From: Bacteroidales bacterium
Lineage (GTDB): Bacteria > Bacteroidota > Bacteroidia > Bacteroidales > VadinHA17
DNA length: 48,780 nucleotides
Assembly (NCBI GenBank): GCA_003141525.1
Contig: PLML01000114.1
Location: forward strand, 1,939 to 50,718
Reading direction: 5' to 3'
Shown here: positions 1 through 48,780 of the stretch, one piece after another
Position numbering within the stretch: position 1 is the stretch's first letter
How the letters are laid out: every line of letters starts with the position of its first letter
Position numbers and translations under genes: made by a program
Notes under the pieces: generated by a model
Told to the model about the DNA's origin: nothing
The model's database searches: none
Seen by the model: the letters and a program-made list of their open reading frames with translations, nothing else

Positions 1-148
1 CGACTATTTCAAGTGAGTCGTAGAAAATCTTAAAAGCAAGATTTTTCTTACCACTGAACATAAGATTATTCACAAACCTTGTTACATACGGATCTTTATA
101 TTTTGGATCCGGTAACAGAATCCTCTTCTTTGGTCTTGACTTTCTCAT
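1..148 (-). CDS. rpsG: 30S ribosomal protein S7, partial (N-terminus only, runs off window edge)
   Basis: Reverse-strand reading from the start codon at 146-148 gives MRKSRPKKRILLPDPKYKDPYVTRFVNNLMFSGKKNLAFKIFYDSLEIV, S7-like; directly downstream of rpsL. Confidence 0.9.
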   Translation of the reverse strand, partial: MRKSRPKKRILLPDPKYKDPYVTRFVNNLMFSGKKNLAFKIFYDSLEIV

Positions 149-167
149 TATCTTATTCCTTTAACTG

Positions 168-542
168 TTACTTCTTAGGCCTTTTAGTACCATATTTTGA
201 TCTTCTCTGAGTACGTCCATCAACTCCTGAAGTGTCGAGAGCACCACGAACCAGATGATAACGAACACCTGGGAGATCTTTAACCCTGCCACCTCTGATC
301 AGTACGATCGAGTGTTCCTGCAAATTATGGCCTTCTCCCGGAATATAAGCATTGACTTCTTTCTGGTTGGTCAGCCTAACCCTGGCTACCTTCCTCATGG
401 CTGAATTAGGTTTCTTTGGTGTTGTGGTGTAAACACGTACGCAAACACCCCTTCTCTGAGGACATGAATCCAGAGCAGGTGCTTTACTTTTATCTACCAG
501 TTTCTTCCTGCCTTTTCTTACTAATTGCTGAATTGTCGGCAT
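168..542 (-). CDS. rpsL: 30S ribosomal protein S12
   Basis: [12 protein letters not shown]...[21 protein letters not shown]...[23 protein letters not shown] is canonical S12. Confidence 0.98.
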
Positions 543-588
543 ATTTCCAATTATTTTAGCATTAAATTTTACTTAAAAAAATGGCTTG

Positions 589-619
589 CAAAGGTATTGG
601 TTTTATTTTTTAATTCAAA
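589..619 (-). promoter_or_regulatory. Bacteroidota-type promoter for rpsL-rpsG (-7 TACCTTTG, -33 TTTG)
   Basis: Plus strand CAAAGGTA (589-596), then a 19-nt spacer, then CAAA (616-619); on the minus strand TTTG-N19-TACCTTTG, about 47 nt upstream of the rpsL ATG. Confidence 0.6.
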
Positions 620-907
620 ATCAAGTTGCATTATTTTATAAAACAATATATGATACCTGTATCAAAAGCCTGAATATGATAAATATTCAGGTCACTATTA
701 CGCACCCTTAAGCATGTTCAGAATCAATATATCTTACTAAAAATGTAAGTTATCAACAGGTTCCTTCCCGATCTTTCCCCATGAAAAACGTTTTGTAAAC
801 TTACTGAGAGAGAAAAAACGGTACTCCTGTATTTCAAAAAACTGCTGCAAAGGAAATAAAAAATTTGTAATTCTCGCTGCTTTCTTAAAGTGTTTTTAAA
901 AAATTAT

Positions 908-915
908 TATTTTTG
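908..915 (+). promoter_or_regulatory. Possible -7 element (TATTTTTG) for the EF-G-like gene
   Basis: Matches TAnnTTTG, about 56 nt upstream of the ATG; no clear -33 TTTG. Confidence 0.35.
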
Positions 916-970
916 TCCCCTCCAAATCATCGTATATTAAATAAGTATAACATATAATATCCAGCGAAAC

Positions 971-3127
971 ATGAAAACATTCCAGGCGGACCAGATTAAA
1001 AACATTGCCCTGTTGGGTAACTCGGGTTCAGGCAAAACAACCCTTGCAGAAGCAATGCTTTTTATTGGCGGCATTATTGAAAGAAGAGGAACAATTGAAG
1101 GAAATAATACAGTTTCAGACTATCGTCCGATCGAGCATGAAAATGGAAACTCAATCTTTTCGACAGTTCTGTATACAGAATTTCAGAATCATAAAATAAA
1201 CATTCTTGATACACCTGGACTGGATGATTTCAGTGGCGGAGTCATTTCCTCACTTTTTGCCTCCGATGCTGCGGTAATGACTATTAATGTGCAGAACGGC
1301 GTTGAAGTAGGAACCGAGATACATTTCCGTCATGCGGAAAAAGAAAACAAGCCACTTATTATTGTAATTAACGGACTGGATCACGAAAAAGCCAACTTTG
1401 AGAAGTCGCTTGAAATGCTTAAAGAAAGATTAAGCAACAATGTCATACTTATTCAGTATCCTGTCAACGAAGGAACCGGATTCAATTCTATTATCGACAT
1501 TCTTAAAATGAAAATGCTCCGGTATTCTAAAGATGGAGGAAAGGCAGAAATAGTTGATATACCAGCTGATCAGGCAGCCAGAGCTGCAGAATTGCATAGC
1601 GCCCTTGTTGAAAAAGCTGCCGAGAGTGATGAAGCTCTGATGGAACTGTTTTTTTCAAATGATTCTCTTACAGAAGACGAAATAAAAAAAGGTATTGCAA
1701 AAGGGATAAGGACAAGAGGTATGTTCCCGGTTTTATGTCTCTCTTCAAAACATAATATTGGCGTTGACCGTCTCATGGAATTTATCGCTACCGAGGCACC
1801 CTCTATTTCTGACATGCCTGCTCCGGTTAACAGCAAAGGAAATGAAGTTAAACCAAATCCTTCAGGACCGGCTTCCGTGTACGTCTTTAAATCCTCAATT
1901 GAAGAGCATATAGGTGAAATAAACTATTTCAGGGTATATTCCGGAAAAATATCCGAAAACTTAGACGTCATAAATAGCAACAATGGTACAAAAGAGCGTC
2001 TTGCCCAGCTTTATGTAAGCGCCGGGAAGAACCGGACAAGGGTACCTGAACTTCATGTAGGAGATATCGGGGCATTTGTTAAGCTTAAAAATACCAAGAC
2101 AGGGCACACGCTCAATGTCCCTGGTAACGACTGGAAATATGAAGGTGTGAAATTTCCTGAACCAAAGTACAGAACAGCAATTAAGGCTCAGAGTGAAAGT
2201 GATGATGAGAAACTTGGTGAAGCTTTAAACAAAATACACCTTGAGGATCCGACTATTGTTATTGAATACTCGAAAGAATTAAAACAGATAATTGTTCACG
2301 GGCAGGGAGAATATCATCTTAATATTATGAAATGGCATCTTGATAATATTTATAAGATACCAACAAACTTTAATGCTCCTAAGATACCTTACCGCGAGAC
2401 TATTACCAAAACCGCGCAGGCCGACTATCGTCATAAGAAACAATCAGGCGGGGCAGGTCAGTTTGGTGAGGTTCATATGATAATTGAACCTTTCGAAGAG
2501 GGCTCAAAAGAAGCGACAATGCAAAAAATCAATGGCAAGGATATTAAGATTTCGGTTCGCGACAAAGAAGAGATTGCCCTTCCCTGGGGAGGAAAACTGG
2601 TATATGTAAACAGTATTGTCGGTGGTTCTATTGATGCCCGATTTATGCCAGCAATCCTGAAAGGGATTATGGAGAAGATGGAGGTTGGCCCTCTTACCGG
2701 ATCATATGCCCGCGATATAAGAGTTTATGTATATGATGGAAAGATGCACCCGGTTGATTCAAATGAAATTTCTTTCCGTCTTGCAGGAAGAAATGCATTC
2801 AGTCAGGCTTTTAAAAATGCCGGTCCCAAGATCCTGGAACCAGTTTATGATGTTGAAATAATGGTCCCTTCCGATCGAATGGGTGATGTGATAAGCGACC
2901 TTCAGGGCAGACGTGGAATGGTTCTTGGCATGGCAAGTGAAAAACGTTTTGAAGTTATCAAAGCGAAGGTTCCCCTAGCAGAGATGAATAAGTATTCCAC
3001 TGCGCTAAGTTCTATAACAGGCGGTCGTGCAATGTATTCAATGAAATTCGCTGAATATTCACAAGTTCCTGGGGATGTACAGGAGGCTGTTATCAAGGCT
3101 TATTCTGAGGAAGAAGAAGAAGAATAG
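971..3127 (+). CDS. Elongation factor G-like protein (EF-G2 / FusA2 paralogue) with degenerate G-domain motifs
   Basis: 718 aa; P-loop-like GNSGSGKTT, DTPGLDDF in place of DTPGHVDF, NGLD in place of NKxD; domain IV motifs QSGGAGQFGEV and YDGKMHPVDSNEISF retained. Confidence 0.9.
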   Translation: MKTFQADQIKNIALLGNSGSGKTTLAEAMLFIGGIIERRGTIEGNNTVSDYRPIEHENGNSIFSTVLYTEFQNHKINILDTPGLDDFSGGVISSLFASDAAVMTINVQNGVEVGTEIHFRHAEKENKPLIIVINGLDHEKANFEKSLEMLKERLSNNVILIQYPVNEGTGFNSIIDILKMKMLRYSKDGGKAEIVDIPADQAARAAELHSALVEKAAESDEALMELFFSNDSLTEDEIKKGIAKGIRTRGMFPVLCLSSKHNIGVDRLMEFIATEAPSISDMPAPVNSKGNEVKPNPSGPASVYVFKSSIEEHIGEINYFRVYSGKISENLDVINSNNGTKERLAQLYVSAGKNRTRVPELHVGDIGAFVKLKNTKTGHTLNVPGNDWKYEGVKFPEPKYRTAIKAQSESDDEKLGEALNKIHLEDPTIVIEYSKELKQIIVHGQGEYHLNIMKWHLDNIYKIPTNFNAPKIPYRETITKTAQADYRHKKQSGGAGQFGEVHMIIEPFEEGSKEATMQKINGKDIKISVRDKEEIALPWGGKLVYVNSIVGGSIDARFMPAILKGIMEKMEVGPLTGSYARDIRVYVYDGKMHPVDSNEISFRLAGRNAFSQAFKNAGPKILEPVYDVEIMVPSDRMGDVISDLQGRRGMVLGMASEKRFEVIKAKVPLAEMNKYSTALSSITGGRAMYSMKFAEYSQVPGDVQEAVIKAYSEEEEEE

Positions 3128-3149
3128 AAAATCGTTCAGATAAATATAT

Positions 3150-3178
3150 GTAGAGACGCCCAAATTGGGCGTCTCTAC
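3150..3178. repeat. Palindromic dispersed repeat GTAGAGACGCCCAAATTGGGCGTCTCTAC, copy 1
   Basis: Perfect 14-nt arms around a central A; 27-nt core identical to 15490-15516. Confidence 0.85.
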
Positions 3179-3208
3179 TGTTATACAGATGATAGTATTA
3201 TATGCAGA

Positions 3209-3508
3209 TCAGACCATTTTTAGTATATCCCATACAAATGCCCTGATACCGACCTCATCATTAACGGCATCAATTCTTTTTACCTTATCCAGGACATTAT
3301 CCACCAGATCATCAGTGACAATTGTGAGTATGCTTTTATTTATTTCAGGCCATGCGTGCGTTCCCAGATGAGGAACACCGGTACTGGAGCCTCTGCCCTG
3401 TACATTTTCCCAAAGTGAATACCCTTTTATATTGAGCTTATCAAACAGATATTCAACTTTTTCGGTATGCGCCTGGTTGTATATTATCATTATTGCTTTC
3501 ATAATCAA
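3209..3508 (-). CDS. Small PII-like/transporter-associated protein (PG0541-like) at the end of the RND operon
   Basis: 99 aa MKAIMIIYNQAHTEKVEYLFDKLNIKGYSLWENVQGRGSSTGVPHLGTHAWPEINKSILTIVTDD; starts directly next to the RND stop codon; likely start at Met3. Confidence 0.7.
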   Translation of the reverse strand: MIMKAIMIIYNQAHTEKVEYLFDKLNIKGYSLWENVQGRGSSTGVPHLGTHAWPEINKSILTIVTDDLVDNVLDKVKRIDAVNDEVGIRAFVWDILKMV

Positions 3509-6500
3509 TTATTTATTGGATTCAATTTGTATTGTATTACCATTATCACCATTCATGAAATCAAATTCGGAATAAACGGCCAGATTTTTATTTCTCTCAC
3601 CGCGTTTTGAGAATATCGCATAAACTACAGGGACAAGTATCAGCGTAACCATTGTAGAGAAAACAAGGCCTCCGATTACGGCAACACCCATTGGGCTCCA
3701 GAGCTCTGATCCCGAACCCTTGCTCATTGCGAGAGGTAACATACCCAGAATAGTTGTTGCAGATGTCATAATTACAGGCCGCAGACGTGAACGTCCTGAA
3801 ATCGCTATAGCTTCATATAATTCATGGCCTCTTTCTCTCATCAGGTTTATGAAATCGACAAGAACGATTGCATTTTTAACCACAATACCTATAAGCATCA
3901 CTGCCCCTATACCTGATATTACACTCAGAGTAGTATTAGATAAAAACAAAGCGATTGCAACACCTGAAAATGCAAACGGTATAGAGAACATTATGATAAA
4001 AGGCATTTTAAGTGACTCAAATTGCGATGCCATGATCAGATATACCAATATGAGGCTTATCATCATCAGCATGGCAATATCCTTAAATGCATCCATCTGT
4101 TCTTTGATAGCTCCTGAGATCTGAACCATAACTCCACCGGGAAGGGATGTCTCATCAATAGCTTTCTGGACATCAACCTGTAAATCTGTCAGAGACCTCT
4201 TATAAGGTGTAAATGATACTCTTACAATGCGTTCCTTGCGTTTACGCTCAATGCTTGGGGGTGACCAGTACTCTTTTATCTGAGCAATTTCCCCAAGCCT
4301 GATTACCTGTCCCATAGGATTTGTTATGCCAATGTTCTCCACATCGGTAAGAGTGCTCCTGGCATTTTTCTTAAAACGTACTACAACATCATACTCATCA
4401 CCAAACTGACGAAGACGTGTTGCAGTAAGACCATCGATCCTGTTCTTAACGGCCGTCGATACCATAGCAGTGTTAAGTCCATTGGCAATCATCTTATTCT
4501 GGTCAAAGATTATCTGAAGTTCTGGTTTTGATTTGGCCCGGCTTATTGTAACATCCTTTGTACCCTGAATATTTTTAATCTTTTTTGCAAGCTCTTCTGC
4601 AACCAGGTTTGTTTCAGAGATATTGTATCCATAAACTTCAACATCAACTGCATTACCTCCAAAGCTGCCCATATTATCAGAGGTACTTAAAGAAAAGTTG
4701 ATAATTTCAGACATTTTTGAAAGATCGGTTCTCATCTCCTCGACAATCTCAAACACCGATTTCTTTCTCGCGTCAATCGGAGTCAGAGAAAGGCTGTAAG
4801 TTATCCTATGTGTGCCTCCGGCACTGAAGATGGATGCAAATCCACCCTGATCATCAGCTCCTGTAGAGGTTGCTATTATCTTTACTTCAGGATATTTGGT
4901 TCTTATAAGTTCATCTATTTTATCAGCAGTCTTAATTGTTTCATCAACCCTTGTGCCGGTTTGAAGATCAATTGTTGCTGAAATTCTTGACTCATCTGCC
5001 TGGGGGAAAAATTCAGTTTTAATTATTCCAAAGAGGCTCATGGAGCCGACAAAAACTACCACTGCAATAATACTAACCACCGTTTTATGATGCAGAGCCC
5101 AGCGAAGTGTTCTCTCATAAAAATTATCAAACCAGTTAAGTCCTCTCCTGATACTTCCGTCATATGTCCAGAAGGGTGCATTCTTCCTGATAGGATACCA
5201 TTTCAGCATAAGGGAGCTCAGAGTTGGAGTCAGTGTTATTGCAGCGAACACGGATGTAACAATAGTGATTGTCACTATCATACCTAGCTGTTTGAAAAGT
5301 ACTCCCATAAGTCCTTTAATAAATGTTAACGGGAAGAATACGGCAACAACGGTAAGAGTGGTTACAATAACAGCCAGCCATACCTCATTGGTTGCATAAA
5401 TTGATGCTTCTCTAGGACGGCTCCCCCTCTCAATATGCTTTGTTATGTTCTCAAGAACCACGATGGCATCATCAACCACCATCCCGATCGCTATTGACAG
5501 GGATGTGAGTGAGATAATATTTATCGAAGCCCCTGTAACAAAAAGATAAATAAAAGCCACTATTAATGAGATCGGGATTGTCAGAATGATGATAAATGTT
5601 GCCCTCCATCTTCCCAGGAAAAACAGCACTACCAGTATAACGAATATACCCGCATACATCAATGTTTCTGTAAGATTGCTGATTGATCCGGTTATGAATG
5701 ATGCACTATCAAAAAGTTTTTCAATTTTTACGTCCGGTGGTAAATCTTTCTTGAGAGTTGCCAGGGTTTTCTCAACCTCTTTGGTGACTTTAACCGTATT
5801 ACCGCCAGATTGTTTCTGGACGTACATGCTCATCCCTCTGGCACCATTAATCTTAGTATCAAGTTTCGATTCGCGTATTGTATCTCGAATTTCAGCAATA
5901 TCTTTAAGATAGACACTGTTTCCATTAAAACTGCTAATAACAAGATTCTTAACAGTTTCACTTTCAGGAAATTCACCCTGAATACGCAAAGGGTAGTCTG
6001 TTTTGCCCATTTCAAGATAACCTGCCGGCATATTCATGTTTTCGGCTCTCAATACATTTCCTATCTGTTCTATTGTAAGGTTATAGGCCTCCATTTTTCT
6101 AGGATCAACATCTATATAGACTTTTCGTCCTGGTACGCCGGCAAGTGAAACAGAACCGACACCCTCGATTCTGTTAAGGGGATTAACAACCTTCTCATCA
6201 AGTATTTTCTCAAGACCTGCATAACTCTCCTTTGCAGTTATTGCATAGAAGACAATAGGCATGAAACTTGTGCTGAATTTTATGATTGTAGGTTTATCGC
6301 AATCTTCAGGTAACACTCTCTCAGTGAAGCTGAGGGCACTCCTTATATCATTCGATGCCTCATCAAGGTTTGTTCCATATTCAAAGTTCATGAAGATAAC
6401 AGAAGTTGCATCACTTGAGGTGGATGTTATCTCTTTCAACTTACTGACTGAGTTAAGGGCATTTTCCAGGGGCCGGGTTACATTCGATTCAATATCGGAT

Positions 6501-6667
6501 GCACTCGCTCCGGAATAATTCGTATAAATAACCACAAATGGCAATTCCATTTCAGGATAAAGATCCACGGGCAATTGCGTCAGGGAATAGATCCCCATAA
6601 CCATCAGTCCGACAAATATCAGAATGGTTGTTACCGGTCTTTTTACGGAAGCACTATATATACTCAT
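3509..6667 (-). CDS. Efflux RND transporter permease (AcrB/HAE1-like)
   Basis: 1052 aa; MSIYSASVKRPVTTILIFVGLMVMGIYSL, GMVVDDAIVVLENI, FPQADESRISATIDLQTGT. Confidence 0.95.
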   Translation of the reverse strand: MSIYSASVKRPVTTILIFVGLMVMGIYSLTQLPVDLYPEMELPFVVIYTNYSGASASDIESNVTRPLENALNSVSKLKEITSTSSDATSVIFMNFEYGTNLDEASNDIRSALSFTERVLPEDCDKPTIIKFSTSFMPIVFYAITAKESYAGLEKILDEKVVNPLNRIEGVGSVSLAGVPGRKVYIDVDPRKMEAYNLTIEQIGNVLRAENMNMPAGYLEMGKTDYPLRIQGEFPESETVKNLVISSFNGNSVYLKDIAEIRDTIRESKLDTKINGARGMSMYVQKQSGGNTVKVTKEVEKTLATLKKDLPPDVKIEKLFDSASFITGSISNLTETLMYAGIFVILVVLFFLGRWRATFIIILTIPISLIVAFIYLFVTGASINIISLTSLSIAIGMVVDDAIVVLENITKHIERGSRPREASIYATNEVWLAVIVTTLTVVAVFFPLTFIKGLMGVLFKQLGMIVTITIVTSVFAAITLTPTLSSLMLKWYPIRKNAPFWTYDGSIRRGLNWFDNFYERTLRWALHHKTVVSIIAVVVFVGSMSLFGIIKTEFFPQADESRISATIDLQTGTRVDETIKTADKIDELIRTKYPEVKIIATSTGADDQGGFASIFSAGGTHRITYSLSLTPIDARKKSVFEIVEEMRTDLSKMSEIINFSLSTSDNMGSFGGNAVDVEVYGYNISETNLVAEELAKKIKNIQGTKDVTISRAKSKPELQIIFDQNKMIANGLNTAMVSTAVKNRIDGLTATRLRQFGDEYDVVVRFKKNARSTLTDVENIGITNPMGQVIRLGEIAQIKEYWSPPSIERKRKERIVRVSFTPYKRSLTDLQVDVQKAIDETSLPGGVMVQISGAIKEQMDAFKDIAMLMMISLILVYLIMASQFESLKMPFIIMFSIPFAFSGVAIALFLSNTTLSVISGIGAVMLIGIVVKNAIVLVDFINLMRERGHELYEAIAISGRSRLRPVIMTSATTILGMLPLAMSKGSGSELWSPMGVAVIGGLVFSTMVTLILVPVVYAIFSKRGERNKNLAVYSEFDFMNGDNGNTIQIESNK

Positions 6668-6692
6668 TTTTTTATAGATGAAAGTCTGATAG

Positions 6693-7757
6693 TTATTTAG
6701 TTATTTCAATTTTGTCACCATTGATCAGTTTTGCCTGTCCTTCGGTTATAAGCATATCACCTTCTTTAATATTCGAAGATATAACCTCAAGTTGGTCATC
6801 AAATCGTTTTCCTATAGTGACTTCAATTCTTTCGGCAGTGTTTGTTCTCGCAACAAATACAAATCTGATGTTGGTACCTTCCTGTACCAAAACAGTGTTT
6901 GCCGGCACAACAAATGTTTCAACTTCACCCAGATCCATTGAAACTCTTGCAAACATCCCCGGTTTCAGAAGATCATTTCTGTTAGGAAGAGCGACTTCAG
7001 TTATGAATGATCTTGTTGCTGAATTTATTGTCGGGTAAATACGAAAGACAGAACCGGTGAATGCTTCTTTTTTGTAAACATCCGCAGTAATATTTGCTTT
7101 CATCCCATTCTTAATCAAAGGAAAGTACTGTTCTGAGATATTTACATCAACTTTAAGGGGGTTAACCTGCTGAACTGTAACAACTGCTGACCTGCCTGAC
7201 TGAGTTGTGGGAGAACCTGAATAGATTTCGCCATTTTCAAAATATTTTCCTGTAACAATACCGGTGAAAGGAGCTTTTAATAAAGTATTCTGCTCCATGA
7301 ACTCCACATTCTTTTTTGTTACATCATATTGAGTCTTCATCTGGTCATACTGCTGCTGTTTGGCACTTCCGGACCTAAGAAGTGTGTCGATTCTGTTTAG
7401 ATCCTTTTCCAGGTTGCTCAACTGCAATTTTAACTGAAACAGCTGTGTTCGGTCCATAAGAAAGAGTTTATCACCTTTATTTATCCTGTCACCTACTTCA
7501 ACATATATTTTTTCTATTCTTCCGGGAGTTGAAGGAGCCATGTTTACCTCTTCGAAAGGAAGAATGGTAGCTGTATAGTCTATTGTCCTTGAAATTTTTG
7601 TTTTTGATAAAGCCATTACTTTAACCGGGATTGCAGCTTTCTCAGCCGGAGTTGCAGGACTTGTAGCTGAAGTTGCCTTATTTTTGTCTTTTGATGAACA
7701 GGATGAAATGAAAAGTCCGGTTATCAGTATTGCCAGAATAGAATTAAAGTTTTTCAT
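6693..7757 (-). CDS. Efflux RND transporter periplasmic adaptor (MFP), lipoprotein
   Basis: Lipobox LFISSCSS; lipoyl/hairpin adaptor layout; APFTGIVTGKYFENGEIYSG. Confidence 0.92.
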   Translation of the reverse strand: MKNFNSILAILITGLFISSCSSKDKNKATSATSPATPAEKAAIPVKVMALSKTKISRTIDYTATILPFEEVNMAPSTPGRIEKIYVEVGDRINKGDKLFLMDRTQLFQLKLQLSNLEKDLNRIDTLLRSGSAKQQQYDQMKTQYDVTKKNVEFMEQNTLLKAPFTGIVTGKYFENGEIYSGSPTTQSGRSAVVTVQQVNPLKVDVNISEQYFPLIKNGMKANITADVYKKEAFTGSVFRIYPTINSATRSFITEVALPNRNDLLKPGMFARVSMDLGEVETFVVPANTVLVQEGTNIRFVFVARTNTAERIEVTIGKRFDDQLEVISSNIKEGDMLITEGQAKLINGDKIEITK

Positions 7758-7790
7758 TTTTTATTGATTTGATGGTTTAGGTTCAATTAA

Positions 7791-9131
7791 TTACATGTTA
7801 TTCAATAATTTATCTAATGCGAGCTTTGTCTGAAGCAAGTTCATTAAAGAAGTTACGTAGTTATTCTCAGCCTGCAAAAAAAGAGAATTTGACTGTGTCA
7901 GGTCAAGGCTTGAAGCCATTCCCTGCTTGTATTTATTTTCCATGCTGGCATATACTCTCTTTGATACATCTACGTTGGCTTTCTGGCTTTTGTAATTCAG
8001 GTTTGCATTTACAAGATTATATCTTAGCTGCTTTTCCTGTAGAAGCAACTGTTCGGTAACCATTTCTTTTGTTGTTTTAGCTTTCTCGTAATTTATCTGC
8101 GCTTTTTTTATCTGACTGTATTTCTGGCCGCTGGCAAAAATAGGAATGGAAAGCTGAAGCCCGGTCATTGAGTTCTGGTACCATTGCTGAGTCCTGACTT
8201 TATCACCCATGCCTGTAATTCCATAACTGTAAAAACCTGCTAATGAGGGTAAAATTGATGCCTTTTGAGATTTAAGGGCAAGCGAAGACATTTTCTCCTG
8301 ATTCTCAATGAGAAGATAATTTAAGTTTTGTTTATGATCGAATTGCTGCGACAGCAGGGCTTCAATGTTTATTTCAGAAGTAAGCCCTTCAAGTGTTTCA
8401 GTCAGAACTATTTTTGTATCGGCAGTGACGCCAAGCTGGAACCTCAGAAGATTATAATTCATTTCAATAGTACGCTGCATTGAGCTTCGGGTATTTTCGA
8501 CCATTGTAACATTTGATACCATCTGGTCAACATCAGTTGATTCGGCCATACCGGCTGTAAACATTACCCTGGTTGATTTAAGAGTTTCATTAAGATTTGC
8601 AATATTGCCATCGAGTATCTGAAGGGTTTTTTCTGAGACAAGTATCAGGAAGTATGCCGAGCTGACAGACTCTTTTGTATCAAGTTCTGATTTGGATAAG
8701 TTCTGTTCACTAAGTTTTTGGGCCAGTTTTGTAGTCTCAATACCAATATAAAATGGTGCATTGTACAGCAATAAACTTGCCTGAACTGTGGCACCTGAAT
8801 TATACTGTGATCCAAAAGTAATCGGCACCTTCGTACCAGCTGGTTGCCCGAAAAATTCACCCGGCAACAGAGTGGTCATTAATTTAAGATTATCTGTAAA
8901 TGAACCGGTTGCGCTGATCTGAGGTAATCCATTTGAGATAGTCTCCCATAATGCGATCTTTGATGCCTGAACATCCATTTTTGATGTGATCACCATCTTA
9001 TTATGCTGAATTGCATATTCCTGTGCCTCTTTTAAGGAAAGTTTCAGGTCAACGTAGCTATTCTGTGCCTGTAAAATCCCTCCTATTATTAGGAATAATA
9101 GTAAAACTGTCAGAACTTCTTTCTTTTTCAT
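7791..9131 (-). CDS. TolC family outer membrane efflux protein
   Basis: Signal peptide; coiled-coil repeats; LSLKEAQEYAIQHNK; operon position. Confidence 0.92.
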   Translation of the reverse strand: MKKKEVLTVLLLFLIIGGILQAQNSYVDLKLSLKEAQEYAIQHNKMVITSKMDVQASKIALWETISNGLPQISATGSFTDNLKLMTTLLPGEFFGQPAGTKVPITFGSQYNSGATVQASLLLYNAPFYIGIETTKLAQKLSEQNLSKSELDTKESVSSAYFLILVSEKTLQILDGNIANLNETLKSTRVMFTAGMAESTDVDQMVSNVTMVENTRSSMQRTIEMNYNLLRFQLGVTADTKIVLTETLEGLTSEINIEALLSQQFDHKQNLNYLLIENQEKMSSLALKSQKASILPSLAGFYSYGITGMGDKVRTQQWYQNSMTGLQLSIPIFASGQKYSQIKKAQINYEKAKTTKEMVTEQLLLQEKQLRYNLVNANLNYKSQKANVDVSKRVYASMENKYKQGMASSLDLTQSNSLFLQAENNYVTSLMNLLQTKLALDKLLNNM

Positions 9132-9176
9132 TTCAATAATTTATTATCGATGCGAGTATAGCTTAAGTAACAGGTT

Positions 9177-9782
9177 TTAAAAGTCTTTTGCTAGCTTGTT
9201 AATAAGATCAAGACCATTGGGGGTTGAAATTCCCCTTAGGTAAATGAAGAAAATATTTCTGATTACATCGCGTCTTGAAAAGAGTTCATAAGGATAAAGG
9301 TCATTATCCATAATCGATCTCCCAAGGTTATAAAGGCAACGGTTGACCAGATCAGGATTAATTTCTTTTCTGAAGAGACCTTCCTTAATGCCTTTTTCAA
9401 TAACCTGAAAATGATTTCTGTAATCGGGCATTTCAATATTATCTGCATTCTTCATCAGTACAACGTGATGATACTTCTTCAGGTCGGACTGAAACGCAGG
9501 GCTCATGGATTGAAAATTATCTCTGTTGATTTCAAGCATTTTGAATATCGCAACAATTGAATTCTCTGACTCATCAAGAACGCGTTTTACCAGGTCCTTC
9601 TGTTGTCTGGCCATCCTTGTCAGTACCTCCATCAAGAGTTCATCTTTGTCTGAGAAGACTTCATATATTGTTCTCTTTGAAATACCAAGCTGATTTGCGA
9701 GAGAATCCATTGTTACCGATCTTATTCCATAAGTCCTGAATAATTCTGCTGCTCTTTCTATTATCCGGTCCCTGACTTCCAT
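9177..9782 (-). CDS. TetR/AcrR family transcriptional regulator
   Basis: RIIERAAELFRTYGIRSVTMDSLANQLGISKRTIYEVFSDKDELL is a TetR N-terminal HTH. Confidence 0.93.
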   Translation of the reverse strand: MEVRDRIIERAAELFRTYGIRSVTMDSLANQLGISKRTIYEVFSDKDELLMEVLTRMARQQKDLVKRVLDESENSIVAIFKMLEINRDNFQSMSPAFQSDLKKYHHVVLMKNADNIEMPDYRNHFQVIEKGIKEGLFRKEINPDLVNRCLYNLGRSIMDNDLYPYELFSRRDVIRNIFFIYLRGISTPNGLDLINKLAKDF

Positions 9783-9802
9783 AAAGATTTTAATAAACGA
9801 TA

Positions 9803-9833
9803 CAAAAATATAAAAACTATTTCAGTTTACAAA
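9803..9833 (-). promoter_or_regulatory. Promoter of the tetR/efflux operon with an inverted repeat in the spacer
   Basis: Plus strand CAAAAATA (9803-9810), 19-nt spacer, CAAA (9830-9833); inverted repeat AAACT-ATTTC-AGTTT at 9814-9828. Confidence 0.6.
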
Positions 9834-9932
9834 GTTTTATATGTTAAGTTTCGGATAAATTATGCTAAACGGTTAAATTTACCGGTGAATGGAGGTTTAT
9901 GGCTCAAAGCCGTTTAATTTAAAATAGAAGCT

Positions 9933-10733
9933 ATGTCAATCCCAAAGATTATCTATCAGGTCGATGCATTCACGATCAAACCATTTAAAGGTAATCCTGC
10001 AGGCGTTTGCATACTTGATCAGGAGCCTGATACAACATGGATGCAGAATATTGCAGTGGAAATGAATCTATCCGAAACCGCATTTGTGTTTCCCGGTAAT
10101 AACTGCCGTATAATCAGATTTTTCACCCCCGAAGCGGAGATGAAGCTTTGTGGCCATGCTACGTTATCTGCCTCACATATACTGTACGAAACTGGAATGG
10201 TAAAGCGTAATGAAGAGATAAGGTTTTCATCAAAAGCAGGAGGACTGAATATAAGGAAAAATGGAGCCTGGATAACCATGAATTTCCCGGCATACCCTTT
10301 GGAGAAAACAGAGATAACTCCTGAATTTGAAAAAGTAACCGGTGCAAAACCTCTGGAGTTATACAAGGCAGCATATGGCTGGACACTTGCCTTGATGAAA
10401 AGTGAAAAAGAGGTAAGAGAGATAAATCCTTATTTTTCTCTTATGAAAGACTCAATTTTCGGCGATCTGATAGTGACTGCAAAATCTGCAGATCCGGCGT
10501 TTGATTTCTGTGTCCGTTGTTTTGCTCCTGCTGTTGGAATAGATGAAGATCCGGTAACAGGCTCTGCCCATTGCGCACTTGCTCCATTCTGGTCAGAAAA
10601 GACAGGGAGGAAAGATTTCAATTCTCACCAGGTATCAAAAAGAGAAGGTATCCTTAAGGTTTCACTGAAAGGAGACAGAGTTGAAATTTCCGGACAGGCT
10701 AAAACTATTTTTAAAGCTGAGTTGTATGTCTGA
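9933..10733 (+). CDS. PhzF family isomerase/epimerase
   Basis: IYQVDAFTIKPFKGNPAGVCIL...EMNLSETAFVFP...RIIRFFTPEAEMKLCGHATL...DEDPVTGSAHCALAPFW. Confidence 0.94.
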   Translation: MSIPKIIYQVDAFTIKPFKGNPAGVCILDQEPDTTWMQNIAVEMNLSETAFVFPGNNCRIIRFFTPEAEMKLCGHATLSASHILYETGMVKRNEEIRFSSKAGGLNIRKNGAWITMNFPAYPLEKTEITPEFEKVTGAKPLELYKAAYGWTLALMKSEKEVREINPYFSLMKDSIFGDLIVTAKSADPAFDFCVRCFAPAVGIDEDPVTGSAHCALAPFWSEKTGRKDFNSHQVSKREGILKVSLKGDRVEISGQAKTIFKAELYV

Positions 10734-10780
10734 AGATGGTATGCGGTTTGTGGCGTGCAGCGTGCAGTAATAGAAAATTT

Positions 10781-10822
10781 CTTTGCGACCTTGGGTTTTA
10801 AATCTTAGTGATCTTTGCGGTT
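10781..10822. repeat. CTTTGYG/CTTAGTG-type degenerate repeat, single-arm copy
   Basis: CTTTGCGACCTTGGGTTTTAAATCTTAGTGATCTTTGCGGTTAA. Confidence 0.5.
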
Positions 10823-10886
10823 AATGAATTTAATCTTGCACTAACGTAAATAATGTGTATATTTCACATATGTTAAATTACTGATT

Positions 10887-11351
10887 ATGAACCAAGATAC
10901 TGATTTACGAGTCATTGAGTTAGGTCTGATCCTGCCACCGGCACCAAAGCCGGTTGGAGTTTATAAACCCATTCTGGTAATTAATAAATTTCTTTATGTA
11001 TCAGGACAAGGACCTATATTAAATGACGGAACAATGATGAAAGGCAGGGTTGGCGCTGATCTCGATACTGCCTCAGGGAAAATAGCTGCCAGACAGGCAG
11101 GACTTACCATGCTTTCCACAATAAAAGTCCACTTTGGAGAACTTAAAAAGATCAAACGGATAGTGAAGGTGTTGGGTATGGTAAACAGTACACCCGACTT
11201 CGAAAGTCATCCGGCTGTAATAAACGGATTCAGTGAACTAATGGCTGAGGTATTTGGCGAAGATAACGGAGTTGGAGTAAGAAGCGCTGTAGGGATGATG
11301 CTTCCCATGAATATCGTCGTTGAAGTTGAAGCTATGTTTGAACTCTATTAG
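10887..11351 (+). CDS. RidA/YjgF family protein
   Basis: NKFLYVSGQGPI...ARQAGLTMLSTIKVHFGELKKIKRIVKVLGMVNS...VRSAVGMMLPMNIVVEVEAMFEL. Confidence 0.88.
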   Translation: MNQDTDLRVIELGLILPPAPKPVGVYKPILVINKFLYVSGQGPILNDGTMMKGRVGADLDTASGKIAARQAGLTMLSTIKVHFGELKKIKRIVKVLGMVNSTPDFESHPAVINGFSELMAEVFGEDNGVGVRSAVGMMLPMNIVVEVEAMFELY

Positions 11352-11372
11352 TTCAGAGGCTGTCTTTATAAT

Positions 11373-11473
11373 CCTTTGTGAACCTTAGTGATAACCTTTG
11401 TTCTCCTTAGTGGTAAAAAGAAATCATTCAACCTCAAATGATCACTAAGGAAGGTACAAATCAACACAAAGGG
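11373..11473. repeat. CTTTGTG/CTTAGTG inverted-repeat element, paired copy
   Basis: CCTTTGTGAACCTTAGTGATAACCTTTGTTCTCCTTAGTGGTAAAAA ... ATGATCACTAAGGAAGGTACAAATCAACACAAAGGG. Confidence 0.7.
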
Positions 11474-11483
11474 AAAACTTTAG

Positions 11484-12656
11484 TTGATTCATTTAATACT
11501 TTTAGAAATAATGAGCGACATTCATCTAATGAAAAATATCTCCGATTCAGCTGACAATTGGTACCAGATCAATAATGTACATGAAGTTAATTCTCCTTCT
11601 CTCCTTGTTTATCCTGACCGTATCGAAGCCAATATTAAGAAAATGCTTGATATTGCAGGAAGTGCGGACAAGTTAAGGCCACATGTCAAGACGCATAAAA
11701 TGGCCGAGATCATCAAACTGCAGATGAAATATGGCATTTATAAGTTCAAATGCGCTACAATATCTGAGACAGAGATGGTTGCAAGGTGCGGAGCCCCCGA
11801 TATTTTACTTGCCATACAACCGGTCGGCCCGAATATTGGAAGGTTTTTTAAATTAAAACAAGAATTCAATAATACAAAGATATCCTGTATCGCTGATAAT
11901 GAAGAGGTTATTATACAGCTGTCAGATATGGCCAGGAAAACCGGACGCGAAACTCACATCTGGCTTGATATTAACAATGGGATGAACAGAACAGGTGTGA
12001 TTCCCGGAGAAAAAGCCGTGAGACTCTTCAAAAGGATAATTGATTCACCTATGCTCGTTGCAGAAGGAGTACATGTATATGACGGTCATATTCATGAACC
12101 GGATTTTTCACTTAGGGAAAAAATATGCAATGATTCATTTGCAACGATAATCAGCCTGATTGAAGATCTGAAAAACGAAGGTATCTCGCCTGTGAAAATT
12201 ATTGCAGGAGGGACTCCTACATTCCCTATTCACGCATTAAGAAAGGATGTTGAAACCAGTCCCGGAACAATTTTATTATGGGATTGGGGCTACAGCAGCT
12301 CTTTCTCTGATATAAATTTTTTCCATGCTGCTTTGTTACTTACGCGAATTATAAGCAAACCCGGAAAGGAATTGTTATGTCTCGATCTTGGCCATAAAGC
12401 AGTTGCTTCAGAAATGCCTCAGCCACGCATTAAACTTCTGGAAATTGAGAAATATGCAATTGTCAGTCATAACGAAGAACATATGGTTATCAGAACAACT
12501 CAAGCAGATAAATTTAAAATCGGAGATCCTCTTTACGGTATTCCATGGCATATTTGTCCGACGGTCGACCGGTACGATTCTGTTTATGTAATTAATGATC
12601 ATAAGGCTACAAGCCAATGGAATATTGAAGCAAGAAATAGGAAAATTACTATCTGA
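11484..12656 (+). CDS. D-threonine aldolase-like (D-TA family) PLP-dependent enzyme; likely start at Met10 (11511)
   Basis: SPSLLVYPDRIEANIKKML...RPHVKTHKMAEI (PLP Lys motif), LDINNGMNRTGV, YDGHIHEPD, alanine-racemase-like barrel. Confidence 0.88.
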   Translation: MIHLILLEIMSDIHLMKNISDSADNWYQINNVHEVNSPSLLVYPDRIEANIKKMLDIAGSADKLRPHVKTHKMAEIIKLQMKYGIYKFKCATISETEMVARCGAPDILLAIQPVGPNIGRFFKLKQEFNNTKISCIADNEEVIIQLSDMARKTGRETHIWLDINNGMNRTGVIPGEKAVRLFKRIIDSPMLVAEGVHVYDGHIHEPDFSLREKICNDSFATIISLIEDLKNEGISPVKIIAGGTPTFPIHALRKDVETSPGTILLWDWGYSSSFSDINFFHAALLLTRIISKPGKELLCLDLGHKAVASEMPQPRIKLLEIEKYAIVSHNEEHMVIRTTQADKFKIGDPLYGIPWHICPTVDRYDSVYVINDHKATSQWNIEARNRKITI

Positions 12657-12670
12657 TCCAAACCTGACCA

Positions 12671-13750
12671 ATGTTAAATAAGTCTTTGATTTTTGACGGA
12701 CATCTTGATCTGGCAATGAATGCCCTTGAATGGAACCGCGATCTCAGATGGACAATAGAACAGATCCGGAGGAGTGAAGAAGGGATGACTGATAAGCCAG
12801 ACAGGGCAAAAGGTACAGTGAGCTTACCTTCAATGCGCGAAGGATTTATAGGGGTTTGTGTTGCTACTCAGATAGCGAGGTATGTGAAACGGGGAAACAA
12901 TATACCGGGGTGGAAATCACCGGAACAGGCTTGGGCTCAGACACAGGGGCAGCTGGCCTGGTATAAAGTCATGGAAGAGTCTGGAGAAATGGTACAGATT
13001 CGTTCAGTAAATGATCTTGAAAAACATCTTCAATTATGGAAGAATCCATCTGGAAATGCAGCAATAGGTTATATTTTAAGTCTCGAAGGTGCAGACTCAA
13101 TCGTTTCAATGCATCATCTTGAAAAAGCTTATGAATATGGATTACGCGCTATAGGCCCGGCTCATTATGGGCCGGGAACATATGCATATGGAACTGATTC
13201 CAGTGGCGGGATAAGTATAAAAGGACGGGAGCTGCTCAAAGAGATGCAAAGGCTCGGTATCATTCTTGATGCCACCCATTTATGTGAAGAAAGCTTCAGG
13301 CAGGCATTGAATATATATCAGGGACCTATATGGGCAAGTCATAATAACTGCAGGAAATTTGTACCTCACAACAGGCAATTCTCTGATGAACAGATCACTG
13401 AACTGGCGAACAGAAATGCAGTGATTGGTATTGCACTCGACGCATGGATGATTGTTCCTGGCTGGGTAAGGGGAAAATCGGATCCTAAAGGCATGGGAGT
13501 ATCATTAAAACTTGTGACTAACAATATTGACCATATTTGTCAGCTTACCGGCAATTCTTTGCACGCGGGCATCGGATCGGATCTCGATGGCGCTTTTGGA
13601 ACAGAACAATGTCCCTATAACCTTGATACCATTGCTGATCTTCAGAAAGTACCTGCTATACTTTCGGATATCGGTTATTCTGAAAAAGATATTAAAAATA
13701 TAATGAGCGACAATTGGATCCGGTTCCTGAAGAAAAACCTGCCAAAGTAG
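12671..13750 (+). CDS. Membrane dipeptidase (peptidase family M19)
   Basis: FDGHLDLAMNALEWNRD, LSLEGADSI, LDATHLCEESFRQAL, ASHNNCRKFVPHNRQFSD, HAGIGSDLDGAFG. Confidence 0.92.
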   Translation: MLNKSLIFDGHLDLAMNALEWNRDLRWTIEQIRRSEEGMTDKPDRAKGTVSLPSMREGFIGVCVATQIARYVKRGNNIPGWKSPEQAWAQTQGQLAWYKVMEESGEMVQIRSVNDLEKHLQLWKNPSGNAAIGYILSLEGADSIVSMHHLEKAYEYGLRAIGPAHYGPGTYAYGTDSSGGISIKGRELLKEMQRLGIILDATHLCEESFRQALNIYQGPIWASHNNCRKFVPHNRQFSDEQITELANRNAVIGIALDAWMIVPGWVRGKSDPKGMGVSLKLVTNNIDHICQLTGNSLHAGIGSDLDGAFGTEQCPYNLDTIADLQKVPAILSDIGYSEKDIKNIMSDNWIRFLKKNLPK

Positions 13751-13757
13751 GAAGGGC

Positions 13758-13800
13758 ATAACGGCGCAACGGCGTAGCCGTTACGCCATTGAGCCGTTAT
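13758..13800. terminator. Near-perfect 43-nt palindrome between convergent genes, possible bidirectional terminator
   Basis: ATAACGGCGCAACGGCGTAGCCGTTACGCCATTGAGCCGTTAT: 19-position arms with 2 mismatches and a 5-nt loop; no T-tract. Confidence 0.45.
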
Positions 13801-15023
13801 CGGTAAAGATAGACAAAACCCCTGTATGCCTTACCGGTATAAACAATATCATCCCACCCATATGCCTTGATGATATAGAAATATACACCCGGTGAGGCTT
13901 TAATTGATGAATAATTCACATTACCGTCCCAACCCTTCCAGTCTTTTAGAATTTCACCCTCACCATAAAAGGAATAAACTTTCAGACCGCTACGGCTGAA
14001 AACCTCAACACTTAAACTCCTGAGAGATTTTGATTCAACCAAAAAATTGTCATTGATTCCATCACCGTTTGGAGTAAAAACATTCGGAATACTAAGTTCA
14101 GAAGGATCAACAACAATGTTTTGATCAAGTCTTAACGAATCTATGCAGTGAAGTTCGCTTTCAACGGTCAGTTTGACCGAATATTGTCCCGGTTTATAAT
14201 ATATATGAGGTTCGGGACTGGGTAGTTTCGAAGTTGCGGTATCGCCAAATTCCCAAAAATACGTAACTGCTCTTATCGATTTATCCGCGAAGGTTACTGT
14301 AAGAGGAGCCTCTCCGGAATAAGGATCAGCTGTGAAGTCAGCCTTAACCCTGATAGTCTGATAAAAGAATGATGAGTTGCTGATACATCCAAAGCTATCG
14401 CTCACCTGAAGGTTATAAGTGACATCAACAAGGGGAGGATCAAAAGTCTGAGGGTTTAAATAGAAATCGGGCGATGGAATAGTCGAAACCGGATCCGAGG
14501 ACCATAAAAAGCTGACCGTATTTGGCAACTTTACAGGCAGACCGTTAGCAATATTTCTGTAATAGAAAGTGTCGATTGCTGCCTGTCCTTTTAAGGCAAC
14601 ATAATCACATGTACGATTCTGTAGAGCTGCTGATGAAAAAGGTTTGTCGATAAAAATCCACCCGACAAGACTCGTATCAAAACCTCCGCTGATGATGACT
14701 TTGTATCCCCCTTCATCAAGATCAGTTGAAGAGGAAACTGAGGCTCCTGAATCGGTTTTAAGAAAAGTGCTGAAACTTTTTGTGATGTCACTCCATTGGT
14801 ACCATGAAAAATTAAAAGGCCCTGTTCCTACGGGGCTGGTCACAGCTAAAGTTCCTTTTTGTAATCCTGAACCGTTACAAAATATAAAAATTGGATCCCT
14901 GACTCCGGGAGCAGAAGGATAGGCTGTATATCTAATGGCATTAACGCCCGGTGCCGTAAGCTGGGCCTCAGAAATTGCCGGTAGTAATAAAGCTATTATT
15001 AAAGTAAAATAACGCACAGACAA
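13797..15023 (-). CDS. PKD-domain secreted protein with T9SS type B (gliding-motility-associated) C-terminal sorting domain
   Basis: PKD motif VTYFWEFGDTATSKLPSPEPHIYYKPGQYSVKLTV; C-terminal IPNVFTPNGDGINDNF...VEVFSRSGLKVY...WDGN...PGVYFYIIKA. Confidence 0.92.
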   Translation of the reverse strand: MSVRYFTLIIALLLPAISEAQLTAPGVNAIRYTAYPSAPGVRDPIFIFCNGSGLQKGTLAVTSPVGTGPFNFSWYQWSDITKSFSTFLKTDSGASVSSSTDLDEGGYKVIISGGFDTSLVGWIFIDKPFSSAALQNRTCDYVALKGQAAIDTFYYRNIANGLPVKLPNTVSFLWSSDPVSTIPSPDFYLNPQTFDPPLVDVTYNLQVSDSFGCISNSSFFYQTIRVKADFTADPYSGEAPLTVTFADKSIRAVTYFWEFGDTATSKLPSPEPHIYYKPGQYSVKLTVESELHCIDSLRLDQNIVVDPSELSIPNVFTPNGDGINDNFLVESKSLRSLSVEVFSRSGLKVYSFYGEGEILKDWKGWDGNVNYSSIKASPGVYFYIIKAYGWDDIVYTGKAYRGFVYLYR

Positions 15024-15108
15024 TCAGATCTTACTATCAAAAACGTTTTCGAATATCACTTTGGTATATTCTTTTGCAAGTATAATAAAATTAGAGCAAT
15101 ATCCGGGA

Positions 15109-15432
15109 TCAATCGAGGTGAAATACCTCTTCCATGTTTGCCCACCATTCCCCTGGTTTTCGGTTAGCAACCGGATCCTGCATTGGCTCCATTATTGCCC
15201 ACCATTCCCGGGTCTTCGGATCTGCAGCCATTTTAGCCATATCGGCGGCAAAATCATTCCCGGTATACTCAAAATATGCATATAAAATACTGTTTTTATG
15301 AAAGATAGAATAGTTCTGCATATTACATTTTTTAATCATATCCAATACTTCCGGCCAAACAGCAGCATGATACTTTTTATATCGTTCAAAGTTCTCAGGT
15401 CTGACACCAATTATCTGTCCAAATCTTTTCAT
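15109..15432 (-). CDS. rhaM: L-rhamnose mutarotase
   Basis: 107 aa; FGQIIGVRPENFERYKKYHAAVWPEVLDMIKKCNMQNYSIF...LYAYFEYTGNDF...WWAIMEPMQDP. Confidence 0.88.
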   Translation of the reverse strand: MKRFGQIIGVRPENFERYKKYHAAVWPEVLDMIKKCNMQNYSIFHKNSILYAYFEYTGNDFAADMAKMAADPKTREWWAIMEPMQDPVANRKPGEWWANMEEVFHLD

Positions 15433-15489
15433 ATTATTCTTAATTATTTAATACAATTTACAATTATAATAAATTATATGGAATCCATA

Positions 15490-15516
15490 TAGAGACGCCC
15501 AAATTGGGCGTCTCTA
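15490..15516. repeat. Palindromic dispersed repeat TAGAGACGCCCAAATTGGGCGTCTCTA, copy 2
   Basis: 27-nt palindrome identical to the core of 3150-3178, located between divergent genes. Confidence 0.85.
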
Positions 15517-15575
15517 CAAATGTTCATAAAATTATTAATTTTATTAATCCGTTCAATGTGTACCTGAATATGTAA

Positions 15576-17900
15576 TTGTTAAATTTGCCCGGCCTGGTAC
15601 GCTGTTATTCAAAAATACACATGACGACCAATTATCTGAACGATCTGAATGAATCCCAGAAACTAGCAGTAATCAACACTGAGGGACCTGCGCTTGTAAT
15701 TGCAGGTGCCGGCGCCGGGAAAACAAGAGTACTGACTTACCGGATAGTTCATCTTCTTAATAAGGGCGTTCCGGCAGGTAAAATCCTTGCATTGACATTT
15801 ACAAATAAGGCGGCAAGAGAGATGAAGGAGCGTATCTACAGGATTGTTAGTCCCGAAATAGCCCGATATCTCTGGATGGGCACCTTTCATTCTATTTTTG
15901 CAAAGATTTTAAGAATGGAGGGGGAAAGACTCGGGTATAAATCGAATTATACTATTTACGATTCTTCCGATTCAAAAAGTCTTATCAGATCTATTATCCG
16001 GGAACTCAACCTCGATGACAATATTTACAAACCCGGAATCATAGCTTCAAGGATCTCCACTTCAAAAAACAACCTCGTAACATCCAGTATGTATGCTGCA
16101 GATCAATTAATGCAGGACTATAACAAGTCGAGCCGGATGCCTTTGCTTGCCGATATTTACAGGATTTATGCTGCCCGTTGTTTCAAAGCCAATGCGATGG
16201 ACTTTGACGACCTTTTGCTGAATACAAATATTCTCTTCAGAGATTTTCCTGATGTACTCTCTAAATATCAGCAAAGATTTAATTATGTTCTTGTTGACGA
16301 GTACCAGGATACCAACTATTCTCAATATCTCATAGTCAAAAAACTAGCTGCTTCACATCAGAATATCTGTGTGGTCGGTGACGATGCTCAGAGTATTTAT
16401 TCATTCCGGGGAGCCAGGATTGAGAATATACTTGAGTTTAAAAACGACTACGTTGATTACCAGCTTTTTAAACTTGAACAAAACTACAGGTCGACCCAGA
16501 CAATTGTAAATGCTGCAAATACAATTATTGCAAATAATGAGGGTCAGATCCATAAAAATGTATATTCCATGAATGAGGCCGGGGAGAAGATACAGGTAAT
16601 GCAGGCGATGACCGATTCTGAGGAAGGGTTTAATGTTTCATCTGACATTTTCGATAAAAAGCTCTCTCAACAGCTCTACTGGTCAGACTTTGCAATTTTA
16701 TACAGAACAAATGCACAATCCAGGATCTTCGAGGAAACTCTCCGGCGAAAAAATATTCCTTACAAAATTTATGGTGGCCTGTCGTTTTACGAGCGTAAGG
16801 AGATAAAAGATATCCTGGCTTATTTCAGGATGATTATTAATCCGGAAGATGAAGAAGCACTTAAGAGATCAATTAACTACCCGAAACGAGGCATCGGAGA
16901 TACTACCATACAGAAGATATTTGAACTGGCTGCCACCTTTAATGTAACACCCTGGAGTATTCTTCCTGAAGCAGGAAAATACCCTGAACATTTTAACTCA
17001 GGGGCAGTCAAAAAATTATCTATGTATGTCAACGTAATCAATAATTTTCGTTTGAATTCAGATACAACTGATGCTTTTATAAAAGCCAGGGAAATTGCGC
17101 TTGGATCAGGAATCATGAAAGAACTTAAAGAAGGAAAATCCCCTGAGGAGGTAAGCCGTTATGAAAACCTTGAGGAGTTACTAAATGCGATAAAAGTTTT
17201 TACAGAGGCTGCTGAAACTAATGGAGAGCCTTCAGTATTAGAGGCTTACATGGCCAATGTTGCTTTATTGACTGATCAGGATACTGAAAATGAAGAAGAT
17301 AGGGATAAGGTCACCCTTATGACAATGCATTCAGCCAAAGGGCTGGAATTCAAGCACGTATATATTGTCGGCATGGAAGATACTTTGTTTCCTTCACCTA
17401 TGTCATCGGGAAATGTACGCGAACTTGAAGAAGAGAGACGATTGTTCTATGTGGCAGTAACCCGTGCAGAAAAACAGGCAACTCTCAGCTATGCACTTAA
17501 CCGCTATAAATGGGGAAATCTGGAGAGATGCAGCCCAAGCAGGTTCCTTCGTGAGATCGATCAGAAATTTCTGCATTATCCACAGACAGGGGGAAAACCA
17601 TTTCAGAATAATAATCAATCTGCAATTAAATCTGCATCGTTTCGTGAAGAACCTCATTCTTATACAAAGGAAGAAAGGCTTAAAAAGATCAGGAAATCAG
17701 ACACTTCATCAGATGTCCCATTTATCGGTACTGATTCCTCTCGGTTTTCTGAGGGTGATACTGTAGAGCATGAGAGATTTGGCAAAGGCATAATTATATC
17801 CATTGAGGGACAAGTACCAAACACTACTGCCACCGTAGAATTCGAAATGGGTGGAAGTAAAAAACTGCTTCTGAGATTTGCAAAACTCAGGAAGGTTTAA
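15576..17900 (+). CDS. ATP-dependent DNA helicase, UvrD/PcrA family; probable start at 15621 (MTTNYLNDLNESQ)
   Basis: GAGAGKTRVLTYRI, FTNKAAREMKERI, VDEYQDTN, VGDDAQSIYSFRGA, LEQNYRST, TMHSAKGLEF, VAVTRAEK. Confidence 0.96.
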   Translation: MLNLPGLVRCYSKIHMTTNYLNDLNESQKLAVINTEGPALVIAGAGAGKTRVLTYRIVHLLNKGVPAGKILALTFTNKAAREMKERIYRIVSPEIARYLWMGTFHSIFAKILRMEGERLGYKSNYTIYDSSDSKSLIRSIIRELNLDDNIYKPGIIASRISTSKNNLVTSSMYAADQLMQDYNKSSRMPLLADIYRIYAARCFKANAMDFDDLLLNTNILFRDFPDVLSKYQQRFNYVLVDEYQDTNYSQYLIVKKLAASHQNICVVGDDAQSIYSFRGARIENILEFKNDYVDYQLFKLEQNYRSTQTIVNAANTIIANNEGQIHKNVYSMNEAGEKIQVMQAMTDSEEGFNVSSDIFDKKLSQQLYWSDFAILYRTNAQSRIFEETLRRKNIPYKIYGGLSFYERKEIKDILAYFRMIINPEDEEALKRSINYPKRGIGDTTIQKIFELAATFNVTPWSILPEAGKYPEHFNSGAVKKLSMYVNVINNFRLNSDTTDAFIKAREIALGSGIMKELKEGKSPEEVSRYENLEELLNAIKVFTEAAETNGEPSVLEAYMANVALLTDQDTENEEDRDKVTLMTMHSAKGLEFKHVYIVGMEDTLFPSPMSSGNVRELEEERRLFYVAVTRAEKQATLSYALNRYKWGNLERCSPSRFLREIDQKFLHYPQTGGKPFQNNNQSAIKSASFREEPHSYTKEERLKKIRKSDTSSDVPFIGTDSSRFSEGDTVEHERFGKGIIISIEGQVPNTTATVEFEMGGSKKLLLRFAKLRKV
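15580..15587 (+). promoter_or_regulatory. Possible -7 element (TAAATTTG) for the helicase gene
   Basis: TAnnTTTG match 33 nt upstream of the ATG at 15621; inside the longest ORF, so it argues for the downstream start. Confidence 0.4.
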
Positions 17901-17943
17901 TAAGTTATAAAAACATTTATCCAATATAAAACCAAAAATTTCC

Positions 17944-18864
17944 CTATTTCTTCCCTGCCTGGCCGAAATTCATTTTCATAAATGTGATACCTACAGTAGA
18001 TATTGAATGGCTGAAGTTATCATTGATCTCTTTAGTCTCCATTTTCATCCCCGGATTATTGTTTTTATCAAATGATTCCATAGCCAGCATCATGGCCCCT
18101 TCAAATCCGGGATAGTTGTAATAAGTTGGTATCCCGGCTTTGCCCCAATACTTTTTATCAGCCTTCAGCTTTACATCTTTGGTCATCCAGACATTTGAGT
18201 AGCCCTCTTTGTCAGCGTCAACTATTTTATACTCATCGCATCTGTATCCGGCAATAACGCGCGAATTTCCAGTTTTTGTTATTGTTGCCTTTTCAGGGTT
18301 AACAGCTTTCTGGTTCTTGGTTTGAGAGGCCATTGCCGAATCAGAAGGAAGGCTCGATATTATACCGGTTTTAGAATCCTTATTCTCCATAAGCATCATG
18401 AAACACCTGTTATCATTATCAAATAAAAAAACTGTTGGTACGGTTTTGTCTCCTTGCTTAGCATCTATTGGCAACATTTCAATTCCGGCATTCAAGGTGT
18501 TGCTATTGTAATACGTATAATAGTCTGACTTCATCACATCTTTTTTATCGTATGTTTCCATCTGCATGTATATCCGGCCGGTAAATTTATATTCATCATC
18601 ATATTTGATGTCAATTTTACCACCAAAAAGTCCACGACCAGTTGCTTTTGTACCACCATTATTCTGAGCAGAAGTACTGTCCGAATTCTGAGCTGACTTT
18701 TGTTTTTCTTTTGATTTATCCTTTGCACTTTTATCAACTGCAGAATCGACTTTTTGATCGATCTTTCTGTCAATTGCCCTTCTTAATATCCATCCCTGTC
18801 CATTTGAGACAACAGGAAAAATTATCGTTAAAACCAGTAAAAGGAAAATTGATCTTGTTTTCAT
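17944..18864 (-). CDS. Exported DUF4412-like protein
   Basis: Signal peptide; NSRVIAGYRCDEYKIVDADKEGYSNVWMTKDV resembles the DUF4412 core. Confidence 0.65.
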   Translation of the reverse strand: MKTRSIFLLLVLTIIFPVVSNGQGWILRRAIDRKIDQKVDSAVDKSAKDKSKEKQKSAQNSDSTSAQNNGGTKATGRGLFGGKIDIKYDDEYKFTGRIYMQMETYDKKDVMKSDYYTYYNSNTLNAGIEMLPIDAKQGDKTVPTVFLFDNDNRCFMMLMENKDSKTGIISSLPSDSAMASQTKNQKAVNPEKATITKTGNSRVIAGYRCDEYKIVDADKEGYSNVWMTKDVKLKADKKYWGKAGIPTYYNYPGFEGAMMLAMESFDKNNNPGMKMETKEINDNFSHSISTVGITFMKMNFGQAGKK

Positions 18865-19051
18865 GATTAAAATTTTTTAATGAATTAGACTATAAAGTTA
18901 CAAAACTGAGTCAAATAATAATTAAGGCATTGATAAAATAATATGATAATTCCGAATCTTATATCTTACAGTTACAAATTTTACAAATGTCTTAGTTAGT
19001 GAAATTGTTAGATGACAAAAAGTTATAATTGAAAACTGTCAACATTTCATT

Positions 19052-19085
19052 TAAATAAAAGAGGTTGCATTTTCATACAACCTCT
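19052..19085 (-). terminator. Intrinsic terminator of the 19120-19863 gene
   Basis: Minus strand AGAGGTTG-tatgaaaatg-CAACCTCT followed by TTTATTTA. Confidence 0.7.
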
Positions 19086-19119
19086 CCAATATTATAAATA
19101 ATAAAGTAAAAACACTTGA

Positions 19120-19863
19120 TTATACTGCAGTCACTTCAGCCGGATTCTCCTTCTCCCTCAAAACCGACTCATAAAGTGAAGCAAACGAACTACATATCCA
19201 CATAAGCGCCGGGAAAATTCCAACTATTAGCATACAAAGTCCGAAAATCACAATAAAGATTGATACAAAACCCATGAAAAAGATCTGCCATCCATGACCC
19301 TTTGTAAGCTTCCAGCTTAACTCCACAGCTTCGATCGGATCGAGTTTTTTGTCCATTATAATATAGGAGACGAAAGCAAGCCGGCAACCAATTATAATTC
19401 CAGGAACTATAAGGGCAAATAATCCGAGTACAACCAGAGCAAATACCAGCAGGTTCGCAAGTATAATATGAAGATAGTTCTCCATAAATCCTTTAACCAG
19501 GTACTCAAAATCGGGCTTTATCTTCCTGACTGCATGGACAAAAATTATATTACCGCCATATTCAAATACCGGTTTAACCAGAAATGAATAAAGCATCGCC
19601 AGTAATCCGAAGAAAGCCGCAAAGATTCCAAATGTCCCTAAACTGAATAGATCATGCCCCCAATCGTTGCCCCAGTTCCACAGACCTCTGTGCAGGTCTG
19701 ACAAGTCAAAATGGAAATTGAACATTTTTAAAGGTGCGCTTACTATGGCCAGAATAAGAATGACCAGAAACAACCTCAGAAAATTATCTGTCATGACTCT
19801 CCATCCCGTACCAAAACTATTCCCAAATCCGGGTACTAATTTGTATTCATTATTTGTTTCCAT
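19120..19863 (-). CDS. Multi-pass membrane protein, unknown function
   Basis: 247 aa, several TM helices; IVPGIIIGCRLAFVSYIIMDKKLDPIEAVELSWKLTKGHGWQIFFMGF resembles the membrane domain of DUF975/GDPD-like proteins. Confidence 0.75.
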   Translation of the reverse strand: METNNEYKLVPGFGNSFGTGWRVMTDNFLRLFLVILILAIVSAPLKMFNFHFDLSDLHRGLWNWGNDWGHDLFSLGTFGIFAAFFGLLAMLYSFLVKPVFEYGGNIIFVHAVRKIKPDFEYLVKGFMENYLHIILANLLVFALVVLGLFALIVPGIIIGCRLAFVSYIIMDKKLDPIEAVELSWKLTKGHGWQIFFMGFVSIFIVIFGLCMLIVGIFPALMWICSSFASLYESVLREKENPAEVTAV

Positions 19864-19906
19864 ATTTATCTTTATTAAATTTAAAAAACGGTGAACATTT
19901 ATGAGG

Positions 19907-19914
19907 CAAATTTA
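19907..19914 (-). promoter_or_regulatory. Possible -7 element (TAAATTTG) of the 19120-19863 gene
   Basis: Plus strand CAAATTTA, 44 nt upstream of the start codon; no good -33 box. Confidence 0.4.
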
Positions 19915-19938
19915 AACCTCACGTTTTTCCCGGACTTC

Positions 19939-19999
19939 ATACTATAGTAGTGATTTTGAAATTTCCTACTTTAGTATGTAATACAATACTATGGTAGTG
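19939..19999. promoter_or_regulatory. Three iterated operator-like sites ATACTAWRGTAG(TG)
   Basis: ATACTATAGTAGTG (19939-19952), reverse ATACTAAAGTAG (19966-19977), ATACTATGGTAGTG (19986-19999). Confidence 0.55.
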
Positions 20000-20001
20000 G
20001 C

Positions 20002-20009
20002 TATTTTTG
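20002..20009 (+). promoter_or_regulatory. Possible -7 element (TATTTTTG) of the LuxR-like gene
   Basis: TAnnTTTG match 38 nt upstream of the ATG, directly after the third operator-like site; no -33 TTTG. Confidence 0.4.
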
Positions 20010-20046
20010 AGCTTTCGGTTTAAACGGTTTTTTATACCTTTATAAA

Positions 20047-20979
20047 ATGTTGCATTACCTCGGATATTTAATATTCATTCTGTCGGTTGCCCTGGCCGCA
20101 GGAGGGGTCGTTCTCACATCAAGGTTAAGGAACAAATATCACCTTGAAATCTTTTCAACGCTGCTCTATTACCAGGTATTTATTTTTACATTCGGCTTTT
20201 ACGGAATATGGGGACAGGTAGTAATTAAAGTATTTCTCTCTATATACATTTCGTCAGAACTTCTTGCCAGATTCTCAGATATTGCGATGCTGCTGGGATT
20301 GCCGTTCCTTGTTTTTGCCTGGATGATGCTTATACAGTTTTCGTTGGGAATTTCAGGAAGAAAGAGTAGTAACTGGTTTGTCTTATTGTTCCTGTTGTTA
20401 AATTTCTCGATAATTATTGTTGTGGGATATTTCATAGCAAAAACAAGTGAACCGAAACCTGTTTCACTGATAAAGTACTACTTCATTTTAATGCATTTCC
20501 TGTATTCTCTTCTTTCCTTTTTGCTTATAATTTTTCCAGGGAATGTAAGATCAATCATACATGATTATGACAGAAGGAGAATTGGTCCGGGAATCTTCCT
20601 TGTCATGCTTTTACAATGCCTGCCATTGCTGTTTTATAACTCACAATCATATATTGCTGTCATTTTCACTCTGACATTCTTTGCAGGCAACACTTTTCTG
20701 CCAATATATCTTAATTACGGTACGCTGTTTACAATCTTTACCTCCGCTCCGGAAAAGGACTTCTCGTTTGAAGAATTCTGTAAAAAATTCGAAGTATCCC
20801 CTCGGGAAACAGACATAGTCCGTGAAATTTGCAATGGATTGAGTAATAAGGAAATATCGGAAAAGCTGTTTATCAGCTTACAAACTGTAAAAGATCATAC
20901 TCACCGGATCTATATAAAAACAAACGTAAAAAGCCGGGTTCAGCTTATCTATCTGGTAAAGGAATTGAAAATGCTCTAA
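20047..20979 (+). CDS. Membrane-anchored LuxR-type regulator (about 7 TM + C-terminal HTH)
   Basis: Seven hydrophobic segments, then VSPRETDIVREICNGLSNKEISEKLFISLQTVKDHTHRIYIKTNVKSRVQLI. Confidence 0.9.
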   Translation: MLHYLGYLIFILSVALAAGGVVLTSRLRNKYHLEIFSTLLYYQVFIFTFGFYGIWGQVVIKVFLSIYISSELLARFSDIAMLLGLPFLVFAWMMLIQFSLGISGRKSSNWFVLLFLLLNFSIIIVVGYFIAKTSEPKPVSLIKYYFILMHFLYSLLSFLLIIFPGNVRSIIHDYDRRRIGPGIFLVMLLQCLPLLFYNSQSYIAVIFTLTFFAGNTFLPIYLNYGTLFTIFTSAPEKDFSFEEFCKKFEVSPRETDIVREICNGLSNKEISEKLFISLQTVKDHTHRIYIKTNVKSRVQLIYLVKELKML

Positions 20980-20986
20980 TTCATGT

Positions 20987-21622
20987 TTAGGCATATTTCA
21001 GGTACACAATCACTCTCCCCTGGTTGAATTCAAGTGAAAAACTGTTTCCAAGCGCCTCATTTAATGTTGCAAACCACCAGTTTGATAATTTTGTACTATG
21101 AAGAGGATATCTTAATCCATTTGAAGTGACTGCTGTTTCAGGATCAATGGAAAATATTGAAATCTGCTGACCCGGTAAGGATGTTATTTCAGAACTTTTC
21201 AATAAGGGTCGCAGTATTCCTGTATCGGTCACCATAATTACATTCACGCTTTTTATATAATCTGCAAGCAGAGAGATATTTCCCAGCGTATGATCTTCCC
21301 GTTTACCGGTAGCTCCAACAATAACAATGTCTTTATAACCCATGTCACTGCACCAGGAGACTGCCTTAGTCAGATCGTTAGTATCCTGATTCTCATCAAG
21401 GTAAATACGATCTGTAAATCTGTTCGCCAATTCATCATTAAGCGAATCCATATCTCCAACAATAGCATCAGGTTCCATTCCGGCAAGAACAAGATTTTGT
21501 GCACTTCCGTCACAACAAATTATTCTTTTGGCATTCTTCAGATACGCAAGAGGGATTTCATGTTGAGGGAAAGTTCCGTCGCCAACTATAACAGTATAAG
21601 ATCCGGATAAAAAATCATTCAT
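20987..21622 (-). CDS. Thiamine pyrophosphokinase (thiamine diphosphokinase)
   Basis: RIICCDGSAQNLVLAGMEPDAIVGDMDSL...QDTNDLTKAVSWC...VGATGKREDHTLGNISLL. Confidence 0.93.
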   Translation of the reverse strand: MNDFLSGSYTVIVGDGTFPQHEIPLAYLKNAKRIICCDGSAQNLVLAGMEPDAIVGDMDSLNDELANRFTDRIYLDENQDTNDLTKAVSWCSDMGYKDIVIVGATGKREDHTLGNISLLADYIKSVNVIMVTDTGILRPLLKSSEITSLPGQQISIFSIDPETAVTSNGLRYPLHSTKLSNWWFATLNEALGNSFSLEFNQGRVIVYLKYA

Positions 21623-22259
21623 TTTTGCGTGCAGTTAAATCAGTTTTAATTGTTTTCTTCCATTCTACGAGTCCAGCAAACGACATTATCCCATAAACAA
21701 CATACAGAATAACTGTTGGATAAAGTCCGCGTGTCAAAAAAAGAACAGCCGATACGAAATTTATAACAATCCATAAATACCAGTGTTCATATATTTTCCT
21801 TGCCAGCATCCATGTTGCAATTATTGATAAAGATGTAATAAAAGAATCTCTGACCGGAACCGGTGAATCTGTCAGCCTGGTAAGAACAAACCACATCGCT
21901 GCATACAAAAGAACAAACACAATAACCAGTACTATGCTTGTCCTGAGTTTTAACCGGGTTACCTGCAATTCTTCCTTCTCCCCTTCTCCCATTCTCCCCT
22001 TCTCCTCTTCTTTCTTCTGCCCTGTGCCCTTTGTCCACCAATACCAACCGAGGCAGCTAATGACCAGATAATATCCCTGCAGGCTCATGTCTGCATAGAA
22101 TTTGCTAGTGAAAAAGACCCAGATATAGACTGCAGATGTTATTATCCCTATAGGCCATAACCAGATAGTTTGCCTTATTTCAAGAAAGACATAAACTATC
22201 CCTGTAACCGCTCCGAATATTTCAATGAAGTTATTTAATATCCAGTCAGAAATTACCAT
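21615..22259 (-). CDS. pnuT: PnuC-family transporter, probable thiamine transporter PnuT
   Basis: NNFIEIFGAVTGIVYVFLEIRQTIWLWPIGIITSAVYIWVFF...YGIMSFAGLVEWKK; 8-nt overlap with the thiamine pyrophosphokinase gene; downstream of a TPP riboswitch. Confidence 0.88.
   Translation of the reverse strand: MVISDWILNNFIEIFGAVTGIVYVFLEIRQTIWLWPIGIITSAVYIWVFFTSKFYADMSLQGYYLVISCLGWYWWTKGTGQKKEEEKGRMGEGEKEELQVTRLKLRTSIVLVIVFVLLYAAMWFVLTRLTDSPVPVRDSFITSLSIIATWMLARKIYEHWYLWIVINFVSAVLFLTRGLYPTVILYVVYGIMSFAGLVEWKKTIKTDLTARKNE
21969..22018. repeat. Purine-rich low-complexity G-rich tract (GGGGAGAATGGGAGAAGGGGAGAAGG on the minus strand) inside pnuT
   Basis: Plus strand is all pyrimidine except one A; encodes KKEEEKGRMGEGEKEE. 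Confidence 0.8.
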
Positions 22260-22275
22260 AATAATTAATTGACCA

Positions 22276-24657
22276 TCAAAATTTTAATCCGACCTTAAAC
22301 ATATAATTAATGCCGGCCTGCGGAAAATATCCGTCCATTACATGCAGCGATCCTCCTTCATTATACTTATATACCCAGGCATTGGTTTCGTACATCTTAT
22401 CAAACAGGTTATTTACTACAAACTGGCATGTCAGCTCTTTAAATATCTTTTTTTTAATTGTATACAGGAACGATATACTATGAACCAGGTATGCATTTAA
22501 CATCCTATTATTGTTTTGTGTGTTATCGATGTATTGTTTCCCGACATACTTGGTATTCAAACTAATATGAAAATCTTTAAATGGATAATAATCCAGAACT
22601 GAACTTGCAATTATTGAAGGCGAGAAAGAGATTGTTTTATTTTTTAATATCTCTTTATCCTGACCCGAAGTATCCCAGTTATCTGTAAGGTCTGTAAAAA
22701 CCGGAATGATATTCCTGCTTAAAGTTAAATTTTCGTACCAGTTTAAATTTTTAAGAATCTGTACTCCTGTTTCAATCTCAATCCCCTGTCTGTAACTTTT
22801 TGAAACATTTGTTAATATAGTGGTCCCTACAGTATTTATTTCACCGGTTAAAATTAACTGATCTTGATAATACATATAATATAAGTTCCCCTTGAGCGTC
22901 AGTTTTGTATTGTGAAATTCGTACCCGGCCTCGTAATCAAACAATTTTTCGGGTACTGGCGTTTTACCTGGATCTGCATCTGTGAAATCGTCACGATCCG
23001 GTTCTCTTTGGGAAATTCCAAATGATGCATATACTTTTTGTTTCTCATCTAAAGTGTATACCAGTCCTGTTTTGGGATTAAAAAAGTTATACTTATGATT
23101 CTGAGTCACATCTTTCAGATTTTCATCAAACCCGCCAATTGAGTAATTTATATTACGGAATTGTAAATCTGCATAAAGGTTTACTCTATTTGTTAATGCA
23201 TAGTTGATCTTTAAAAATGTATTTAAATCCTTCTTATTACCGGTACCCTGGTACCATTGATAACTTTCATTGTTAAAAGTTATAATTTTAGCCCATATGA
23301 TATCACCAAAATGATTGCCTACATATTGATTCCAGCCACCGCCAATTACAGAGCTAATCTTGTTCTTCCTGTAATTCAAAGAATAGGTAAAACCATAAAA
23401 ATCATTTCTCAGCCATCTTTGTGTAATAAAATCCGAACTAGTAATTGTATCTGTATTAAAAATCGCATTTGGCAAATTAAATGAACTGAATTTTGAGTTC
23501 TGTACCAGATTTTCATAGTATCCCTGGCCATGCGTATAATGCAATGCAGCGCTTGCACTCAGACTGCTGTTTATTTCTTTTGAATAATGAAGCTGATAAT
23601 TATCCTGCCAGTAATTATCTGTTTCATTTTTATAAGTGTGTGAATTGTATGTCCTGTGTGTTGCCAGAGAATCCCTGGGAACTCCATCCCATGCTTGATA
23701 TGTGTGTTCAACTCCGGAAAAAATCATTAGTTTTAAAATACTGGTTTCCCCGTACATTGTGCCTGAGACATAAAATGATTTTAAATCGCTGAAAGCCCTG
23801 TCGATATATCCGTCGGACCAGATCTTTGATAAACGTGCATCAACAGCAAATTTTTTATTAATTAACCCCGTGCCAAAATTTATTGTATTTTTTGAGGTAT
23901 TAAAAGAGCCGTATGACGAATTGACTTCTGCATAAGGTTCACGATTCAGAATAGTAGTTTGAAAGTTTATTGTGGCACCAAAAGCACCTGCTCCGTTTGT
24001 TGATGTTCCTACTCCTCTTTGAATCTGTATGTTATCAACTGAAGATGCCAGGTCAGGCAGATCGACCCACCATACTCCGTGCGATTCGGCATCGTTAATA
24101 GGTACTCCGTCGATTGTTACGTTGATACGTTTCACATCAGTACCTCTGATATTTATGTTTGTATATCCAACTCCTGTTCCCGCATCTGATGATACAACCA
24201 GTGAAGGCGTATAATCTAGCAGATATGGTATATCCTGAACAATATTATTTTTTGAAATATCTTCTTTGGTAACCGTTGTATATGACATAGGAGTATTCTC
24301 TCCAGCTCTGGTAGCACTTACAAATACCTCTTCTGTCATGACTGACTTCGACAAAAGAGCTATATTCAATACAGTGTCGCCTTTTACTCTGACTTCACTG
24401 ATCTGTGATTCATATCCTATAAAAGAAAAACGGAACAGATAAACTCCATTTTTTGGAACTGACAATGAATAGTTCCCTTCTGAATCTGAATGCACTCCAA
24501 GGAATGTGTTTTCAATTGTTATTCCTGCACCTGGTAAAGGCGATCCGTTGATATCAGTCACTTTACCCTTTATCACTGACCCATTATTCTGAAACATAAT
24601 TGCCTGAGAAATCCCCTGCAACCCTGCAAACACAATTAAACAAATCAGTCTCCTCAT
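22276..24657 (-). CDS. TonB-dependent receptor (CarboxypepD-reg domain + plug + barrel), probable thiamine uptake
   Basis: VIKGKVTDINGSPLPGAGITIENTFLGVHSDSEGNYSL; plug DIPYLLDYTPSLVVSSDAGTGVGYTNINIRGTDVKRINVTIDGVPIND; TPP riboswitch upstream. Confidence 0.92.
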   Translation of the reverse strand: MRRLICLIVFAGLQGISQAIMFQNNGSVIKGKVTDINGSPLPGAGITIENTFLGVHSDSEGNYSLSVPKNGVYLFRFSFIGYESQISEVRVKGDTVLNIALLSKSVMTEEVFVSATRAGENTPMSYTTVTKEDISKNNIVQDIPYLLDYTPSLVVSSDAGTGVGYTNINIRGTDVKRINVTIDGVPINDAESHGVWWVDLPDLASSVDNIQIQRGVGTSTNGAGAFGATINFQTTILNREPYAEVNSSYGSFNTSKNTINFGTGLINKKFAVDARLSKIWSDGYIDRAFSDLKSFYVSGTMYGETSILKLMIFSGVEHTYQAWDGVPRDSLATHRTYNSHTYKNETDNYWQDNYQLHYSKEINSSLSASAALHYTHGQGYYENLVQNSKFSSFNLPNAIFNTDTITSSDFITQRWLRNDFYGFTYSLNYRKNKISSVIGGGWNQYVGNHFGDIIWAKIITFNNESYQWYQGTGNKKDLNTFLKINYALTNRVNLYADLQFRNINYSIGGFDENLKDVTQNHKYNFFNPKTGLVYTLDEKQKVYASFGISQREPDRDDFTDADPGKTPVPEKLFDYEAGYEFHNTKLTLKGNLYYMYYQDQLILTGEINTVGTTILTNVSKSYRQGIEIETGVQILKNLNWYENLTLSRNIIPVFTDLTDNWDTSGQDKEILKNKTISFSPSIIASSVLDYYPFKDFHISLNTKYVGKQYIDNTQNNNRMLNAYLVHSISFLYTIKKKIFKELTCQFVVNNLFDKMYETNAWVYKYNEGGSLHVMDGYFPQAGINYMFKVGLKF

Positions 24658-24733
24658 AATCCTGTTAATTAATTCATCTTCAAGATCAAGAAAATGAGGT
24701 GGTTAATTAAAGCTGATTTGTTGGATACTCTCT

Positions 24734-24806
24734 TTTCCCTCCGCCGGCATTACCCGGATCAGGTTTAAGGGTATGATCTCAGCCCGTAGTTATAAGGCAC
24801 CCCATT
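24734..24806 (-). ncRNA. TPP riboswitch (THI element)
   Basis: Minus strand GGGGTGCC-TTATAACTAC-GGGCTGAGATCATACCCTTAAACCTGATCCGGGTAATGCCGGCGGAGGGA carries the conserved TPP core. Confidence 0.96.
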
Positions 24807-24817
24807 ATTTGACACTT

Positions 24818-24848
24818 CAAAGGTAACATCTTTTAGCAGATATATCAA
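24818..24848 (-). promoter_or_regulatory. Promoter of the thiamine operon
   Basis: Plus strand CAAAGGTA (24818-24825), 20-nt spacer, CAA (24846-24848): TTG-N20-TACCTTTG just upstream of the riboswitch. Confidence 0.55.
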
Positions 24849-24885
24849 TTATTTGTTACATTAGCGTTCAAATCTATAACCTGAA

Positions 24886-25308
24886 ATGAAAAATCTTCTT
24901 GATAAACTTAATTACAAAGGACAGAAAAGGATATCGGTAATAAATGCAGAAGAGACATTCATACGTTCAATTTCCTCTGAACTCAAAGATGTAATTATTG
25001 ACCAGAAAATTGATCCCCGTTATCCATATCAATTCATAATAATATTTGTTAAAAGCGTATCAGAAGTTGAGAGGATTGCACCAGTGACCCTTCATAACCT
25101 GATGGCTGATGGCGTGTTATGGTTCTGTTATCCAAAAAAAACGTCTAAGAAATATAGATCTGATATCGACCGCGACCATGGATGGAAAGTTCTTAATGAT
25201 TCCGGACTTTATGGAATCCGCCTGGTTGCAATTGATGAAGACTGGTCTGCCTTAAGGTTCAGGAATATTAAATATATCAAGTCAACTTCCGGAAGGTTTA
25301 CAAAATAA
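24886..25308 (+). CDS. DUF3052-like hypothetical protein
   Basis: GVLWFCYPKKTSKKYRSDIDRDHGWKVLNDSGLYGIRLVAIDEDWSALRFRN. Confidence 0.6.
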   Translation: MKNLLDKLNYKGQKRISVINAEETFIRSISSELKDVIIDQKIDPRYPYQFIIIFVKSVSEVERIAPVTLHNLMADGVLWFCYPKKTSKKYRSDIDRDHGWKVLNDSGLYGIRLVAIDEDWSALRFRNIKYIKSTSGRFTK

Positions 25309-25326
25309 GATGTTTATATGAAGAAG

Positions 25327-25358
25327 GGGAGAATGGGTGAAAGGGAGAATGGGTGAAA
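25327..25358. repeat. Perfect tandem duplication of 16-nt GGGAGAATGGGTGAAA
   Basis: Two adjacent identical 16-mers (25327-25342 and 25343-25358) abutting the MGMT start codon. Confidence 0.9.
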
Positions 25359-25888
25359 TGATAAAACTAATTAAAATAGAGACTCCTCTTGGAGAAATGG
25401 TTGCCGGGGCAACAGATGAAGGTATTTGTTTGCTTGAGTTTACCGACCGAAGAATGTTGCCAACTGAATATAAAGATCTTACAAGGCTTTTAAAAACAAC
25501 CTTTGAAGATGGGGAAAACAGGCATCTTAAATTTCTGAAAAAACAGCTTAATGAGTATTTTGATGGTAAGCGAAAAGAATTTGATATTCGTCTTGTTACA
25601 CCTGGAACAGAATTTCAACAGGCAGTCTGGCAGGAACTGAAGAGTATTCCGTTTGGCACAACAAGATCGTACCAGGAACAGGCAATCGCCCTGAATAAAC
25701 CCGATTCTATACGTGCAGTGGCAAATGCTAATGGTATGAACAGAATATCTATTGTAATTCCTTGTCACAGGGTGATTGGTTCCGATGGACGTCTGACCGG
25801 TTACGGAGGAGGACTCAAGAGGAAGAAATGGCTGCTTGATCATGAGAAAAAATACTCGGGGAAAGCAGTTGACCTCTCATTATTCTGA
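25337..25888 (+). CDS. Methylated-DNA-[protein]-cysteine S-methyltransferase; likely ATG start at 25358
   Basis: Active site IPCHRVIGSDGRLTGYGGGLKRKKWLLDHE. Confidence 0.95.
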   Translation: MKGRMGEMIKLIKIETPLGEMVAGATDEGICLLEFTDRRMLPTEYKDLTRLLKTTFEDGENRHLKFLKKQLNEYFDGKRKEFDIRLVTPGTEFQQAVWQELKSIPFGTTRSYQEQAIALNKPDSIRAVANANGMNRISIVIPCHRVIGSDGRLTGYGGGLKRKKWLLDHEKKYSGKAVDLSLF

Positions 25889-25929
25889 TATATTTTTGCA
25901 CGCAAGTACATAACTTAATCCTGCATAAT

Positions 25930-26286
25930 ATGAAAGCTTTCATTTCTAAAAGAAAATTCTATTTCATGATTTTTCTGACACTAATTATTCTTCTTTCCGG
26001 ATGCGCTAATAATGAGGCTGTTAAACAATGCCTGACCGGACATACTTATGGTTTTCTGGGCGGTTTATGGCATGGGTTTATTGCACCTTTCGATTTTATA
26101 GGGATGTTGTTTAATGATAAGATAACGATGTATGCGCAGAATAATAATGGCGGTCTATATGCACTGGGGTTCCTTCTTGGCAGCGGTGGCTGGGGTTTCT
26201 TTGGCAGTAAAGGAGCAAACAAAGTAAGGACAAGCCGGGTTCATTTCCAGAGTCAGAAATTTGATAATGCTGAAATTGTGGACTAA
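25930..26286 (+). CDS. Small lipoprotein of unknown function
   Basis: 118 aa; lipobox LIILLSGCAN; Gly-rich C-terminal half. Confidence 0.75.
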   Translation: MKAFISKRKFYFMIFLTLIILLSGCANNEAVKQCLTGHTYGFLGGLWHGFIAPFDFIGMLFNDKITMYAQNNNGGLYALGFLLGSGGWGFFGSKGANKVRTSRVHFQSQKFDNAEIVD

Positions 26287-26310
26287 GTAGTCTCTTTAAA
26301 TAAAGACTTC

Positions 26311-27789
26311 ATGAATAAAAAGATTGTCATTATCGGAGGAGGAGTCGCCGGACTTTCGGCAGGAATTTATGCCCGTATTAACGGATTCGAAACCACGATC
26401 ATTGAAATGCATTCCACAGGAGGTCAATGTACAGCATGGGAAAGGAAGGGCTACAGATTTGACTATTGCCTTCACTGGCTGGTCGGAACCAGAAGCGGCC
26501 CGTTCCATGATATCTGGCTTGAGACTAATGTAATAAATGATAAGGTCAAAATAATTGATCATGAAGTACATACAAAAGTATTTGCAGAAGACGGAACAGA
26601 TTTTATTGTTTATACAAATATCGACAGGTGGGAAAAATACCTTTGTGAAATTGGCCCTGAAGATACAAAGAGTATCATTAAAATGTGCAATGATATGAGG
26701 AAAACGTCAGTGCTCGAGCCATATTCAGATCCGCCGGAATTACGCAAATGGAGAAATAAAATTGGTTCCTTTTTTAAAATGTTACCGATAATTATATTAT
26801 TTATGAAATATGGCAAAAAAACGTTTAACCAATATATAGGTCAGTTTAATTTTAAAAATCCAAGATTAGCTCTCTTTTTTGATAATCTGTTCTCATCACG
26901 CGACTTTTCTGCACTGGCTTTTATTATGATGCTAGCCTGGTTCCATAAAAAAAATGCCGGATACCTGTTGGGAGGATCTAAACCGATGGCTCAACGAATG
27001 ACGGAAAAATATCTTAATCTATCCGGAATTCTTACAACTAAGAAAAAAGTGGGAAAAATCATTGTGGAAGATAATATTGCCAAAGGTGTATTACTTGAAG
27101 ATGGCTCAGAGATATTTGCTGATTATGTAATAAGTGCAGCAGATGGCCATTCTACAATTTTTGAGATGCTTGGTGGAAAATATCTGTCTGAAAAAATAAA
27201 AGAAGCCTACAATTCATGGGAACTTTTTAATCCAATTGTACAGGTTTCTTTTGGCATCAGCTCTGAGATAAAAACAGATTTCCCTGTACAATCATGGATT
27301 TCAAAAAACACTCACATTGGGATGACTAAAACCGACCAGGGATACTCAATAATGAACTATTGTTTTGATCCTTCCATGGCTCCTCCCGGTAAATCAGTAA
27401 TTGTGATCCGTTTTGAAAGTCCATGGGATTTATGGAAAGATATTAAGGATGAAGATTACCTGAAAGAAAAACAACAAATAGAAAATGATGCAAGGATATT
27501 GTTAGAAAAACATTTCCCGGGCATAACCACGAATATTGAAGTTGTTGATGTTGCCACACCAGTGACCGATGTCAGGTACACTGGTGTATGGAAAGGTTCG
27601 TATGAGGGTTTTTTGCCTTCAAGTAAAAATCTGATGAGTAATCTTAAACCAACATTGCCGGGATTAGATGGATTTTATATGGCCGGACAATGGCTCTCGC
27701 CCGGAGGTGGCCTTCCTCCGGCGGGTCAAACAGGAAAATGGGTGATCCAGTTGATCTGTAAAAAAGAAAAAATGGAATTCACTACATGA
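26311..27789 (+). CDS. Phytoene desaturase-like NAD(P)/FAD-dependent oxidoreductase
   Basis: KKIVIIGGGVAGLSAGIYARINGFETTIIE; C-terminal GLDGFYMAGQWLSPGGGLPPAGQTGKW. Confidence 0.88.
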   Translation: MNKKIVIIGGGVAGLSAGIYARINGFETTIIEMHSTGGQCTAWERKGYRFDYCLHWLVGTRSGPFHDIWLETNVINDKVKIIDHEVHTKVFAEDGTDFIVYTNIDRWEKYLCEIGPEDTKSIIKMCNDMRKTSVLEPYSDPPELRKWRNKIGSFFKMLPIIILFMKYGKKTFNQYIGQFNFKNPRLALFFDNLFSSRDFSALAFIMMLAWFHKKNAGYLLGGSKPMAQRMTEKYLNLSGILTTKKKVGKIIVEDNIAKGVLLEDGSEIFADYVISAADGHSTIFEMLGGKYLSEKIKEAYNSWELFNPIVQVSFGISSEIKTDFPVQSWISKNTHIGMTKTDQGYSIMNYCFDPSMAPPGKSVIVIRFESPWDLWKDIKDEDYLKEKQQIENDARILLEKHFPGITTNIEVVDVATPVTDVRYTGVWKGSYEGFLPSSKNLMSNLKPTLPGLDGFYMAGQWLSPGGGLPPAGQTGKWVIQLICKKEKMEFTT

Positions 27790-27931
27790 ATCGTGTAAAT
27801 AGTTACGGATTACTAAATGGCAATGTGGCTACAGAAACATTACCATCTCTTGTGAAAAATGGCTCAGCTTTGTCCTGAAAAACAAATATTCAGAGTGTTG
27901 CGCCTGAAAAAAACTCATAAACTCACAAACA

Positions 27932-28411
27932 ATGCCTGTAATAAATAATAATCTAGGCAATTTTTTTGGTCCCTCATCCAGCTATATGGGATATGTATTT
28001 ATTGCGTGCGGTATTTTTGCCGCAACATATTCCCTGCTGGCGCTCACATTGCTTATACCCGGATTTTTTATGGCTTTTACATATAACGGAACTATTATCG
28101 ATACTGACAATAAGCGGTTAAAAACTTACACCGCTTTGTTTGGGATTTTCAGAACCGGAAAATGGATTGATGCGGACCAGTTTACAAGGTTCAACATAAT
28201 AAAAGCAACAAAGAAATATACATCTTATAGCCGTGCAAATGTGAGATTCGATATGAATGTTTCAGATATCGAATTATTAATAATTAACAGGAATGGTTCA
28301 AAAAAGGCTATTCTGAACAAGTATAGTAATTTTGAAGATGCCCATAAAGAAATGGAAGAACTTAGCAAAATATTATTGCCTGATTCACTCCTGTCGGAAG
28401 TCCACAAATAA
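27932..28411 (+). CDS. Hypothetical membrane protein
   Basis: 159 aa with hydrophobic N-terminal segments; in line with flanking genes. Confidence 0.6.
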   Translation: MPVINNNLGNFFGPSSSYMGYVFIACGIFAATYSLLALTLLIPGFFMAFTYNGTIIDTDNKRLKTYTALFGIFRTGKWIDADQFTRFNIIKATKKYTSYSRANVRFDMNVSDIELLIINRNGSKKAILNKYSNFEDAHKEMEELSKILLPDSLLSEVHK

Positions 28412-28414
28412 CTG

Positions 28415-29125
28415 ATGATAAATTTTATCGATGATATAATTAAAAGGCACCTTATTCCTGCAGAGAATTACCTCTACGGTTTTGCCGAACTTGCCGGATT
28501 GCTTCAAAAAAAGTTCATTGGATTTAATTATGGAATTTCGATCGGACGTAAACTTGATTATGAAATTGTCGATAAGGTAATTAATGGCCCAAATCCGGAA
28601 TACTATTCACATTACAGACAGATCAATGAGGATCTTGGTTTATTAACTAAAAGAATCTCAGAGGATCTGAATAAAAATAATATTGAAACATTAAACATCG
28701 AACCGACAGTTTCCACTTCTGAACTTGACTCAATATATTTTAGAACTCTCCGAACAGATCTTTCACATAAAATGGTTGCAACAAGAGCCGGCCTGGGCTG
28801 GATAGGGAAAACTGATCTGTTCATCTCCAAAAAATTCGGACCGAGACTTCGCCTTGTCTCAATTCTTTTAAAAACACCCTTAAAATCGAAATCGAATCCC
28901 ATTGATATAAGCAGGTGCGGAAAATGCAATATATGCGTTGATATCTGCCCGGCTAAGGCAGCTAACGGCAAGCTCTGGGATATAACTGTTGAGAGGGAAG
29001 AGTTTTTTGATCCATGGAAATGTCGTAATCAGTGTGCCGAATTTGGAAAAATCAGGCTAGGAATCGATGCACGAATTTGTGGTATCTGTGTTGCTGCGTG
29101 TCCGATTGGTCAGAAAAATGCATAA
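28415..29125 (+). CDS. 4Fe-4S double-cluster protein, epoxyqueuosine-reductase (QueG)-like
   Basis: RTDLSHKMVATRAGLGWIGKTDLFISKKFGPRLRLVSILL; CGKCNICVDICPAKA and CGICVAACPIG. Confidence 0.82.
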   Translation: MINFIDDIIKRHLIPAENYLYGFAELAGLLQKKFIGFNYGISIGRKLDYEIVDKVINGPNPEYYSHYRQINEDLGLLTKRISEDLNKNNIETLNIEPTVSTSELDSIYFRTLRTDLSHKMVATRAGLGWIGKTDLFISKKFGPRLRLVSILLKTPLKSKSNPIDISRCGKCNICVDICPAKAANGKLWDITVEREEFFDPWKCRNQCAEFGKIRLGIDARICGICVAACPIGQKNA

Positions 29126-29178
29126 CCTGACTATCTCAACTATTTTCACAACTATTTGTTATGTAATTAAAAATCTTT

Positions 29179-30063
29179 ATGAATAATAATATAAAATCGA
29201 TAGAGGCAATTCTGCCACCGCCACATTTTCACATGGTAGGGGATGGTTTCAGAGTCCATAATTTCTTCCCGTCATTACCAAAAATAGGACTGGCAGGAAT
29301 GAGTCCGTTTTTCCTTCTCGATTATGGTTCAAAATGGCTTGTTCCGCCATCAGGTACTCCAAAAGGTGTTGGAGTTCATCCACACAGGGGGTTTGAAACA
29401 GTTACAATCGCATATCATGGGAAAGTTGCACATCACGACAGCGCAGGGAACAGTGGTGTTATTGGTGAAGGTGACATACAATGGATGACAGCCGGGGCCG
29501 GGGTACTTCATAAAGAGTATCATGAAGAGGAATTCAGCAGGAAAGGCGGTATCTTCCAGGTGGTTCAGTTATGGGTCAACCTGCCTGCAAGATATAAAAT
29601 GACACCGTCGAAATACCAGCCAATAGAGAATAAAGATATGACTAAGTTTCTGCTTGATGGCGGTAAAAGTTTTGTTGAACTCATTGCAGGTGAATATAAT
29701 GGAATGAAAGGGCCTGCATCTACCTTCTCGCCAGTAAATCTTTTTAATGCAAAACTTGATCGGGGTGCCAAAGCCGGGTTCAGTTTTAATAAGAATTATA
29801 ATAGCGGGATGCTTGTGATTGAAGGGGAGATTAAAATCAATAATTCAGGAATTGCTCCCGAGAATCATTTTATTCTGTTTAGACATGATGGAGAAGATAT
29901 TGTAATTGAAGCACTCGAAAAAAGCGTGGTACTTGTACTCAGCGGGGAGCCAATCCATGAGCCAATAGCATCATACGGACCTTTCGTAATGAATACTGAA
30001 GCTGAAATAAAGCAGGCATACGAAGATTATAATAATGGTAAATTTGGCTATCTTGAGGACTGA
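29179..30063 (+). CDS. Pirin family protein
   Basis: GVGVHPHRGFETVTIAYHGKVAHHDSAGNSGVIGEGDIQWMTAGAGVLHKEYH. Confidence 0.94.
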   Translation: MNNNIKSIEAILPPPHFHMVGDGFRVHNFFPSLPKIGLAGMSPFFLLDYGSKWLVPPSGTPKGVGVHPHRGFETVTIAYHGKVAHHDSAGNSGVIGEGDIQWMTAGAGVLHKEYHEEEFSRKGGIFQVVQLWVNLPARYKMTPSKYQPIENKDMTKFLLDGGKSFVELIAGEYNGMKGPASTFSPVNLFNAKLDRGAKAGFSFNKNYNSGMLVIEGEIKINNSGIAPENHFILFRHDGEDIVIEALEKSVVLVLSGEPIHEPIASYGPFVMNTEAEIKQAYEDYNNGKFGYLED

Positions 30064-30084
30064 TTATAAATTACTTATATAGCT

Positions 30085-30459
30085 ATGGCACAATTCATTA
30101 AATCGCCGTCAATAATAAAAGCTGCCGGCACCAGGGAAAAAATTATCAGGGAGTTTTTTGGTCATGTAAACAGCAAAACATCTGAGGTCAGTATAGCACA
30201 TATGACAAGTCCTGAAGGGTGGATGGAACCCGGTCAGACTCCGGAATTCAACGAATATACGGTTGTACTGAAAGGCAAACTCAAGATCACCACAAAAAAT
30301 GAAGAATTAGTAATATCTGAAGGTCAGGGAATTATGACGGTCAAGAACGAATGGGTAAAGTATAGTACTCCCTTTAAAGGCGGAGCCGAATATATTGCTG
30401 TCTGCCTTCCTGCATTTTCATCTGATATAGTCCATCGAGATGACATGAATTATTATTAA
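30085..30459 (+). CDS. Cupin domain protein
   Basis: MTSPEGWMEPGQTPEFNEYTVVLKGKLKITTKNEELVISEGQGIMTVKNEWVKYSTP. Confidence 0.8.
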   Translation: MAQFIKSPSIIKAAGTREKIIREFFGHVNSKTSEVSIAHMTSPEGWMEPGQTPEFNEYTVVLKGKLKITTKNEELVISEGQGIMTVKNEWVKYSTPFKGGAEYIAVCLPAFSSDIVHRDDMNYY

Positions 30460-30553
30460 TTGGATGCTTTTTAAAATTCTCCCGCAAGCAGAAACCTCCG
30501 TTCAAAACAGTCACTTTGAATAACTATCACAATAATTATTGGATCGAATGAAT

Positions 30554-31165
30554 TCAGGATTTCTTCCTGTTTTTTCTCGTTTTAATAATCAGATAAATCA
30601 CAAATATAACTCCGACGCCAAGCAGAATATGTCCTATATACGGGAATATCTGTTCCCTGACAGAATATAAATAATACCCTATTATTGCAAGTATTATATT
30701 CCATATCCCTGCACCAATTAGAGTGAAAAACATAAAATCGCGGAGATTCATTTTGGCTAACCCGGCAGGGATAGAAATAAGATGACGGATCCCTGGAACC
30801 AGACGACCAATAAATGTCGATGTTTTACCATTTCTTATAAAATAATCTTCCGCATGCCTGACTTTTTCTTCCGATAAAAGGAAAATCTTCCCAATCTTTG
30901 AGCCGGCAAATTTATAAACCAGGGGACGTCCAAGATAATATGCAAGAGTATAATTGATTAATGAGCCCGAGAGAGCTCCTATGGTTCCGGAAATAATTAC
31001 AATAAAAACATTCAGTTCACCTTGTCCAGCTCTGTAGGCAGCAAAAGGAATCACAACTTCTGAAGGCAGAGGAAGAAAAGTGCTTTCAATTAACATCAGC
31101 AGGACGATTGTGAAATAATTCAGATTGGCCATATACCAATCGAAAAGTGTCTGAAAAACTCCCAT
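30554..31165 (-). CDS. DedA/SNARE-associated family membrane protein
   Basis: LLMLIESTFLPLPSEVVIPFAAYRAGQG...FIGRLVPGIRHLISIPAGLAKMNLRDFMFFTLIGAGIWN. Confidence 0.93.
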   Translation of the reverse strand: MGVFQTLFDWYMANLNYFTIVLLMLIESTFLPLPSEVVIPFAAYRAGQGELNVFIVIISGTIGALSGSLINYTLAYYLGRPLVYKFAGSKIGKIFLLSEEKVRHAEDYFIRNGKTSTFIGRLVPGIRHLISIPAGLAKMNLRDFMFFTLIGAGIWNIILAIIGYYLYSVREQIFPYIGHILLGVGVIFVIYLIIKTRKNRKKS

Positions 31166-31333
31166 ATTTTATTTTCTGTAATTCAATTTTAAAATATCCA
31201 CCGAATCAGGATGAACGGCAATATTAATCTTTTTGGCTGTTATTGCCAATTGTTTTGATAAAGGATATATGACTTTTGAATTTGTATAAAATTGAACTTG
31301 TTGATAAAAAATGATTAAAGGAATCATTTTTAT

Positions 31334-33256
31334 TTACCAGACTTTTAATATCACTTTATCTTTAGCTAAGTCAACGAAAGGGCCTGCACATGAATTTTCA
31401 ACGGTACGGATATGCCCAAAGAAATCTTTATCTATTTTTAATGGTGAACCATCGGGGTATTCGTATCCGGCTTTAGGCACTTTTGCCTTACCCAATAACT
31501 CAGTGGTTATAAGTTCCCCCTTGTGATCATAATACTTCTGATCGAAGTTTAAATGAAGATATATACTATCTCCTGTATCAACCAGTTTAACCCCAGGATT
31601 ATATCCGGAAGATTCAATAAAGTTTTTATCACTCTTGCATGGTCTTGCTCCGTTGTAAAAAATATTGCCATTCATCCATAAAGGAAGTTCTGCCTTGTTA
31701 TATTCCTCCAATCCATACTTGTAATTTGCTTTGCTTTCTGTTTTTTCTCCCTCTCCAACAAATATATTGTTATAATATCTGTCATCACCGGAATAGATCG
31801 TCGAAAGACCGGCAATTTCAGTTGAATGGGGCAGGAAATAAGGAGTAAAACGAGTCGGTTCGCTCCACATATAAACCGTACCGGTAATAAGGTTATGAAC
31901 AAATGCTCCCCCTTCCGATTGTGTTTTAATAGAAGCGCCGGACAACAGGATGTTATTGTCAACCAGAAATGGTCCATGATTTACTTCCAGGAAAAGGTCT
32001 TCCAGATCATTATTATACAACAGGTTACACGATATTCGTGTTCCCTGTGTCATCCAGTCAAACCATAAACCTCTGCCACAATCGTGAATCCGGTTTTTCC
32101 TCACGATTGCATCAACTGCAGCATGAAACTTAATACCGGCTATTTCTGCGCCTGTAAATTGCCTCTTTGCCCAAATATTATATATGTGATTATTTTCAAT
32201 AGTGCTGAAGGCTGCTCCCATACTTCCGCAGATACCAGTCTGTTCGCAGTTGAAAATAATGTTGTCCCTGACTATATGTGAACCTACATGATCTTTATTC
32301 CATTCATTTCTTAATACTCTGAATGTTACCTCAATGTAGTGAATCGAGCCATCAATGCTCTTATCGGCTGACCATACATTATGACCGGTTCCACGTTCTT
32401 TGCCTAGTGTTATTCCTGAACATTTGGAATCTCTTATTACATTATTCTCGATAATCCAGCCCTTATTCCAGTTTGTAGCTATCATCCCGATCTGTTCCGC
32501 TGTAGGGGCTGCCCATTGTGTTGCTGCCTGGCTAAAATGGAATCCGCTGATTGTAATATAGTTGATGCCAGGTTTATCGGGATAAAAGCAGGTTCTCCTT
32601 GTTGATATCTCTACAAGTTCCTTATTCGGATTGAACTTGTGAAAGTTAGCCCAGATTGTTGTTGTGTTCTGATCACTTTCGCAGTACCAGGTATATATCG
32701 ATCCCTGCATGTCTTTTATTTTAGTGTCGGGAACCGGATTAAGAACCTTTGCAAGGGTTTCTTTCTCGTAAAGTGACTTCCCGTTTAAGAAAACCTCACC
32801 GGTATGATGAATCCTTCCCATCCGGTCAAACCAATCACCAAAAACTGAATCCTGGTATGGATTATAACTTCTGAAAAATGAATTCGGTATGACTACTTTC
32901 CAGACTCCTTCTTTCTCATTCTTCCAACCTGTAATTATCTCTGATCCTTTAATCTCAGCTTTTTCTCCCGGTGCTGCCCTGTAAACAATTCTTTTTGAAT
33001 CGCTTTCTCCTCCTCTTATCGGGTTAATCCATTCCCTGTAGGTTCCCGAATGAACAGTAATTGTGTCGCCTGGAAAAGCATATTTAACGGCTGTCAAAAT
33101 TGTTTTAAAGGGCTTGATAGCAGACCCGTCATTTGTATCGTTTCCTTTTGCGGAAACATGAAATTCTCTGGCATAAATCACAGAGGTATTAAAAAGTGCC
33201 AGGATCAATAAGTTAAATGTTAACCTTTTCATATTAATGACCTTTAGAACGGACAA
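31334..33256 (-). CDS. GH120-like beta-xylosidase, right-handed beta-helix; probable start at 33232 (MKRLTFNLLILALF)
   Basis: FHVSAKGNDTNDGSAIKPFKTILTAVKYAFPGDTITVHSGTYREWINPIRGG; ATQWAAPTAEQIGMIATNWNKGWIIENNVIRDSKCSGITLGKE; LWFDWMTQGTRISCNLLYNN and LFLEVNHGP. Confidence 0.82.
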   Translation of the reverse strand: MSVLKVINMKRLTFNLLILALFNTSVIYAREFHVSAKGNDTNDGSAIKPFKTILTAVKYAFPGDTITVHSGTYREWINPIRGGESDSKRIVYRAAPGEKAEIKGSEIITGWKNEKEGVWKVVIPNSFFRSYNPYQDSVFGDWFDRMGRIHHTGEVFLNGKSLYEKETLAKVLNPVPDTKIKDMQGSIYTWYCESDQNTTTIWANFHKFNPNKELVEISTRRTCFYPDKPGINYITISGFHFSQAATQWAAPTAEQIGMIATNWNKGWIIENNVIRDSKCSGITLGKERGTGHNVWSADKSIDGSIHYIEVTFRVLRNEWNKDHVGSHIVRDNIIFNCEQTGICGSMGAAFSTIENNHIYNIWAKRQFTGAEIAGIKFHAAVDAIVRKNRIHDCGRGLWFDWMTQGTRISCNLLYNNDLEDLFLEVNHGPFLVDNNILLSGASIKTQSEGGAFVHNLITGTVYMWSEPTRFTPYFLPHSTEIAGLSTIYSGDDRYYNNIFVGEGEKTESKANYKYGLEEYNKAELPLWMNGNIFYNGARPCKSDKNFIESSGYNPGVKLVDTGDSIYLHLNFDQKYYDHKGELITTELLGKAKVPKAGYEYPDGSPLKIDKDFFGHIRTVENSCAGPFVDLAKDKVILKVW

Positions 33257-33257
33257 A

Positions 33258-35378
33258 TTATTTTTTTATACTTATCTCAAAAAGATCTCCGGAATATAAC
33301 CTATCCAGATTTATAACAAATCCCTTCTGCCTCAACCCGGTTCCGTTAAAAGTTGCAATAATCTTCCCATCCATTGACTTTACCTCATACGTTTTTCCCG
33401 GATCGAGATAATTTACTGTTACAACTCGTTTTGTCTCTACTGAACCATGTCTGAAAACACCAACGATACCTCCGCTCATTGTTTCTGTATTTATACGCTG
33501 GAATCCATCCCACATTCCCTCAATTGGTTCGCCAAATCCCGGAAGATCCTGCCGAAAACTCATAATACCGTATGCGCTTTCCATTTGCTGGAGCCAGTCA
33601 GCATAACTACGGTATTTTTTCAAATCCGTTTCAGACAGTTTCCTTGGATCACCCAGCATAATCGGCAGGGCGCCGGCAATTGATTTGATATGTGTTTCCC
33701 AGTCTTTATCCTGCATCTGCGGATTTCCGATCACGAGTGAGGTTGCCGGTATTGCAGGTGAGCGCCACCAAGCCATATTCCGGATCCTGATATCGGTTTT
33801 CTCACCGGCTGCACCATCGAAATTAGAGAGCCAGTCGCCTTCAGCATGTTTCAACAATGCATAGTCAATTAATTGGGTCCCTCCCATCGTTTCAAAAGTA
33901 CAATCAATAAAAAGTTCGGGTTTTGCTGAATGAAGCTCATCAAAAAGCTGCCACAGTCGTTCATAATTAGTGTAAAGCGACTCATTATGATCCTTGTGAC
34001 CCGGATGATTTGTTGAATAGCATCCCGATTGTGTATGATCATATGTATATGCACTTGTTACTACTGCAAAATCAAGCTTGAAATATTCCAGGCCATAATC
34101 AACGGAAAGTTTAAGCAGGATACCCTTAATATAATCGTACCACCCTGTGCCAAAACATGCAGTATACTTTTCTTTGTCATCGGGTGCATGCAACGATGTA
34201 GGTTTGCCATTTTTATCAAGCACAAACCATTCCGGATGTGACTTGTATACTTTACTTTCCGGACTGGCGCTGCCAATGCTGATCCAAAGCCCGGGTTTCA
34301 TCCCCAGCGACTTAATATAATCAAATACTGGCTTAAGTCCGTTCGGGAATTTTTTCATATCGATTCCCCAGTCTCCGTAGCTGTCCTGCCATCCATCGTC
34401 AATTACAAACTCCTTCATCCCGGCATCGGCAGCTGCTTTAGCCAGTTCCATTACAAGTTTCTCATTTATGTTTTTATAGAATGGTTCCCAGGTGTTATAT
34501 ACAAATATCGGCTTCTCTTTAAGCTCTGAAAGTCTGATTCCCATGTATTTCCGTATAAAATCAGGAACAACGGTATTAAGGACCACATCAGGAGTTTTTT
34601 GATGGCTATAAACCATAGTAAATACTTGTGGAGTCTCAAACGATTCACCCTTTTCAATCCATTTACGGAAAGGGAACAGAGAATTTTTATGAGTAAGTCC
34701 AACACAGATATCCTGGGCCTCATAGAACACCGAAGTATGCTTCATTACACCGGTTGCTTCATTGCCAAGTACAAGGCCCTGTTCACGATTCATGTCATGA
34801 ACAATGATCAGGGCATCCTGCTTACCACCGTCATAAGGGCCGATATATCTTCTCCTTCCATAATCATGATAAATCCAGCTAAATGTTACAGGATAATAAC
34901 CCGGAACTTCAAACTTCTCAACATCAACTGATTCCAGTTTAACAATTTTATCGGATAAATTTTTGACAACAAGACTTTTACGGATTGCAGGGGAATTAGG
35001 ATACATTAAAAACTTCACAGTAAGTTCCACTTTCTTATCCTGGCTGATGAGTTTTACTGCAGCTCCACTGCCTTCATTATTATCTGTGATCACCTGGATA
35101 TTAATCAGTTCCCACCGACCTCTGCCTGAATAGATCATATCGTTAACCTCAAACTGAAAATCGGTACAGGTATCAGAAAAAGAACTAAAATCCCCGCTTA
35201 ATGGTTTATAGGAAACTGTAAGAAAACTACCCTCAGATGAAGGAAGTTTGATTGTTCTTCTCACAATGCCATTGCAGAGGATCAGCTCCGTTTTGGTCCA
35301 TTTTGCAAAGGGATTAATAGCATTGCCAAGTTCCGAGACTGTAAGAACCAGGAGAAATGTAATAATAGCTTTCTTCAT
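33258..35378 (-). CDS. GH36-type alpha-galactosidase
   Basis: Signal peptide; EFVIDDGWQDSYGDWGIDMKKFPNGLKPVFDYIKSLGMKPGLWI; YFKLDFAVV; AEGDWLSNFD; two-domain length 706 aa. Confidence 0.85.
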   Translation of the reverse strand: MKKAIITFLLVLTVSELGNAINPFAKWTKTELILCNGIVRRTIKLPSSEGSFLTVSYKPLSGDFSSFSDTCTDFQFEVNDMIYSGRGRWELINIQVITDNNEGSGAAVKLISQDKKVELTVKFLMYPNSPAIRKSLVVKNLSDKIVKLESVDVEKFEVPGYYPVTFSWIYHDYGRRRYIGPYDGGKQDALIIVHDMNREQGLVLGNEATGVMKHTSVFYEAQDICVGLTHKNSLFPFRKWIEKGESFETPQVFTMVYSHQKTPDVVLNTVVPDFIRKYMGIRLSELKEKPIFVYNTWEPFYKNINEKLVMELAKAAADAGMKEFVIDDGWQDSYGDWGIDMKKFPNGLKPVFDYIKSLGMKPGLWISIGSASPESKVYKSHPEWFVLDKNGKPTSLHAPDDKEKYTACFGTGWYDYIKGILLKLSVDYGLEYFKLDFAVVTSAYTYDHTQSGCYSTNHPGHKDHNESLYTNYERLWQLFDELHSAKPELFIDCTFETMGGTQLIDYALLKHAEGDWLSNFDGAAGEKTDIRIRNMAWWRSPAIPATSLVIGNPQMQDKDWETHIKSIAGALPIMLGDPRKLSETDLKKYRSYADWLQQMESAYGIMSFRQDLPGFGEPIEGMWDGFQRINTETMSGGIVGVFRHGSVETKRVVTVNYLDPGKTYEVKSMDGKIIATFNGTGLRQKGFVINLDRLYSGDLFEISIKK

Positions 35379-35414
35379 AAATACATGATTTTGGGTTCTT
35401 GCTATGGAAATCCT

Positions 35415-35576
35415 TTAACCACAAAGTATCACAAAGTAAATCACAAAGTAACACAAAGGGGAAAAAGTACAATTAAAATCAGATTAATAAGTTCAAAATA
35501 ATATTAACAAATAATTTTTTCAAAAAGTCTTTGTGAACCTTAGTGCTTACCTTTGTGTTCCTTTGTGGTAAAAAAG
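35415..35576. repeat. CTTTGTG inverted-repeat element, paired copy with reversed arm order
   Basis: TTTAACCACAAAGTATCACAAAGTAAATCACAAAGTAACACAAAGGGGAAAAAG ... AAAAAGTCTTTGTGAACCTTAGTGCTTACCTTTGTGTTCCTTTGTGGTAAAAAAG. Confidence 0.75.
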
Positions 35577-35672
35577 TTTTAAATGATGTACCAGTTTATT
35601 ATTTCTCTATTATTTTCGAATTGTTAACTTTGAAATATTTACTTAAAATCTGAATAATTTATATATTCATTT

Positions 35673-36707
35673 ATGGAAAACTTGCAAACGACCTATTTAG
35701 GGTTAAAACTCAGGAATCCGCTAATAGCAGGAAGCTGCGGAATTACAAATTCGATATCAAATATTAAGGAACTGGCAAAAAAAGGTGTCGGGGCTGTTGT
35801 AATCAAATCTCTTTTTGAGGAACAAATACATATTGAAACCGAAAAAGTTATTAAAAATGATGAGGATGGAGTAACTACCTTTAACCATGCACCTGATACA
35901 ATATTCAGCAAAAGAATTTATGACTACGATGAGGCGTATTCATATATCTACGATTTTGCCAGACGGAACACACTGGGAAAATACCTTGAATTCCTTACAG
36001 AAGCAAAGAATTCTGTAGATATTCCTGTAATTGCCAGCATAAACTGTGTCTCCAGCCAGGACTGGCATTCTTTTGCAAGAAAAATTGAGGAAACAGGCGT
36101 TGATGCACTTGAACTGAATATTTATATTCTTCCTTCCGACTGGCGGAGAAGCGGTGAAGACAATGAGAAGATTTACTATGATATAATTCGTGAAGTCAGA
36201 AATTATGTCAACCTGCCATTAGCAGTTAAAATCGGATTTTATTTCTCATCGCTTGCTCAGTCAATTAATAAATTGTCTCAATCTGGTATTAAGGGTCTTG
36301 TTTTATTTAACAGACCATATAATGCTGATATAGATATTGATAAGATAGGGCTAAGTCACGGACCAATCTATAGTACTGCTGATGAATATATTCATACACT
36401 CCGTTGGATATCAATACTTTCAGGCCATGTAAGCTGTGATCTCTCAGCTTCTACAGGGGTACATGATTATAAGGCATTTATAAAGCAGATTTTAGCCGGA
36501 GCAACTACTGTACAGATCGCATCAGCTCTTTATAAAGAGGGATTTGATGTAATTCCTGAAATTCTGAAGAAAACATCAGAATGGATGAAGAAACATAATT
36601 TTGATTCAGTTGATTCATTCAGAGCCCGGCTAAGCAAATCTAACCTCGATAATCCGGCAGCTATTGAAAGGGTTCAGTTCATGAAACTCTATTCAGGAAT
36701 CGAGTAA
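35673..36707 (+). CDS. Dihydroorotate dehydrogenase-like protein
   Basis: TTYLGLKLRNPLIAGSCGITNSISNIKELAKKGVGAVVIKSLFEEQI; FMN-barrel motifs VIASINC, LPLAVKIG, GLVLFNRPY. Confidence 0.85.
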   Translation: MENLQTTYLGLKLRNPLIAGSCGITNSISNIKELAKKGVGAVVIKSLFEEQIHIETEKVIKNDEDGVTTFNHAPDTIFSKRIYDYDEAYSYIYDFARRNTLGKYLEFLTEAKNSVDIPVIASINCVSSQDWHSFARKIEETGVDALELNIYILPSDWRRSGEDNEKIYYDIIREVRNYVNLPLAVKIGFYFSSLAQSINKLSQSGIKGLVLFNRPYNADIDIDKIGLSHGPIYSTADEYIHTLRWISILSGHVSCDLSASTGVHDYKAFIKQILAGATTVQIASALYKEGFDVIPEILKKTSEWMKKHNFDSVDSFRARLSKSNLDNPAAIERVQFMKLYSGIE

Positions 36708-37996
36708 CTGTTTGATGATATATCTGCACAACCCTTAGGCCTGATTATTAATCTGGTGGACTGATCGTAGGTAAAATATTTAAAAGCCCAGTTCATGAAG
36801 ATCAGAAGTTTATTTTTTACCCCTATTATACTCATGAGATGTATGAACATCCAGACAAACCAGGCAAAGACACCCTGAAAACGGACAGAAGGAAGTTCAA
36901 CTACAGCAAGATGCCTTCCAACAGTCGCCATGGTCCCTAAATCTTTGTATTTAAACTCTTTTATGGGTTTATTGCTCTTCATCCTGCCTAAATTTTCAGC
37001 TAACAACTGTGCCTGTTGAATGGCTACCTGCGCAACCTGAGGATGTCCAACAGGATATTTTTTCTCTGTCTGCAGAGAGATATCTCCAATAGCAAAGATG
37101 TTTGAATATCCTGAAACTCTGTTAAAACTGTCGACTCTGATCCTTCCGGTTCTTGAGAAACAATTGGAATTAATCCCTTCAATACTGTTCCCAGCAATTC
37201 CTGCAGTCCAGATAATCATGCCAGTAATTATGGTTTTTCCTGAATCAATAAATACGGTTTTCTCATCACAGCCGGTTGCCCTGGTATTTGTAAGCACCTG
37301 GACTCCCATTTTTTCAAGAAAACTCCTGGCTTTATCTGAAGATTGCTGAGACATGGAGCTTAGTACTCTGTCTACAGCCTCGATAAGATATATTTTTGCC
37401 CTGATCTCTTTAAACTCTGGATAATCTTTAGAAAGGACGTATTTATTCATCTCTGCCAGCGCTCCCGCAATCTCAACTCCTGATGGACCTCCTCCAATGA
37501 TTACAATTGTCATAAGCATCTCACGTTCTTCAGCATTTTGAGCTGTAAGAGCATTTTCAAAGTTCATCAGAAGTGAATTTCTCAGATCAAGTACTTCAGC
37601 AATTGTCTTCATCCCCCTTGAATATTTCTGCATCTGTGCAGAACCAAAATATGCATTAGTAGCGCCATGTGCCAGTACAAGATAGTCGTATTCAATCTCT
37701 CCCGAAGATGTTATGAGTGAATTACTGGCAGTATCAACCGATTTTACCTCCACCTTTCTCAGATGGAAATCTTTATAATGCTGGAATATTTTTCGGAGAG
37801 GGAAAAGGATTGAGCTTTCTTCAAGGCCGGCGGAAGCTACCTGGTAAAAAAGCGGCGGGAACTGGTGATAATTATGTTTATCAAGAATAACTACCTGATA
37901 ACCTGTTTTTTTAAGTTTTTTGGACAGGGTTAACCCTGCAAATCCGCAACCAACTATTACAACTCTTTTTTTATTTGTTCTTGGGATATTAATCAT
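36689..37996 (-). CDS. Type II NADH dehydrogenase-like NAD(P)/FAD oxidoreductase (NDH-2)
   Basis: KRVVIVGCGFAGLTLSKKLKKTGYQVVILDKHNYHQFPPLFYQVASAGLEESSI; VIIGGGPSGVEIAGALAEM; NIFAIGDIS. Confidence 0.92.
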   Translation of the reverse strand: MINIPRTNKKRVVIVGCGFAGLTLSKKLKKTGYQVVILDKHNYHQFPPLFYQVASAGLEESSILFPLRKIFQHYKDFHLRKVEVKSVDTASNSLITSSGEIEYDYLVLAHGATNAYFGSAQMQKYSRGMKTIAEVLDLRNSLLMNFENALTAQNAEEREMLMTIVIIGGGPSGVEIAGALAEMNKYVLSKDYPEFKEIRAKIYLIEAVDRVLSSMSQQSSDKARSFLEKMGVQVLTNTRATGCDEKTVFIDSGKTIITGMIIWTAGIAGNSIEGINSNCFSRTGRIRVDSFNRVSGYSNIFAIGDISLQTEKKYPVGHPQVAQVAIQQAQLLAENLGRMKSNKPIKEFKYKDLGTMATVGRHLAVVELPSVRFQGVFAWFVWMFIHLMSIIGVKNKLLIFMNWAFKYFTYDQSTRLIIRPKGCADISSNSYSIPE

Positions 37997-38154
37997 ATAG
38001 TTATTTTAATGCTGTTATATTATTAACACAAGAACCATATTATAGTTCAACCAGTAATAATTTGATTTAAAAGCAATGCAAAAAAATGAATAGATTTAAA
38101 CTATGAAAAATGTTTATCAGGTAATTTCACCTTGAAGAGCATATTATTGAACGG

Positions 38155-39576
38155 CTACATCTTAACAAATCTTATAATAATCTCAATAAGCCAGCCCGGA
38201 TAAATACCCAAGATTAAAATACTAAACCCGATAATAGCAAGGGTAATATTGCCGATAAGTGAAAGTTCAGGTAGTTTAATATCACTTGCAGTGGAGAAGA
38301 GCATGGTAATAATTCTGAGGTAATAGTATAACCCTATGACGCTATTGATTATCATTGAAATTATGAGTACCATAAGCCCTGCCTTCATGCCCTCGAGAAT
38401 GATGTAGAATTTTGCAATGAAACCTGCCGTTATGGGTATTCCGGCAAGCGATAGTAATGAGAGTGTAAATACGATTGCGATCCATGGTCTTTTCCAGAAG
38501 AGCCCTTTAAAATCTTCTATTTTTTCAGCTTCATATTCATTAGTCGAAAGAAGTGTTATCACACCGAAAGCCCCGATTGTTGTAAAAAAATATGATATCA
38601 GATAAAAAATTGAAGCCTGTATTCCTCTGTTGCTGCCGGTCAGCAATATTATTAGCAGGTATCCCATATTTGCAATGGATGAATATCCTAAGAGCCTTTT
38701 TATGTTCTTTTGCCTTATAGCAAGTATGTTTCCCACGAACATTGAAAGTACTGCGATACCCGAAATTGCAATAAATAAGTAATGGTTATTGAACCCTCTG
38801 AGAATAAAAAAGAACCTTATCAATATTGCCATTACGGCTCCTTTTGAAACTGTAGCTATATATGCTGAAACGGGGGCAGGTGCTCCCTGATAGACATCGG
38901 GTGTCCACATATGAAACGGAACTAATGCAAGCTTAAAACCTATTCCAACCATCATCATTCCAAAACCGGATATAACAAGCGGGGATAACGGATCATGTGT
39001 GACAAGTGCTGCTGCTATTGCTCCAAATTGCATTGTCCCGAATGCAGTGTATATCAAAGCCATACCAAATAATAAAAATGCAGAAGAAACAGAAGCCAGG
39101 ATAAGATATTTAATTCCGGCTTCGATAGAATTGCTTTTATATCTCAGGAATGCTATGAGTATATATAATGAGATGCTGAGCGTTTCAATGCCAAGAAAAA
39201 AGAGTACGAAATGATTAGCAACAGCCAGCAATGATGCTCCAAGTGTTGAAGTAAAGATAATTATATAATACTCTTCCCTGACACCATCAAGTTGCTTTAT
39301 ATAATCATAAGAAAGGAATGTAACAAGCAATGCAGAAATGATAATTATTCCGAGAAAAAACAGGCTGTAACTGTCGATAATAAATAATGGCTCTATAGTA
39401 TGAGGAACCGACGGAACAATAAAAAATATCGAACAAAATGCCGCTAATAATGACAGAACAGAAAATCCAAAAACAACTCTGTAATTTCGCAAAATAGAAA
39501 CTACGATCATAATCACAACAGGAGCTATGGCAATAATGAGGAAGGGCATTAAACACAAAAAATCTTTACCGGTCAT
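38155..39576 (-). CDS. nuoN: NADH-quinone oxidoreductase subunit N
   Basis: KLALVPFHMWTPDVYQGAPAPVSAYIATVSKGAVMAI; RQKNIKRLLGYSSIANMGYLL. Confidence 0.95.
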   Translation of the reverse strand: MTGKDFLCLMPFLIIAIAPVVIMIVVSILRNYRVVFGFSVLSLLAAFCSIFFIVPSVPHTIEPLFIIDSYSLFFLGIIIISALLVTFLSYDYIKQLDGVREEYYIIIFTSTLGASLLAVANHFVLFFLGIETLSISLYILIAFLRYKSNSIEAGIKYLILASVSSAFLLFGMALIYTAFGTMQFGAIAAALVTHDPLSPLVISGFGMMMVGIGFKLALVPFHMWTPDVYQGAPAPVSAYIATVSKGAVMAILIRFFFILRGFNNHYLFIAISGIAVLSMFVGNILAIRQKNIKRLLGYSSIANMGYLLIILLTGSNRGIQASIFYLISYFFTTIGAFGVITLLSTNEYEAEKIEDFKGLFWKRPWIAIVFTLSLLSLAGIPITAGFIAKFYIILEGMKAGLMVLIISMIINSVIGLYYYLRIITMLFSTASDIKLPELSLIGNITLAIIGFSILILGIYPGWLIEIIIRFVKM

Positions 39577-39589
39577 ATGTTATTGTCCT

Positions 39590-41206
39590 TTATATTAACT
39601 TTTTCCCCTTAGTGTTATTTTGTGTTCCTTTGTGGTTAAATGAATTAGCTTTTACCACCAAGGTGCACAAAGAGTTACACGAAGGTTCACAAAGGATGTT
39701 TTCCGCATTGTCAGAGTTACTTCCCGGGTTCTGAAAGGTTATCTCTCTATGTTTAATCAATGTCTTCAAAAGGGACGGTTTAGCTGTATCAAGTACAGGC
39801 TGCGGAAACAGGCCTAACCAGACGATTGCAATAACCAATAAAGCTGAAACTACTTTTTCACGGAGTGTCAGATCATTAATTTTCCAGTCAGTATTTTTAT
39901 TGCCGAGGAAGACTTTCTGGACAATCCGGAGAGAATAAATTGTTGCTGCAATCAGTCCCAGGCTTGACAGACAAGACATCAGTATATTTGCTTTAAAAGC
40001 TCCGATCAGTATAAGGAGTTCCGCAATAAAATTACCCAATCCCGGTAATCCCAATGATGCCATGGAGAAGATGAGCCCGATAGCACCCATAACCGGGGCT
40101 TTTTCCCAAAGACCCCCCATTTTATTTATATCCCGTGTATGAATACGTTCGTAAAGCTGCCCGACTAATATAAACAGTGCCCCGGTACTTATTCCGTGTG
40201 CAATCATCTGAATAACAACTCCCTGATAAGCCAGTTCATTAAACGAAAAAACGCCAAGTATTACAAAACCCATATGACTGACACTCGTATAAGCCACCAG
40301 GCGCTTCAGATCAGTTTGCGCAAATGCAAGTTTGGCACCATACAGGATACCTGCAACACCAAGTAACATCCCAATTGGGGCGAAAGTAACCGATTCAGAT
40401 GGGAATAATGGGACTATAAATCGCAGAAGACCATAAGCTCCTGTTTTCAAAAGCAACGCGGCAAGAATGAGGCTTCCAGCGGTTGGCGCTTCGGTATGAG
40501 CATCCGGCAACCAGTTGTGCAAAGGGACAACAGGTAATTTTACCAGAAATGCTGCAAGGAATCCGAGCATTATCAGCAGACCAGTTGAATCAGCCATTCT
40601 GGTTCCAAGCAGCTGCAGATAATCAAACGTATATAACCCGGTCGAATGTCCGTGTACAAAATATAAAGTAATTATTGAGATAAACATCAGGAGTCCGCTT
40701 GCCTGTGTATAAAGAAAGAATTTATTAGAGGCGGCAGTCCTGTTCTCATGTCCCCAGATACCAATCAGAAAGTACATCGGGACGAGCATCAGTTCCCAGA
40801 AGAAATAGAAAAGGAAGAGATCAAGTGAAAGAAATACTCCCGTAATTCCTGTTAAAATAAGCAGAAGATTGAAATGGAAGAACCCAACTTTTGAATCTAT
40901 CTCTTTCCAGGAAATAATAACAGAAATTATCCCAAGGAAAAATGTCAGAATGAGCATCACGAGGCTTAAGCCATCAAGAGCAAGATGCAAGCTTATACCG
41001 AATTCAGGAATCCAGTTAAACTTAATATCAATCAGCCAGTCTTTATCCGACGGGTTTGATTGCAAAAGATATAAAATGATAAGAATCAAATCAGTGGACA
41101 ATGCAACAAAGGAAATTATACGAGGCCAGATATGATTCCGTTTTCCTGTAAGCCATGCGAGAAACGCTCCTGCCAATAATATAACTATAAGATAAATAAG
41201 TATCAT
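39590..41206 (-). CDS. nuoM: NADH-quinone oxidoreductase subunit M, with repeat-derived C-terminal tail
   Basis: LFYFFWELMLVPMYFLIGIWG; FLVKLPVVPLHNWLPDAHTEAPTAGSLILAALLLKTGAYGLLRF; order within nuo operon. Confidence 0.96.
   Translation of the reverse strand: MILIYLIVILLAGAFLAWLTGKRNHIWPRIISFVALSTDLILIILYLLQSNPSDKDWLIDIKFNWIPEFGISLHLALDGLSLVMLILTFFLGIISVIISWKEIDSKVGFFHFNLLLILTGITGVFLSLDLFLFYFFWELMLVPMYFLIGIWGHENRTAASNKFFLYTQASGLLMFISIITLYFVHGHSTGLYTFDYLQLLGTRMADSTGLLIMLGFLAAFLVKLPVVPLHNWLPDAHTEAPTAGSLILAALLLKTGAYGLLRFIVPLFPSESVTFAPIGMLLGVAGILYGAKLAFAQTDLKRLVAYTSVSHMGFVILGVFSFNELAYQGVVIQMIAHGISTGALFILVGQLYERIHTRDINKMGGLWEKAPVMGAIGLIFSMASLGLPGLGNFIAELLILIGAFKANILMSCLSSLGLIAATIYSLRIVQKVFLGNKNTDWKINDLTLREKVVSALLVIAIVWLGLFPQPVLDTAKPSLLKTLIKHREITFQNPGSNSDNAENILCEPSCNSLCTLVVKANSFNHKGTQNNTKGKKLI
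39601..39699. repeat. CTTTGTG/CTTAGTG inverted-repeat element overlapping the 3' end of nuoM
   Basis: TTTTCCCCTTAGTGTTATTTTGTGTTCCTTTGTGGTTAAATGAATTAGCTTTTACCACCAAGGTGCACAAAGAGTTACACGAAGGTTCACAAAGG. Confidence 0.75.
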
Positions 41207-43080
41207 TTGCTAAGCATATAAGTTAATATTATCGCAATACCAATAGCGATTGACAACAAATACCATCTTATTTTCCCGTTTTGAGTACTGCTAAGTATAC
41301 GGTTTAATAAAAGTGCCAGCCGGGCTAATCCAATATTCCACAGATCAAAAAAATCATTTTTATCGATAACTGAAAGCCAGACAATTGGTTTTACAAACAG
41401 AGCATCATATAGTTTATCAAAACCCCATCCTTTTTCAAAGAATTTGTTAATCTTGCTGTGACTATAGGGTTCTGACAGTGCAGGTTTTTTAAAATAAATT
41501 AAATATGCAATATAGATTCCTGACAGTGCTATTATGGCGGACAGGGTCTGAAACAGTAGCTCCTGACCTTCTTCTCTTTTAGTAATAATAACAGGTAACG
41601 TATTGTCAACCAGGTTTGAAAAAAGATGAATATTACCGATTGATGCCGGCAGTTCTACAAATCCTCCGACAAGAGATAAAACGGCGAGAATGATTACCGG
41701 AACAGTCATTATTTTGCCCGGAATAAATGTTGGTTGGGTTTTAGCTTCGCCATAGAATGTTATAAATATCATCCTGAAGGAATAAAGTGCGGTTAACAGA
41801 GCCCCGATGATTCCTGCAAGCCAAAGCATAATACTTCCGCTTTGTGACGCGAATGAATACCACAATATCTGATCCTTGCTATAGAAGCCAGCTGTAATCA
41901 GTGGAAGAGCAGAAAGGGATGCAGAGCCGATCAAAAATGTATAAAATACAACCGGCATTTTTTTCCTGAGACCACCCATCCTGAAAATATCATGTTCTTC
42001 ATTCAGAACCAGTATTACTATTCCTGCCCCGAGGAATAGCAAGGCTTTGAAGAAGGCATGTATCATGAAATGAAATACTGCAGCGGACCATGCACCGACA
42101 CCCAGAGCAAGAAACATATAGCCTATCTGACTTATTGTAGAATAAGCAAGAATCCTTTTCAGATCGTGTTGCGCCAGAGCGCTGAATCCGGCAATCAGCA
42201 ATGTTAGTACGCCAATAATAGCTATTGCAGACTGGACAACCGGAGCAAGGCTGAACAACACGTGTGTACGTGCAATCAGATAGACACCTGCAGTAACCAT
42301 TGTTGCTGCATGTATCAATGCACTCACGGGAGAAGGGCCTGCCATGGCATCAGGTAGCCAGGTTTGTAAGGGTAGCTGGGCCGACTTTCCCAGAGCCCCG
42401 CCAAGTAATAATGCCGCAGTCAGAACTGCAATTGAAGAACCTGGAACCCACTTTTCAGATGCTTGTTGCATCAATTGGTTTATATTGACTGTGCCAAAAT
42501 TCAGGAAGAGTATGAAAATACCTATAATCATTGCAGTATCCCCGACCCTTGTAATAATAAAGGCTTTTCTGGCTGCATAGCCATTTTCAGGCTCTTTATA
42601 CCAGAAGCCAATCAGCAGGTAACTGCATAGACCCACACCCTCCCATCCGAGATACATTAGTAAAATATTATCGGAAAGGACGAGTATAAGCATTGAGCCG
42701 ATAAAAAGATTCATGTACGCAAAAAACCTTGTGAATCCTTCATCTTTCGCCATAAATCCTATAGAGTAAATGTGTATCAGGAATCCTACGAAAGTGATAA
42801 CAAAGCAGAAAACCAGTGAAAGAGCGTCGAGACTGAATGATATTTCGACCTTCAGGTTACCGGCATTAATCCATTCCCAGACGGCGACTGAATAAGATTT
42901 GACTTCAGGCAAGGATTTTAAAAACTCTATTGCAATAATGAATGTTAGAATAGCTATAACACCGATCGATCCGGCGCCTATAATACCTGCAATCTTCCGG
43001 CTCAGTTTATGTCCGAAAAGAGCCAGAGTTAGAAAGCTCAATAAAGGTATACCAGGTATCAGGGCAATAATAGTGGTCAT
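41203..43080 (-). CDS. nuoL: NADH-quinone oxidoreductase subunit L
   Basis: LMYLGWEGVGLCSYLLIGFWY; GKSAQLPLQTWLPDAMAGPSPVSALIHAATMVTAGVYLIAR. Confidence 0.97.
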   Translation of the reverse strand: MTTIIALIPGIPLLSFLTLALFGHKLSRKIAGIIGAGSIGVIAILTFIIAIEFLKSLPEVKSYSVAVWEWINAGNLKVEISFSLDALSLVFCFVITFVGFLIHIYSIGFMAKDEGFTRFFAYMNLFIGSMLILVLSDNILLMYLGWEGVGLCSYLLIGFWYKEPENGYAARKAFIITRVGDTAMIIGIFILFLNFGTVNINQLMQQASEKWVPGSSIAVLTAALLLGGALGKSAQLPLQTWLPDAMAGPSPVSALIHAATMVTAGVYLIARTHVLFSLAPVVQSAIAIIGVLTLLIAGFSALAQHDLKRILAYSTISQIGYMFLALGVGAWSAAVFHFMIHAFFKALLFLGAGIVILVLNEEHDIFRMGGLRKKMPVVFYTFLIGSASLSALPLITAGFYSKDQILWYSFASQSGSIMLWLAGIIGALLTALYSFRMIFITFYGEAKTQPTFIPGKIMTVPVIILAVLSLVGGFVELPASIGNIHLFSNLVDNTLPVIITKREEGQELLFQTLSAIIALSGIYIAYLIYFKKPALSEPYSHSKINKFFEKGWGFDKLYDALFVKPIVWLSVIDKNDFFDLWNIGLARLALLLNRILSSTQNGKIRWYLLSIAIGIAIILTYMLSK

Positions 43081-43092
43081 TCGCTGGTTAAA

Positions 43093-43407
43093 TTAATTTT
43101 GATCTTTTAAATTATTAACTGCGTCAGCATCAAGTGTCTTAAAATGATGGTAAACCTGAAGGATCAATGCTAATCCTATGGCTACCTCGACTGCAGTCAC
43201 AGCCAATATAAAAATAAACATGACCTGCCCGTCGGGTTGTTTCCAGTGAGTTCCGGCAATTATGAATACAAGTCCGGCGCTGTTAAACATGATCTCGATC
43301 GACATCAGCATAAATATCATATTTCTGCGGACTAACAGTCCAATCAGTCCCAGGAAAAAGAGTATTCCTGCAAACAATATTTGTGTTTCGACGGGTACTG
43401 TAAGCAT
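43093..43407 (-). CDS. nuoK: NADH-quinone oxidoreductase subunit K
   Basis: RRNMIFMLMSIEIMFNSAGLVFI...VMFIFILAVTAVEVAIGLALILQVY. Confidence 0.95.
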   Translation of the reverse strand: MLTVPVETQILFAGILFFLGLIGLLVRRNMIFMLMSIEIMFNSAGLVFIIAGTHWKQPDGQVMFIFILAVTAVEVAIGLALILQVYHHFKTLDADAVNNLKDQN

Positions 43408-43411
43408 AATT

Positions 43412-43930
43412 CTATTTTATTTCGAGAAAACGGTGTTTGACTTTTTTCTTCTGACTCCCAAGATGATAAGCTCCTATCACTCCTGCCATCAGTAGTATAG
43501 CAGCAATTTCGACCCCCAGCAGGTAGGTTGTAAAGAGTGAAATTCCTACCTGTTTTGGTAATATTGCTTCTTTATCCGGAGGGATTGTCTGGACATTTTT
43601 TAATGCAAAGATCAGGTTAACTAACAGAACAGCTGCAAGAATTGTGGGAACAATCCACATACGAGGTTCAAGCCACTTCTTTTCAGCTTCTCTCTCAAGT
43701 CCTATATTTAGCATCATGGTTACAAAAATGAAGAGCACCATGATTGCGCCAGCATAAATTATTACCTCGAGGGCCGCAATAAATGGTGCATTCAATAGAT
43801 AAAAAATCACAGATATAGCTAAAAGAGATAAAATAAGATAAAGCAATGAATGAATAGCATTCCTGCCGGAAATGGCCATTACAGTTGAAATTATTGCAAC
43901 AAGGGCCGCTATATAGAAAAACATATCCAT
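43412..43930 (-). CDS. nuoJ: NADH-quinone oxidoreductase subunit J
   Basis: NAIHSLLYLILSLLAISVIFYLLNAPFIAALEVIIYAGAIMVLFIFVTMML. Confidence 0.95.
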   Translation of the reverse strand: MDMFFYIAALVAIISTVMAISGRNAIHSLLYLILSLLAISVIFYLLNAPFIAALEVIIYAGAIMVLFIFVTMMLNIGLEREAEKKWLEPRMWIVPTILAAVLLVNLIFALKNVQTIPPDKEAILPKQVGISLFTTYLLGVEIAAILLMAGVIGAYHLGSQKKKVKHRFLEIK

Positions 43931-43946
43931 CTTATCTTCCTTTTAA

Positions 43947-44462
43947 TTAAGGCAAGAGTTCTTTTATATCTACAGGCTTCTCTTCATTCTCTCCCTCACC
44001 TTTGCCTTTGACACCTATTTCAACTCCTGCAATTTTATAGAAGTTATATCCCGTATATTTGCCTTCCCCGCTGATGAGTAAATGTTTCTTTTCATACACC
44101 ATATTCTGTCTGTCATACTCTGCCATCTCAAAATCGGGTATAAGCTGAATGGCATAAGTTGGACAAGCTTCTTCACAAAAGCCGCAAAAAATACATCTTG
44201 AAAAATTGATTCTGAAGAATTCAGGGTATCTCCTTCCCTGCTCATCTTCTGTTGCCTGAAGTGAAATACAATCCACTGGACAGGCAGCTGCACAAAGGTA
44301 ACATGCAACACATCTTTCTTTCTTCTCAGCATCCCTGGTAAGGATAATTCTTCCCCTGTAACGGGGAGGAAGATATGGCTTGACTTCAGGATATTCCACA
44401 GTCTCTGTTTTGTGAAAAACATGAAGGAAAGTAAGCCACATACTTCGAAGAATACTTATCAT
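43947..44462 (-). CDS. nuoI: NADH-quinone oxidoreductase subunit I
   Basis: [18 protein letters not shown] and [29 protein letters not shown]; ends [15 protein letters not shown]. Confidence 0.96.
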
Positions 44463-44490
44463 ACCAGGATCTATATTTTAATATTTGATT

Positions 44491-45483
44491 TCATTTTAAA
44501 AATATCAGTATTGCGCCGGTTACCAATAGATTAAGTAATGACAGTGGTAATAAAATCTTCCATCCAAGCTCCATCAACTGATCATATCTTGGCCGGGGCA
44601 ATGAAGCCCTGAGCAGGATAAACACACAAATAAAAAAGAAGGTCTTAAACAGGAACCAGAAAACCGGGGGAAGAAATGAAGGTCCCAGCCATCCGCCAAA
44701 AAACAATGTGGAAACAAGCGCAGATATAAGTGTAATTCCGAGGTATTCACCAACGAAAAACATTCCGAACTTCATACCGGAATATTCAGAATGATAGCCG
44801 GCAATAAGTTCGCCCTCAGCTTCGGGAATATCAAAGGGTAGCCTGTGAGTTTCAGCAATACCTGCAATAAAGAACACTATAAAACCAATAAACTGTGGTA
44901 TGAAGAACCAGCCACCCTTTTGTGCTTCAACTATTTTGCAAAAGCTAAAGCTGTCTGCCATCATTACCACTCCCATCAGGGAAAGACCCATGAATACTTC
45001 GTAGGTAAGCATTTGTGCTGATGCTCTCATTGCGCCAATTAATGAATACTTGTTGTTTGAAGCCCAGCCGCCCAGTACAATGCTGTAAACACCCAGCGAT
45101 GAATTACCAAGGAAAAACAGAATACCAATATTTGAATCAAACACATAGAAATCTGGACCAAAAGGTACAACCGCAAAGGTTAACAGAATCGTGATCATAA
45201 GTATTCCAGGAGCAAGTACAAAAACCGGCCGGTCTGAAAAGGGAGGTACCCAATCCTCTTTAAAGAATAATTTTATTGTATCGGCAACTACCTGTCCCAG
45301 ACCGAACGGGCCAACGCGATTCGGACCCAGTCTGTCCTGCCATACTGAAAGAAGCCTTCTCTCTACCCAAATCAGTCCGGCTGCAATAGACAATACTATT
45401 AAAAGTATTCCTGCTATTATAAAGACATATTTCATGAACAGTAATTTATAGTTTATGAAATTTCCCAAAACCCGGAATATCAA
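44491..45483 (-). CDS. nuoH: NADH-quinone oxidoreductase subunit H; likely start at Met17 (45435)
   Basis: [70 protein letters not shown] start overlaps the nuoG stop, Met17 does not. Confidence 0.96.
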
Positions 45484-48175
45484 TAAAAGGCATCCCTGGT
45501 AAATTTACAGACAAACCGGTTAATCCCGTAACAAAGCTATTTTCAATTTTAACTTTTACTCTTAAACTAATTTTTAAGATCTCAAGTTGAACATAGTCAC
45601 CATCATTTAAAGTGATCATATCCGCATCTTTTTGATTCATCAGCACAAATGGTTCCTGAATTCTCTGTAATATGGAGGAACTGACGGAACTAAGCTCATC
45701 GCTTCCAAATATCTTGTATACAGGAACAATCAGCCATTCATCTTTCTGAACTTCTGTGATCCCTTTGGCCTGATTGAAATAAATATTTTTGCTTCCTCCG
45801 GACGGTTCAATAAGTCTGACTCCCGGGTCGCCTCCTTTCATGGAGGCATCAGGTTCATCAAGATAATTATACATAGCCTGCACAGAGTTCCATCCTGGTG
45901 TCCAGTAAAACGGAACAAGTGATGAAGGTGGATTTTCCTGTTGTCCCTCCATGCTGAAGGATAAAGGGGAATCCAGATCCTGTGAAAGTTTTGGTTCACT
46001 TACAGTAATATTCGCATTCATTGCAGTCCTGCCGCTGTAACGCATTGTCTGTCTTGGTATCTTCGAGTTCAGCATCCGGAAGTCTGCATCAGGCATGTAT
46101 TTCTTTAACTTTGAGAATAGAGGCAATTCATTAACCAGAGAATCAACAACATCGTCCAACCTGTTCCATGAAACAGAATTATTTTCGTCGCTGATCTTTA
46201 AAAAATTCTCTATCCATCTCCAGCTTTCCTTTACCTGGTTTTTACTGTAAATTGCTTTATAAAAACGTTGAGCGCGACCTTCATTATTCACAATAGTACC
46301 TTCCGATTCGGCAAATGTTGCGGCGGGTAATAAAATATCAGCTTTCTGTGTTGTTTTATTAATAAGGTGGTCAAGAACAACTACGTGATTGCTTCTGTCA
46401 AACAGTTCATTGACTGATTCTTCACTTGCTCTTCTGTATAGATCATTCTCAAGTACAACAAGTGTGTCAATCTCTTTATCTTCAGCCGCCAGGACAGCCT
46501 CCTCAAATGATTTGCCTGGTAGAAATGAAAGTCCCATGCTGTTACATTCCGGCAAAACCAGACTAAGCATAACATTTGAACCAACTGAAAGAAGCGCCAT
46601 GGAAATGTTTAACGCTGAATGAATTATCCCCTCAACGCCTGAACTAACGCCGGATATGATCAACGGATTCTTTGCATTTTTCAAAGAAAGTGCGATAATC
46701 CCGGCCAGCTTCTGAATATCTTTTCCCCAGGTTTTTACACCCGGTACTTTTTTATCCAGCTCGAGAGCAATAGCATACCCCAGATTTGCAATTTCTGCAG
46801 ATGAGGCATGAAATATGTTTTTTGAAATTTCATCAAGAGAATCATTGAAAGGGGTGGCAATAAAAATCGGACATCTGCTATCTTGTGCCAGTTCTCTTAC
46901 CGATGCATCATTCCATAATGGGATACCTTTCCCCTTTGCTTCTTTATCAGGTTCATTTCGTGCAGCCTGTCTCAAAGCAAGTGCGATCATAGGCGCCGTA
47001 TTAATCAGATCTTCGCCAAGGACCAGAATTGCATCAGCTTTTTCAATTTGTTTCAATGAAGGAGTATGTACACCGCTATTCTGTAAGAAGTCTGAAACTG
47101 TTTTGGTTAACAGGTACTCCTTTTTTGAAATGCCGTGATAAAAGCTCTCTTTACCAACCAGAGACATTAATGCAAAGTTCGACTCGAGGGATGCTCTGGG
47201 AGAACCTATTCCAATAATTTTTTTATTCCTTGAAAATAACTGATGCAGAGATGAAAGCAGCTGTTCGTTTTCAATTGGTTCCGGTTTCTTATTTTTTCCC
47301 GGACTGATCTGTGCAGTTTCAATCCGCTTTTCATCGTTTACAAATTCATAACCGAACCGGCCCCTGTCGCAAATGAAATATCTGTTAACAGCTCCATTGT
47401 ATCTGCTCATTATGCGCCTCAGGGAATCGTATCGTTCACTTGCAATTGTATTGCATCCGACACTGCAATGTACACAGACTGAAGGAGCATTTGACAGATC
47501 CCATTTGCGTGTGAAATGTCTCTTCAATGTTTTATCTGTGAAAACACCTGTGGGGCATACCTCAACAAGATTTCCGCTATATTCATTTTCAAGTGGCCCA
47601 TCCTCATGCCGCCCAAAATAAACATGATTCCTGGAGGCATAGACATTAAGATCTTTCCCTCCTGCATAATCCCTGTAGAACCTTACGCACCTGTAGCATT
47701 GAATACAACGGTTCATCTCATGACTGATGAATGGCCCCAACTCCTGATTATTATATGTCCGTTTGGGAAAATCAAAACGTCTGTAATTGTGGCCGGTCAT
47801 CACTGTCATATCCTGTAAGTGACATTCTCCCCCTTCATCACAAACAGGACAATCGTGAGGGTGATTGGTCATAAGGCTCTCAATTACAGAAGCCCTGAAT
47901 GCTTTTGCCTCAGGATCATCAACTGAAACAATCAGTCCTTCTGTTACAGGTTCCATACATGACATTACAATACGGCCTTTCGTATCATCTATATCCCTGA
48001 ATTTCTTTACCGCGCATAGCCTGCAGGCACCAACTGAACCGAGAGCAGGATGGAAACAGAAATGGGGAATGTCTATCCCAATCGAAAGACAGGACTCGAG
48101 AAGATTTTTCTCGGGTTTTACTTCATAATATTTTCCGTCTATCGTGATCTTTACCATCCTTACCTCCAGGGACAT
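45446..48175 (-). CDS. nuoG: NADH-quinone oxidoreductase subunit G; likely start at Met7 ([27 protein letters not shown])
   Basis: 909 aa; [40 protein letters not shown]7-type CVHCSVGC-X27-[34 protein letters not shown]. Confidence 0.96.
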
Positions 48176-48780
48176 TTTTTGTCAGTGATATGCTTTACAA
48201 AATCATCATGAAAATATTTCAGCCCACTTTGCAAAGGTTCAGCAGCACCAGGTGCATGAGCACAGAACGTATTACCCGGACTCATATACTTTGCATTAAA
48301 ATTCAGAAGATCAAGATATTCTATTTTGCCGGTACCCTTCTCAATTGATGCAAGCATCTTTTCAACCCATGGGAGTCCTTCGCGGCATGGAGTGCACCAA
48401 CCACAACTCTCAAGAGCAAAGAACCTTTCAACATTATGAATAAATGCGACAGGACAAGTTTTATCATCAAGGATTATCATTGTTCCGGTTCCGAGCCTGC
48501 TGCCTGCTGCGGCCACAGTCGTAAAATCCATTTTCACATCGAGATGTTCTTCAATAAGAAAGTCCGTAGAGGCTCCACCCGGCAATGCACCTCTGAATTT
48601 GTGTCCAGTTGCCATTCCCCCCGCATGCTCCTCAAGAAGTTCCCTCATGGTTATTCCCAGCGGTAGTTCCCATATCCCGGGATTTTTCACTTTTCCACTA
48701 ACTCCATAAAGTTTTGTACCACCAGTGCCTGTAAGGCTCAGTCCTTTAAACCAATCAGCTCCATTCTCCACAATATGTGA
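48160..48780 (-). CDS. nuoF: NADH-quinone oxidoreductase subunit F, partial (C-terminal part, 5' end beyond window)
   Basis: ESCGWCTPCREGLPWVEKMLASIEKG...GNTFCAHAPGAAEPLQSGLKYF (N3 cluster ligands); 16-nt overlap with nuoG ORF. Confidence 0.93.
   Translation of the reverse strand, partial: SHIVENGADWFKGLSLTGTGGTKLYGVSGKVKNPGIWELPLGITMRELLEEHAGGMATGHKFRGALPGGASTDFLIEEHLDVKMDFTTVAAAGSRLGTGTMIILDDKTCPVAFIHNVERFFALESCGWCTPCREGLPWVEKMLASIEKGTGKIEYLDLLNFNAKYMSPGNTFCAHAPGAAEPLQSGLKYFHDDFVKHITDKKCPWR

Follow-up and report, generated by a model that had tools for sequence, protein, structure and literature searches.

Which kind of elongation factor is encoded by an EF-G-like gene standing back to back with rpsL, and what does this position entail for its control? 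We addressed these questions in a window of 48,780 nucleotides (the whole stretch of DNA analysed) from a Bacteroidales bacterium, whose relevant features are collected in Table 1. An earlier note, made from the sequence, had described an EF-G paralogue divergent from rpsL and belonging to the Bacteroides EF-G2 class, and both statements are borne out. The ORF map places the two genes on opposite strands, and the fusA2 product matches the NCBIfam profile NF058620 (EFG2_Bacteroid) with 1199.4 bits over positions 1-717 of 717, for a cut-off of 1000. In the same profile search, all canonical EF-G equivalogs score it under their cut-offs, TIGR00484 reaching 514 for a required 659.4. The closest solved relative in sequence is PDB 7uvp/8dmf (981 bits, full length), and 8dmf, the ribosome-bound EF-G2 of Bacteroides thetaiotaomicron, is also the top fold match of an AlphaFold model of medium confidence (pLDDT 72) in which domain IV is poorly resolved. 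Aligned end to end over 718 amino acids, the protein shares 60% identity with B. thetaiotaomicron EF-G2 and 34% with the EF-G1 of a same-genus relative, and EF-G2s form a single fully supported clade separate from EF-G1s in a quick FastTree tree. Orthology with Bacteroides EF-G2 is thus supported by curated model, sequence, fold and tree. Moreover, since dN/dS within the genus is 0.03-0.04 (0.05-0.06 for fusA), fusA2 is functional and under strong purifying selection, similar to fusA. The family itself is already known from gut Bacteroides, of which this protein is a further member; what is new is the setting of the locus, its altered promoter and a structured RNA.

Table 1. Features of the fusA2-str region (window positions, except for canonical fusA)
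Feature	Position	Strand	Remark
fusA2, 718-aa EF-G2	971-3127	+	intact ORF, ATG start, NF058620 match
P-loop GNSGSGKTT, residues 16-24	1016-1042	+	retains GK[T/S]; Asp of AHIDAGKT missing
Switch I NGNS, residues 58-61, replacing RGIT	1142-1153	+	Thr replaced by conserved Ser
DTPGL, residues 80-84, replacing DTPGH	1208-1222	+	catalytic His lost
NGLD, residues 134-137, replacing NKMD	1370-1381	+	from motif alignment
Domain IV loop QSGGAGQFGE, residues 491-500	2441-2470	+	nearly invariant
EF-G2-only domain IV insert, residues 515-542	2513-2596	+	missing from EF-G1
Domain IV loop DGKMHPVDSNE, residues 589-599	2735-2767	+	nearly invariant
rpsL (S12)	168-542	-	ORF, first gene of the str operon
rpsG	start 148	-	followed by fusA, outside the window
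Canonical fusA	G000:C3:2-1766	-	after rpsG; AHIDAGKT, RGIT, DTPGH, NKMD present
-7 element TATTTTTG, putative EF-G2 promoter	908-915	+	TAnnTTTG match (Bacteroidota -7 element)
-7 element TACCTTTG, putative proximal rpsL promoter	589-596	-	also in other str-linked families
Conserved TTCCTTTGC, presumed near-consensus -7 element	846-854	-	just upstream of the structured RNA
Candidate structured RNA, ~90 nt	744-832	-	covarying, pseudoknot-capable, reads towards rpsL

The GTPase core was compared between 140 aligned EF-G2s and 35 canonical EF-Gs, all 35 of which keep AHIDAGKT, RGIT, DTPGH and NKMD intact. The catalytic histidine, present in 35/35 canonical proteins, is found in none of the 140 EF-G2s, where S, L, A, F or M takes its place, and the NKxD lysine is missing in 136/140; such a distribution indicates that the substitutions did not arise by chance. 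The P-loop aspartate of AHIDAGKT is also lost in all 140. In the EF-G2 of L011, as in 4 of the 140 in total, the lysine is retained (NKLD) and the histidine is missing. On the other side of the balance stand the features associated with nucleotide binding: the P-loop GK, followed by T or S, and DxPG with its aspartate are retained in 140/140, the G4 asparagine in 138/140, the G4 acidic residue (Asp or Glu) is conserved, and the switch I threonine is replaced in 139/140 by a serine that preserves the hydroxyl. Judged from these alignments, the EF-G2 core is selectively altered rather than decayed, with hydrolysis features gone and binding features retained. The replaced histidine, NGLD and the P-loop had been correctly read in the earlier note. 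Its loss of RGIT stands as well, with NGNS instead of GNSI as the counterpart once aligned to the canonical proteins, and its term "degraded" is too strong for a core that retains its nucleotide-binding signature.

The most conserved part of EF-G2 is domain IV, and its translocase loops, already noted as retained, are ~99% conserved among the 140 sequences. The domain also carries an insert at residues 515-542. For an EF-G2-specific inserted region, Han et al. (EMBO J 2023) reportedly give a size of roughly 26 residues; we take that region to be this insert, its location being our own assignment.

The best explanation of these features, and a highly probable one, is that fusA2 encodes a full-length EF-G paralogue that would bind the ribosome and translocate tRNA-mRNA without GTP hydrolysis. 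We infer the latter property by inheritance from the published B. thetaiotaomicron orthologue, for which translocation without GTP hydrolysis is described (Han et al., in the account given by PMC12775393). By extension from this orthologue, any bound nucleotide would have no more than a structural part, binding itself would drive translocation, and it is the EF-G2-specific insert, not hydrolysis, on which release would depend; at low levels of EF-G1, the factor would support a slow translation that spares energy. In B. thetaiotaomicron, carbon limitation raises fusA2 (BT2167) 238-fold under the control of BT4338 (Cur) and lowers fusA 10-fold, and gut colonisation requires fusA2 (PMC6989115, PMC10294740, PMC10994844).

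Other readings of the protein have to be weighed against this one. It could be an ordinary, slower EF-G, in which the switch I serine and the residue replacing the histidine sustain residual hydrolysis. The conservation of GK[T/S], DxPG, the G4 Asn and Asp/Glu and the serine hydroxyl speaks in this direction insofar as nucleotide binding is probably under selection; nevertheless, the histidine is replaced in all 140 EF-G2s and GTPase activity is reportedly missing from the B. thetaiotaomicron orthologue (Han et al., as relayed in PMC12775393), which makes this option improbable. Even less credit is due to the idea that the protein protects or recycles ribosomes (in the manner of TetQ or EF-G2mt) and does not act as a translocase. 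One PDB entry of the closest relative is labelled TetQ and Tet models do match the fusA2 product weakly, but the Tet(Q) model gives 124.5 for a cut-off of 1425, the domain IV loops are of the nearly invariant EF-G2 type, and 8dmf, of the same sequence as the TetQ-labelled entry, is titled B. thetaiotaomicron EF-G2.

A sole EF-G encoded by fusA2 is ruled out at the level of gene content, since a canonical fusA is also present: as anticipated in the earlier note, it follows rpsG and lies directly beyond the window. In the assembly, a frameshift near C3:468 interrupts this fusA, which the contig end also truncates, and one might argue from this that fusA2 is the only functional EF-G of the strain. 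This is the least plausible of the alternatives. The assembly is a draft and the break coincides with the edge of a contig, the C-terminus cut off there is found on contig C94 (followed by rpsJ, rplC, rplD, rplW and rplB), and relatives carry an intact fusA of ~700 amino acids at the same place. We therefore regard an assembly fault as the probable cause, a real mutation being possible. In some genomes of the order (L063, L065, L067, L069 and L071) there is yet another EF-G paralogue, in which the canonical GTPase motifs are complete. A translocase dispensing with GTP hydrolysis, next to a canonical EF-G1, is the reading that we retain.

How widespread are the protein and its arrangement? NF058620 is matched in all 41 relatives searched, 33 of them over the cut-off, only strong matches being counted since canonical EF-Gs match this profile weakly. 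EF-G2 is near universal in the order sample, and in the class sample the strict cut-off is exceeded in 60 of 396 genomes, while a further ~40 have matches of full or nearly full length that fall slightly short of it. This places a GTP-sparing EF-G2 well outside gut Bacteroides. The head-to-head arrangement with rpsL-rpsG-fusA occurs in every same-genus genome with sufficient contig reach, as well as in several other Bacteroidales families or lineages; Bacteroides-type EF-G2 loci adjoin hemW. A single origin of the str linkage is not supported, as seven changes are needed on the FastTree tree, and the arrangement may accordingly be old and repeatedly lost. Elsewhere in the window, an apparent RND efflux operon (3509-9782, minus strand) is putatively composed of a TetR-like regulator, an outer-membrane channel, a membrane fusion protein and an RND pump, all named by eye from the translations.

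The two settings differ in their upstream regions. An exact -7 element (TAnnTTTG) lies no more than 130 bp from the start in 29 of 30 str-linked loci, many of which are close relatives and hence not 30 independent cases, versus 2 of 31 hemW-linked loci (8% in shuffled sequence). Conversely, a Cur-type palindrome with at least 10 of 12 positions matched lies upstream in 18 of the 31 hemW-linked loci (5.6% in shuffled sequence) and in 0 of the 30 str-linked ones; near the fusA2 under study, no Cur (BT4338) site was found at up to two mismatches. The Cur site is a regulatory feature of Bacteroides members and does not define the EF-G2 protein. On sequence comparison, linkage to the str operon combined with a lost Cur site suggests at least one rewiring of EF-G2 control. 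Since the promoter differs, fusA2 expression may not be starvation-specific here, and the gut-starvation role of EF-G2 may fail for these mostly uncultured Bacteroidales.

Besides promoters, the intergenic region contains a block conserved in the genus and at three more Bacteroidales loci (L108, L109 and L120), in which we propose a candidate structured RNA. It comprises a CAGG/CCUG stem, an AGUA/GAA internal loop that in our reading resembles a bulged-G motif, and a longer stem changing on both sides; its apical GUAAGUU can pair with AACUUAC at the 3' end, giving a possible pseudoknot. In an alignment of 45 distinct sequences, fitted to the nested structure, 98.1% of pair cells form and six pairs change on both sides, the pseudoknot arms varying so little that covariation is neutral on them. 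Across 500 shuffles, values this high never occurred, pairing falls to 28-56% once the partners are slid, and the covariation test was also made on 22 sequences. Single sequences fold no better than their shuffles (z -0.4 to -1.2), so the case is based on covariation and conservation rather than on energy. The candidate is single copy in 52 of 58 genomes of the genus, and sampling 132 other genera of the order yielded no copy. It matches no family of Rfam 15, and our literature search found no paper on a Bacteroidetes rpsL leader. Elsewhere in the window, a TPP riboswitch is recognised at 24719-24814 on the minus strand (RF00059, 55.6 bits, gathering 54.3).

To which gene does this RNA belong? 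Its distance to rpsL is near constant (242-277, sd 6) and that to the EF-G2 gene variable (128-392, sd 60), and it is therefore most likely rpsL's. A plus-strand leader of EF-G2 was considered and rejected: the RNA folds poorly in this orientation (-3.5 kcal/mol, compared with -14.2 on the minus strand) and its distance is fixed to rpsL. A separate small RNA instead of an rpsL leader is possible, because rpsL has its own proximal -7 element. Between the candidate and rpsL, a hairpin CCTGAATAT...ATATTCAGG at about 666-694 on the minus strand is paired in several relatives despite varying sequence, with no clear U-tract. As a probable rpsL element, the covarying RNA may be a new leader of a ribosomal operon, a concrete proposal open to testing.

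The head-to-head position would let one intergenic region control both EF-G genes without a Bacteroides-type Cur site. More speculatively, and with the odds rather against it, the GTP-burning and GTP-sparing translocases might form one switch, in which back-to-back promoters (str operon with fusA on one side, fusA2 on the other) together with a pseudoknotted rpsL leader RNA would set the EF-G1:EF-G2 ratio without the Cur regulator.

Compared with known systems, canonical EF-G1 (fusA) shares the five-domain EF-G architecture and the domain IV HPVDS loop with the fusA2 product, and differs from it by keeping all four GTPase motifs and having no 515-542 insert. The TetM/TetO/TetQ protection proteins belong to the same EF-G-related translational GTPase superfamily, yet the fusA2 product scores far under their curated cut-offs. 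Mycobacterium smegmatis EF-G2 (PDB 9k0z) has in common the name and the status of a ribosome-binding EF-G paralogue; at 321 bits versus 981 for Bacteroides EF-G2, it is much more distant and thus a separate paralogue. Finally, the B. thetaiotaomicron protein is the closest counterpart, with the same losses of the histidine and of the NKxD lysine, the same domain IV loops and the same insert, whereas its G4 motif reads NQLD (Gln) in place of NGLD (Gly), and Bacteroides EF-G2 loci have hemW as neighbour where the present one faces rpsL head-to-head with a consensus -7 promoter and no Cur site.
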